A DNA stretch of 55,262 bases from Winslowiella iniecta (GTDB lineage: Bacteria; Pseudomonadota; Gammaproteobacteria; Enterobacterales; Enterobacteriaceae), in the NCBI RefSeq assembly GCF_001267535.1, contig NZ_JRXE01000002.1, positions 38,058 to 93,319 on the forward strand, read 5' to 3'. Position 1 is the first letter of the stretch; each line of letters opens with the position of its first letter. Below the pieces are notes generated by a model. The model worked only from the letters and a program-made list of their open reading frames with translations, was not told the DNA's origin and did not search any database. The position numbers and the translations under genes were made by a program. Below are positions 1 through 55,262 of this stretch, piece by piece.

Positions 1-1
1 T

Positions 2-697
2 GCTCAGTCGCTGGCGGCGCATGCCGGGCTGGATGAAGCTGCACAATTACGCTCGCGGCGTATCAGCAGGATAGCCATCGCGCCGCAGCACAGGCGGCGG
101 GGTCTGGGTCGTCAGTTGATCAAACAGAGTCTGGCCAACACCCGTGGGCTGGATTTCCTCTCGGTCAGCTTTGGTTATACCGCAGAGCTTTGGCAGTTCT
201 GGCAGGCCTGTGGATTTCAGTTGGTTCGTATTGGCAGCCAGCGGGAAGCCAGTAGCGGTTGTTATGCGGCCATGGCATTACTGCCGCTGAGCCCTGCGGG
301 CGCTGCGCTGACCGCGCGTGCGGTAAAGCGGCTGGCGCGTGATTACCACTGGCTGCGGCAACATATTGATCAATCTGTCGCGATTGAAATCGATCCGCAG
401 CAGAGCTTTAACGCCGATGACTGGCAGGAAGTGGCCGGGTTCGCTTTTGCCTTTCGTCCGTTTGAAGCCTCCGGGGCGGCACTTGAGCGGTTACTGAGCC
501 TGTCGACACTGGCGCTTCCCGCGTTGCGCGGCACCCTCACTCAGCGTTTAACTGATGCGGAGTTATGCCAGAAGCTGGCTCTGCCCGGACGTAAGTCGCT
601 GATTCAGCGCTGGCGTCAGGAAGCGGGCGAGGCGTTGCTGACCATTGACCCGGCGTGTGCCGAGGCCTGGCGTAAGCGGGTTATCTTGTTGCAATAA
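2..697 (+). CDS. tmcA: tRNA(Met) cytidine acetyltransferase TmcA, C-terminal part (5' truncated by window)
   Basis: The reading frame is open from base 2, so the gene enters from the left edge and only about 231 C-terminal residues are visible (the family is about 670 long). TmcA makes N4-acetylcytidine at the wobble base of elongator tRNA-Met using acetyl-CoA and ATP. The visible part starts inside the GNAT acetyltransferase domain: the acetyl-CoA loop HRRRGLGRQL is near the start, followed by the conserved LDFLSVSFGYT and FWQACGFQLVRIG stretches, with the tRNA-binding tail after them. It ends convergently with ypfN, separated by a long hairpin. The same tmcA-ypfN-dapE neighbourhood occurs in E. 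coli. The helicase domain lies outside the window. Confidence 0.93.
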   Translation, partial: AQSLAAHAGLDEAAQLRSRRISRIAIAPQHRRRGLGRQLIKQSLANTRGLDFLSVSFGYTAELWQFWQACGFQLVRIGSQREASSGCYAAMALLPLSPAGAALTARAVKRLARDYHWLRQHIDQSVAIEIDPQQSFNADDWQEVAGFAFAFRPFEASGAALERLLSLSTLALPALRGTLTQRLTDAELCQKLALPGRKSLIQRWRQEAGEALLTIDPACAEAWRKRVILLQ

Positions 698-708
698 ATC
701 TTGAGTAC

Positions 709-735
709 GGTCCTCTCCCCTTAAGGGAGAGGACC
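709..735. terminator. Perfect 11-bp hairpin between convergent tmcA and ypfN
   Basis: GGTCCTCTCCC (709-719) is fully complementary to GGGAGAGGACC (725-735) with a 5-base loop. There is no U-tract on either side, so it may be a bidirectional transcript end or an RNA-stabilising stem rather than a classical intrinsic terminator. Confidence 0.5.
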
Positions 736-751
736 AACAGGCGCTTAATCA

Positions 752-940
752 CTATTTCTTTTTCGGCCAGTCGTCTTCGTCATCCCATTTATCGTTAAAG
801 TCACGATGCGGTGGTAGTTCAGGTTTGTTATCGAGAAACTTTTTATGATCGATACGCTTCAGATCCTTGTAGACATTCATCAGTACGCCAACCATCAATA
901 CGATAACCAGGATCCACCAATACTCTTTAAACCATTCCAT
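752..940 (-). CDS. ypfN: UPF0370 small membrane protein YpfN
   Basis: A 62-residue protein with one N-terminal membrane segment (about residues 6-24, [18 protein letters not shown]) followed by a charged cytoplasmic tail containing [20 protein letters not shown] and an acidic DDEDDW patch. This matches the YpfN (UPF0370) family in length and sequence; its function is unknown. The start is supported by GGAGAAA about 7 bases upstream. It lies 24 bases downstream of dapE on the same strand and is probably co-transcribed with it, as in E. coli. Confidence 0.92.
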
Positions 941-964
941 GATGCTTTCTCCCCAGCGTCGCGC

Positions 965-2092
965 TTATGCGACCAGCTGTTCCATAATGCGTTGATACAT
1001 GCGGCTTAGCAGTTGCAGATCGGAAGCCTTCACGCATTCGTTGATTTTGTGGATGGTGGCATTCACCGGACCCAGCTCAACAACCTGTGCGCCCATACGA
1101 GCGATAAAGCGACCGTCAGACGTGCCGCCGGTGGTCAGCAACTGCGGCTTAATTTCATTATAGTGCGCAACCGCATTCACTACCGCATCAACCAGCTTAC
1201 CGCGTGAGGTCAGGAACGGCTGACCAGAGAGTTTCCACTCCAGCGTATAGCGCAGCTGATGACGTTGCAGCAACTCTTCCACGCGTTGTTTAATCAGCGC
1301 ATCGGTCAGCTCAGTACTGAAACGGAAGTTGAACTGCACAAACAGCTCGCCGGGAATGACATTGTTGCTGCCGGTGCCTGCCTGCACATTGGCAATCTGC
1401 ATGCTGGTCGCCGGGAAGAATTCATTGCCCTGGTCCCATTCGGTGGCGACCAGCTCATTTAATGCCGGAAGCGCGCGGTGCACCGGATTATCTGCCAGAT
1501 GCGGATAAGCAACGTGCCCCTGCACGCCATGAACCGTCAGGTTGGCGGTAATGGAGCCGCGACGACCATTTTTTACTACGTCACCCACTACTTCGGTGCT
1601 GGAAGGCTCGCCGACCAGGCAGTAGTCGAGGCGTTCTTTACGCGCCATTAGCCTTTCAACGACTTTAACGGTGCCATTAGTGCCGCTGGCTTCTTCATCC
1701 GAGGTGATTAAAAACGCCAGTCGTCCTTTATGATTGGGGTATGCTGCGACAAAGCGCTCGGCTGCCACGACCATGGCCGCCAGCGATCCTTTCATATCCG
1801 CAGTGCCGCGACCAAACAGCATGCCATCGCGAATGGTCGGTTCGAAAGGGGGATTAATCCAGCGGCTGGCATCACCCGTTGGCACCACATCGGTATGGCC
1901 AGCAAACGCCAGCGTTTCACCCTGACCGCGCCATGCCCAAAAATTCAGCGTATCGTCGATGTTCATCGGTTCGATAGTGAAGCCAATCGCCTGCAGGCGC
2001 TCAATCATGATGGCCTGGCATCCGGCATCATCCGGGCTGAGGGAAGGGCGACGAATGAGCTGCTGCGTCAGCTCAATGACCGGACAGAACAT
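965..2092 (-). CDS. dapE: Succinyl-diaminopimelate desuccinylase
   Basis: DapE (375 residues, the family length) hydrolyses N-succinyl-L,L-diaminopimelate to L,L-diaminopimelate and succinate in the lysine and peptidoglycan-precursor pathway of the cytoplasm. It is an M20-family dinuclear zinc enzyme. Visible metal and catalytic residues are H66 and D68 (AGHTDVVP), D99 (GRGTADMKG), E133/E134 (ITSDEEAS), and a C-terminal histidine in ATIHKINE. The dimerisation domain (about 180-290) is inserted in the usual way. GGAGAAG precedes the ATG, and the gene starts 1 base after the yffB stop, so yffB-dapE-ypfN look like one operon. Confidence 0.98.
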
Positions 2093-2093
2093 A

Positions 2094-2477
2094 TTATGAC
2101 TTCTCCTGAATAAACTGCTGATAAGTTGCTTCGCTAAAACCCAGCAGCATAGAGCCGCTGGCGTTGCAGAGCAATGGGCGTTTGATGATGGCGGGCTGCT
2201 CCAGCATCAATTCCCGTGCGGCATCCGCGTTATCAATGCTGTCACGTTGCGCTTCCGGTAGTTTACGCCAGGTGGTGCCACGGGTGTTCAGCAATGCGCT
2301 ATAGCCGAGCTTATCAATAAAACGTTGCAGCAGCGCAGCGTCAATACCATCGGCGCGATAGTCATGAAACTGATAGTCAACCTCATGGCTTTCCAGGTAG
2401 CGGCGTGCTTTCTTGATGGTGTCGCAATTTTTAATGCCGTACATTTTCAGGGTTTTTTTCTGATTTGAATCAGCCAT
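2094..2477 (-). CDS. yffB: ArsC/Spx-family thioredoxin-fold protein YffB
   Basis: A 127-residue ArsC-like protein with the motif [17 protein letters not shown] (Cys18) and the family signature [12 protein letters not shown] followed by IIKRPLLC. The family has a thioredoxin fold with a single active cysteine; the E. coli protein binds glutathione but its substrate is unknown. The first ATG (2477) has GGAG about 11 bases upstream; an internal ATG 11 codons later would give a protein closer to the E. coli length. It is the first gene of the yffB-dapE-ypfN run. Confidence 0.92.
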
Positions 2478-2649
2478 GGTAGATAATACTCCAGATAATA
2501 ATATGAATTATAGTGTATCAATCTCAGGCTTAATGGTCATGTAATAACGTTATCAGGCAGGGTAATATTATTTGCGACGCGACTCGATTTTTGACTGTTT
2601 ATTAATGAAGTGGCTAATGACGACAGTAAATAGATTGCGGTAGCATTCT

Positions 2650-2728
2650 GTCGGGTGCCTGAAGCTGTTTGCTGCAGGCATTATTCAGGAGCAGACAGAA
2701 GAAGGCCCCAGGTCAATTTTCATTAACC
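2650..2728 (-). ncRNA. sok: Candidate Sok-like antisense RNA, cassette 1
   Basis: The segment around 2713-2729 matches the sok-target region of R1 hok mRNA (AATTTTCATTAACC), and the sequence 5' of it is conserved in all three units. In known systems a short antisense RNA is transcribed leftwards over this part and blocks translation of the leader frame. The promoter could not be identified by eye, so strand and extent follow the family model. Confidence 0.4.
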
Positions 2729-3011
2729 TGAGGCCACTCCTGCACATCCAACAATGTCAGGATAGCCTCTTAACAGCAGATTTGCAATGTAGGTTAAGAT
2801 GCCAAAAAAATATTTATTACCACGGCTGATTGTGCTTTGTCTGACAATACTGGCCAGCCTGTGGTTGATACGTGACAGTCTGTGCGAAGTCCGTATTACT
2901 CATGGCAGTAATGAATATGCGGCGTTCTTAAACTACGAAGTTAAGCGCTAACCGCGGGCGGGGGAAACCCCGCCTGATTATTGTGGGTGTCGGGGCTTCG
3001 GGCACCCTTTT
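2653..3011 (+). ncRNA. hok mRNA folding elements of cassette 1 (tac, fbi and terminator)
   Basis: The 5' segment GGGTGCCTGAAGC (2653-2665) can pair with GCTTCGGGCACCC (2995-3007) over 13 bases with one G-U wobble. This is the long-range tac-fbi closure that keeps full-length hok mRNA translationally silent in known systems. The same 3' segment also forms a local hairpin (GGGTGTC with GGCACCC) followed by TTTT, which would serve as the terminator. Equivalent pairs lie at 3141-3153 with 3481-3493 and at 3625-3637 with 3966-3978. The transcript ends are inferred. Confidence 0.6.
2799..2951 (+). CDS. hok: Hok/Gef-family type I toxin, copy 1 (intact frame, weakened ribosome-binding site)
   Basis: A 50-residue membrane toxin. 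A short basic N-terminus (MPKKY) is followed by a hydrophobic segment (LLPRLIVLCLTILASLWLI, about residues 6-24) and the Hok C-terminal signature RDSLCEVRITHG...EYAAFLNYEVK, including the conserved LCE cysteine and the AAF-x2-YE motif. Hok proteins insert in the inner membrane and collapse the membrane potential. The frame is intact, but the sequence before the ATG reads TGTAGGTTAAG, where copies 2 and 3 have TGGAGGTTAAG, so the Shine-Dalgarno core is damaged. The same G-to-T change puts a TAG right behind an upstream in-frame ATG that stays open in the other copies. Confidence 0.88.
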   Translation: MPKKYLLPRLIVLCLTILASLWLIRDSLCEVRITHGSNEYAAFLNYEVKR

Positions 3012-3137
3012 AAATTATTATTGATTTATTTACCGTCAGTTTTTTTGTGGCGGCTAATAATTCCGGGTTGCCGCAGGTTTTTGCTATTTACCCGCAAACC
3101 ACTAATGACGGGGATGAAAAGTTTGCGGTAGCATTCT

Positions 3138-3216
3138 GTCGGGTGCCTGAAGCTGTTTGTTGCAGGCATTATTCAGGAGCAGACAGAAGAAGGCCCCGGG
3201 TCAATTTTCATTAACC
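3138..3216 (-). ncRNA. sok: Candidate Sok-like antisense RNA, cassette 2
   Basis: Same conserved sok-target segment as cassette 1 (TCAATTTTCATTAACCT at 3201-3217). The antisense strand and limits are inferred from the family model. Confidence 0.35.
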
Positions 3217-3285
3217 TGAGGCCACTCCTGAACACCAACAATGTCAGGATAGCCTCTTAACAGCAGATTTGCAATGGAGGTTAAG

Positions 3286-3437
3286 ATGCCAAAAAATATT
3301 TATTACCACGGCTGATTGTGCTTTGTCTGACAATACTGGCCAGTCTGTGGTTGATACGTGGCAGTCTGTGCGAAGTCCGTATTACTCATGGCAGTAATGA
3401 ATATGCGGCGTTCTTAAACTACGAAGTTAAGCGCTAA
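3286..3437 (+). pseudogene. hok: Hok-family toxin, copy 2, frameshifted in an A-tract
   Basis: This copy has only six A residues after ATGCC where copies 1 and 3 have seven. The single-base loss shifts the frame at codon 4 and gives MPKNIYYHG followed by a stop. Downstream of the shift the remaining Hok sequence is preserved, with one Asp-to-Gly change (RGSLCEV instead of RDSLCEV), so the gene was recently intact. The Shine-Dalgarno (GGAGG, 5 bases before the ATG) is good. Because the lesion is in a homopolymer next to the start codon, slippage could restore the frame. Confidence 0.88.
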
Positions 3438-3621
3438 CCGCGGGCGGGGGAAACCCCGCCTGATTATTGTGGGTGTCGGGGCTTCGGGCACCCTTTTAAA
3501 TATTATTGATTTATTTACCGTCAGGTTGTGAGTGGCGGTAAATAACTCGGGTTGCCGCAGGTTTTTGCTATTTAGCCACAAACCACTAATGACGGGGATG
3601 AAAAGTTTGCGGTAGCATTCT

Positions 3622-3700
3622 GTCGGGTGCCTGAGGCTGTTTGCTGCAGGCATTATTCAGGAGCAGACAGAAGAAGGCCCCAGGTCAATTTTCATTAACC
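3622..3700 (-). ncRNA. sok: Candidate Sok-like antisense RNA, cassette 3
   Basis: Same conserved sok-target segment (TCAATTTTCATTAACCT at 3685-3701) upstream of the intact third hok copy. Extent inferred from the family model. Confidence 0.4.
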
Positions 3701-3769
3701 TGAGGCCACTCCTGCACAACCACAATGTCAGGATAGCCTCTTAACAGCAGATTTGCAATGGAGGTTAAG

Positions 3770-3922
3770 ATGCCAAAAAAATATTTATTACCACGGCTGA
3801 TTGTGCTTTGTCTGACAATGCTGGCCAGCCTGTGGTTGATACGTGACAGTCTGTGCGAGGTGCGTATTACTCATGGCAGTAATGAATATGCGGCGTTCTT
3901 AAACTACGAAGTTAAGCGCTAA
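3770..3922 (+). CDS. hok: Hok/Gef-family type I toxin, copy 3 (fully intact)
   Basis: A 50-residue Hok protein differing from copy 1 by one residue (LTMLAS instead of LTILAS). It has seven A residues after ATGCC, a strong GGAGG Shine-Dalgarno 5 bases before the ATG, a hydrophobic membrane segment, and the LCEVRITHG and AAFLNYE signatures. It is the only one of the three copies with both an intact frame and an intact ribosome-binding site, so it is the likely functional toxin gene. A GCGGGG-type stem and the GCTTCGGGCACCC fold-back/terminator follow it. Confidence 0.92.
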   Translation: MPKKYLLPRLIVLCLTMLASLWLIRDSLCEVRITHGSNEYAAFLNYEVKR

Positions 3923-4009
3923 CCGCAGGCGGGGAAAACCCCGCCTGTTTATTGTGGGTGTCGGGGCTTCGGGCACCCTTTATTATATTTCATTTAAATA
4001 ATGTTAATG

Positions 4010-4447
4010 CTAATTAATAAAGCCGCCCGCGCGCAGGCGAATAATCGTGTTGTCCGGTGCGTAAACCATAGCAGTATTCAGCGGGTGAAAATTAAGATGC
4101 TGATAAAATTCTGTTTTATCCAGCATGGCGTAAATAATAACTTTGCCAAACGGTGAAAGTGTATCAAGAATCGACTGCATCAATTGCCGTCCGTAGCCTT
4201 TCCCCTGGAATGCCGGATCGATAACCACATCAGAAAGATAAGAACTCCAGGTCAGATCACTGATTGCATGGGCAGTTGCCATCAACTTACCTTCATTAAA
4301 GCCAAACCAGCTGAACTGACTGTGTTGATAAGCACGCTTTAAGCTGGTGATGTCACGAGCACCAAGGCCGGCTTTTTCAATCAGCTCTGCCAGTTCCTGC
4401 CAGTTAACCATCGGATTATCATTCTGGGTTAAAAGTACAAAACTCAT
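4010..4447 (-). CDS. GNAT-family N-acetyltransferase
   Basis: A 145-residue GNAT protein. The acetyl-CoA pyrophosphate-binding motif FQGKGYGRQL follows the typical strand SDVVIDPA in the middle of the protein, and the C-terminal half has the usual YQHLNFHPL element. The substrate is unknown. I chose the ATG at 4447 because AGGA lies 8 bases upstream; an ATG 3 codons earlier (4456) sits directly on that Shine-Dalgarno. The gene lies between the hok array and ypfM, where E. coli has no such gene, so it may belong to the accessory insertion. Confidence 0.85.
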   Translation of the reverse strand: MSFVLLTQNDNPMVNWQELAELIEKAGLGARDITSLKRAYQHSQFSWFGFNEGKLMATAHAISDLTWSSYLSDVVIDPAFQGKGYGRQLMQSILDTLSPFGKVIIYAMLDKTEFYQHLNFHPLNTAMVYAPDNTIIRLRAGGFIN

Positions 4448-4636
4448 TATTATCATCCTTATATTTTTAATGGGATGGCATAATTAATCACTGATTTAGC
4501 AACTTTATTCAACTGTAAATTTACGACGAGTAAAATTTATTGTGCTGATTGATATGACAGTATCATTATCTTTCTGAATACATTTTCCTGAACAAAAAAT
4601 AAGCGTATACTGGCCTCAATTATAAGAGAGGCTATC

Positions 4637-4696
4637 ATGATCGATTTGGAACTGGGGAACTGGAAAGACTTTATCGAAGCAATGTTACGTAAGTAA
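4637..4696 (+). CDS. ypfM: Very small protein YpfM (19 residues)
   Basis: ATG at 4637 encodes MIDLELGNWKDFIEAMLRK and stops at TAA (4694-4696). It matches E. coli YpfM (also 19 residues, ELGNWKDFIEVMLRK) almost perfectly and sits at the same place beside acrD. A GAGAGG Shine-Dalgarno precedes the start. Its function is unknown. The sequence conservation across a divergence that has altered the surrounding DNA indicates real coding. Confidence 0.9.
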   Translation: MIDLELGNWKDFIEAMLRK

Positions 4697-4761
4697 GCGA
4701 TTCTTTAAGAAACGCGGCGACAGTATCCATTGCTCAATGCTCTGACCATAAGTCAATATAA

Positions 4762-4791
4762 TAAAGGCAGCCAGATTGTTGGCTGCCTTTA
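4762..4791. terminator. Bidirectional terminator between ypfM and acrD
   Basis: TAAAGGCAGCCA (4762-4773) pairs perfectly with TGGCTGCCTTTA (4780-4791). T-rich sequence flanks it on the minus-strand side (TTTATTATAT), fitting an intrinsic terminator for acrD just below its stop codon and possibly for ypfM. Confidence 0.75.
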
Positions 4792-4796
4792 TACTG

Positions 4797-7700
4797 TCAG
4801 GGTCTGACTTTCTCTTTTAGCGGAAAGCGTTGCCGTACCACCACAAAGAACAACGGCACAAAGAAGATCGCCAGAATGGTGGCGGAAATCATACCGCCCA
4901 TTACCCCGGTGCCAACCGCATGCTGGCTGCCCGAACCTGCGCCATGACTGATCGCCATCGGCAATACGCCAAAGATAAAGGCCAGTGACGTCATCAGAAT
5001 CGGACGCAGTCGCTGACGTGAGGCCTCCAGCGTTGACTCAATTAAATCGCGCCCCCTGGTATTCATTTCATTGGCAAATTCGACGATCAGAATCGCGTTC
5101 TTCGCCGACAAACCAATTACCGTTAGCAGTCCAACCTGAAAATAGACATCGTTTTCCAGCCCGCGCATCCAGGTGGCCACCAGCGCGCCAAATACCCCGA
5201 GCGGCACCACCAACATTACCGAGAACGGGATAGACCAGCTTTCATAAAGTGCTGCCAGACAGAGGAACACCACCAGTAATGAGATGGCGTACAAGGCCGG
5301 AGCCTGCGAGCCGGAAAGGCGCTCCTGATAAGAGGCACCGGTCCACTCAAAACCCACGCCCAGTGGCAGCTGGCTGACCAGTTTTTCCATTACATCCATT
5401 GCCGTGCCGGTACTGACACCACTAGCCGCCTCGCCGACAATTTCCAGCGCAGAATAGCCATTATAGCGTTCAAGCCGCGGGGAACCTGTTTCCCACGAGG
5501 TTTTGGCAAAGGCGGTAAATGGCACCATGCCGCCAGCACTGTTGCGCACATACCATTTGCTGATGTCGTCAGGCAACATGCGGAATTTTGCGGCAGCCTG
5601 CACATATACTTTTTTTACCCGACCACGGTCGAGGAAGTCGTTGACGTAGGTCGAGCCCCAGCCGGTTTTCAGTGTATCGTTAATATCATCAAGCGAGACG
5701 CCCAGCGCCTGCGCTTTACGCTGATCGATATCAATACGTAATTGCGGACTGTCATCTAACCCGTTGTGGCGAACGCGCGCCAGATCCGGATGGTTACCTG
5801 CCATTTCCAGCAGCCGATCGCGCATCTGCATCAGTTTGTCATGACCCATTCCCGCGTGATCCTGTAGTTCCATATCAAAACCGGCAGAGTTACCCATTCC
5901 GGTAATTGCTGGCGGGCTGCTGGCAATCACGCGCGCTTCGTTTATCTTGCTGAACGCCTGGGTGGCACGTTCGATAATAGCAAAAGAGGTGCGCTCAGCG
6001 CCGGGGCGCTGTTCCCAGTCTTTCAGGCGCACAAACAGACGCGCAACGTTCTGCCCGTTGCCACCGGGGCCGGAGCCAACGGTGGCGAACACCGACTGAA
6101 CATTATCCTGCTCCTGAGTCATATAATAGTGCTCAACCTTTTGCACCACTTTCAGCGTTTGTTGCTGGGTAGAACCTGGAGGGAGCTGAACCTGAGTGGT
6201 AAACACGCCGCGATCCTCCAGCGGCAGAAACGACCCCGGCAAGCGCATAAACAGCAACGCCATGATGCCGATAATGGCGATATAGAGCAGCATCCAGCGG
6301 CCGCTTTTCAGTAAAATTTTGGCTACGCCGCGCTCATAACGTTCGCTGCTACTGTTGAATTTTCGGTTAAACCAGCCAAAAAAGCCCCGTCGGCCATGAT
6401 GATGGCCTTTAGCCAGAGGCTTGAGCATAGTGGCGCAGAGTGCCGGAGTCAGTACCATCGCCACCAGTACCGACAGCACCATTGCGGCGACAATGGTTAT
6501 TGAGAACTGGCGATAGATAGCGCCGGTTGTGCCGCCAAAAAATGCCATCGGCACAAATACAGCCGACAGCACCAGTGCAATCCCGACCAGTGCGCTCTGC
6601 ATCTGGCCCATTGATTTTCGTGTCGCTTCGCGCGGCGACAGGCCTTCTTCACTCATTATTCGTTCAACGTTTTCCACCACAACAATGGCATCGTCGACCA
6701 GCAACCCTATCGCCAGTACCATGGCAAACATGGTCAGAGTGTTGATACTGAAGCCGCAGATATACAGCACCGAGAAAGTACCCAGCAGCACCACCGGTAC
6801 AGCAATCGTCGGGATAAGCGTGGCGCGGAAATTCTGTAAAAACAGATACATCACCAGAAACACCAGCAGTACCGCTTCAAACAGGGTTTTCACCACATCG
6901 TGAATCGAGGCGGTAACGAACGGCGTGGTTTCATAGGCCACTTTGGCTTCCAGCCCGTGCGGGAAAAAGTGGGAAAGCTCTTCGATACGCGCGCGGACCA
7001 GCTTGTCAGTTTCCAGTTCATTGGCACCTGAAGCCAGTTTAACCCCCAGCCCGGACGCGGCCTGGCCGTTATAACGGCTGAGATAGTCATATTTTTCCGC
7101 GCCTAATTGCACTTCGGCGACATCGCCGAGCGTCACCACCGAGCCATTCTGATTGGTACGCAGCGTAATCGCTTTAAACTGCTCCGGCGTTTGCAGTAAT
7201 GACTGAGAATTTATCGTGGCATTCAGCGCCTGATTATCGACTGATGGCGTTCCACCGACCTGGCCGACGGCAATCTGGCTGTTCTGCGAGCTGATGGCGT
7301 TAACCACATCCTCGGTGGTCAGGGAATAGTTAATCAGTTTGTTTGGATCCAGCCAGATACGCATAGCATATTGTGAACCGTAGGCATCAACCTGGCCGAC
7401 GCCGCTGATGCGGCTTAATGGATCCTGGATGTTACTGGCAACATAATCCGCAATATCTTGCTTATCCATACTGCCGTCGGTAGAGACGAAAGCCAGCATC
7501 AAAATATTGGTGTCGCCAGTTTTGTTAACCGTTACCCCTTGTTGCTGAACATCCTGCGGCAGTTTACGTAAGGCGGACTGGAGCTGGTTTTGCACCTGCT
7601 GACGTGCTTCATCCGGATTGGTTCCGGCATCAAAAGTCAGTGTAATCGTCGCCTGGCCGGTGTTACTGCTTTGCGAAGACATATACATCAGATTATCGAT

Positions 7701-7913
7701 GCCGGTCATGCTCTGTTCGATAACCTGAGTGACCGTGTTCTCCAGCGTTTGCGCTGAAGCGCCAGGATAGTTGGCGGTAATACGCACATTAGGCGGCGCG
7801 AGATCAGGATATTGCTCAACGGGAAGTGACATGATCGACAAGACGCCGGTCAGACACATAATGATCGCCAAAACCCAGGCAAAAATCGGGCGATCAATAA
7901 AGAAATTCGCCAT
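4797..7913 (-). CDS. acrD: RND-family multidrug efflux pump AcrD
   Basis: A 1038-residue HAE-1 RND transporter, the family length, working as a proton-driven trimer in the inner membrane with a periplasmic adaptor and TolC. It starts with [17 protein letters not shown] and carries the TM4 proton-relay pair in [18 protein letters not shown]; twelve membrane segments flank two large periplasmic loops. AcrD exports aminoglycosides and other polar amphiphiles in E. coli. Assignment as AcrD rather than AcrB rests on the flanking genes (ypfM on one side, narQ on the other) as well as sequence. GAGGAG precedes the ATG. It is preceded on the same strand by narP (230 bp gap). Confidence 0.9.
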
Positions 7914-8143
7914 CGAATCAGAGCTCCTCAGCAGCGTTTCGTCAAAATTAGCAGAAAAAAACGCCAGCGATGCTCTGATTGGCGAAGGGATTAAATGACT
8001 TGCCGGGTAAATTTATCTGTTGTTTCAAGCCGCTCCGGCAGTAATTCACTTTACCCGTAGCGGATTGAAGAATCGTGGAGAAATTAAGGAGAAAATGTAA
8101 ATAATCGTCGTAAAGCTCGACGGACAGTTTCTCTACAACATAT

Positions 8144-8776
8144 TCAGCTATTTTTGCTCTCAAGATAAAGCACTGTCGCCGCGACGCGTGAACGGACATT
8201 CAGTTTGCGCAGCAAATTGCGGATATGCACTTTTACCGTCTCTTCGGAGATATGTAACGTCACTGCGACCTCTTTATTTGACATGCCACGCGCCACTTCC
8301 TGCAACACATCCAGTTCGCGCTCGGTCAGTGAGGCAAAAGGGTTGGAGCTGAATTCACGCCCGGACAGATAATCACTGACCGCGTCGCTGAAAACCTTTT
8401 GCCCCTGTGCGCCTTGCAAAATTTGTTTCAGCAGCTGTTCTGGCTCGCTGTCTTTCAGTAAATAGCCATCGGCTCCGGCATCCACCAACGTATAAATATC
8501 ATTGCGGGCATCAGAAACCGTCAGAATCAGAATACGCGAGCCGATCGCTTCCTGGCGCAACGCTTTCAGCGTATCGAGGCCGGACAAACCTTTCATATTT
8601 AAATCGAGCAGGATTAAATCGGGCGCCAGACGGCGTGCTTGTGCAACAGCTTCGCTGCCATTGCTGGCTTCAGAGACCACGCTAAATTGTGGTTCCAGCT
8701 CCAGTAACTGACGAATACCACGACGCATAAGCGGATGGTCATCGACGATCATCACGGTGATGTTGTTGCGTTCCAT
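8144..8776 (-). CDS. narP: Nitrate/nitrite response regulator NarP
   Basis: A 210-residue NarL/FixJ-family response regulator. The receiver domain (1-125) has the acidic pair D12/D13, the phosphoacceptor D58 (LILLDLNMKG) and K108 (LLKDSEP). The C-terminal LuxR-type helix-turn-helix (about 145-205) contains LTERELDVLQEVARGMSNKEVA and TVKVHIRNLLRKLNVRSR. The stretch DDHPLMRRGIRQLLEL and the DNA-binding helix match NarP better than NarL from memory. It lies 81 bp downstream of narQ on the same strand, so the two form a cognate sensor-regulator unit. In E. coli narP is elsewhere on the chromosome. Confidence 0.88.
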   Translation of the reverse strand: MERNNITVMIVDDHPLMRRGIRQLLELEPQFSVVSEASNGSEAVAQARRLAPDLILLDLNMKGLSGLDTLKALRQEAIGSRILILTVSDARNDIYTLVDAGADGYLLKDSEPEQLLKQILQGAQGQKVFSDAVSDYLSGREFSSNPFASLTERELDVLQEVARGMSNKEVAVTLHISEETVKVHIRNLLRKLNVRSRVAATVLYLESKNS

Positions 8777-8857
8777 TAAATGGGCTCCCTGTGCAAAATT
8801 CCCGATGGGAAAATATCTGGCAAATAAAATCGGCTGTTAACGGCCAGTAACTCTGTT

Positions 8858-10549
8858 TCAGCCCGCTGGCGGTTTCTGGTGTGGCGAAAACACCAAAGTT
8901 ACCTGAGTGCCGGTGGGAAAATGACGCTGGATTTGCAGTGTTCCCCCCAGTCTTTCTGCCCGTTCGTTCATAATCGTCAGGCCATAATGTCCATGCGGTT
9001 CTTCAAGGCTGGCAATGCCGATGCCGTTATCGACGATAGCGATATGGCTGTCACCATTCGGCAACGACTGTACCTGGACATCAATCTTGCTGGCTTGCGC
9101 GTGCTTAATGGCGTTAAGCAGCGCTTCGCGAATAATTTGCAATACATGGACCTGTTGCGGTGCGTCAAGGGCGAGGGCATCGGCCTGACCGCTCAGCACA
9201 ATCTCCGCCTGACTTTGCTGACGCAAGGGATCAATCATCTCCTGCAGTGCCGCCGCCAGATCGGCCTGATCAATCGTCAGGCGGAACGTGGCGAGCAATT
9301 CTCGCAGTTGATGCCAGGCATCGCTTAGCGCCTGATCAAAGTCCTGGATGATTTTTTGCGCGCGTTCCGGCTGGTTATCAACGCTGCGTTTGAGTAACGT
9401 CAACTGAATACGTAAATAGGAGAGCGCCTGAGCCAGCGAGTCATGCAGTTCCCGCGCAATAGTGGCGCGCTCTTCCATCAGCATAAGTTGCTGCGACTGT
9501 TTCTGCGCCTGGTAAATTTGCACATTGTGCGCCAGCATATTGGCAACACTTTGCATTAAGCGCGGAGAAGGTAAGTGATGGGCTGTTTGCCAGCGCAGTT
9601 CGCCGACGCTGCTCTCTTCTTTCAGCAGCGGCAACTGATGCCACGGCAGATCGCTGTCGGCACAGCCTTGCATTACGCGCCATTCGTCATTTATCCCAAT
9701 CTCAATGCAGCGCAACTTTTCATGCTGATAAACCCGTTCAAGCACCTGTTGCAGCGCACTGCGATCGAGTTTATTCACCGCCAGCGCCAGCGAGCATTCG
9801 TACAAGGTGCTCAGCATATGATTTGCCTGAGTCAGATTGCGGGTCTTCTCATCGACAGTTTTTTCCAGCAACTGATAATGTTTTTCCAGCTCACCTGACA
9901 TCCGGGTAAAGGCCGTTGCCAGCACCCCCAGCTCATTGGGCAGCCGGGTATTGAGCGGCGGGTAACTAAATGTTCCCTGTTCGATATAGCGGCTGGCGGT
10001 GACCATCTGATTCAGCGGGATAACAATTTGCCGACGACTCAGGCGGAGAGTCCGGAAAGTCAGCGCAGCGATGGCAATAAAGCCTAACAGGCTGGTGATA
10101 GCCACCAGGCGCATTTTAAGCTCAGCGTAACGCTGTAAATCCAGCACAAAGTGCTCGATTTCGCCGACATATGTCGCTACATGTTGCTGATAACGCTGCG
10201 GATCGCCAGTTTTCAGATGTTGTCGCAGTTCAGGCCAGTCGGCTTGTAACTGCTGATAGCGTGCATTGAGTGCGGCGGGAACATAAAAATGCTCAAGATT
10301 ACGCAGTGCCGCTGCGTCCAGCGATTGCTGATAAAGTTGCAAGTGGGCAGAAAACTCAGCCGATTGTGTGCTGGCATCCCATGCCAGCCGGTAGCTTTGC
10401 ATCCGCAGTGAACCGGCAACGTTCAGCGCTTCAGCATCGCGCAGGCTGCCGGAAAGCGTCAGAAGCGCCAGCCCGGTGGAGAGTACTGACAGCATAACAA
10501 TGCCGGCCAGCGCACGTGCAATACTGCCAGTTACCGAACGTTTTACCAT
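8858..10549 (-). CDS. narQ: Nitrate/nitrite sensor histidine kinase NarQ
   Basis: A 563-residue inner-membrane sensor kinase. After TM1 comes the nitrate-binding P-box (LNVAGSLRMQSYRLAW, about 42-57), then a periplasmic four-helix domain, TM2 (about 145-165), HAMP, a cysteine-containing central module and a HisKA_3/HATPase core with the phosphoacceptor H369 (ERATIARELHDSLAQ) and the ATP-binding loops DNGIGIA and GHYGLTIMNERAERLGG. I placed the start at the ATG giving MVKRSVTGS, which aligns with E. coli NarQ; a TTG nine codons earlier is possible. Phosphorylates NarP, the next gene. Confidence 0.93.
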   Translation of the reverse strand: MVKRSVTGSIARALAGIVMLSVLSTGLALLTLSGSLRDAEALNVAGSLRMQSYRLAWDASTQSAEFSAHLQLYQQSLDAAALRNLEHFYVPAALNARYQQLQADWPELRQHLKTGDPQRYQQHVATYVGEIEHFVLDLQRYAELKMRLVAITSLLGFIAIAALTFRTLRLSRRQIVIPLNQMVTASRYIEQGTFSYPPLNTRLPNELGVLATAFTRMSGELEKHYQLLEKTVDEKTRNLTQANHMLSTLYECSLALAVNKLDRSALQQVLERVYQHEKLRCIEIGINDEWRVMQGCADSDLPWHQLPLLKEESSVGELRWQTAHHLPSPRLMQSVANMLAHNVQIYQAQKQSQQLMLMEERATIARELHDSLAQALSYLRIQLTLLKRSVDNQPERAQKIIQDFDQALSDAWHQLRELLATFRLTIDQADLAAALQEMIDPLRQQSQAEIVLSGQADALALDAPQQVHVLQIIREALLNAIKHAQASKIDVQVQSLPNGDSHIAIVDNGIGIASLEEPHGHYGLTIMNERAERLGGTLQIQRHFPTGTQVTLVFSPHQKPPAG

Positions 10550-10634
10550 CACTTGCTGAGTTTCCACAAACAACAAGCGGATATTATAGCGCTGTTTTTG
10601 CTGTGAAAGCGCTCTGATAATGCTGATAACCTGT

Positions 10635-11474
10635 TCAGGCTGGTTTTTTATTGGGCCCTTTTATCGCCGTTATCAGCCACGCCAGCAGGAACAGACTGGC
10701 TTGTACCAGCACAATGCACGGGCCGGTAGCGGCATCCAGCCAGAAGCTGGCCAGGGTACCGACCACCGAAGAAAACAGTGAGGTCAGTACCGCACAAATC
10801 AGCATCGTATTAAAACGGCGGCACAGCATAAAAGCGGTGATGCCCGGCGTAATCAGCATCGCAATCACCAGCACAATGCCAATGGCCTGTAATGCGGCGA
10901 CAATGGTCAATGCCAGCATACAGAGTAAGCCATAGTGCAGCCATTTGACCCTCAGGCCAATGACGCGTGCCTGAGCCGGATCGAAGCAATACAACAGCAT
11001 ATCTTTGCGCTTGACCAGCATCACCAGCGTTACAATCAGGCTGATAATCAGACACTGCCACAATTCCGCGTTGCTGATGCCAAGCACGTTACCAAACAGA
11101 ATATGGCTCAGATGCTGATCGGTTTCGATACGCGCAAACAGCACCAGCCCGATGGCAAACATGCCGGAAAAAACGATCCCCATCACCGTATCTTCTTTGA
11201 TGCGGCAGTTCTCTTTGATGTAGCCGGTGAACACTGAACACAGCAGACCGGAAGCAAAAGCGCCCACCACAATCGGTGCGCCAGCAACCCATGCCAGTAC
11301 CACCCCAGGCAGTACCGCATGGGAAATGGCATCACCCATTAGTGACCAGCCTTTCAGTACCAGATAGCAGGAGAGAATGGCGCACACCATGCCACTGACC
11401 ATCGCCGCCAGCAGAGCCCGCTGCATAAACGGGAAGCTAAGCGGCTGGGTAATCAGCTCCAGTAAGCTGCTCAT
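10635..11474 (-). CDS. sitD: Manganese/iron ABC transporter permease SitD
   Basis: A 279-residue ABC-3 family membrane permease with about eight hydrophobic segments, containing the typical [25 protein letters not shown] and VVAALQAIGIVLVIAMLITPG blocks of metal permeases. It pairs with SitC in the inner membrane to form the channel of a Mn2+/Fe2+ importer. Its start overlaps the sitC stop by 4 bases (ATGA), showing translational coupling; it is the last gene of sitABCD. Confidence 0.92.
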   Translation of the reverse strand: MSSLLELITQPLSFPFMQRALLAAMVSGMVCAILSCYLVLKGWSLMGDAISHAVLPGVVLAWVAGAPIVVGAFASGLLCSVFTGYIKENCRIKEDTVMGIVFSGMFAIGLVLFARIETDQHLSHILFGNVLGISNAELWQCLIISLIVTLVMLVKRKDMLLYCFDPAQARVIGLRVKWLHYGLLCMLALTIVAALQAIGIVLVIAMLITPGITAFMLCRRFNTMLICAVLTSLFSSVVGTLASFWLDAATGPCIVLVQASLFLLAWLITAIKGPNKKPA

Positions 11475-12322
11475 GCGGCGGCACCTCGCGATTTACCACG
11501 GCGGGAAAACATGCCGTATTTCGGGGCAAAAAAGAATGCCAGCAGGAAAATGACGGTTTGCAGTGTGACAATCACGCCGCCAGTGGCCCCATCCAGGAAA
11601 TAACTCAGCCAGGCACCTGTCGCGCTGGTCGAGGCACCCAGTAATACTGCGATCAGCAATAATCGCGGAAAACGGTCGGTCAGTAACCAGGCGGTCGCAC
11701 CGGGGGTGATGACCATCGCAATTACCAGAATGGCTCCTACGGTTTGCAGCGCGGCCACGGTTGAGGCACTGAGTAGAGTAAAAAAGATTATTTTCAGCTT
11801 TAAAGGCGAGATGCCGACGGAGACCGCATGGCCTTCGTCGAAAAATACCGCCAGCAGATCTTTCCAGATAATCAGCAACACCAATAGTGATATCGCGCTG
11901 ATTAACGCCACCTGAATTACATCGCTGTCGGCAATACCCAGAATATTGCCGTAGATAATCGACTGGATATTGATCGCTGTGGGATTGAGCGAAATGATTA
12001 ACAGGCCAGCGGCAAAAAAGGTCGAAAATACAAAGCCGATGATGGCATCTTCGCGCAAGCGCGTCAGATGGCGCACCAGCGTCATGCCAAGCGCCGCCAG
12101 CATGCCAGTAATAAATGCGCCCAGCGCATACGGCAAGCCGAGTGCATAGGCAGCGGCAACGCCAGGCACTACCGAATGCGACAGTGCATCGCCCATTAAC
12201 GACCAACCTTTCAGCATCAGATAGGCGGATAAAAAGGCACAGCTGGCACCGACCAGCGCACTGACGGCTATCGCTTTGACCATATAGTTATAGTTAAACG
12301 GCTCCAGCAACAGGTCGATCAT
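11471..12322 (-). CDS. sitC: Manganese/iron ABC transporter permease SitC
   Basis: A 283-residue ABC-3 family permease, paralogous to SitD; both share the [20 protein letters not shown] block and a C-terminal [24 protein letters not shown] segment. It carries about eight membrane spans. It overlaps sitB and sitD by 4 bases each, so the four sit genes are translated as a tight unit. Confidence 0.92.
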
Positions 12323-13107
12323 GATGGTATGCCTCCATCGCGCGGCAAATCTGCTGGTGCGGCGGACAGATTGATATAGCGCAGCACACCGCCAAAAGTC
12401 TGCTGCAGGTTGTCATGGGTAAAGGTGCTGGCCGTTGGCCCGGCGGCGATCACCGTGCGGTTAATCATCACCACCCGATCGCAAAAGGTCGGAACGGCAC
12501 TGAGATTATGGGTTGAGACCAGCAACAAATGCCCTTCATCACGCAGCGCTTTAAGCATATCGACGATGGCATTTTCTGTTTGCACATCTACGCCGGTAAA
12601 AGGTTCGTCGAGCAGCAGAATACTGGCCTGTTGCGCCAGCGCCCTTGCCAGAAAGACGCGTTTGCGCTGGCCGCCGGAAAGCTCACCAATCTGTCGATTG
12701 CGCAAATGCAGCATGCCGACGCGCTCCAGCGCCTGCTCAACCTGACGCTTATCTTCGGCGGAAGGGATGCGCAGGAATGACATTTTGCCGTAACGGCCCA
12801 TCATTACCACATCGCTGACCAGGACCGGGAAATTCCAGTCCACTTCCTCAGTCTGTGGCACATAGGCCACCAGATTACTGCGCAGTGCTTTACCCACCGG
12901 CTGATGATTGATTTCCACCTTACCGCTCACCGGCTTCACCAGCCCCATAATGCTTTTGAACAGTGTCGACTTGCCGCTGCCATTGACGCCAATCAAGGCG
13001 CACAGACTACCGGCATTAAGTTCAAAGCTGGTATCAGCCAGCGCGGTATGACCGTTACGCCATGTCACGGTGATATCCTGCACCGACAGGTGGGCGGGCG
13101 CGGTCAC
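12319..13107 (-). CDS. sitB: Manganese/iron ABC transporter ATPase SitB
   Basis: A 262-residue cytoplasmic ABC ATPase. Walker A is GVNGSGKS (40-47), the Q-loop is [12 protein letters not shown] (about 81-92), the signature is LSGGQRKR (141-148), Walker B is [10 protein letters not shown] (161-170) and the switch histidine is in VSTHNLS. It powers metal import through SitC/SitD. It overlaps sitA and sitC by 4 bases each. Confidence 0.95.
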
Positions 13108-14027
13108 TGACCGAATCCTGTCGCGATGGTATTGACCGTCACCTGCAGCAGGTCAATATAAGTTGGCACCGGGCCATCAGCCTGTGACAGCGAGTCGACA
13201 TACAGTACGCCGCCATAACGTGCACCGGTCTCCTTACTTACCTGCTTAGCCGGTTTGTCGGAGATAGTGCTTTCACTGAATACCACCGGAATCTGATGCT
13301 GACGCACGGTATCAATCACCCGTTTTACCTGCTGCGGCGAGCCTTGCTCATCAGCATTAATTGGCCACAACCACACTTCTTTTAACTGATAGTCACGCGT
13401 CAGGTAGCTGAATGCCCCTTCACTGGTGACCAGCCAGCGCTGACTGGCCGGGATCTTGTCGAGGCGAGCGCGCAGCGGGGCATCCAGTGCTGAGATTTTG
13501 TCAGCATAGGTTTTCGCATTCTGGTTATAGGTTTCAGCATTTTTAGGATCGTATTTCACCAGCGCCTGACGAATATTTTCGATATAGATCAGCGCATTTG
13601 CTGGCGACATCCAGGCATGAGGGTTCGGGTTATTGACGTAAGGGCCATCACTGATCGGCATTGGCTCGATTCCGTCGGTCACCACGACTGAGGGGACATC
13701 ATGCAGGTTGGAAAAAAAGCGGCTGAACCAGCGTTCCAGATTCAGGCCGTTCCATAAAATCAGGTCGGCAGACTGTGCTTTCATCACGTCGCGCGGGGTT
13801 GGCTGATAATCGTGGATTTCAGCACCCGGCCGGGTGATGGATTCAACCACCGCTGCATCACCTGCTATGTTTTGTGCAATATCCTGAATAATAGTGAAAG
13901 TTGTCACAACCTTAAATTTTTCCGCTGCATGGGCGCTGCCAGCGGAAAAAATCATCAGCATGCTGAGCGAGCAACTTGCCATTAGCTTGTTGAAAACAGG
14001 AAACTTCAATGCAGAAACAATTCTCAT
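13104..14027 (-). CDS. sitA: Manganese/iron-binding periplasmic protein SitA
   Basis: A 307-residue cluster A-I (ZnuA/TroA-like) solute-binding protein with a cleavable signal peptide ending at AGSAHA (about residue 34). Candidate metal ligands are H72 (GAEIHDYQP), H137 ([10 protein letters not shown]), a glutamate in VVFSEST and an aspartate in LYVDSLS, the His-His-Glu-Asp set of Mn2+/Fe2+ binders. GAGGAAAG precedes the ATG. It is the first gene of sitABCD and lies downstream of MntR-like and Fur-like boxes, consistent with control by manganese and iron. In Salmonella SitABCD mainly imports Mn2+. Confidence 0.94.
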
Positions 14028-14089
14028 AAGAGTCTTTCCTCAGACCAGAAGGTATCAAAATACAGCAACAAGAGACGGTTTTATATACA

Positions 14090-14118
14090 GATATAGCATT
14101 GGCTATATTAGTTAGCAA
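14090..14118 (-). promoter_or_regulatory. Probable sitA promoter
   Basis: On the minus strand TTGCTA (14113-14118) and TATATC (14090-14095) are separated by 17 bases, upstream of the sitA ATG. The MntR-like palindrome lies in the spacer and over the -10, a good place for repression. Confidence 0.5.
14091..14108. promoter_or_regulatory. MntR-like operator upstream of sitABCD
   Basis: ATATAGC (14091-14097) and GCTATAT (14102-14108) form a perfect inverted repeat around ATTG, closely resembling the enterobacterial MntR box with its CATAGC-N4-GCTATG core. A second, less perfect copy GTTAGC-AAGA-GCTATG (14111-14126) is centred 19 bp away, about two helical turns. Confidence 0.7.
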
Positions 14119-14132
14119 GAGCTATGAATAAT

Positions 14133-14151
14133 GTAAATGATAATTATTATT
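14133..14151. promoter_or_regulatory. Fur box upstream of sitABCD
   Basis: GTAAATGATAATTATTATT matches the 19-bp Fur consensus at about 15 positions. It lies just upstream of the putative -35 of sitA. Confidence 0.65.
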
Positions 14152-14159
14152 GCTTCTGT

Positions 14160-14470
14160 CCGGCAAGATTGTTTGTCGCGGGTCTGAAAGGGAGGGGGGC
14201 TCACCACGGGGGCTTGAAGAAAGCAGGGGAAAAACATTACAGTGGGACGGCTTCGCTGATTTCAGCGCAGAATATTTCTGTTTTCACATGGTTGTACACA
14301 TCGGGTTACGCGGCGAACAAAAAACAACCCATCCTGACATTTCCCTGGATTGCTCCTTATTCCCTTCACAAAGCTTTAATGCTTTTACCCATCCGTAACG
14401 TTGGTTTTCATTGTAACGGTAATAATCAATCTCGTGATTAACGCAACGCCTTACGAATAACGTAAAACGA
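14160..14470. other. Intergenic stretch without a supported gene
   Basis: Apart from the sitA control sites to its left I see no convincing gene here. The two overlapping plus-strand open frames have no recognisable protein features, no good ribosome-binding site and run over each other. A promoter for the next gene probably lies near its right end. Confidence 0.5.
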
Positions 14471-14487
14471 ATGACGAGGAGCTTCTG

Positions 14488-14763
14488 ATGAAGATTAAAT
14501 TACCCGCAATTATTGCTGTTGCTCTGTTTGCCACCACCTCATTTACTACCATGGCAGCCACTCAAGTCGACCGTCAACAGGCGCAAGATTTGCAGAGTAT
14601 GGGTAGCGTTTCCATTTCCGCCGTCAGCGGTTCACTGGATGACGCAACGCGCCAGCTTTCGCAAAAAGCGGAAGAGATGGGAGCGACTCATTACCGTGTG
14701 GTTGGTGTCGATAATCCAGGCGATTCAAGCCTTTGGAGCGGTACCGCTGAAATTTATCGCTAA
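14488..14763 (+). CDS. DUF1471 (YhcN/BhsA/YdgH-like) periplasmic protein
   Basis: A 91-residue protein with a Sec signal peptide (MKIKLPAIIAVALFATTSFTTMA, cleavage about residue 23) and a single DUF1471 domain, recognised from SMGSVSISAVSGSLDDA and the ending KAEEMGATHYRVVGVDN...WSGTAEIYR. Family members are small exported stress-response proteins often tied to biofilm or acid/oxidative stress; the exact paralogue cannot be assigned. GAGGAG precedes the ATG. An intrinsic terminator follows 60 bp downstream, so it is monocistronic. Confidence 0.88.
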   Translation: MKIKLPAIIAVALFATTSFTTMAATQVDRQQAQDLQSMGSVSISAVSGSLDDATRQLSQKAEEMGATHYRVVGVDNPGDSSLWSGTAEIYR

Positions 14764-14822
14764 TCCTTAATTCCCGTTCCATCCCTGTAGCCTTAGTTTG
14801 CCTGCGGGCATCGACTAAACCG

Positions 14823-14848
14823 ACCGACCTTTACGGTCGGTTTTTTTT
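14823..14848 (+). terminator. Intrinsic terminator of the DUF1471 gene
   Basis: ACCGACC (14823-14829) pairs with GGTCGGT (14835-14841), followed by a run of T. Confidence 0.88.
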
Positions 14849-14888
14849 GCCTGTCACTCCACATAATTACAAATCATAACGAATTCAC

Positions 14889-15029
14889 CCGGGGGATATT
14901 TTGCTTCGCCCCCGGAGAACGGGTAGGATTCATCGCCGTTATTTTAGCTTCACTCGTAACATTATAAATAACAGAGTGATAGCGATTTACCCCCATTTCA
15001 GACGGCGCAGCGCAATCGTTTGGTTGCGC
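14889..15029. other. Leader region of ansP with two GC-rich hairpins
   Basis: Two perfect stems are visible: CCGGGGG (14889-14895) with CCCCCGG (14909-14915), and GCGCAA (15010-15015) with TTGCGC (15024-15029). Neither has a U-tract. They lie between the previous terminator and ansP and could be leader structures; I cannot assign a function. Confidence 0.3.
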
Positions 15030-15090
15030 CATCCGGCGATGGGTAGAGCGTACAGGCGCTCTATCAATGGACAGGAAAATAGGACAGGTA

Positions 15091-16587
15091 ATGAAAGCTA
15101 CGAAAAAAAACGCAGCTGAACTTCGCGCTGCAAAACGACGCTGGTTGAATTCCCACGATACCGGCTATCAAAAAGCGATGGGTAATCGTCACGTTCAGAT
15201 GATTGCTATCGGTGGCGCCATCGGAACCGGTCTGTTCCTTGGTGCTGGCGGGCGTCTGCAGGCTGCCGGTCCGGCCCTGGCGCTGGTCTATTTAGTCTGC
15301 GGGATCTTCTCTTTCTTTATTCTGCGCGCATTAGGCGAACTGGTGCTTCATCGCCCCAGCAGCGGTAGTTTTGTCTCTTACGCTCGAGAGTTCCTGGGTG
15401 AAAAAGCCTCTTATGTGGCGGGCTGGATGTATTTCGTCAACTGGGCGATGACCGGTATCGTCGACATCACCGCAGTAGCGCTGTATATGCATTACTGGGG
15501 CGCATTTGGCGATGTGCCGCAATGGGTGTTTGCGCTGGGCGCGCTGGCGATAGTCGGAACTATGAATATGATTGGCGTGAAATGGTTCGCCGAGATGGAG
15601 TTCTGGTTTGCGCTGGTGAAGGTACTGGCGATTGCTATCTTCCTGATCGTCGGCGTGGTGTTTCTGGGCAGCGGTAAGATGCTGGACGGCAACGCCACCG
15701 GTTTCCATCTGATCACGGACAATGGCGGATTCTTCCCGCATGGCCTGTTACCGGCATTAGTGCTGGTGCAGGGCGTGGTGTTTGCCTTTGCTTCGATTGA
15801 GCTGGTGGGGACTGCCGCAGGGGAGTGTAAAGACCCGCAAACCATGCTGCCGAAGGCGATCAACAGCGTAATCTGGCGTATTGGCCTGTTTTACGTTGGC
15901 TCCGTGGTCCTGCTGGTATTGCTGCTACCGTGGAATGCTTATCAGGCTAACCAAAGCCCGTTTGTGACCTTCTTCAGTAAACTGGGCGTGCCGTATATTG
16001 GCAGTATCATGAATATTGTGGTGTTGAGTGCGGCGCTTTCAAGCCTCAACTCCGGTCTCTATTCCACTGGCCGTATCCTGCGTTCAATGTCGATGGGCGG
16101 TTCCGCACCGCAGTTTATGTCGAAGATGAGTAAGCAGCAGGTGCCCTACGCGGGGATTCTGGTCACTATTGGCGTGTATGTGATTGGTGTGGTGCTGAAC
16201 TACTACGTGCCGTCACAGGTGTTTGAGATTGTGCTTAACGTTGCCTCGCTGGGAATTATCACTTCCTGGGCATTTATCGTGGTATGCCAGATGCGGCTGC
16301 GTAAGGCGATCAAAGAGGGCAAAGCCGATGATGTCAGCTTTAAACTGCCATGGGCTCCATTCACCTCGTGGCTGACGCTGCTGTTCCTTGCCAGCGTGCT
16401 GGTGCTGATGGCGTTCGACTATCCGAACGGCACTTACACTATCGCCTCAATTCCCGTGATTGCGGTGGTGCTGATTCTTGGCTGGTTTGGCGTGCGTAAA
16501 CGCGTCCATACGCTTGGGCATAGCGAGCAGGACCATCACGAAGTGCATGACCAACAGGATCGCCCGGCAGAAAAACTGCCACACTAA
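15091..16587 (+). CDS. ansP: L-asparagine permease AnsP
   Basis: A 498-residue amino-acid permease of the APC superfamily with about twelve membrane segments. It starts with the typical KRRWLNSHDTGYQKAMGNRH leader and IAIGGAIGTGLFLGAG, and shares long stretches with E. coli AnsP (ALGELVLHRPSSGSFVSYAR, AMTGIVDITAVALYMHYWG, ASIELVGTAAGECKDPQTM). It imports L-asparagine across the inner membrane with protons. I prefer the ATG at 15091 (AGGACAGGT just upstream) over an ATG eight codons earlier with no good Shine-Dalgarno. E. coli has ansP elsewhere, so its place between the sit operon and nudK is specific to this lineage. Confidence 0.92.
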   Translation: MKATKKNAAELRAAKRRWLNSHDTGYQKAMGNRHVQMIAIGGAIGTGLFLGAGGRLQAAGPALALVYLVCGIFSFFILRALGELVLHRPSSGSFVSYAREFLGEKASYVAGWMYFVNWAMTGIVDITAVALYMHYWGAFGDVPQWVFALGALAIVGTMNMIGVKWFAEMEFWFALVKVLAIAIFLIVGVVFLGSGKMLDGNATGFHLITDNGGFFPHGLLPALVLVQGVVFAFASIELVGTAAGECKDPQTMLPKAINSVIWRIGLFYVGSVVLLVLLLPWNAYQANQSPFVTFFSKLGVPYIGSIMNIVVLSAALSSLNSGLYSTGRILRSMSMGGSAPQFMSKMSKQQVPYAGILVTIGVYVIGVVLNYYVPSQVFEIVLNVASLGIITSWAFIVVCQMRLRKAIKEGKADDVSFKLPWAPFTSWLTLLFLASVLVLMAFDYPNGTYTIASIPVIAVVLILGWFGVRKRVHTLGHSEQDHHEVHDQQDRPAEKLPH

Positions 16588-16712
16588 ATAGCACCGCGGT
16601 GGGCTGGCCTGTGCTGGCCCACCGGTATCTGCTTAATCCTTCGCTTTCAGATAGTTTTCTCTCGCTACGCATCTTAAGATAACAGGCTCCTTTATTGTGG
16701 TATGGAGACGGT

Positions 16713-17291
16713 ATGTCAGCGAAAGTTGAAATTATTAAAAATAAACTCCTGTCAGAAAACTGGTTCGTATTGCGTAATTTCACCTACGACCTTGTTGGCA
16801 AAGATGGCTCGACGCTACGCCACAAGCGCGAGGTGTACGATCGCGGCAACGGTGCCACTATCCTGTTATATAACCGCGATAAAAACAGCGTGGTGCTGAC
16901 CCGACAGTTTCGCATCGCCACTTACGTTAACGGCAATGACAATGGCATGCTGATTGAAGCCTGTGCAGGCCTGCTTGATGATGATTCACCGGAAGATTGC
17001 ATCCGCAAAGAGGCGATTGAAGAGACCGGTTATGCTGTCGGACAAGTGGAAAAGATCTTTGAAGCCTATATGTCGCCGGGTGGCGTTACCGAACTGATTC
17101 ATTTCTTTGCCGCTGAGTATGATGAATCGCTGCGTGATAATCGCGGCGGCGGGGTAGAAGATGAAGATATCGACGTGATGGAAGTGCCTTTTCCTGAGGC
17201 GCTGGCAATGGTGAAAGATGGCCGTATCCGTGACGGAAAAACCATTATGCTGCTGCAACATGCGCAGATTGCCGGTTGGCTGAAAGCCTGA
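16713..17291 (+). CDS. nudK: GDP-mannose pyrophosphatase NudK
   Basis: A 192-residue Nudix hydrolase that cleaves GDP-mannose to GMP and mannose 1-phosphate. The Nudix box begins at AGLLDDD and ends with [11 protein letters not shown], carrying the metal-binding glutamates. Long identities with E. coli NudK include [32 protein letters not shown] and GGGVEDEDI. The ATG at 16713 has GGAGAC upstream and gives the family length. It is followed by ypfG as in E. coli. Confidence 0.94.
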
Positions 17292-17520
17292 TTTTATTGC
17301 GGGTCGCTGCCTCGTCCGTTACTGGTGATTACTTGTCCGATAAATCTGATTGAGCTACTGACTCTGCGTCAGGATGATAAAAGCTTAGCAACACACTCTG
17401 TTACGCCTGATCTTTCACCGCCTGGCTCCGCTTTATGGGCCAGGTCACAGATTAAGGCATGTTGATTGGTTGCCGTTGCGTTATCATCACCGCTTCAACT
17501 ATTCGGGACCAGATTATTTA

Positions 17521-18579
17521 ATGCCATATTGGATGAAATCGCTGCTGTTATTGCCTTTTCTGTTCGTCGCATGCGTGCGGGCAGAGCCGCTGCAAAAGAC
17601 TTTTTCCGACTGGCAAGTGACCTGTAATAACCTTAATTTTTGTCAGGCCAGAAGCCTTCCGGGCGACAACGGCCTGGCGATGACCATTTCCCGTCATGCG
17701 GGTGTCAGCGATCGTCCGTTATTGCGCATCGATTATGGTAATCGCTACAGCGGCGAGCTGAACGGCGGCACGCTGAAAGATAATCTGTTGCTCGATCAGC
17801 AGCGCCTGCGTCCCGATCTGAAACACTGGACGGTTGAGCCGCATCATCTCTCGACCTCACACCCCATCTCTATTGATGAGTTTCTCTCGCAGGTGATGGA
17901 TGCTGACACTATTCAGCTGACTTTCCGCCCGCAGGCGACGATTTCGCTGCATGGAATGAAAGCCGCCTTACTGCTGATGGATGATATACAGGGCAGGGTA
18001 AATGGCATGAGCGCCTGGGTCCGGCGCGGCGATCGCGTGGCATTTGATGTGCCGCCGGAACCGCAGCCGCCATTGTTGCGTACGCCGCAACAGCCTCCAG
18101 AGCCGCTGACGCGCGAAGAGAGCACGGGATTAATCGATTTTGGTACCTGGCGCGTTAACACGGATGAATGCTCGCTTGACCCAATGCGGCGAGAAGTCAG
18201 TGTTGCGCCGCTGAGTGATAAAAAGGCTTTACTGCTGGTCAGCTGTGAAATGGGAGCGTACAACGTGATTCAGCTGGCATTTGAAGTGACCCGTACCTTA
18301 CCTTATGTCGCGCGTGGCCTGACACTTAATCTGCCTTTTACCCCGCCAAATCGCAGTGAAAAACAGATGGAACTGATTAATGCCGAATATGACGCGGCGA
18401 CCAGTCAGCTACTGACCTTTGCCAAAGGTCGTGGATTAGGAGATTGCGGCAACGCCTCGCGCTGGCAGTTTGATGGCCGCAATTTTGTGCTGGCGGAATA
18501 TGCCGAAGAATCAACCTGCGATGCCTGGCATAGCAGCGACGACTGGCCGACGCTATGGGTGAGCCAGCGGGCGGAGTGA
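17521..18579 (+). CDS. ypfG: DUF1176 exported protein YpfG
   Basis: A roughly 352-residue secreted protein. A signal peptide (MKSLLLLPFLFVACVRA) is followed by LQKTFSDWQVTCNNLNFCQA, the start of the DUF1176 domain, with a proline-rich linker (PPEPQPPLLRTPQQPPEP) dividing two related halves, each with paired cysteines. Its function is unknown. The start is uncertain: ATGs at 17521 and 17533 are both possible and no strong Shine-Dalgarno is visible; a TTG further upstream is less likely. The gene lies between nudK and tktB as ypfG does in E. coli. It ends 10 bp before a remnant of an Rhs gene. Confidence 0.85.
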   Translation: MPYWMKSLLLLPFLFVACVRAEPLQKTFSDWQVTCNNLNFCQARSLPGDNGLAMTISRHAGVSDRPLLRIDYGNRYSGELNGGTLKDNLLLDQQRLRPDLKHWTVEPHHLSTSHPISIDEFLSQVMDADTIQLTFRPQATISLHGMKAALLLMDDIQGRVNGMSAWVRRGDRVAFDVPPEPQPPLLRTPQQPPEPLTREESTGLIDFGTWRVNTDECSLDPMRREVSVAPLSDKKALLLVSCEMGAYNVIQLAFEVTRTLPYVARGLTLNLPFTPPNRSEKQMELINAEYDAATSQLLTFAKGRGLGDCGNASRWQFDGRNFVLAEYAEESTCDAWHSSDDWPTLWVSQRAE

Positions 18580-18588
18580 ATTTTTGAG

Positions 18589-18804
18589 CTAGCTGGCAGC
18601 CGGATCATGTTGTGTAAACCGCTCCAACAACGGGTTATAGCAACGAAAAAGATTGTAGTGCAGCCCTGTCGAGGTGCTGGTTCTTTGAGCACAGATTCTA
18701 CAGGGATATTTCTCCTGTTGCTGACGGTATGTTTCATTCAGCATATTATCAACGGCTAAAATCAATAACCCGCTTGATTCCTGACAGGTCATTTCCAGTA
18801 TCAC
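18589..18804 (-). pseudogene. Orphan Rhs core-tip fragment (degenerate)
   Basis: The last 37 codons of this minus-strand frame read RICAQRTSTSTGLHYNLFRC and then YNPLLERFTQHDP before a stop. This aligns position by position with the end of the Rhs core (RMQGQYLDRETGLHYN, FRYYDP, GRFTQQDPIGL). The frame stops right after QHDPAAS, where the core normally continues to IGLAGG. The part upstream (MTCQESSGLLILAVDNMLNE) is unrecognised and could be the remains of an immunity gene or toxin. Orphan core tips downstream of a main rhs gene are typical for rhs loci. Confidence 0.72.
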
Positions 18805-18839
18805 TAACCTAACTCTTGAGCTTTGATTAGTGTACTTTC

Positions 18840-18986
18840 TTAAATAGCAACTGAACCTTTCCGGTCCGTATAATGACGGACACGAGTTTTATCATTACAT
18901 GCCATTAACCCCAGAGGATCACTCCACGATAGCGAATTCGGCGCACAAGCATAAAGATTCAGCCCGCACGCCATCCCAATCGGCTG
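18840..18986 (-). pseudogene. Rhs core terminus with start of a HYD1-like toxin domain (nonsense-mutated)
   Basis: In this minus-strand frame the translation is QPIGMACGLNLYACAPNSLS followed by WSDPLGLMACNDKTRV and RHYTDRKGSVAI, then TAA (18842-18840). QPIG..GLNLY.YAPN.LSW.DPLGL is the hallmark end of an Rhs core. RVRHYTDRKG is how ADP-ribosylating HYD1-type Rhs toxins begin. After the TAA the same frame continues ESTLIKAQELG before another stop (18806-18804), so the toxin is broken. The frame joins the PAAR-like leader fragment out of frame at about 18986. Confidence 0.75.
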
Positions 18987-19054
18987 GTGATCTCGGCAAA
19001 CACGCTGGCGTGCATCAGCGCATCTCCCTGACGGGCTGCACGATTATCGTTCAT
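18959..19054 (-). pseudogene. N-terminal leader fragment of a PAAR/Rhs type VI effector
   Basis: ATG at 19054 gives MNDNRAARQGDALMHASVFA and then EITSRLGWRAG before a stop. The RAARQGDALMH..F..I.S pattern resembles the start of Enterobacterales PAAR-domain Rhs proteins, which sit on the VgrG spike of the type VI secretion system. A GGAC-containing weak Shine-Dalgarno precedes it. After EITS the sequence no longer fits the leader but, in another frame, is the end of the Rhs core, so a deletion removed more than a thousand codons between the two. Confidence 0.65.
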
Positions 19055-19139
19055 GGTTCAGACGTCCTGTCCGGTTTGTTTTATCTCGTCACGGCTTCCG
19101 CGTGCAGAGGTGAAAGATGAGTTATTCTGATTAATTTCA

Positions 19140-19163
19140 CACGGTAATTAGTTTTTTACCGTG
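19140..19163. other. Perfect 8-bp hairpin upstream of the Rhs remnant
   Basis: CACGGTAA (19140-19147) and TTACCGTG (19156-19163) form a perfect stem with a T-rich loop. Its role is unclear; it may have ended a transcript from the right. Confidence 0.35.
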
Positions 19164-19214
19164 ACGGCGATCGCGAAGGCGCTTCAGGGGATATTTTCGG
19201 ACGCGGGCGGGGGG

Positions 19215-19251
19215 CAAAAAAAATCCGCCACCCGGTGAAGCATGACGGATT
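19215..19251 (-). terminator. Intrinsic terminator of tktB
   Basis: On the minus strand AATCCG (19251-19246) pairs with CGGATT (19227-19222), followed by a run of T (complement of the A-tract at 19216-19223). It lies about 33 bp below the tktB stop codon. Confidence 0.7.
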
Positions 19252-19283
19252 GTTTAATTAATGTGCTAAGAGTAAAGCCAACA

Positions 19284-21284
19284 TCAGTGCGGTTTTAACA
19301 AGGCTTCCGCTTTGCTGACAATGTTTTCCACCGTAAAGCCAAATTCGGCAAACAGTTTCTCTGCCGGGGCGGACTCACCAAAGCCGGTCATGCCGACGAT
19401 CGCACCGTTAAGACCCACATATTTGTACCAGTAGTCGGCGATACCCGCTTCGACCGCCACGCGGGCAGTAACGGTAGACGGCAGTACTGACTCACGGTAG
19501 GCGGCATCCTGCTTATCAAACAGATCGGTTGAGGGCATCGAAACCACACGCACTTTGTGGCCGCCAGCCGACAGTTTCTCGGCGGCACCAAGAGTGATTT
19601 CCACTTCGGAACCGGTAGCGATCAGAATCACATCCGGCGTGCCGTTGGCATCTTGCAGAATGTAAGCACCGCGTGAGATATCTTCCAGCTGCTGTTGGCT
19701 GCGCGGTGGCTGTGCCAGATTCTGTCGTGACAGAATCAGCGCGGTCGGGCCGTTATGGCGTTCAACCGCATGTTTCCAGGCTACCGCAGTTTCCACCTGG
19801 TCGCACGGTCGCCAGACGCTCATATTCGGCGTTACGCGCAGGCTGGCAAGCTGTTCAACCGGCTGGTGCGTCGGGCCATCTTCGCCAAGGCCAATCGAAT
19901 CATGGGTATACACCATAATCTGACGGGCTTTCATCAGTGCGGCCATACGCGCCGCATTACGCGCATATTCGACAAACATCAGGAAAGTAGCGGTATAAGG
20001 CACAAAGCCACCGTGATGCGCGATACCGTTAGCAATCGCCGTCATACCAAACTCGCGCACGCCGTAGTGGATATAATTACCGGCAAGATCATCCTTGATC
20101 GATTTCGATCCGGACCAGATCGTCAGGTTGCTGGGTGCGAGGTCGGCAGAACCCCCAAGGAATTCAGGCAGCAGTTTGCCATACGCTTCCAGCGCGTTTT
20201 GCGAAGCTTTACGGCTGGCGATTTTCTGCGGGTTCGCCTGCAACTGCTCGATAAATTTCTGCGTTTCAGCCTGCCAGTTTTCCGGCATTCCGCCATCCAT
20301 ACGACGGCTGAACTCTTTTGCCAGCTCCGGATGTGCGGCTTTATAAGCGGCGAACTTATCGTTCCAGCTCTGCTCACGTTGCTGACCCGCGGTTTTGGCA
20401 TCCCACTGGCTGTAGATCTCTTTTGGCACTTCAAACGGCGGATAATTCCAGCCCAGCGCTTTACGCGTCAGTGCGACTTCTTCATCACCCAGCGGTGAGC
20501 CGTGTGCTTCTTCTTTACCCGCTTTATTCGGTGAGCCAAAGCCGATAACGGTGCGGCAGATAATCAGTGAAGGTTTATCCGTGACGCTTTGCGCTTCTTT
20601 GATGGCGTCGGCGACCGCCTGTGGATCGTGGCCGTCAATTTCATGCACCACATGCCAGTTATAGGCTTCGAAGCGTTTGGCGGTGTCATCGGTAAACCAG
20701 CCTTTCGTTTCGCCATCAATGGAGATACCGTTATGGTCGTAGAAACCGATCAGTTTACCCAGTCCCAGCGTACCGGCGAGGGAAGAGACTTCATGGGAAA
20801 TGCCTTCCATCAGGCAGCCATCGCCCATGAACACATAGGTGAAGTGGTCAACAATCTCATGATCCGGGCGGTTAAACTGCGCACCCAGCGTACGTTCGGC
20901 AATCGCTAAGCCTACGGCATTAGCCAGACCCTGACCCAGCGGGCCGGTGGTGGTTTCCACCCCTGGGGTATAACCAATTTCCGGGTGGCCTGGGGTTTTC
21001 GAGTGCAGCTGACGGAAGTTTTTCAGCTCTTCAATCGGCAAATCGTAGCCGGTGAGATGCAGCAGGCTGTACAGCAGCATTGAGCCGTGTCCGTTTGACA
21101 GAATAAAGCGGTCGCGATCGGCCCAGGCCGGATTCGTCGGATTATGCTTGAGGAAATCGCGCCACAGCACTTCGGCGATATCCGCCATTCCCATCGGTGC
21201 ACCTGGATGGCCCGATTTGGCTTTTTGCACTGCATCCATACTGAGTGCGCGAATGGCGTTAGCAAGCTCTTTGCGTGAGGACAT
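19284..21284 (-). CDS. tktB: Transketolase TktB
   Basis: A 666-residue thiamine-diphosphate enzyme that moves two-carbon units between sugar phosphates in the non-oxidative pentose phosphate pathway (cytoplasm). Visible: [18 protein letters not shown] at the N-terminus, the ThDP/metal motif [25 protein letters not shown], the Pyr domain [19 protein letters not shown] and [20 protein letters not shown]. Stretches such as [18 protein letters not shown] and [20 protein letters not shown] match E. coli TktB rather than TktA. The ATG at 21284 has GGGGAGA upstream; an ATG nine codons earlier lacks it. It follows talA on the same strand, forming a talA-tktB unit that is stationary-phase (RpoS) controlled in E. 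coli. Confidence 0.96.
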
Positions 21285-21377
21285 ATTTTCTCCCCTGTTA
21301 GATTGATTCAAAAAATCTGTCGGGCGGCAGTGATGCCGCCCGGTCGTGCAGGTTGCACGTTGAATACGGCGGATGAA

Positions 21378-22328
21378 TTACAGCTTAGCAGCCAGCACAT
21401 CTTCCAGTTTCTGCTGGTCGACCGCGAACTGACGAATACCTTCCGCCAGTTTTTCTACCGCCATTGGATCCTGATTATGTTCCCAGCGGAACTCGGATTC
21501 AGAAAGTGGCGTTGGCTGGTTGAAAGCTTCGGTAGATGGCTTCAGCTTGCGCTCAACCGGCGCATCGCTGGCCTGCAGGTCTTTCAGCAGGTCAGGAGAA
21601 ATGGTCAGGCGGTCGCAACCGGCCAGCGCAAGGATCTGCTCAACTTTACGGAAGCTGGCACCCATAATCACCGTATTATAGCGATGCTGCTTGTAATACT
21701 CATAAATGCTGCGCACTGATTTTACACCCGGATCTTCATCAACCACATACGGGTCAAGTGGTTTGCGCGTGTTGTACCAGTCATAAATACGGCCAACAAA
21801 TGGCGAGATCAGGAATACGCCAGCTTCGGCGCAAGCACGCGCCTGGGCGAAGGAGAACAGCAGCGTCAGGTTACAGTTGATGCCATTTTTTTCCAGCTCT
21901 TCCGCCGCGCGGATACCTTCCCAGGTGGACGCCAGTTTGATCAGGATGCGTGAACGGTCAATGCCGTGCTCTTCATACATTCTCACCAGTTTTTCTGCTT
22001 TGGTGACACACATACCGCGATCGAAAGAGAGACGAGCATCGACTTCAGTCGATACGCGACCCGGCACGCTTTTCAGAATTTCGAGGCCAAGGTTAATCGC
22101 CACTTTGTCACTGGCGTTGATAATCTGCGTCTCTTTGCTGCCGCCCTGTTTTTTGGCGTAGTTGACGGCATCGTCGATCAGGTGTTTATAGGCGTCGAGG
22201 CCGGATGCTTTCAGGATCAGAGAAGGATTGGTGGTGGCATCTTCAGGATGGTAATTACGGATCGATTCAATATCACCACTGTCAGCGACGACGGTAGTGA
22301 ACTGTTTTAATGCCTCTAGCTGGTTCAT
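21378..22328 (-). CDS. talA: Transaldolase TalA
   Basis: A 316-residue TIM-barrel enzyme transferring dihydroxyacetone units between sedoheptulose 7-phosphate and glyceraldehyde 3-phosphate. The Schiff-base lysine is K131 in [13 protein letters not shown], and the sugar-phosphate site is in [13 protein letters not shown]. The length equals E. coli TalA (316). It precedes tktB on the minus strand by 93 bp with no terminator between. Confidence 0.95.
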
Positions 22329-22853
22329 CTCATGGCTCCTTGATGTGCAATCAATAATGCGAATAGAGCCGTGGCGCAGTTATCGCCGCAGTTGTCTTGC
22401 CAGAGGGGCGTGCGCTTTAACCAGCGGGCGACCTGGAGTGGCATGTCGCTGCCTTTGCCTGTACAGGCGCCAGGACAAAGACGGTACAACGGCGCTAACC
22501 GACACGGCTGAGTGTTCTTAGGCGAAACATTGCATCAGACGTCCGGTAATGAAAATGCGTTTTCTCTGATTGTTGCGATGGGTTCGCTCAATGACCGCGT
22601 AGCGGGCAGTAAAAAAGCTGAACAAAAAGTATAGCAGCTGGATAAAAAAGCGTGGGGCCGCACAGCGAAGGTGCCGGTTCCTCCGCTGGATTTTTTTTAC
22701 TGGCGAGGCATCGGGTTTGAGAAATTTTGGAAATAGTTTCCATCTTTGTGCCTGGTTGCCGAAAAGTTTGAAGCGGCTCAAGTTTTTTCCACTTTTGCCG
22801 CTTCTATACTGTTTGGTTCCAGCCTTTCATAACCAAAGCCAAGGAATCAGACG
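22329..22853. other. Divergent intergenic region between talA and maeB
   Basis: 525 bp holding the control regions of two divergent genes. I see no supported gene: one minus-strand open frame (22518-22781) is rich in basic residues and matches nothing I know. A plausible maeB -10 (CTATACT, 22804-22810) lies about 44 bp before the maeB ATG, without a clear -35. GCCTGTACAGGC around 22460 is a 12-bp palindrome of unknown meaning. Confidence 0.4.
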
Positions 22854-25133
22854 ATGGACGAACAATTGAAACAGAGTGCGCTCGATTTTCACCAATTCCC
22901 CACCCCTGGCAAAATTCAGGTTTCCCCCACCAAGCCGCTGGCCACCCAGCGCGATCTGGCACTGGCCTATTCACCGGGCGTGGCAGCACCTTGTCTGGAG
23001 ATCGCCCGCGACCCGTTAGCGGCGCATAAATATACTGCGCGCGGTAATCTGGTGGCGGTGATTTCCAACGGCACGGCGGTGCTGGGGCTGGGGAATATCG
23101 GCGCGCTGGCGGGTAAACCGGTAATGGAAGGCAAAGGGGTATTATTTAAAAAATTCGCCGGTATCGACGTGTTTGATATCGAGATCGATGAACGAGATCC
23201 TGACAAACTGATTAACGTGATTGCCGCCCTGGAGCCGACCTTTGGCGGCATCAACCTCGAAGATATCAAAGCGCCGGAGTGCTTCTACATCGAAAAAGCG
23301 CTGCGTGAGCGGATGAAAATTCCGGTATTCCATGACGATCAGCACGGCACCGCGATTATTTGTACCGCCGCGGTGCTGAACGGACTGCGGGTGGTGAAGA
23401 AAAATATCTCTGACGTGCGGCTGGTGGTGTCCGGCGCTGGCGCATCGGCGATTGCCTGTATGAACCTGCTGGTGGCGCTGGGGATGCAGAAGCACAATAT
23501 CGTGGTGTGTGATTCGAAAGGGGTGATTTACCAGGGGCGTGAAGCGGATATGGCCGAAACCAAAGCGGCGTATGCGGTTGTGGATGACGGCAGGCGCACG
23601 CTGGATGAAGTGATCACCGACGCCGATATTTTCCTTGGCTGCTCCGGCCCGAAAGTCATGACGCCGGAGATGGTGCAACGGATGGCAAAGGATCCGCTGA
23701 TTCTGGCGCTGGCCAACCCGGAGCCGGAAATTTTGCCAACCCTGGCGAAAGAAGTGCGCCCGGATGCGATTATTTGCACCGGCCGCTCGGACTATCCCAA
23801 CCAGGTCAATAACGTGCTGTGCTTTCCGTTTATCTTTCGCGGCGCGCTGGATGTCGGAGCCACGGCGATCAATGAAGAGATGAAACTGGCGGCGGTGCAT
23901 GCGATTGCCGAGCTGGCGCTGGCAGAGCAGAGTGAAGTGGTGGCTTCAGCTTATGGCGATCAGGAGCTGTCGTTCGGCCCGGAATATTTGATCCCGAAAC
24001 CCTTCGATCCGCGCCTGATCGTGCAAATCGCCCCGGCAGTGGCGAAAGCGGCGATGGATTCCGGCGTTGCCACCCGGCCAATCGACAATTTTGATGCTTA
24101 TCGCGAAAAACTGGCGGAATTTGTTTATACCACCAACCTGTTTATGAAACCGATCTTTGCTCAGGCGCGCAAAGATCCGCAGCGCGTGGTGCTGGCGGAG
24201 GGAGAGGAGGCGCGGGTGCTGCATGCCACGCAGGAGCTGGTAACCCTCGGACTGGCGAAACCGATTCTGATTGGTCGTCCCAGCGTGATTGAGATGCGGC
24301 TGAAAAAACTGGGGCTGAAAATTGAAGCCGGTAAAGATTTCGAAGTGGTAAATAACGAATCCGATCCACGCTTTAAAACCTACTGGAATGAGTACTACCA
24401 GATGATGAAGCGTCGCGGTGTCTCAGCAGAAGAGGCGCAGCGCGCGGTGATTGGTAACCCGACGTTAATTGGCGCGATTATGGTTCATCGCGGCGAGGCC
24501 GATGCGCTGATTTGCGGCACCATTGGTGATTACAAATCACATTATAATATTGTGGAAAAACTGTTTGGTTTTCGCCCGGATATGAAAATGGCCGGGGCGA
24601 TGAATGCGCTGCTGTTGCCAAGCGGCAATACTTTTATCGCCGATACCTATGTTAATGAAGACCCGACGCCGCAGGAGCTGGCTGAACTGACCATTATGGC
24701 GGCAGAAACCGTGCGCCGTTTCGGTATCGAACCGAAGGTGGCGCTGCTGTCACACTCCAGTTTTGGCACGTCAGATGCACCGGCGGCGCGTAAAATGCGC
24801 GACACGCTGGCGCTGGTCAATGCCCGCGCACCGGAACTGGAGATTGATGGTGAGATGCATGGCGATGCGGCACTGGTCGAGAGTATCCGTCATGATCTGA
24901 TGCCGGACAGCCCGTTAAAAGGCGCGGCCAATATTCTGATTATGCCAAATATGGAAGCTGCGCGAATCAGCTATAACCTGCTGCGCGTCTCCTGCTCGGA
25001 AGGGGTGACGGTAGGGCCGGTATTAATGGGCATTGCCAAACCGGTGCATGTCCTGACGCCAATCGCTTCGGTGCGCCGAATCGTCAATATGGTGGCGCTG
25101 GCGGTGGTGGAAGCGCAGACACAGCCGCTGTAG
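22854..25133 (+). CDS. maeB: NADP-dependent malic enzyme MaeB
   Basis: A 759-residue hybrid protein. The N-terminal malic domain (about 1-160) and NAD(P)-binding domain (160-400) contain [33 protein letters not shown] and the dinucleotide loop [11 protein letters not shown]. The C-terminal third (about 430-755) is a phosphotransacetylase-like domain ([30 protein letters not shown]) that acts as a regulatory module. It decarboxylates malate to pyruvate with NADP+, supplying NADPH and gluconeogenic pyruvate. Length and domain order match E. coli MaeB (759). Confidence 0.96.
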
Positions 25134-25141
25134 CCGGTATT

Positions 25142-25164
25142 CCTCCCCCATGCGCTGGGGGAGG
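25142..25164. terminator. GC-rich hairpin between convergent maeB and hemF
   Basis: CCTCCCCC (25142-25149) pairs with GGGGGAGG (25157-25164). There is no U-tract, but its position between two convergent stops suggests a shared transcript end. Confidence 0.45.
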
Positions 25165-25172
25165 GAACCGGA

Positions 25173-26117
<945 letters not shown>

Positions 26118-26123
26118 TTATAC

Positions 26124-26993
26124 CTAACCCGGACGACGATTGTGACGATCAAACTCATCAAAGTAGCTGACAATGCCGTCAACGATGGCTCCGGCAATCT
26201 TCTGACGAAAGGCGGTGGTGCCCAACAGCCGCTCTTCGGCCGGATTAGTGATAAACGAGGTTTCGATCAGTACGGAAGGAATTGACGGTGATTTCAGCAC
26301 CGCAAACGCCGCCTGTTCGGTATGCTGACTGTGCAGATGGTGCACCGGGCGGATCTGATTCAGCACATGTTTGCCGAGGGTCAGACTGTTTTTAATCGTA
26401 TCGGTCTGCACCAGATCGAACAGCACCTGTTGCAGATAGTGATCTTTCTCCGCAGCTTTTACGCCGCCAGCCTCGTCAGCGGCGTTCTCTTTGTCCGACA
26501 GATAGCGTGCCATCGCGCTGCTGGCACCGCGATTTGACAGTGCAAACACCGATGCGCCATTAGCATCCGGGCTGGTGAAACCGTCCGCATGAATCGACAT
26601 AAACAAACTGGCACCATGCTGGTGGGCGATTTCAACGCGCTGAAACAACGGGATAAAATGATCGCTTTCGCGCGTCAGGCGCACTTCAATACCCTTATGA
26701 CTGCTGAGTTTATGGCGAATATAATTGGCGATCTCCAGCACGATATGTTTCTCTTCCGAGCCTTCATGGCCGATGGCACCGGAATCAATGCCGCCGTGAC
26801 CCGGATCGATCATTACGATCTTTTTACCATTGCCGGGCGGCGGAGCGGGTTTGCTCTGGCGTGAGGCGACTTTCAGCGTCGCGTCCTCAGTTTTCGCCTG
26901 TAGCGGTTTCACTGGCAATAACGCCAGCGCCAGGCCGGAAAGCAGCAGCTGGCGGCGTGATGCCAGTGGGGTCAATTGCGTCATCTTCATCAT
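26124..26993 (-). CDS. amiA: N-acetylmuramoyl-L-alanine amidase AmiA
   Basis: A 289-residue periplasmic amidase that cleaves the amide between N-acetylmuramic acid and the stem peptide, helping daughter-cell separation. The N-terminus carries a Tat signal (SRRQLLLSGLALALLP, twin arginine at 13-14), as expected for AmiA. The Amidase_3 domain (about 57-280) has zinc ligands H66 (DPGHGGIDSG), a glutamate near 81 (SEEKHIV) and a histidine in SIHADGF, and the catalytic glutamate in LIETSFITN. It precedes hemF. Confidence 0.93.
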   Translation of the reverse strand: MMKMTQLTPLASRRQLLLSGLALALLPVKPLQAKTEDATLKVASRQSKPAPPPGNGKKIVMIDPGHGGIDSGAIGHEGSEEKHIVLEIANYIRHKLSSHKGIEVRLTRESDHFIPLFQRVEIAHQHGASLFMSIHADGFTSPDANGASVFALSNRGASSAMARYLSDKENAADEAGGVKAAEKDHYLQQVLFDLVQTDTIKNSLTLGKHVLNQIRPVHHLHSQHTEQAAFAVLKSPSIPSVLIETSFITNPAEERLLGTTAFRQKIAGAIVDGIVSYFDEFDRHNRRPG

Positions 26994-27200
26994 ATCGGTT
27001 CCGCTCGGCGTAAAAACGTATTGTTATATCGTAACAATCGCGCGCAGGCGACCCCGGAACTATTTCAGCGTTTTACTATTTATTTCAGCAAGCTGACAAA
27101 GCAAAAACGCTTTTTTTTCTCCGGAAACAGATTCGAAGCTTGCACCGGTAAAAGAAAGCGTGATAATCAGCAAATTCTGCTAAACATCTGAGTAAATTTC

Positions 27201-27626
27201 ATGGAAATCCGCGTATTCCGCCAGGAAGATTTTGAAGAAGTGATCACTCTCTGGGAACGTTGTGACCTGTTACGTCCGTGGAACGATCCTGAGATGGATA
27301 TTGAACGTAAACTGAATCATGACGCCGACCTGTTTCTGGTGGCGGTGGTTGGCGGCGAAGTCGTCGGCACGCTAATGGGCGGTTACGATGGTCATCGCGG
27401 CTCGGCTTACTATCTTGGCGTCCACCCTGACTATCGTGGTCGTGGTTTCGCTAATGCGCTGATTAACCGGCTGGAAAAAAAGCTGATCGCGCGCGGCTGC
27501 CCGAAAATCAATCTGATGGTGCGTGAAGAGAACGATGCGGTGATCGGCTTTTATGAAAAGCTCGATTACGAAATGCAGGATTCTGTGTGCCTCGGCAAGC
27601 GTCTGATTGAAGACCGTGAATATTAG
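27201..27626 (+). CDS. ypeA: GNAT-family acetyltransferase YpeA
   Basis: A 141-residue GNAT protein matching E. coli YpeA in length and sequence: starts [21 protein letters not shown], has the acetyl-CoA loop [14 protein letters not shown] and the C-terminal [18 protein letters not shown]. The substrate is not established. It is divergent from amiA and followed by yfeZ, as in E. coli. Confidence 0.93.
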
Positions 27627-27685
27627 GCTGCCTGCGGGCGAGTGCTCTCGCCCATTTTGACCTTAACAACGGTTTCCGCCTGTCT

Positions 27686-28135
27686 ATGATTTCCCCCGAC
27701 GATTACGATCATAAAGGCCAGTTGCGGCTGCCTTTTACCTTCTGGTTTATTCTGCTGTTACAGGCGCGTACCTGGCTGTTATTTGTCATGGCCGGTGCCT
27801 CGCGCGAGCAGGGCAGCGACCTGTTGGAGCTGTTTTATCCTGACACCCGGGCATTCTGGATCGGCATGGCGCTGGGCATACCGGCGGCGCTGGGTCTGCT
27901 GCTTACGGGTTATCGTCAGCGGCTGCCACGACTCTGGCAAGCCTGGCGCTGGGTATTATGTGGTGCGCTATTGGCGATGATGCTGATGCAGGGTCTGACG
28001 CTATGGCAGGGCGATGAGCAACTGTCGCTGCTGGTGGTGCTGTTGTCGCTGTTTGATTTACTGGCGCTGGGCTATTTGGTGCTGAGCCAGCGGCTGCTTA
28101 ACTGCTTTAACCCGCAGCTAAACGCGGCGGAATAA
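27686..28135 (+). CDS. yfeZ: Inner-membrane protein YfeZ (DUF2919)
   Basis: A 149-residue integral membrane protein with about four hydrophobic spans (near residues 18-36, 57-77, 88-107 and 112-132). It begins with the family-typical YDHKGQLRLPFTFWFILLLQ. Its role is unknown. It lies between ypeA and yfeY as in E. coli. A sigma-E-type promoter for the next gene overlaps its 3' end. Confidence 0.85.
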   Translation: MISPDDYDHKGQLRLPFTFWFILLLQARTWLLFVMAGASREQGSDLLELFYPDTRAFWIGMALGIPAALGLLLTGYRQRLPRLWQAWRWVLCGALLAMMLMQGLTLWQGDEQLSLLVVLLSLFDLLALGYLVLSQRLLNCFNPQLNAAE

Positions 28136-28161
28136 AACTTTTTCGTTATTCAGCACTCAAA
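28134..28161 (+). promoter_or_regulatory. Sigma-E-type promoter of yfeY
   Basis: AACTT (28136-28140) and TCAAA (28157-28161) are separated by 16 bases, matching the GGAACTT / GTCAAA pattern of RpoE promoters, 40 bp before the yfeY ATG. It fits the known RpoE control of this lipoprotein in E. coli. Confidence 0.65.
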
Positions 28162-28201
28162 GCTGACTCACACGCATAACGTGTTGACTACAGGAGTTGC
28201 A

Positions 28202-28816
28202 ATGAAATCTGTTCGCCCGGCGTTGATCATCGCCGCATTAGTGTTATCCGGCTGTGCCAGTTCTGGCTCCGGCTCGTCGTCTGATTCCAGCTGGTGGAAC
28301 CCGTTCTCCGGCGTTTCCTGGTCAAGCTTGTCACCGTTTAACTGGTTTGGTTCTTCGCTGGAAGTGAGTGAGCAAGGTGTCGGCGGCATTAACGGTAGCA
28401 CCGCCATGACCGAACAGGCGATTGATAAAGGGCTTAAGGGTGATTACACCTTGCGTAAAGGCATGCGCAGCAGCAACGGTGAGGTGGTTTCATTCTGGCA
28501 GGCACTGGATGACGACAACGTTAAGCTGGTGATTAACGGCCAGAGTACCGTCAGCAGCATTGAAGTGATGGATGAAGCCATTGCCAGCGCGGATGGCAGC
28601 AAAATTGGCAACAAATTCAGCGATCTTTACAGCAAAGCGTTTGGTGCCTGTCAGAAAGCGGAAACCACTGAAAACAACGCTGTGGAGTGTAAAGTGCCAA
28701 ACAGCCAGCATATCAGCTATGTCTACAGCGGCGACTGGCATGGTCCGGAAGGTTTAATGCCGTCCGATGACACGCTGAAAAACTGGACGCTGAGTAAAAT
28801 CATCTGGCGTCGTTAA
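28202..28816 (+). CDS. yfeY: RpoE-regulated lipoprotein YfeY
   Basis: A 204-residue lipoprotein. The signal peptide ends in the lipobox VLSGC (Cys17) after MKSVRPALIIAAL; a Ser/Gly-rich linker (ASSGSGSSSDSS) follows and then the YfeY domain with NPFSGVSWSSLSPFNWFGS. The residue after the cysteine is Ala, so outer-membrane sorting is expected. GGAGTT lies before the ATG at 28202; an upstream start at 28181 would spoil the signal peptide. The RpoE-type promoter upstream suggests an envelope-stress role. Confidence 0.9.
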   Translation: MKSVRPALIIAALVLSGCASSGSGSSSDSSWWNPFSGVSWSSLSPFNWFGSSLEVSEQGVGGINGSTAMTEQAIDKGLKGDYTLRKGMRSSNGEVVSFWQALDDDNVKLVINGQSTVSSIEVMDEAIASADGSKIGNKFSDLYSKAFGACQKAETTENNAVECKVPNSQHISYVYSGDWHGPEGLMPSDDTLKNWTLSKIIWRR

Positions 28817-28929
28817 TGACGTATTGATTCCACGGTTATTTTGCCATGACGCAAGATGCCGCCTGAAACATCGGGTATGATAAGCGCCACATTCCGTCGG
28901 TAAGCATCATATTGCAGGAGAGCATTAGC

Positions 28930-29826
28930 ATGTCTCAGTTTCAGAGCGGCATTTTATTGGAGCATCGCCGTTTTGCGATTTATCTTGAAGCCAGCGCGCA
29001 AGGTGATATCGCGGCTATCGCCAGTGGCAGCAAACAGTTCCTGCAACAGCTGACTGAGCTACAGCAAACCTTCCCGGATGCCGGCCTCGGTGCGGTTATC
29101 GCCTTTGGTAATACCCTGTGGCGCGATCTGAGCGGCGGTCAGGGCGCAGCGCAGTTAAAAGACTTTCAGCCGCTTGGCAAAGGCATTGCCCCCGCTACCC
29201 AGCGTGATCTGCTGATTCATATCCAGTCGCTACGCCATGATGTTAATTTCAGCGTGGCGCAGGCAGCACTGGCCTCATTTGGTGATGCCATCACCGTTGA
29301 AGACGAGACTCATGGTTTCCGCTGGGTCGAAGAGCGTGATCTTTCCGGATTTGTTGACGGAACCGAAAACCCGCAGGGCGAGAAGCGCCAGCAGGTAGCG
29401 ATTATTGCCGACGGTGAAGACGCGGGTGGCAGCTATGTGTTGACTCAGCGCTGGCAGCATAATCTGAAGCAGTGGCAACGGCTGGACGTCAGTAAGCAAG
29501 AGCAGGTAATGGGGCGTACCAAAGTCAGCAATGAAGAGCTGGACAGCGAGACACGACCGGTCACGTCGCACGTGAGTCGGGTGGATTTAAAAGAGGATGG
29601 TCAGGGGCTGAAAATCTTGCGCCAGAGCCTGCCTTACGGCAGCGCCAGCGGCACTAACGGGTTATTTTTTATCGCTTACTGTGCCACCTTATATAATATT
29701 GAGCAGCAATTGCTGAGCATGTTCGGTGAAACCGACGGCAAGTACGATGCGATGTTGCGATTTACTAAACCGGTTACCGGCAGCTACTTCTTTGCTCCCT
29801 CAGTTGAGCAACTGATGGCGTTATAA
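28930..29826 (+). CDS. yfeX: Dye-decolourising haem peroxidase YfeX
   Basis: A 298-residue DyP-type peroxidase. The distal haem motif GFVDGTENP (140-148, Asp143) and the proximal histidine (about H215, in [10 protein letters not shown]) are present. E. coli YfeX binds haem or protoporphyrin in the cytoplasm; a deferrochelatase role has been proposed and disputed. I chose the ATG at 28930 ([15 protein letters not shown]), preceded by GGAGA, over a start six codons earlier. It follows yfeY. A GC-rich hairpin (29851-29868) closes the transcript. Confidence 0.94.
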
Positions 29827-29850
29827 GGTCTGGTGCTATCACTCGGCATG

Positions 29851-29868
29851 GGCGGCGAGAACGCCGCC
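29851..29868 (+). terminator. Hairpin after yfeX, dispersed GGCGGC-type
   Basis: GGCGGC (29851-29856) pairs with GCCGCC (29863-29868). There is no U-tract. A similar GCGGCG-AAAA-CGCCGC stem occurs at 46411-46426. Confidence 0.4.
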
Positions 29869-29940
29869 TCTACATAATACGCCGTTATAACCACCTAAGT
29901 GTCTGGTGCAGGTTGTTTACCCGGTTCACCGAATACCGTA

Positions 29941-30000
29941 GGGGAGCCGTTTTCGGCCCCCGTGTTAAAAATATGCATCGTGCCAAACTTCGGCACGGGC
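29941..30000. repeat. Dispersed GGGGAGCCGTTTTCGG hairpin, plus a second stem
   Basis: GGGGAGCCGTTTTCGG-type sequence forms a stem, and CGTGCC-AAACTT-CGGCACG forms a second one just after. Related GGGAGCCG-NTTT-CGG elements occur at 36637-36652 and 53303-53322, always between genes. Confidence 0.45.
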
Positions 30001-30024
30001 GGCGTCAGACGTGTTCAAATGACC

Positions 30025-31488
30025 TTAACCTGCACCCAGCCCGCGTCCGGGCAATGTTTTGCATGCCTCACCCACCACCGGCGGTGCGGTAACCGGATAT
30101 TTGCCGTCGGGCGTAATATAGACCTGTGACGTTGCCACATAGCCATCACTGAAGGTTGCTTCAATATAGCTGGCCTGCCATCCCTGTTGCGGCGTATCCA
30201 GTGTGATATCAATATTATTGCTTACCGGAATAGTGGTAGCGGTATAACGAATGCCACAGGCGTAGCGAAAATCGCGCGCCTGCTTATTTATGGCGCTCCA
30301 GCGTTTAATCATTTTCGGTGGTTCGGAAAAAGAGAACGACAGGTTTTGTTGTTGGTGCACAGTTTTTATCACTGGCAGAATTTTATCCTGTTGCAGACGA
30401 TTGATAAATGGCACCAGCGACGACTCGGCATACTTTATAATATCGTAATGGCCACTGTTAGCAACGACGCGCAGTGATTTAACGCCTGCCAGTTGGTCAT
30501 AGTAATAACGCGTATTGTCCGGGACATAAAAATCATCACCGCTGGCATTAATCATATATTTGGGTACTGACAGCCGGGAGTGATAAGGGGTATCTTTATA
30601 TTGCAGCGGATCAATCATGCTCAGCAGTCTGGTAAATCCGTTGCTTTCAATTTGCGTATCAATATTCTGCATATAATAAGGATAAAAAGCGACTGGCCAG
30701 TTATTACCATACGAGCGATACATATGGGTTAGTGCCAGGCGGATACCCGGTAAGTCAAAAACAAACGGCACGATGGCATCCACGCGCGGGTCGGAGACCA
30801 GCGTCAGCCAGGATGTCCAGCCGCGTTTTGACACGCCGCTCACCACAAATCGGTCAACTTTCCAGTCGGTTAACTCTCGCTCTGCGAGCGACATCGCCTG
30901 AGAAACAGCAGCGGCCATTGGAATGTGTAACGGGATTTCTGCATTTTTAGCTGGATCCTGCAGAAACAGTGACCAGCTGTAAGCCACAGCATCATCCTCC
31001 TTACGGAGAATACTTTCTCCGGCCAAAGTCAGATACTGATTGGGAATGTTACTGACGGAAACCACAATGGTTCGGGTGAGTCGGGCGACAGATGCCAGTG
31101 ACTGCTGACTCATATCTGAAGGCAATTCCGCGAGTCTACCTTCGATATTACGGTTAATGCCGTTATTAATAAAAATCAGCGCGCGTTTAGCGAGCGGCTT
31201 TTCAGGAATATAGATATCGACTTTATGCTGCCATTGTAACCAGATGGATTTTTTTTCGGGCCAGTTTTGCGAAATTAATTCGTAATGCCGCAGCTCAACT
31301 TCAGGTAAGTTTTGCTTATTAATAAAGTTATATGTTAAGGGCAGAGAAAGCAATTTTTGACGATAGCAGGATAATAGATGTGAATAGTCGCTATCCGGAC
31401 TTAAGCAGGATGTTTCAGAACTCCCTGCCCAGCTATTGCCGCTGATAATTAAGAGAGCAACAAATGATAGATATTTTGCACGTAGCAT
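30025..31488 (-). CDS. pqaA: PhoPQ-activated pathogenicity-related protein (PqaA family)
   Basis: A 487-residue secreted alpha/beta-hydrolase-like protein. A signal peptide ends at about GNSWA (residue 21). The nucleophile elbow is GVSKRGWTSW (Ser220), and a histidine in ANSGHYDI (about 357) is a candidate catalytic base. The family is PhoPQ_related (PqaA), first found as a PhoP-activated gene in Salmonella and linked to resistance to antimicrobial peptides; the reaction is unknown. I could not see a clear PhoP box upstream. The upstream region is strikingly AT-rich, and E. coli has no gene here, which suggests acquisition. It is transcribed toward yfeX. Confidence 0.85.
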   Translation of the reverse strand: MLRAKYLSFVALLIISGNSWAGSSETSCLSPDSDYSHLLSCYRQKLLSLPLTYNFINKQNLPEVELRHYELISQNWPEKKSIWLQWQHKVDIYIPEKPLAKRALIFINNGINRNIEGRLAELPSDMSQQSLASVARLTRTIVVSVSNIPNQYLTLAGESILRKEDDAVAYSWSLFLQDPAKNAEIPLHIPMAAAVSQAMSLAERELTDWKVDRFVVSGVSKRGWTSWLTLVSDPRVDAIVPFVFDLPGIRLALTHMYRSYGNNWPVAFYPYYMQNIDTQIESNGFTRLLSMIDPLQYKDTPYHSRLSVPKYMINASGDDFYVPDNTRYYYDQLAGVKSLRVVANSGHYDIIKYAESSLVPFINRLQQDKILPVIKTVHQQQNLSFSFSEPPKMIKRWSAINKQARDFRYACGIRYTATTIPVSNNIDITLDTPQQGWQASYIEATFSDGYVATSQVYITPDGKYPVTAPPVVGEACKTLPGRGLGAG

Positions 31489-31740
31489 CGCTATTCTCCT
31501 TGTGCAATTTGTGTCGCAGCGAGATCTTTCGCTGGAATAAGTTCGCCTGATAATTTAAATCCCCCGACCGGGTTGATTAAATTATATACAGCGCTGGGGT
31601 GTCCCGGCAAATGATTTTGTACATAAAATTTCATTTTTTTTCATATGAAACGAATGGTTCAAAAAAGTGTGAGGCTTAAAGCAGGGCGGTGCTATAACAG
31701 ATACCCATTCCCATCATGCGCATAACCTTTCCAGTGGGCT
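31489..31740. other. AT-rich divergent region between pqaA and cysP
   Basis: The part next to pqaA contains long A/T runs (such as TTTCATTTTTTTTCATATGAA near 31630) and no open frame I can support. It should hold the pqaA promoter on the minus strand and possibly upstream CysB sites. Confidence 0.35.
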
Positions 31741-31768
31741 TATAGCTTTTTCGACTTCCAAATCACCA

Positions 31769-31810
31769 AACGGTATATAAAACCGTTACAGCTTTTAGTC
31801 GGGTTATAAA
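31769..31810 (+). promoter_or_regulatory. cysP promoter with probable CysB-binding region
   Basis: A perfect inverted repeat AACGGT-N7-ACCGTT (31769-31787) overlaps the -35 position, 17 bases before a TATAAA -10 (31805-31810). A poor -35 is normal for the activator-dependent cys promoters. CysB control is inferred from gene identity. Confidence 0.55.
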
Positions 31811-31862
31811 TACACTGACAGGATAGGGTGGCATGGGCCGATTCCGGAAATCAGGGTGCGAA

Positions 31863-32879
31863 ATGAATTCTCCGAGGGTGAAAAAATTCATAAGCGGTGC
31901 AGCATTCTCTTTGCTGCTGGCAGGTAGTGCGCAGGCGACTGAGCTGCTGAATAGCTCTTACGACGTCTCACGCGAGCTGTTTGTCGCGCTGAACGCGCCT
32001 TTCGAAAAGCAGTGGGCCGAGCAGCATCCGGGTGACAAGCTCACTATTAAACAGTCTCATGCAGGTTCATCCAAACAGGCACTGGCCATTTTACAGGGTC
32101 TGAAAGCGGATGTCGTCACCTACAACCAGGTGACTGACGTGCAGATTTTGCACGATCGCGGCAAGCTCATTGCAGCGGACTGGCAGCAGCGCCTGCCGAA
32201 CAACAGTTCGCCATTCTATTCCACCATGGGCTTTTTGGTGCGTAAGGGCAATCCAAAAAACATTCATGACTGGAGTGACCTGGTTCGCGACGATGTAAAG
32301 CTGATTTTCCCGAATCCAAAAACGTCGGGTAATGCGCGTTACACTTATCTGGCGGCATGGGGTGCGGCGGATCAGGCGGATGGCAAAGACCAGGCCAAAA
32401 CCCGGCAGTTTATGACCCAATTCCTGAAAAACGTCGAAGTCTTTGATACCGGCGGACGTGGCGCGACCACCACCTTTGTCGAACGTGGACTGGGTGATGT
32501 GCTGATCAGTTTTGAATCGGAAGTGAATAACATTCGTAATCAGTACGGCAAAGATGACTACGAAGTGATCATTCCAAAAACCAATATTCTGGCCGAGTTT
32601 CCGGTGGCATGGGTCGATAAAAATATCGCCGCCAATAACACCACTGAAGCTGCCAAAAATTACCTGAACTATCTCTATACGCCACAGGCACAGCAGATCA
32701 TCACGCAGTTCTACTACCGCGTGAATAATCCTGAACTGATGGCGCAACAAAAGGCGCGCTTCCCGGCCACGGCACTGTTCCGGGTGGAAGACGCTTTCGG
32801 CAGTTGGGAGCAAGTGATGAAAACCCATTTCGCCAGCGGTGGCGAGTTAGATAAGTTGTTAGCGGCGGGGCGGGGTTAA
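31863..32879 (+). CDS. cysP: Thiosulfate/sulfate-binding protein CysP
   Basis: A 338-residue periplasmic solute-binding protein, the E. coli CysP length. A signal peptide ends at GSAQA, followed by [15 protein letters not shown]. Conserved blocks [47 protein letters not shown] and [14 protein letters not shown] identify CysP. It delivers thiosulfate/sulfate to CysTWA. I prefer the ATG at 31863; an ATG ten codons earlier (31833) is also possible with a GGGTGG upstream. The stop overlaps the cysT start (TAATG). Confidence 0.94.
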
Positions 32880-33712
32880 TGTTTGCAGCAAGCAGTAAAC
32901 GGGTGCTGCCCGGTTTTGGTATCAGTCTTGGCAGTAGCCTGTTTTTCACCTGTCTGGTGTTGTTGCTACCGCTGAGTGCGTTGTTAATGCAGTTGTCACA
33001 AATGACGCTGGCGCAGTACTGGGAAGTGATCACCAACGAGCAAGTGGTGGCAGCCTATAAAGTGACTCTGCTGTCAGCGGGCGTGGCCTCTATTTTTAAT
33101 GCGCTGTTTGGCATGCTGATGGCATGGATTTTAACCCGCTATCGCTTTCCAGGGCGCAGTATTCTTGATGGGCTGATGGATCTGCCTTTTGCATTGCCGA
33201 CCGCCGTCGCGGGTTTAACCCTCGCCGGGCTGTTTTCAGTTAACGGCTGGTATGGCGAATGGCTGGCACAGTATGACATCAAGGTTTCTTACACCTGGCT
33301 CGGTATCGCGGTGGCAATGGCGTTTACCAGCATACCGTTTGTGGTTCGCACCGTTCAGCCGGTACTGGAAGAGTTAGGGCCGGAGTATGAAGAAGCCGCG
33401 CAGACGCTGGGCGCGACGCCGTGGCAGAGCTTCCGTCGCGTGGTGCTGCCGGAAGTGGCACCGGCGCTGCTGGCCGGTACAGCATTGTCGTTTACCCGCA
33501 GCCTCGGTGAATTTGGTGCGGTGATTTTCATCGCCGGTAATATCGCGTGGAAAACCGAAGTGACCTCGCTGATGATTTTTGTTCGCCTGCAGGAATTTGA
33601 TTATCCGGCGGCCAGTGCGATTGCGTCAGTGATTCTGGCGGCATCGTTGCTGCTGCTGTTTAGCATTAATACCTTGCAGAGCCGCTTTGGCCGTCGTCTG
33701 GGAGGTCATTAA
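32879..33712 (+). CDS. cysT: Sulfate/thiosulfate ABC transporter permease CysT (CysU)
   Basis: A 277-residue inner-membrane permease with six membrane spans and the EAA loop EEAAQTLGATPWQSFRRVVLP (about 178-198) that contacts the ATPase. It forms a heterodimer with CysW. Start and stop overlap with cysP and cysW by 1 base each, showing coupling. Confidence 0.96.
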   Translation: MFAASSKRVLPGFGISLGSSLFFTCLVLLLPLSALLMQLSQMTLAQYWEVITNEQVVAAYKVTLLSAGVASIFNALFGMLMAWILTRYRFPGRSILDGLMDLPFALPTAVAGLTLAGLFSVNGWYGEWLAQYDIKVSYTWLGIAVAMAFTSIPFVVRTVQPVLEELGPEYEEAAQTLGATPWQSFRRVVLPEVAPALLAGTALSFTRSLGEFGAVIFIAGNIAWKTEVTSLMIFVRLQEFDYPAASAIASVILAASLLLLFSINTLQSRFGRRLGGH

Positions 33713-34587
33713 TGGCTGATGTCTCTGAGTTTAAGGGCGCGGTGCGTCCGCGTTTTAACTGGGGTAAATGGATTCTGATTGGCCTCGGCATGCTGATTTC
33801 GCTGTTTTTGCTGGTGGTCCCGCTGATCGCCATCTTCGCTGAAGCTTTTGCTCAGGGGATGGGTGCGGTATTCAGCAATCTGCAAGACCCGGATATGCTG
33901 CACTCCATCTGGCTGACGGTGATGGTGGCGTTGATTACCGTACCGGTTAACCTGGTGTTCGGTACGCTGCTGGCATGGTTGGTGACGCGCTTTACTTTTC
34001 CAGGGCGTCAGCTGCTGTTAACGCTGTTTGACGTGCCGTTTGCGGTTTCACCGGTGGTTGCCGGTCTGATTTATCTGCTGTTTTACGGCACTAATGGCCC
34101 GGTTGGCGGCTGGCTGGATGCGCACAATATTCAGCTGATGTTCTCGTGGCCGGGTATGGTCATGGTGACGGTGTTTGTCACCTGTCCGTTTGTGGTGCGT
34201 GAACTGGTGCCGGTGATGCTGAGCCAGGGCAGCCACGAAGATGAAGCTGCGGTGCTGTTAGGCGCATCCGGCTGGCAGATGTTCCGCCGCGTAACGCTGC
34301 CGAATATCCGTTGGGCGTTGCTATACGGTATCGTGCTGACCAATGCCCGTGCGATTGGTGAATTTGGTGCGGTCTCGGTGGTATCGGGATCGATTCGCGG
34401 CGAAACCTATACGCTGCCATTACAAGTTGAATTACTGCATCAGGATTACAACAGTGTCGGCGCGTTTACCGCCGCCGCGTTGCTGACCCTGATGGCGATA
34501 GTGACACTGTTTCTGAAGAGCGCACTGCAATGGCGATTAGAGAACCAGCAGAAGCGTTTGCAACAGGAGGGAAATCATGAGCATTGA
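33712..34587 (+). CDS. cysW: Sulfate/thiosulfate ABC transporter permease CysW
   Basis: A 291-residue permease, paralogue of CysT, with six spans and the EAA loop [21 protein letters not shown]. The C-terminal tail ([16 protein letters not shown]) overlaps the cysA start by 11 bases. Confidence 0.96.
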
Positions 34588-35665
34588 GATTAATTACATC
34601 AATAAATCGTTTGGTCGCACTAAGGTGCTGAATGACATCTCGCTGGATATCCCTTCTGGCCAAATGGTGGCGCTGCTGGGGCCATCAGGCTCCGGTAAAA
34701 CCACACTGCTGCGCATTATTGCCGGTCTGGAACATCAGAACAGCGGTCAGCTGAGTTTCCATGGCAAAGACGTCACCCGTTTGCATGCGCGCGATCGTCA
34801 GGTTGGTTTTGTTTTCCAGCACTATGCGCTGTTCCGCCATATGACGGTTTTCGACAATATTGCGTTTGGTCTGACGGTGCTCCCGCGTCGCGAGCGTCCT
34901 TCTGCCGCCGCAATTAAGCAGAAAGTCACCAAACTGCTGGAGATGGTGCAGTTAGGCCACCTGGCGAATCGCTACCCGGCACAGTTATCCGGTGGTCAGA
35001 AACAGCGTGTGGCGCTGGCGCGTGCGCTGGCGGTTGAACCGCAGATTTTGCTGCTGGATGAACCCTTTGGTGCGCTGGATGCTCAGGTGCGTAAAGAGCT
35101 GCGCCGCTGGCTGCGTCAGCTGCATGAAGAACTGAAATTCACCAGTGTATTTGTTACCCACGATCAGGAAGAAGCGATGGAAGTGGCTGATCGGGTGGTG
35201 GTGATGAGCCAGGGGAATATCGAACAGGTTGGCACGCCGGATGAAGTCTGGCGCGATCCGGCGACCCGTTTTGTGCTGGAATTCCTCGGTGAAGTGAACC
35301 GCTTTGACGGTGAAATCCACGGTTCGCAATTCCATGTTGGCGCGCATCACTGGCCGCTGGGCTATGCGCCAGCCCATCAGGGTAAGGTGGAGCTATTCCT
35401 GCGCCCGTGGGAAATTGACGTCAGCCGTCAGAGCAGCCTGGAAACCCCATTGCCGGTTCAGATTCTGGAAGTCAGCCCACGTGGTCATTACTGGCAGTTG
35501 GTGGCTCAACCGGCTGGCTGGCATGATGAGCCCATTACGCTGGTGCTGGAAGGTGACAGTGTGGCACCGGTACGCGGAGAGCGCTTATTTGTCGGTTTAC
35601 AACAGGCACGCCTGTATAACGGCGATGTTCCATTACGCGCGGTTGCCTTAGCCGAAAGCGCCTGA
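34577..35665 (+). CDS. cysA: Sulfate/thiosulfate ABC transporter ATPase CysA
   Basis: A 362-residue ABC ATPase. Walker A GPSGSGKT (35-42), Q-loop VFQHYALF, signature LSGGQKQR, Walker [13 protein letters not shown] and switch [14 protein letters not shown] are all present, plus a C-terminal TOBE-type regulatory domain (about 240-360). It drives sulfate/thiosulfate uptake through CysTW. GGAGGG precedes the ATG inside cysW. A strong terminator follows. Confidence 0.97.
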
Positions 35666-35694
35666 TATTTTCTCTGCATATCTCATAACTTGTC

Positions 35695-35720
35695 AGAGGC
35701 GGGATTTTTCCCGCCTCTTT
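35695..35720 (+). terminator. Intrinsic terminator/attenuator between cysA and cysM
   Basis: AGAGGCGGG (35695-35703) pairs with CCCGCCTCT (35710-35718), followed by TTTCTTTG. It lies between cysA and cysM, so cysM may be expressed only by read-through or from its own promoter. Confidence 0.75.
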
Positions 35721-35749
35721 CTTTGTCTATTTGCCGTCAGGAACATACA

Positions 35750-36634
35750 GTGACCACTCTCGAACAGACCATCGGTAATACGCCGCTGATTAAATTACAA
35801 CGCCTGACGCCGGACAACGGCAGTGAAATCTGGCTAAAGCTGGAAGGCAATAATCCGGCCGGTTCAGTCAAGGATCGCGCGGCGTTGTGGATGATTCAGC
35901 AAGCGGAGCAGCGTGGTGAAATCCAGCCAGGCGACGTGCTGATTGAGGCCACCAGTGGGAATACCGGTATCGCGCTGGCGATGATTGCGGCAATGAAAGG
36001 CTATCGGCTGAAGTTGCTGATGCCGGACAATATGAGCATTGAACGTCAGGCGGCGATGCAAGCCTATGGCGCCGAACTGATTCTGGTCAGCCGCGTGCTG
36101 GGCATGGAAGGTGCGCGTGATCTGGCGCAGGCGATGGCTACCGGCGGCGAAGGCAAGGTGCTGGATCAGTTTAATAACCCGGATAATCCGCTGGCCCATT
36201 ACCGCACCACCGGGCCGGAGATCTGGCAACAGACCGCTGGGCGTCTGACGCACTTTGTTTCCAGCATGGGCACCACCGGCACGATTACCGGCGTCGGGCG
36301 TTTTCTGCGAGAGCAGAGTCGCGACGTGAAAATCGTCGGTTTGCAGCCGGAAGAGGGCAGCGCGATTCCGGGCATTCGTCGCTGGCCGCAAGCGTATCTG
36401 CCAGGCATCTATCGCCCGGAACTGGTGGATCAGGTGATGGATATTAATCAGCAGGATGCCGAGCAGACTATGCGCCTGCTGGCTCAGCGTGAAGGGGTGT
36501 TTTGCGGCGTCAGCTCTGGTGGTGCCGTAGCCGGCGCGTTACGTATTGCCACGGAGCAGCCTGGCAGTGTGGTGGTGGCGATTATCTGCGATCGCGGCGA
36601 CCGCTATTTATCGACCGGTGTGCATCACGAATGA
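35750..36634 (+). CDS. cysM: Cysteine synthase B (O-acetylserine sulfhydrylase) CysM
   Basis: A 294-residue PLP enzyme making cysteine (or S-sulfocysteine from thiosulfate) from O-acetylserine. The PLP lysine is K41 in [23 protein letters not shown] and VSSMGTTGTITGVGRFL are the phosphate-binding and substrate loops. The start is GTG at 35750 (AGGA 8 bases upstream), giving MTTLEQTIGNTPLIKLQ, in line with E. coli MSTLEQTIGNTPLVKLQ. A longer frame starting upstream would run through the terminator hairpin and is unlikely. Confidence 0.95.
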   Translation: MTTLEQTIGNTPLIKLQRLTPDNGSEIWLKLEGNNPAGSVKDRAALWMIQQAEQRGEIQPGDVLIEATSGNTGIALAMIAAMKGYRLKLLMPDNMSIERQAAMQAYGAELILVSRVLGMEGARDLAQAMATGGEGKVLDQFNNPDNPLAHYRTTGPEIWQQTAGRLTHFVSSMGTTGTITGVGRFLREQSRDVKIVGLQPEEGSAIPGIRRWPQAYLPGIYRPELVDQVMDINQQDAEQTMRLLAQREGVFCGVSSGGAVAGALRIATEQPGSVVVAIICDRGDRYLSTGVHHE

Positions 36635-36668
36635 CAGGGGAGCCGTTTTCGGCACAGGCGGCCCCCTG
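36635..36668. terminator. Hairpin between convergent cysM and macB, GGGGAGCCG element
   Basis: CAGGGG (36635-36640) pairs with CCCCTG (36663-36668), enclosing an AGCCGTTTTCGG sub-stem like those at 29941 and 53303. Confidence 0.45.
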
Positions 36669-36681
36669 CGATACCTGCTTG

Positions 36682-38622
36682 TTATTCACGTTCCAGGGCA
36701 TGAATCGGGTCCATCCGCGCCGCGCGACGTGCCGGGAAGAAGCCAAACAGTACGCCCATCATACTTGAGCAGACAAACGCCGCGATGATCGAGAAGGGTG
36801 AATAGATCATCGCGAAGTGAGTGCTGGTTTGCCCCAATAAAATACCTGGCACCAGCGCCAGCAACACGCCGAGGATGCCGCCCGTCAGGCAGACCAGCAC
36901 CGCTTCTATCAGGAACTGCTGCATAATATCGCTGGCGCGCGCCCCCACCGCCATACGCACGCCAATTTCACGCGTTCTTTCCGTTACCGACACCAGCATA
37001 ATATTCATCACCCCGATACCGCCAACCAGCAGTGAAATCAGCGCAATAGCCGCGACCAGTAATGTCATGGTATTGGTGGTGCTTTCAATCGCGTTGCGGA
37101 TCGTGTCGGTATTGAAGATAAAGAAATCTTTGCTGCCGTGGCGCTGCTGCAACAGTTTAGTCACGGCCTGTTCGGCGAGGTTAAGATCAATATCATCTTT
37201 TATTCGCACCGTGATGCCGCTAAGAAAGGTTTTACCAATCATCCGTTTCATCGCGGTGGTGTAAGGCACCCAGATATTCAGACTACTGTCGCTGCCGAAG
37301 CTACTCTGGCGGGTAGCCACGCCGACGATGCGTACCGGCATATTGCCGAGCATAATCACCTGACCAATCGGATTCTGATTCTGCGGAAACAGTTTTTTCA
37401 GGGTGTTTTCATCAATCACCGCTTCCTGAGCAACCGCATCAACACTGGCGCGATTAAACGCCATCCCCTGCGAAAGGGTGTAGCCGCGGACGGTAAAAAA
37501 TTGCTCGCCGACACCATTGACGGTCACGGTTAACGCCTGATTACGGTATTTTAGCGTGGTGCTGTTGGTAATGGTTGGCGTAACGCTATGCACATAGGGC
37601 TGTTGTGCCAGCGCATCGGCATCACTGGGGCGCAGCGTCTGGATGCGCGCGGAGTTCATATCGCCGAAATCCGCACCCGGATAAACGTCCAGCGTACTGG
37701 TCCCCATCGCGCTGATATCGGCCAGGATTTTTTGCTGTGAGCCTTTGCCCAGCGCCACCACCGATACCACCGACGCGATACCGATAATAATACCCAGCAT
37801 GGTGAGGAAAGTGCGCAGTCGTTGCGCCATCATCGACACCAGCGCCATTTTAAACGCTTCGCTCAGACGGTCGCGCAGTGCGCGCCACGGCTGGGCAGAA
37901 TGACGTGCTGGTTGGGGCAGGCGCGCATGCGTCCGGCTGCTCTGGCTACAGGTATCAGCAATGATTTCGCCGTCATGAATTTCAATAATGCGGTCGGCAT
38001 TTTGTGCGATACGCATATCGTGGGTCACAATCACCACGGTATGCCCCTGCTGATGCAGGTCGCGCAGAATAGTCAGTACTTCCTCACCGCTGTGGCTGTC
38101 CAGTGCGCCGGTTGGCTCATCGGCAAGGATTACTTCGCCGCCGTTCATCAGCGCACGAGCAATACTGACTCGCTGCTGCTGACCGCCAGAAAGCTGACCC
38201 GGACGATAGTGCAGACGTTCACCCAGCCCGAGGCGTGTTAACAGCGCAGTGGCGCGCTCACGGCGTTCAGTGTGGCTCTTACCGGCATAAATCGCCGGGA
38301 TCTCGGCATTGCCCAGCGCGCTGAGATCGCCCAGCAGATGATAGCGCTGAAAGATAAAGCCAAAATGCTCGCGCCGCAGTTCGGCCAGCGCATCACTTTC
38401 CAGCTTAACTGTCGATTTACCGGCAACCTGATAATCGCCGCTGCTCGGTTTATCTAGGCAGCCCAGCAGGTTCATCAGTGTCGATTTACCGGAGCCTGAG
38501 GCACCGACAATCGCCACGAACTCGCCAGCCTCAACCGACAGATTGATATCTTTCAGTACGCGGATGCGCTGCTCGCCGCTGATAAACTCGCGATTAATTT
38601 GATTAAGCTGCAAAAGCGCCAT
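36682..38622 (-). CDS. macB: MacB-like ABC efflux ATPase/permease
   Basis: A 646-residue fusion protein. The N-terminal ABC domain has Walker A GASGSGKS (40-47), signature LSGGQQQR, Walker [13 protein letters not shown] and [20 protein letters not shown]. The C-terminal half is a MacB permease: TM1 near 270, a periplasmic domain and three more spans near the end, with [20 protein letters not shown]. With MacA and TolC it exports macrolides, peptides or siderophores in relatives. Its substrate here is unknown. It follows macA with 3 bases between, and the unit is divergent from a two-component system. Confidence 0.9.
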
Positions 38623-38625
38623 CTA

Positions 38626-39819
38626 TTACGTCCCCACCGGCGAGCCGTGTGAACTGTCCTGCGCGGCTCCCTGGCTGATAATTACGCGTTCGCCGGCTTT
38701 CAGGCCGCTGATAATCTGCGCTTCGATATTGTTATTAATCCCGACTTCAACCTCACGACGGCTGACTTTCTGTTGCCCGTCCACCACCTGCACGGTGTTT
38801 TTACCGTTAACGGTATCCAGCGCGGTGGAAGGGATAACTATGGCATCAGGTTGATCGCTGACCACAATATGCACTTCTGCCGTCATTGAGATACGTAATA
38901 CTTGCCCCGGATTATCGACATCAAACAGCCCATAGTAATAAATCGCTTCGGTGGTTGAAGATGAGCTGTCAGAGCTGGAGCTGGAGAGGCTGCTGTCGGT
39001 ATTAATTGAGTCGGGCGCAGGTTCAATGGCGCGCAGCGTGGCGTTGTAGCGTTTATTCGGCTGGCCGAGGATGGTAAACCACACTTTCATGCCCGGTTTT
39101 ACGCTCACCACGTCAGCTTCTGAGATCTGTGCTTTTACCGTCATGGTATTGAGATTCGCCACTTTAATGATGGTCGGCGCACTCTGCACGGCGTTAACCG
39201 TCTGTCCTTCCTCTACCGGAATCGACACCACGGTGCCGTCGATTGGCGAGGAAATTTTGGTGTAACCGAGGTTGACCTGAGCATTATTGGCCTGAATCTG
39301 CGACTGCACAATTTGTGCATCCAGCGCCTGAATATCGGCTTCGGTGCTGTTAAGGTTAGCCAGCGCGGCATCATAGTCAGATTTTGCCGTCAGGTTTTTT
39401 GCCAGCATCGCTTTCTGGCGTAAGAAGGTTGCCTGATAATTCGTCAGAATCGCCTGTTTTGACGCGCGCTGTGCCTCGATATTTTTCAGCGCCGCCTGCG
39501 CGTTTTTCAGCTCATTTTGTTGCGTCATGCTGTCGATTTCAGCAATCAGCTGGCCCTGTTTGATCGTGTCACCCAGCGACACCAGCAGCGACTTTATCTG
39601 GCCGGAAGCCTGCGCACCCACGCTGACTTGTTTACTGGCGGTGATTTTTCCGTCCGCCAGCACGGTTTGCTGTAGATCGCGTTGCTCGGCAACGGCGGTT
39701 ATATAATCGGCTTTCTGCTGGCCCTGATGCAGGGTCATCCAGCCAATAATTGCGGCAACGGCCACAATAAGTACGATAATGATTATCCAACGACGGCCTG
39801 GTGAACGGCGTAATTCCAT
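38626..39819 (-). CDS. macA: MacA-like periplasmic adaptor (membrane fusion protein)
   Basis: A 397-residue RND/ABC-type adaptor with one N-terminal membrane anchor (WIIIIVLIVAVAAIIGWM, about 11-28), a lipoyl half-motif (VSVGAQASGQIKSLLV), a coiled-coil hairpin (about 100-180), a second lipoyl half (SSPIDGTVVSIPVEEGQTV) and a beta-barrel. A serine-rich stretch at 276-290 (SSLSSSSSDSSSSTTEA) interrupts the barrel; E. coli MacA lacks it. It links the MacB transporter to TolC and stimulates its ATPase in relatives. Confidence 0.88.
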   Translation of the reverse strand: MELRRSPGRRWIIIIVLIVAVAAIIGWMTLHQGQQKADYITAVAEQRDLQQTVLADGKITASKQVSVGAQASGQIKSLLVSLGDTIKQGQLIAEIDSMTQQNELKNAQAALKNIEAQRASKQAILTNYQATFLRQKAMLAKNLTAKSDYDAALANLNSTEADIQALDAQIVQSQIQANNAQVNLGYTKISSPIDGTVVSIPVEEGQTVNAVQSAPTIIKVANLNTMTVKAQISEADVVSVKPGMKVWFTILGQPNKRYNATLRAIEPAPDSINTDSSLSSSSSDSSSSTTEAIYYYGLFDVDNPGQVLRISMTAEVHIVVSDQPDAIVIPSTALDTVNGKNTVQVVDGQQKVSRREVEVGINNNIEAQIISGLKAGERVIISQGAAQDSSHGSPVGT

Positions 39820-39992
39820 AGCAAAAAAATCCTTAAAACCCTTTAGGGACAGATATAACGTAAAATTTTACGCCAATAAAGCTAAACCACGCGACAAGTG
39901 TGCGCTGATTGACTGTAAGGATTGAGTAAAATCAGCTGCCAAAGCCTTTGGTAAAGGTGAAAATAGCGCCAACGATGACCAGGATAGCCCGC

Positions 39993-40673
39993 ATGAAAAT
40001 TTTATTAGTCGATGATGATGTTGAATTAGGCACCATGCTCAGCCAATACCTGATTGGTGAAGGTTTTGATGCCTCGCTGGTGCTGACCGGCAGAGCCGGG
40101 GTGGAAGGGGCGCTATCCGGTGATTACACCGCGATGATCCTTGATATTATGCTGCCGGATATGAGTGGTATCGATGTGCTGCGTCAGGTGCGGCAAAACA
40201 GCCGTATACCGGTAATCATGCTGACGGCCAAAGGCGACAATATCGATCGCGTGATTGGTCTGGAGATGGGAGCCGATGATTATATGCCCAAGCCATGCTA
40301 CCCGCGTGAGCTGGTGGCGCGTCTGCGCGCGGTATTGCGCCGTTTCGAAGAGCAGACGCCGGTAGCCGAGAAAAAAGATCTGATTAGCTGGGGAGAGCTG
40401 GTGCTAAATCCGGCAACCCGCATCAGCGAGTGGAAAAAACAGCCGTTTGATCTGACTGCCTCGGAGTTTAACTTGCTCGATCTGCTACTGCGTTCGCCTG
40501 ACCGCGTGGTATCTAAAGATGAGCTGTCGGAAAAAGGCTTAGGCCGTCCACGTGAAGCCTACGACCGCAGCGTCGATGTTCATATCAGCAATATCCGCCA
40601 GAAGCTGTCGCAGCTGACGGGCGATACCATCAATATTGAGACGGTGCGCAGCATCGGCTACCGTATTCGATGA
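39993..40673 (+). CDS. CpxR-like OmpR-family response regulator
   Basis: A 226-residue response regulator. The receiver domain has the acidic triad DDD (7-9), phosphoacceptor D51 (AMILDIMLPDMSG) and K100; the residue after K100-P is Cys where most relatives have Phe (GADDYMPKPCYPREL). The winged-helix output domain (about 130-226) ends with the typical DVHISNIRQKL and SIGYRIR. AGGA precedes the ATG at 39993; earlier in-frame ATGs are poor. It overlaps the kinase gene by 4 bases (ATGA), and it is divergent from macAB. I infer it controls the efflux genes. It is CpxR-like but not CpxR itself, as cpxRA is normally elsewhere. Confidence 0.87.
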   Translation: MKILLVDDDVELGTMLSQYLIGEGFDASLVLTGRAGVEGALSGDYTAMILDIMLPDMSGIDVLRQVRQNSRIPVIMLTAKGDNIDRVIGLEMGADDYMPKPCYPRELVARLRAVLRRFEEQTPVAEKKDLISWGELVLNPATRISEWKKQPFDLTASEFNLLDLLLRSPDRVVSKDELSEKGLGRPREAYDRSVDVHISNIRQKLSQLTGDTINIETVRSIGYRIR

Positions 40674-42016
40674 ACAGCCGTTTTCGTGGTCGCCTGTTCT
40701 GGAAAATTCTGTTTGGTTTCTGGCTGGTGTTTCTGCTAATAGGCCAGCTGTTATGGCTGGGTTTTTCGCTTAACGGTAAGCATCATGAGCCACCGGAAAA
40801 TATCACCGTCCGCCGCATCGTTAACCTGCAAATGACCTCGGCAGTGTCGGTGTTGCAGCGCGGTGGCCTGTCGGCGCTGAATGATATGATGGCCGACTGG
40901 TCGCCGGGCGACAGACGCTTTTTCTCTGTGGTGGCGATGCCGATGCCACCGCAGGAGAAGCCGCGCCGCGACCTTGATCGCGTCTTACCGCCCGGTGAGT
41001 TCCCCAGTGAAGTGATTGAATGGGTTACCGGCGCTGATGGTCAGCAATATCAGCTGCGCTATGACGTCAAAGGGCTGCGTGAAGACAGCAGAATGGGGCA
41101 TCCGCGCAGCTTCCTCAATATCCCTGAGCCGATGTTTATCATTGCCGGTGCCGTGGGTCTGCTGTTCAGTTTGTTGCTGGCCTGGAATCTGACGCGCCCG
41201 ATGCGCCAGTTGCGCGAAGGTTTTGCCAACGTCTCGAACGGCGATTTATCGGTGCGACTGTTTCCGACGATGCGCCGCCGCCGTGATGAACTGTCAATGG
41301 TAGCGAGTGATTTTGATGCAATGGTCGAACGCCTGTCAGTATTGGTGCGTGCGCGTGAAGAGCTGCTGCATGATGTTTCCCATGAACTGCGCTCACCGCT
41401 GGCACGTCTGCAACTGGCGACCGGTCTGGCGCGTCAGACCCCCGCTTCGGTTAACAGCTCGCTTGATCGCATCGACGAGGAAGCACGTCGGCTGGATAAG
41501 ATGATTGGCGAGCTGCTGACTTTATCGCGTGCCGAAAATGAAACGATGCCGGATGAGCAATATTTCGATCTGTCGGGCTTGCTGGAAGCGGTGGTTAACG
41601 ATGCGCGCTTTGAGGCGCAGGTGCCAGGGGTAGAGATTGTTCTGAAAGCCAGTCAGGACGCCGACTATACCGTGAAAGGCAATGCTGAACTGATCCGCCG
41701 GGCGGTCGAAAATGTGGTGCGAAACGCACTGCGTTTTTCGCAGCAGGGGCAGCAAGTTACTGTCAGCCTGAAGCAGGAGAGCAGCTGGCTGACCATTTGC
41801 GTCAGCGATCAAGGGCCAGGCGTCGATGCAGATAAACTTTCCAGTATTTTTGACCCCTTTGTGCGCGTTAATTCTCCGCTGATGGGCAAAGGCTACGGCC
41901 TGGGCCTGTCAATCGTGCGTAAAGTGGTGCTGGCGCATCATGGTGAAGTGCAGGCGGTGAATGCGGAGCAGGGCGGGCTGGAGCTGACCATTCGCCTGCC
42001 GCGCTGGCTGATGTAA
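40670..42016 (+). CDS. CpxA-like sensor histidine kinase
   Basis: A 448-residue membrane kinase with TM1 (about 11-33), a periplasmic sensor domain of about 120 residues rich in charged and proline residues, TM2 (about 155-174), HAMP (LTRPMRQLREGFANVSNGDL), the HisKA dimerisation helix with phosphoacceptor H238 (HDVSHELRSPLARLQLA) and a HATPase domain (NVVRNALRFS, DQGPGVD, GKGYGLGLSIV). It is translationally coupled to the response-regulator gene and followed by a terminator. Confidence 0.88.
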   Translation: MNSRFRGRLFWKILFGFWLVFLLIGQLLWLGFSLNGKHHEPPENITVRRIVNLQMTSAVSVLQRGGLSALNDMMADWSPGDRRFFSVVAMPMPPQEKPRRDLDRVLPPGEFPSEVIEWVTGADGQQYQLRYDVKGLREDSRMGHPRSFLNIPEPMFIIAGAVGLLFSLLLAWNLTRPMRQLREGFANVSNGDLSVRLFPTMRRRRDELSMVASDFDAMVERLSVLVRAREELLHDVSHELRSPLARLQLATGLARQTPASVNSSLDRIDEEARRLDKMIGELLTLSRAENETMPDEQYFDLSGLLEAVVNDARFEAQVPGVEIVLKASQDADYTVKGNAELIRRAVENVVRNALRFSQQGQQVTVSLKQESSWLTICVSDQGPGVDADKLSSIFDPFVRVNSPLMGKGYGLGLSIVRKVVLAHHGEVQAVNAEQGGLELTIRLPRWLM

Positions 42017-42026
42017 GCAGCAAAAA

Positions 42027-42054
42027 AAAACGGCACCCTGAGGTGCCGTTTTTT
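42027..42054. terminator. Bidirectional intrinsic terminator between the kinase gene and crr
   Basis: CGGCACC (42031-42037) pairs with GGTGCCG (42042-42048), with an A-run before it and a T-run after it, so it can terminate both convergent transcripts. Confidence 0.85.
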
Positions 42055-42067
42055 ACTGTAAGGCGAA

Positions 42068-42571
42068 TTACTTCTTGATGCGAATGATCGGGGTTTCACC
42101 CACGGTCACGCTACCCGTCAGTTTAATCAGCTCTTTGATCTCATCCATATTGGAGATGACTACCGGCGTCAGCGTTGATTTCGCTTTCTCTTCCAGCAGA
42201 GCCAGATCAAACTCGATGACTACATCGCCTTTCTTAACCTTCTGACCTTCTTCGGCAATACGTTTGAAGCCTTCACCTTTCAGCTCAACCGTATCAATAC
42301 CGAAGTGAACAAACAGCTCAATGCCATTGTCAGATTCGATAGAAAAAGCATGGTTAGTTTCGAAAATTTTACCGATGGTACCGTCTACCGGCGCTACCAT
42401 TTTGTTGCCAGCAGGCTTGATGGCGATACCATCACCAACAATTTTCTCTGCAAACACAACATCCGGCACATCTTCAATGTTTACGATTTCACCAGACAGT
42501 GGTGCAACGATCTCAATGGCACCAGAGGTTGTTTCTGATTTATCGCCAAAAAGTTTTGAAAACAAACCCAT
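42068..42571 (-). CDS. crr: Glucose-specific PTS enzyme IIA (EIIA-Glc)
   Basis: A 167-residue cytoplasmic phosphocarrier (E. coli 169). The active histidine is H89 ([14 protein letters not shown]) with its partner H74 ([10 protein letters not shown]). It passes phosphate from HPr to the glucose permease and in its two states controls adenylate cyclase and inducer exclusion. It follows ptsI by 43 bp, the last gene of ptsH-ptsI-crr. Confidence 0.97.
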
Positions 42572-42614
42572 GATCTTCTCCTAAGCAGTAATATTGGGCC
42601 AGCGTCTCGCGGAA

Positions 42615-44342
42615 TCAGCAGAGTGTTTTTTCTTCAATGAACTTGTTGACCAGGTTCATTAACTCTTCCGCGGTCGGTTGAGCCAGAGCCTGCTCTGCTA
42701 ATGCCTTCGCATCTTCAAAATTCGTATTACGAATGATTTTCTTGATGCGTGGGATAGAAATGGCACTCATGCTGAATTCATCCAGCCCCATTCCCAATAA
42801 CAGTAGTGTAGCACGTTCATCACCAGCCAGCTCACCACACATGCCGGTCCATTTGCCTTCAGCATGAGAAGCATCAATAACTTGCTTGATCAGGCCAAGG
42901 ACAGAAGGGGTCATTGGGTTGTAGAGATGGGAGATCAGATCGTTACCACGATCAACCGCCAGAGTGTACTGTGTCAGGTCGTTGGTTCCAATACTAAAGA
43001 AATCAACTTCTTTTGCCAGATGATGCGCGATCACTGCTGAGGCCGGGGTTTCCACCATAATGCCGACTTCAATGCTCTCGTCGAAGGCTTTGCCTTCATC
43101 GCGCAGTTGCGCTTTCAGCAGCTCCAGCTCAGCTTTCAGTGCCCGCACTTCTTCAACCGAAATAATCATCGGGAACATGATGCGCAGTTTGCCGAACGAA
43201 GAGGCACGCAGAATCGCACGCAGCTGTGCATGCAGAATCTCTTTACGATCCATCGCGATACGAATGGCGCGCCAGCCGAGGAACGGGTTGTCTTCTTTTG
43301 GCAGATTCATATACGGCAGGTCTTTATCGCCGCCGATGTCCATGGTACGCACGATAACCGCTTGCGAGCCCATACCTTCAGCAACCGCTTTATAGGCCTG
43401 GAATTGCTCTTCTTCGGTTGGCAGCGCGTCGCGATCCATAAACAGGAATTCGGTACGATACAGGCCAACACCTTCAGCGCCATTGCGCTCTGCACCGGCG
43501 ATATCACGCACGGTACCGATGTTGGCGCAGACTTCAACCTGATGTCCGTCCAGCGTGATAGCCGGCAGATCTTTCAGTTTAGCCAGATCGTTTTTCTCAG
43601 TAACATACTGATTATGTACCGCTTTCAGTTCCTCGATAACTTCAGCAGTCGGGTTAACATAAATTTTATTGTTAACGCCATCGAGAATCAGATAATCATC
43701 GTTTTTAACGCGACTGGTGACGTCACCGGTACCGACGATGGCAGGCAGTTCAAGGGAACGCGCCATAATCGAGGTGTGGGAAGTACGACCGCCCAAATCA
43801 GTGATAAAGCCCAGTACCTTTTTCAGGTTCAGCTGCGCGGTTTCTGATGGGGTCAGGTCTTTCGCTACCAGCAGCACTTCGTCTTTAATCGCGCTCAGGT
43901 CAACGATATGCAGGCCAAGAATGTTTTGCAGCAGGCGCTTACCGATATCACGCACGTCAGCCGCACGCTCTTTCAGGTATTCGTCGTCGAGTTCTTCCAG
44001 CGCTTTGGCCTGACCTTCGATCACTGAGTGAGCCGCAGCATCGGCAGAAGCCAGCTCGTCTTTGATCAGGGCTATGATTTCTTGCTCAAGCTCTTCATCT
44101 TCCAGCAACATGATGTGGCCTTCGAAGATCGCTTCTTTTTCTTCACCGAATATTTCACCGGCTTTGATTTTGATTGCTTCGAGCTGCTCCGCGGCCTTAG
44201 AACGGCCATCAAGGAAGCGTTTTACTTCCTGGTCCACTTGTTCAGCAGAGATCTTTTTCCGGTTGATGACGATTTCATCTTCCTTCAGCAGAAGTGCTTT
44301 GCCGAAAGCGATACCCGGTGATGCTAAAATGCCTGAAATCAT
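42615..44342 (-). CDS. ptsI: PTS enzyme I (phosphoenolpyruvate-protein phosphotransferase)
   Basis: A 575-residue enzyme, exactly the E. coli length. It autophosphorylates from PEP at H189 ([15 protein letters not shown]) and passes phosphate to HPr. The HPr-binding helical domain (about 30-140) and the PEP-binding barrel (about 260-575, with [12 protein letters not shown] and [18 protein letters not shown]) are complete. It stands between ptsH and crr. Confidence 0.98.
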
Positions 44343-44423
44343 AACCCTACCTTTTTATAACGATGGCTCATAAGGCGAAGTGCAGTGCCAGTGTTGCAAA
44401 AGCATACTTTACGGAAGCAATAA

Positions 44424-44442
44424 CGCGGACGTCATGTCCGCG
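44424..44442 (-). other. Perfect hairpin between ptsH and ptsI
   Basis: CGCGGAC (44424-44430) pairs with GTCCGCG (44436-44442). There is no U-tract. It could be an attenuator, an RNA-stability stem or a processing site in the pts transcript. Confidence 0.4.
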
Positions 44443-44501
44443 ATCAAAGTGTTTGCACTCAGCTAGCCTGATGAAACAGCTTTCTTGAAAGACTGGGCGA
44501 A

Positions 44502-44759
44502 TTACTCGAGCTCAGCCATCAGTTTAACCAGATGCTCAACAGCTTGTTGCTCATCTTCACCTTCAGCCGACAGTGAGACAACGGTGCCCTGAGTCAGACC
44601 CAGAGTCTGCAGCTTGAACAGGCTTTTCGCGCTGGCAGTTTTACCATTGGAGGTTACGGTGATTTCAGAAGCGAAGCCTTTAGCTTCCTTAACGAACTGT
44701 GCAGCCGGGCGAGTATGAAGACCGTTTGGTGCGGTAATTGTCACTTCTTGCTGGAACAT
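44502..44759 (-). CDS. ptsH: PTS phosphocarrier protein HPr
   Basis: An 85-residue protein, the E. coli length, with the phosphorylated H15 in [14 protein letters not shown] and the conserved [14 protein letters not shown] around Ser46. It moves phosphate from enzyme I to the sugar-specific IIA domains. It is first in ptsHI-crr, and a CRP-like site lies in its long leader. Confidence 0.98.
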
Positions 44760-45210
44760 TATGTTTCCCCAACTTAATTGGTTTGGTGTTGTGGATCTAA
44801 AGTCTAGCCTGGAGGGCGGACTTTAGCCTGTGTTGGTCGCGCTGGCATGAGTACAGGACTCGCCAAAAAATGCGCAATTAAGGGTATAAGCTGCAGCGTA
44901 ACAACATCATAAAAATGCTTCGCTGCCCCACTTCCCATTATGCCGCGCTTTGCGCTGCTGCGCCAAACCAGTAAATCGATTCAGCTTGATCCATTTTGCG
45001 CGGCGATTAATTTTGTGGATCGAAATAATTGGCAGCTTAAATACCAGACCAGGGAGGGTAAAATCAATCTGTACCCCCATTAAAATTTGATGGCGGTCAC
45101 AAAAAAAGCCGGTTCCATCGGTTGCGCCAGGTGATTTTTCATCGGTTTTACGCTGAGATTTTATCCAGCCTCGGCTGTGTAAAACTGCGAAAATCAGACT
45201 AATTGCAGCA
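44760..45210 (-). other. Long ptsH upstream region
   Basis: About 450 bp with no supported gene. In E. coli the pts operon has several promoters here. The CRP-like site at 45086-45101 is the one control site I can support. Confidence 0.5.
45086..45101. promoter_or_regulatory. CRP-like binding site upstream of ptsH
   Basis: TTTGA-TGGCGG-TCACA matches the TGTGA-N6-TCACA consensus at 9 of 10 arm positions. Control of ptsHI-crr by cAMP-CRP is known in E. coli. Confidence 0.6.
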
Positions 45211-45212
45211 CG

Positions 45213-45241
45213 ATAAAAAAACGCTCCGGAAGGAGCGTTTT
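45213..45241 (-). terminator. Intrinsic terminator of cysK
   Basis: On the minus strand AAAACGCTCC and GGAGCGTTTT form a perfect 10-bp stem with a 4-base loop (45218-45241) followed by further T residues, about 48 bp below the cysK stop. Confidence 0.88.
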
Positions 45242-45289
45242 ATGTCGGCATCATTTTATAGCGTCACAAATCATCACTGACGGCGATAT

Positions 45290-46261
45290 TTACTGTTGCA
45301 GTTCTTTTTCAGTGAACAGATCGGCAAACAGGGCGGTACTGAGATAACGTTCACCGGAAGAGGGCAGGATCACCACGATATTTTTGTTGGCGAAAGCTTC
45401 ATCTTCTTGCAGTTTCAGGGCGGCGGCTACGGCGGCACCTGAAGAGATACCGGCCAGGATCCCTTCTTCTTCCATCAGACGACGGGCAGTGGAAATGGAT
45501 TCTTCGTTGGTGATCGCCACCACGCGATCAACCAGTTTAAGATCGAGGTTACCGGGGATAAAGCCCGCACCGATACCCTGGATTTTATGCGGTCCTGGTT
45601 TAATTTCTTCGCCCGCCAGCGCCTGCGCGATAACCGGGGAATCCGTCGGCTCAACGGCGACGGTAATCAGATCTTTTTTGCCTTTGGTATTTTTAATGTA
45701 GCGGCTGACGCCAGTCAGCGTACCGCCGGTGCCGACACCGGCAATAAACACATCCACTTCACCATCGGTATCTTCCCAGATTTCCGGGCCGGTGGTTTTT
45801 TCATGAATTTCCGGGTTGGCCGGGTTGCTGAACTGCTGTAGCAGCACAAACTTATCCGGATTGCCTGCCACAATCTCTTCGGCTTTCGCAATCGCCCCTT
45901 TCATGCCCTTGGCACCTTCGGTCAGCACCAGGTTTGCGCCCAGCGCTTTCAGCAGCTTACGGCGCTCCACGCTCATGGTTTCTGGCATGGTCAGCGTTAA
46001 TTTGTAACCCCGTGCAGCGGCAACGTAAGCCAGCGCGATACCGGTGTTACCACTGGTCGGCTCCACCAACTCAATGCCGGGTTTCAGAATGCCACGTTTT
46101 TCTGCGTCCCAAATCATATTGGCACCGATACGGCATTTGACGCTGAAACTTGGGTTACGGGATTCTACCTTCGCCAGAATGCGCCCATTACCGATGCGGT
46201 TCAGTCGAACCAGCGGCGTATGACCGATGGTCAAAGAGTTGTCTTCATAGATCTTACTCAT
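45290..46261 (-). CDS. cysK: Cysteine synthase A (O-acetylserine sulfhydrylase) CysK
   Basis: A 323-residue PLP enzyme, the E. coli length, making cysteine from O-acetylserine and sulfide. The PLP lysine is K42 ([15 protein letters not shown]); [26 protein letters not shown] and [10 protein letters not shown] are the cofactor and substrate loops. The C-terminal half forms the site that binds serine acetyltransferase. An AT-rich near-palindrome (46336-46355) lies upstream and may be a CysB site. It is followed by its own terminator and preceded by cysZ. Confidence 0.97.
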
Positions 46262-46335
46262 AGCCCGTCCTTAACTGTATGAAATATTGGCAACCCTAAG
46301 AGCATACCCGTTCAAATTCTGCAAGGAAGGAAAGA

Positions 46336-46355
46336 AATCGTATATGTATATGATT
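46336..46355. promoter_or_regulatory. AT-rich near-palindrome upstream of cysK (possible CysB site)
   Basis: AATCGTATATGTATATGATT is a 20-bp inverted repeat with one mismatched pair, about 75 bp before the cysK ATG. A possible -10 (TATGCT on the minus strand, 46301-46306) lies between it and the gene. CysB binding is a guess from gene identity. Confidence 0.35.
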
Positions 46356-46410
46356 GAGTGAAATAAGGCTTAGCGAAATGGCATAAGGCGCGGGAATAAG
46401 CCGTCCGCGA

Positions 46411-46426
46411 GCGGCGAAAACGCCGC
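46411..46426 (-). terminator. GCGGCG-AAAA-CGCCGC hairpin after cysZ
   Basis: Perfect 6-bp GC stem just below the cysZ stop, without a long U-tract. Resembles the hairpin at 29851-29868. Confidence 0.4.
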
Positions 46427-46443
46427 CCGCACTGTTTACAGGG

Positions 46444-47214
46444 TTATTGCGTACGCAGATGTTGCCCCAGCTGACCACGATAACGGTCGACCCACATGGC
46501 GGTCGCGCCACAAACGGCGACCGGCATAATAGCCAGGTTCAGAATCGGGATCATGGTAAACAGACTGACCAGCGCCCCGAACTGCATATTGTCGGTTTTG
46601 TTCTGACGCAGCGCCGCCCGCATCTGCTGGAAACTGACCTTATGGTTATCAAACGGGTAGTCACAGTACTGAATCGACAACATCCAGGCGCTGAATAAAA
46701 ACCACAGTACCGGGGCCACCGTCTGGCCAAAGCCAGGGATAAACCAGAGCAGCAGCAGCCCCAGCGCACGCGGCAGGTAATAAGCCAGTTTTTGCCATTC
46801 GCGCTTCATAATGCGCGGGATATCTTTTATCAGGGCAATCCAGCCGCTATCGGGCAGCGGCTCGCCGGTCAGGCGCGCTTCAAGCTGTTCGGCCAACAGG
46901 CCGCAAAACGGCGCGGCAATCCAGTTGGCCACGGTAGAAAACAGATAACTGAATACCAGCACAATCGATATCACGGTGAGCGGCCACAGCAGATAGCTGA
47001 GCCACTGTAACCAGTCAGGAATATGCGCCATCAGCGCAGGAATCCAGTGCCCCAGGCGATTGAACAGCCAGTAAAACGCGCCACCCATCAACAGGATATT
47101 GACCAATAGCGGCAGGATGACAAAACGACGAATCCCCGGCAGGCGAATCAGTTTCCATCCCTGGATGAAATAATGAATTCCGTTATGTGCGTTAAGATTA
47201 TTCTCACTAACCAT
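46444..47214 (-). CDS. cysZ: Sulfate permease CysZ
   Basis: A 256-residue inner-membrane protein (E. coli 253) that carries sulfate into the cell. Hydrophobic segments alternate with the conserved blocks [54 protein letters not shown] and [15 protein letters not shown] used the ATG at 47214 (GGAGAAAA upstream); the longer frame upstream would run over the zipA start. It is divergent from zipA and precedes cysK. Confidence 0.95.
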
Positions 47215-47433
47215 CGACAGCTTTTCTCCATTTGGCGGTGGTGCACGGCTATCATAACGCAGCTTTTTACTCTGGCTAACGGGTAATTGGACGAAAAAAC
47301 AGCAAATAAGCGTGCTGGCGCGATCTAATTTGTCAGAAAATAGTGCACAGACTTGCACTTGTGTACTTGGGCAAATACAGTTAGAGGATAAAGTTTGCCG
47401 CGGTGGCAAGGTATTGGAACAACAGAGAATACA

Positions 47434-48414
47434 ATGATGCAGGATTTGCGTCTGATATTAATCGTTGTTGGCGCGATCGCCATAATAGCGCTTCTCCTTC
47501 ACGGCCTCTGGACTAGCCGTAAAGAGCGCTCATCCGTTTTTCGCGATCGCCCTCACAAGCGTTTAAAGCACGATAAACAAGAAAGCCAGGCCGACGACGA
47601 CGAAGGTGTTGGTGAGGTGCGTGTGCGTCGTTCACCGTCTAAGCACGATGAACCGTCATTTGGCGGCTTCGATGCGGCTGATGATGATGAACCGCCGCGT
47701 CAGCCTGCGCCACGCAAACAGCCTGAGCCGGTACGTCATGTGCCTGCGGTTGAAGAGTCGCCTGAGCTGGACCCGCTGTTCGATGCTGAACCGCCGTATG
47801 CTGCTGAGCCGAAAGCGCAGCCGCCACGTGCGTCAGAACCGGCGCGTCGACCCGAGCCTGTTCCTGCGCCACCACAGCCAGTGAAATCAGCGCCGCAGTT
47901 TGATCCACTGCTGGATGACGAGCCGGAAGAGGACGAGGAAGAGGTTGAAGAACGTCAGCCGCAGCCAGTTGCTGAGCCGGTAAAAGAGCGCAGTAAAGAG
48001 ACGGTGCTGGTGCTGCATGTCGCCGCGCATGCCGGTGGCGTGATTAACGGTGAAGCGCTGTTGCAGGGTGTGTTGCAGGCTGGCTTCCAGTTTGGCGAAA
48101 TGAATATTTTCCATCGTCACCTGAACCCGGCGGGCAGCGGCCCGGTGCTGTTCAGTCTGGCGAATATGGTGAAGCCTGGCTCCTTCAACCCCGATGAAAT
48201 GTCTGACTTTTCCACGCCTGGCGTCTCTATTTTTATGATGGTGCCGTCTTATGGCGATGCAAATCAGAACTTTAAGCTGATGCTGCAATCGGCACAGCGC
48301 ATTGCTGACGATGTCGGTGGTGTGGTGCTGGATGACGAGCGTCGAATGATGACGCCGCAGAAGCTGGAAACGTATAAAGCACGAATTCGCGATGTGATCG
48401 AAGCGAATATGTAA
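47434..48414 (+). CDS. zipA: Cell division protein ZipA
   Basis: A 326-residue essential divisome protein that tethers FtsZ to the inner membrane. It has one N-terminal membrane anchor ([20 protein letters not shown]), a charged segment, a proline- and acid-rich unstructured linker (about 50-190, with PAPRKQPEP and EEDEEEVEE), and a C-terminal FtsZ-binding domain (about 195-326, [18 protein letters not shown] and [10 protein letters not shown]). Two adjacent ATGs (47434, 47437) can start it. It is followed by a strong terminator and ligA. Confidence 0.95.
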
Positions 48415-48429
48415 ACGTCGACGGTTTAA

Positions 48430-50502
<2,073 letters not shown>

Positions 50503-50503
50503 A

Positions 50504-50722
50504 ATGGAAAAAGAGCACCTGATTGAGATCGCTAATACCGTGATGCCGTTTGGTAAGTATCAGGGGCGCGTGTTAATTGATTTGCCGGAAGAATATCTGC
50601 TGTGGTTTGCCCGCAAGGGGGAGTTTCCACAGGGGCACTTGGGCGAACTGATGGAACTGACACTGGCGATTAAGGTCGATGGACTCGAAGGTCTGGTGAA
50701 GCCTTTACGGCGTAACGGATAA
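50504..50722 (+). CDS. ypeB: DUF3820 small protein YpeB
   Basis: A 72-residue protein equal in length and layout to E. coli YpeB: IEIANTVMPFGKYQGRVLID, LPEEYLLWFARKGEFPQG. The DUF3820 fold is related to nuclease-associated modules, but its function is unknown. It starts 1 base after the ligA stop, so it is co-transcribed. A terminator follows directly. Confidence 0.92.
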   Translation: MEKEHLIEIANTVMPFGKYQGRVLIDLPEEYLLWFARKGEFPQGHLGELMELTLAIKVDGLEGLVKPLRRNG

Positions 50723-50726
50723 AAAA

Positions 50727-50757
50727 AACGGCTCGTTTTCACGAGCCGTTTTTTTTT
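50727..50757. terminator. Bidirectional intrinsic terminator between ypeB and yfeH
   Basis: AACGGCTCG (50727-50735) pairs with CGAGCCGTT (50742-50750). An A-run precedes it and a T-run follows it, so it serves both convergent genes. Confidence 0.88.
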
Positions 50758-51778
50758 ACTTCTGCGATTCAACCACCGCTTTGCTTTGATGACTCGCCAG
50801 CTCTCTGGCCGCTTCCGCTTCGCCTTTTTTCTTATAGCGCTGAGCAATCATCGAGCAGACCATTAGCTGCACCTGATGGAAAATCATCAGCGGCAGCACG
50901 ATAATCCCCACTGCCGAAGCCGGGAACAGGATGTTAGCCATCGGCACGCCGTTTGCCAGGCTCTTTTTCGAACCGCAGAACAGAATGGTAATCTCATCCG
51001 CACGGTTAAAGCCAAACAGACGGGCAGCCAGCAGGTTAATCGCCAGCACCACAAACAGAATGCCGAGGCAGCCAACGAGGATAAACAGCAGCGTGGTCAC
51101 GCCAACGCGGTTCCAGATGCCGTTCACCACCGCCTCACTAAAGGCGGAATACACCACCAGCAGAATCGATGCCTGGTCGGTTTTGCCAATCAGTCCGCGA
51201 TGTCTTTCCACCCAACCGCCAATCCAGCGGCGAGAAAGATGCCCGATAACAAACGGCAGCAGCAGTTGCATCATAATACTGCCAATCTGTTCAAAGCTGC
51301 CGCCTGCGTTGTCACTGTGAATGTTCATCACCAGACCGACCAGCAGTGGCGAGATAAATACGCCGAGCAGGCTGGAGGCCGAGGCGCTACAGATAGCGGC
51401 AGCGACGTTGCCGCCCGCCAGCGAGGTGAGGGCGATGGCAGACTGTACAGTGGCCGGCAGAATACACATATACATAAAGCCGGTATAAATTTCGTCACCG
51501 ACTTTTAGCGGATGCCACCAGGCAAACAGCAGGCCGATAATCGGAAACAGCACAAAGGTGCTGAACATCACCCACAGATGCAGCCGCCAGTGGCTGCTAC
51601 CGGCGATGATTTTCTCGCGCGACAGCTTGGCGCCATGCATAAAGAACAGCAGCGCAATCGCGGCGGTGGTCAGCCAGTGGAAAAACACCACGAAATCACC
51701 GCGTGCGGGCAGGAAACTGGCCAGCAGCACGGTGATAATCAGTTTTACCATCATCGGATCAAGACGAAAAATACCCAT
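50756..51778 (-). CDS. yfeH: Putative bile acid:sodium symporter-family transporter YfeH
   Basis: A 340-residue membrane protein of the BASS (SBF-like) family with about ten hydrophobic segments. Typical stretches are FFMHGAKLSREKIIAGSSHW, ALTSLAGGNVAAAICSASAS and FCGSKKSLANGVPMANILF, the last like the sodium-site crossing region of this family. The substrate is unknown. It is divergent from yfeR, a LysR regulator that is its likely controller. Confidence 0.9.
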   Translation of the reverse strand: MGIFRLDPMMVKLIITVLLASFLPARGDFVVFFHWLTTAAIALLFFMHGAKLSREKIIAGSSHWRLHLWVMFSTFVLFPIIGLLFAWWHPLKVGDEIYTGFMYMCILPATVQSAIALTSLAGGNVAAAICSASASSLLGVFISPLLVGLVMNIHSDNAGGSFEQIGSIMMQLLLPFVIGHLSRRWIGGWVERHRGLIGKTDQASILLVVYSAFSEAVVNGIWNRVGVTTLLFILVGCLGILFVVLAINLLAARLFGFNRADEITILFCGSKKSLANGVPMANILFPASAVGIIVLPLMIFHQVQLMVCSMIAQRYKKKGEAEAARELASHQSKAVVESQK

Positions 51779-51875
51779 TTGTTAATGCCTGGTTAATTTA
51801 ATACATCCGGCTATTGTGCGATGACTGGTTTTAGAAATAAAATTGATTTATTGAATTTATATATGAATTAAATCG

Positions 51876-52796
51876 ATGAATTACAGTATTCGCCAACTCA
51901 GAGTCTTTGTCGCTGTTGCGCAGCATGGCAGTTTCAGTCAGGCGGGCCAGAGCATTGGCCTGAGTCAGTCGGCAGTCAGCCACAGTATTAAAGAGCTGGA
52001 AGCGGAGATGGGCATTCGTCTGCTGGACAGAACCACGCGCGAAGTGATGCTGACCGAGGCCGGACAGCAGCTGGCGACGCGGCTGGAACGCCTGCTGGAG
52101 GAGCTGAACACCACCTTGCTTGATGTGCGCAGCTACGGACAGCAGCGGAGCGGTACGGTGCGCGTCGCCGCCAGCCAGACCATTTCAGCGCAGCTGATGC
52201 CGCAAACGCTGGCTGCCAGTCAGCAGGCTTTCCCGGATATTAAAATCATGCTGCGCGATCGCCCGCAGCAGTGGGTATTGCAGAGCGTGCGCAATGCCGA
52301 GGTCGATTTTGGCATTGTAGTGGGGCCGCTACAGTCGCCCGATTTCGCCTGCGAGCCGATTCTTGATGAACCCTTCCTGCTGCTGTGTCGGCGTGACGAT
52401 AGCCTGGCGAGTGCGCCGGAGATCAGCTGGTCGCTGCTGAATGGTCGCACCATGGTGCTACAGGATTATGCGTCGGGTAGCCGCTGGCTAATTGATGAAG
52501 CGCTCCGCGGGCAACAGGTGCAGGCAGAGATCGTGCAGGAGATTGGTCACCCGGTGACGCTCTACCCGATGGTGGAAGCAGGGATCGGCATCAGTATTTT
52601 ACCCGCGCTGGCGTTACCCTTGCCGGAAGGGCGGCCATTAATGGTGCGACGTATTTTCCCGGTGATTAACCGTACGTTGATGCTGATTCGACGTAAAAAC
52701 CGCTCGTTATCGCCCGCAGCAGAAGCAATCTGGCAGGAAGTGCGTCAGCAAGCGGTGCTGCTGACGCAACGAAGAGAAGCGAATCCGGCGTTTTAG
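51876..52796 (+). CDS. yfeR: LysR-type transcriptional regulator YfeR
   Basis: A 306-residue LysR regulator. The winged helix-turn-helix (1-60) begins [20 protein letters not shown] and contains [18 protein letters not shown]; the inducer-binding domain (about 90-295) has [16 protein letters not shown] and [16 protein letters not shown]. It matches E. coli YfeR. It is divergent from yfeH over 97 bp of AT-rich DNA with GATTTA-N18-TAAATC just before its ATG. The stop overlaps the convergent FlxA-like gene by 4 bases. Confidence 0.92.
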
Positions 52797-53152
52797 ATAT
52801 AGACGTTCAGCGCATTGTTGTCGTCTGGCCGGTTAACACCATCGGCTTTGAAGGCGGTGGTGCTGGATAAATCCTGCTTTGACTGCGCTTTTTCCGCCTG
52901 CTTTTGTTGCAGCTGGGCCAGTTGCGCCTGCAACATCTGTATCTGCGATTCCAGCAGTTGTTGCTGTTCGGCTTTCTGCTCGGTGGTGAGATCGGCAGTG
53001 GTTGCCAGTTCTTTCAATTGCTGAGTGGCGCTCTGGATCTGTTTTGTGACGCTGGCGATTTGCGATGAGATACTGCCGTTGTTGCTGTTGGTACTGCTGT
53101 CGCTACCCTGACCAATGCGGGTGGTGGTAGTGGTTGAGATAGTTGATGACAT
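52793..53152 (-). CDS. FlxA-like family protein
   Basis: A 119-residue FlxA-like protein. The N-terminus is Ser/Thr/Asn-rich ([20 protein letters not shown]), the middle (about 30-90) is a Gln-rich coiled coil ([40 protein letters not shown]) and the tail is short. FlxA is a flagellar-regulon protein of unknown function in E. coli. A sigma-28 promoter is visible 31 bp upstream. GGAGG precedes the ATG. It forms a motility pair with the chemoreceptor gene next to it. Confidence 0.82.
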
Positions 53153-53182
53153 AGAGGCCTCCTGTAACGTTCATCGGTTGAA

Positions 53183-53209
53183 GTATCGGAACAGAGAGAC
53201 AAAGCTTGA
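53183..53209 (-). promoter_or_regulatory. Sigma-28 (FliA) promoter of the FlxA-like gene
   Basis: On the minus strand TCAAGCTT, 11 bases, TCCGATAC, against the consensus TAAAGTTT-N11-GCCGATAA (6 of 8 matches in each box). Confidence 0.72.
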
Positions 53210-53302
53210 GTCAGCAAAGCGTTAAACTTTTGCCAGCATGCTGTCAAGGCGAAAAAGGGGAGACGTTTAAGGCCAGTCACCGGGATTACTGGAATATTGT
53301 TG

Positions 53303-53322
53303 GGGAGCCGCTTTCGGCTCCC
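53303..53322. repeat. Dispersed GGGAGCCG-CTTT-CGGCTCCC hairpin
   Basis: Perfect 8-bp stem between the chemoreceptor and FlxA-like genes, same family as 29941-29956 and 36637-36652. A GGGGTTAACCCC palindrome lies close to the chemoreceptor stop. Confidence 0.5.
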
Positions 53323-53361
53323 GTCCTGATGGTATGCAGGGGGTTAACCCCGCCACTGTGG

Positions 53362-54915
53362 TCAGACAGTTTTAAACACCTGCATCGCCTGAGAGAGCTG
53401 CTCGGCTTGTTCCTGCATCGACTGTGCCGCCGCAGCCGATTCATTGACCAGCGCGGCGTTTTGCTGAGTCACCTGATCCATCTGGGTAATCGCCATATTG
53501 ATTTCATCAATACCGGTGCTTTGCTCGGAACTGGCGATCGAGATTTCACCGATGATTTCGGTCACGCTTTTAACGCTGGTAAGCACTTCTTCCATGGTGG
53601 CTCCGGCTCGGGCAACCTGCTTGCCGCCTTCGTCGACTTTGGCAACCGAATCGCCAATCAGCTGGGCAATCTCTTTGGCAGCGGAAGCCGAGCGTTGTGC
53701 GAGACTGCGCACTTCCGAGGCGACAACGGCAAAACCGCGCCCCTGTTCACCGGCGCGCGCCGCTTCTACAGCGGCGTTCAATGCCAGAATATTGGTCTGG
53801 AAAGCGATGCCATCAATTACGCTGATGATATCGACAATCTTTTTCGACGAACCGTTAATCATATCCATGGTGCTGACCACCTGCTTCACCGCATCGCCAC
53901 TTTGCAGTGCCACTTTTGAAGCCTGTGCGGCTAACTGATTGGCCTGACGCGCGTTATCCGCATTCTGTTTCACCGTCGAGGTCATCTGCTCCATTGCCGA
54001 TGCCGTCTCTTCCAGCGAGCTTGCCTGCTGCTCGGTGCGTGAAGAGAGATCCATATTGCCGGCGGAGATTTCACCGGAGGCGGTGGCAATCAGGTCGGTG
54101 CCCGCGCGCACTTCAGTGACAATCGTCAGCAGATTGTCATTCATCTTCTTCAGCGCCTGCATCAACTGACCCGTCTCATCGGCGGAGTTAACCTGAATCG
54201 TGGTGAGCAGATCGCCGGCGGCCACGTTTTCAGCAATGCTGACCGCTTCCCGCAGCGGACGGACAATCGAGCGTGTCAGTACCAGGCCAAGAATAATCGC
54301 GGCAATGATCGCCAGGGCGGAGAAAATCAGGGTGACGTTAATGGCAGTAGTGGCATCCGCCAATGCTTTCTTGCCTTCGGCTTGTAGCTGCCCGGATTGC
54401 GAATCGGCAAATTTGACCACAATATCGAGAAACGCATTCTGCGTGGTGGTAATTTTACGCAGCACGAACTCCGACGCTTCCTCCTCATTGCCCGCCTGAA
54501 TCATGGCGATCAGCTGCTGTCTGGCAGTAGCAAAAACTTGCCCGGCCTCAATCACTGCCTGGATTTTCTTCTGGCCGACGGCAGTGGTTTGCAGTTTGGC
54601 TATTTTCGCAATGGCGTTATCGGTTTGCTGGATTGCGCTGTCGAGCTGAACTAAGCGTTTTTGGTTGGCATCTGTTTTTGCCGTATCAATCACCATCCCG
54701 CGCAAAAACTTAATCTGATCGTTGACGCCGTCGCGTGCGTCAAAGGCCAGTCGCACTTTGACGTAACGGTCGTTAACGATATTTTCAATCGCTTCATTAA
54801 TATTGCTGGTTTTCACCATCGCCGTGGCGCTGACGATAATCAGCAGCAGTATCACCAGGCTAAAGGCTGCGCCCAGCCGGACGCCGACTTTTAAATTCAT
54901 TATTGAAGCTTTCAC
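53362..54915 (-). CDS. Methyl-accepting chemotaxis protein
   Basis: A 517-residue chemoreceptor. TM1 (about 14-33), a four-helix periplasmic ligand domain (35-190), TM2 (193-213), HAMP (about 214-266), then the methylation helices and the hairpin tip ISVIDGIAFQTNILALNAAV. The C-terminus ends AMQVFKTV and lacks the NWETF-type pentapeptide that tethers CheR/CheB. The ligand is unknown. GTG at 54915 with GAGGG 6 bases upstream is the likely start; an ATG at 54900 is possible. A sigma-28 promoter lies upstream. Confidence 0.93.
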   Translation of the reverse strand: MKASIMNLKVGVRLGAAFSLVILLLIIVSATAMVKTSNINEAIENIVNDRYVKVRLAFDARDGVNDQIKFLRGMVIDTAKTDANQKRLVQLDSAIQQTDNAIAKIAKLQTTAVGQKKIQAVIEAGQVFATARQQLIAMIQAGNEEEASEFVLRKITTTQNAFLDIVVKFADSQSGQLQAEGKKALADATTAINVTLIFSALAIIAAIILGLVLTRSIVRPLREAVSIAENVAAGDLLTTIQVNSADETGQLMQALKKMNDNLLTIVTEVRAGTDLIATASGEISAGNMDLSSRTEQQASSLEETASAMEQMTSTVKQNADNARQANQLAAQASKVALQSGDAVKQVVSTMDMINGSSKKIVDIISVIDGIAFQTNILALNAAVEAARAGEQGRGFAVVASEVRSLAQRSASAAKEIAQLIGDSVAKVDEGGKQVARAGATMEEVLTSVKSVTEIIGEISIASSEQSTGIDEINMAITQMDQVTQQNAALVNESAAAAQSMQEQAEQLSQAMQVFKTV

Positions 54916-54974
54916 TGATATCCCTCTGAATTAAATACAGTAAGCGCTTTTCATTGCGCTCGTTGAAGAGGGAT

Positions 54975-55001
54975 AAATCGGCATTAGTGTTGAAAACTTG
55001 A
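54975..55001 (-). promoter_or_regulatory. Sigma-28 (FliA) promoter of the chemoreceptor gene
   Basis: On the minus strand TCAAGTTT, 11 bases, GCCGATTT, against TAAAGTTT-N11-GCCGATAA (7 of 8 and 6 of 8). It lies about 60 bp before the start codon. Confidence 0.82.
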
Positions 55002-55072
55002 TGTAATTCTGTGATCGGCGTCGATTAAAGCAAGGTGGAGGGAAGAGCGGGGGAGTGAGAAGGTCAGAAACG

Positions 55073-55095
55073 AAAAAAGCACCCATAGGGTGCTT
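55073..55095 (-). terminator. Intrinsic terminator of the tRNA operon
   Basis: On the minus strand AAGCACCC and GGGTGCTT form a perfect 8-bp stem with a TAT loop, followed by TTTT, right after tRNA-Lys. Confidence 0.88.
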
Positions 55096-55106
55096 GTTTC
55101 TGAATT

Positions 55107-55182
55107 TGGTGGGTCGTGCAGGATTCGAACCTGCGACCAATTGATTAAAAGTCAACTGCTCTACCAACTGAGCTAACGACCC
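55107..55182 (-). tRNA. tRNA-Lys (UUU)
   Basis: 76 bases on the minus strand with encoded CCA. The acceptor stem pairs GGGTCG with CGACCC, the D-loop has AGCTCAGTTGGTAGAGC, the anticodon TTT is in GACTTTTAATC, and the T-arm is GGTTCGAATCC. Confidence 0.97.
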
Positions 55183-55186
55183 GAAA

Positions 55187-55262
55187 TGGTGGGTGATGAC
55201 GGGCTCGAACCGCCGACCCCCTCCGTGTAAAGGAGATGCTCTACCAACTGAGCTAATCACCC
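55187..55262 (-). tRNA. tRNA-Val (UAC)
   Basis: 76 bases on the minus strand with encoded CCA, ending exactly at the window edge. The acceptor stem is GGGTGA with TCACCC, the anticodon TAC is in CCTTTACACGG, and the T-arm has GGTTCGAGCCC. It is 4 bp from tRNA-Lys, as in the valUXY-lysV cluster of E. coli. Confidence 0.97.

Follow-up and report, generated by a model that had tools for sequence, protein, structure and literature searches.

A tandem array of hok/sok-descended units beside yffB in which no unit has a mok start codon

The window, by which we mean the whole stretch of 55,262 nucleotides that was analysed, carries three head-to-tail hok units beside yffB, and the new feature of this site is that a start codon for the leader frame mok is absent from all eight units found there in four species. 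The probable explanation is that a type I toxin-antitoxin locus of the chromosome, descended from hok/sok, underwent tandem duplication in this lineage and has partly decayed. The descent of the three units from hok/sok is right. A mok frame is one of the features by which canonical hok/sok modules are defined, and since none of the units has a start for it we class them instead as variant loci of the Hok/Gef family, descended from hok/sok.

Results

The array lies within 2615-3982 and consists of three units of about 485 bp, with start-to-start spacings of 484-488 bp. Each unit has a match to RF01794 (Rfam sok; 2653-2801, 3141-3288 and 3625-3772) that scores 99-103 bits (gathering score 59), and each has a match to the Hok_Gef profile (PF01848; cut-off 22). 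The profile search that an earlier, sequence-only reading of this DNA had proposed recovered copies 1 and 3 as intact ORFs (57.5 and 56.3 bits; Table 1) and copy 2 as a fragment only, of 39 aa and lacking an ATG (E 9.5e-13, 48 bits). With direct repeats and both matches in every unit, albeit a fragment in copy 2, that reading's claim of three consecutive hok-type units is borne out. A whole-genome search returned no other Hok matches at E <= 0.1. The RF01794 model, named sok, matches the hok mRNA strand and not the Sok-encoding strand, as it also does in plasmid locus L114 and in L070-L072; it therefore describes the mRNA leader.

The array is flanked by yffB and a GNAT acetyltransferase gene. 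Its earlier placement between yffB and ypfM is correct at the yffB border, but the GNAT gene intervenes before the ypfM-like ORF. Read by eye, a GNAT gene lies at the matching place in G020 and G031 and was not seen there in G018.

Table 1. Positions of array elements and downstream neighbours in the window
Feature	Position	Strand	Basis or remark
Copy 1 presumed hok promoter (TAATGAC ... TAGCAT)	2615..2646	+	position, conservation
Copy 1 tac-like 5' element	2653..2665	+	predicted pairing with 2995-3007
Copy 1 presumed Sok gene	2704..2787	-	-35 TTGCAA 2787..2782, 17-nt spacer, -10 TATCCT 2764..2759
Copy 1 terminator-like stem of presumed Sok gene	2735..2704	-	in terminator listing
Copy 1 CTG at mok start position	2740..2742	+	frame open until 28 nt beyond hok start
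Copy 1 mini-ORF ATG TCA GGA TAG	2754..2765	+	overlaps presumed Sok -10
Copy 1 hok, 50 aa, intact	2799..2951	+	Hok_Gef E 9.9e-16
Copy 1 fbi-like 3' element	2995..3007	+	predicted fold
Copy 2 tac-like element	3141..3153	+	predicted fold
Copy 2 presumed Sok promoter	3246..3274	-	-35 TTGCAA, 17-nt spacer, -10 TATCCT
Copy 2 hok, broken by frameshift near start	3286..3437	+	9 codons from ATG
Copy 2 fbi-like element	3481..3493	+	predicted fold
Copy 3 tac-like element	3625..3637	+	predicted fold
Copy 3 presumed Sok gene	3676..3758	-	-35 TTGCAA 3758..3753, -10 TATCCT 3735..3730
Copy 3 terminator-like stem of presumed Sok gene	3707..3676	-	in terminator listing
Copy 3 hok, 50 aa, intact	3770..3922	+	Hok_Gef E 2.5e-15; leader frame from CTG closes before hok
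Copy 3 fbi-like element	3966..3978	+	predicted fold
GNAT acetyltransferase gene	4010..4456	-	between array and ypfM-like ORF
ypfM-like ORF	4637..4696		downstream of GNAT gene

The gene yffB is present in all 37 genomes of the genus, and hok accompanies it in four of them. The comparison of copy number at the locus that the sequence-only reading had called for gave three units in the window genome (G000, an assembly of 92 contigs, which could affect unit counts), one in G018, two in G020 and two in G031. For this comparison, 30 yffB loci were fetched and hok was sought within 1.5 kb; the other seven genomes were judged by coordinates and have no hok near yffB. The YffB proteins of the four carriers are 100, 92, 84 and 83% identical to that of the window, and the next is at 77% or less. 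Since the carriers are those with the YffB most like the window's, the locus fits a single clade in which copy number has been changing.

Tandem groups, defined as same-strand hok matches with starts no more than 1.2 kb apart, occur in relatives as well. Among the 150 best-scoring matches listed for the family sample, at least 17 of 124 groups are tandem, eight of them with three or four units, and in the genus sample (all 55 matches, window array included) tandem groups account for 11 of 42, spread over 8 of the 19 hok-bearing genomes. The tandem pairs, triplets and one quadruplet in these samples do not support the earlier view that chromosomal hok genes usually occur singly and that a triplet is unusual. 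One unit of another tandem pair (L077, G007:C6:190761) is interrupted at the membrane segment of the toxin. A megablast search of E. coli genomes with the array and its near flanks gave no match, and a plasmid search gave four partial matches only. No description of tandem hok arrays or of hok without a mok start was found in the literature searched, which included few subscription papers and is weak evidence of absence.

In plasmid R1, translation of hok needs translation of mok, as stated in the relevant part of a review (PMC4147584). A mok start was scored wherever a start codon lay 44-70 nt ahead of hok, was accompanied by a Shine-Dalgarno-like stretch and opened a frame of six codons or more; the sample comprised 79 hok units found by protein motif in the fetched loci, a subset of all hok matches. 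An ATG, GTG or TTG was found in none of the eight units at the site versus 64 of the 71 units elsewhere, or 44 of 47 when only units with a leader box are counted. Fisher's P for 0/8 versus 44/47 is 1.4e-7, a value that ignores relatedness and is not usable as a probability, the eight units belonging to one clade and representing few independent events. The usual start position is occupied by CTG in five units and by CGA in three, and copy 1 and G018 are the only units in which the frame from this position extends beyond the start of hok. Both of these open-leader units have hok in frame; in the other six the leader frame closes before hok, and five of those have hok out of frame. The sixth, copy 3, has an intact hok and no usable mok frame. 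The claim that the units bear all landmarks of Hok loci thus fails on two counts, as no unit has a mok start codon and the toxin frame of copy 2 is broken. All eight units do contain a mini-ORF, ATG TCA GGR TAR, in a stretch that overlaps the presumed Sok -10.

Other sampled hok loci of G020 and G031 retain the mok ATG, and therefore the loss tracks the site and not the species. We rejected the idea that loss of mok is exclusive to the site, because 7 of the 71 other units also lack a mok start and three of these (L010, L025 and L015) look like real hok; the remaining four are a fragment (L022), a chance motif match (L034, minus strand) and two units with odd leaders (the second unit of L092, and L104). 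In L010, L025 (G030) and L015 (G033) there is no mok start at the standard position, and a TTG lies about 91-93 nt upstream instead.

The presumed signals for an antisense RNA are mostly kept. On the strand opposite the leader, all three window units have TTGCAA, 17 nt and TATCCT, and across the site a -35 of TTGCAA or TTGCAT, the 17-nt spacer and TATCCT occur in seven of eight units, the eighth (G031 copy 1) having a changed -10. The sequence AGGATAGCCTCTTA is indeed present in all three window units, but rather than the leader box for which it had been taken it is the reverse complement of the presumed Sok -10 and part of the spacer. Every one of the eight units, across all four species, has TAATGAC and TAG[CA]AT ahead of its 5' element. 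A consensus promoter scan of the window listed neither hok nor Sok promoters, and both assignments rest on position and conservation. Terminator-like stems of the presumed Sok genes were listed for copies 1 and 3 and none for copy 2, out of 5 terminator-like sites in all against a mean of 1.8 in shuffles.

The complementary 5' and 3' ends noted earlier are supported by folding, which predicts tac/fbi-like pairing in all three window units. The element GGGTGCCTGAAGC pairs with GCTTCGGGCACCC through 12-13 pairs in the full-length fold of each unit and through 14 in a two-strand duplex. For copy 1, the fold has z = -6.05, and none of 100 shuffles was as good. The same pairing appears in the minimum-energy full-length folds of all eight units. 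A single changed base in the ends of copy 3 keeps the pairing as G-U, and one-sided changes likewise keep it in G020/G031; no two-sided compensatory changes were seen across the eight units, and the pairing thus lacks compensatory proof. When the RNA is trimmed, the predicted partner of the 5' element becomes a GGCCCC run adjacent to the Sok target in five of eight units, and other sequences take that role in copy 3, G018 and G031 copy 1.

A 50-residue toxin had been read in every unit. This stands for copies 1 and 3, and it does not for copy 2, whose ATG is put out of frame by a frameshift in an A-tract right after the start; the remaining toxin frame is undamaged and has no in-frame ATG. Across the site hok is out of frame in five of eight units, and the units elsewhere start in frame in 69 of 71 cases. 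The offset is of the same type in both copies of G020 and both copies of G031, and for this reason an assembly or sequencing error, considered for the frameshift of copy 2, is unlikely to explain all cases.

Selection on the toxin was assessed over the 45 codons after the A-tract with a simple neutral model in which the expected nonsynonymous fraction is 0.76. Copy 1 of the window differs from G018 by 4 nonsynonymous and 8 synonymous changes (P = 0.002) and from G020 copy 1 by 13 and 14 (P = 0.0018), and G018 differs from G031 copy 1 by 14 and 17 (P = 0.0002); such comparisons have branches in common and cannot count as independent. Because the counts depart from the neutral model, we conclude that the toxin was under selection for some of the time, if not all, over which the clade has evolved. 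The conserved frame of copy 1 versus G018 speaks against simple decay in those two lineages. Among the G020 and G031 copies themselves, the nonsynonymous and synonymous counts are 1/3 (P = 0.046), 7/5 (P = 0.14), 6/4 (P = 0.21) and 2/0 (P = 1.0), and these out-of-frame copies give no clear signal of selection, three of the four comparisons not rejecting neutrality.

Near the toxin end, all eight units, including the intact copies 1 and 3 of the window, carry TACG (a tyrosine codon followed by G), which matches the motif that has been reported in hok genes for mRNA editing by TadA. Hok genes are reportedly mentioned in a paper about bacterial mRNA editing.

Discussion

How might such an array work, if it does? 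In the account that we hold to be probable, pairing of the 5' and 3' ends would lock each unit mRNA in an inactive, stable form, and once the 3' end is trimmed the leader would take up a new fold in which the Sok target lies exposed. Made from the opposite strand, Sok RNA would bind the leaders of all units, which are nearly identical. We infer that the units are transcribed and processed, that they silence one another and that their product is toxic. Copy 1 is most likely the most complete unit and, having an intact hok and a leader frame open from CTG, would be the likeliest source of any toxin still made. Copy 2, whose start codon does not lead in frame into a full toxin, might serve mainly as an extra source of Sok, and at the least both it and copy 3 would contribute Sok, whose targets are nearly identical.

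The four species offer a natural series at one site, with 3, 1, 2 and 2 units, some intact and some broken, from which an order of loss can be proposed. In a birth-and-decay cycle, tandem duplication may have been followed by loss of the mok start and then of the hok frame, the Sok signals being mostly kept. Counting against this account are the conserved toxin frame of copy 1 and G018, the intact hok that copy 3 keeps despite its lack of mok, the different switching in the trimmed folds of copy 3, G018 and G031 copy 1, the absence of the hok and Sok promoters from the consensus scan, and the possible effect of assembly on the unit counts. Overall, the locus looks mainly like a known system that is amplifying and decaying.

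An alternative, which we regard as possible yet clearly less likely, is that the units are a functional variant independent of mok. Hok would be translated from its own Shine-Dalgarno sequence, or coupled to a leader that is CUG-started or three codons long, and Sok would block ribosome entry upstream. There is a precedent for control of this standby type in tisB/istR, where the antitoxin blocks ribosome entry upstream. The conservation of the toxin frame across the clade despite the missing mok starts would fit such a variant, as would the frame open from CTG in copy 1 and G018 and the mini-ORF in every unit. On the other hand, most units at the site have lost the hok frame, the selection signal may be older than the loss of mok or stem from a mok that starts with CUG, and overlap with the presumed Sok -10 alone could conserve the mini-ORF, although G031 copy 1 retains the mini-ORF despite its changed -10. 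We give slightly less credence to the broader proposal that a clade without a mok AUG controls a still-selected toxin in some other way (CUG leader, mini-ORF or standby), with the out-of-frame copies as buffering sources of Sok.

It is rather improbable that the array is a dead relic that yields no toxin from any unit and persists by drift. The universal absence of the mok start, the broken frames and the G020/G031 comparisons compatible with neutrality would all be expected of a relic, and the review notes degenerate hok/sok copies in chromosomes alongside many that look intact (PMC4147584). However, the intact copies show a conservation signal, and the hok promoter motif and fold-back ends are kept, as is the Sok -10 in seven of eight units. 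Three complete, functional hok/sok modules, as the sequence-only reading had it, are very improbable, for the anatomy of copies 1 and 3 agrees with that reading but no copy has a mok start and the broken frame of copy 2 contradicts it outright. Least probable of all is a -1 ribosomal slip by which the out-of-frame units would make toxin and frameshifting would set its output: all five are offset at one A-tract just after the start, a -1 shift leads into the toxin frame, a Shine-Dalgarno sequence lies a short way upstream and one G020/G031 comparison leans to conservation (the 1/3 pair), but A-tracts are mutation hot spots, nearly all units elsewhere (69/71) start in frame and the other three comparisons do not lean that way.

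The locus also offers a direct test of whether coupling to mok is indispensable for a chromosomal hok.

The array resembles hok/sok of plasmid R1 and chromosomal hok in its Hok_Gef toxin, sok-family leader, long fold-back mRNA and presumed opposite-strand Sok-type signals, and differs from them in being tandem, in having no mok ATG, GTG or TTG and in having one broken toxin frame. The best plasmid DNA matches (69% over 58-59% of a unit), on two plasmids of Candidatus Fukatsuia symbiotica, share the leader, Sok box and Hok; in contrast to the array, they occupy one place per record at the sensitivity of the search and have a mok ATG in frame into hok. Although their toxins are of another family, the LDR repeats of E. 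coli with ldr/rdl also form three tandem type I toxin-antitoxin units, as described in the pertinent part of PMC4147584. Parallels in arrangement are the head-to-tail hok triplets of G228, G108, G069, G304, G278, G291 and G019 and the quadruplet of G417 among the matches listed, which lie elsewhere than the yffB site as far as checked. The sampled units of the tandem groups in G228, G108, G069 and G019 retain the mok ATG, unlike those of the window.
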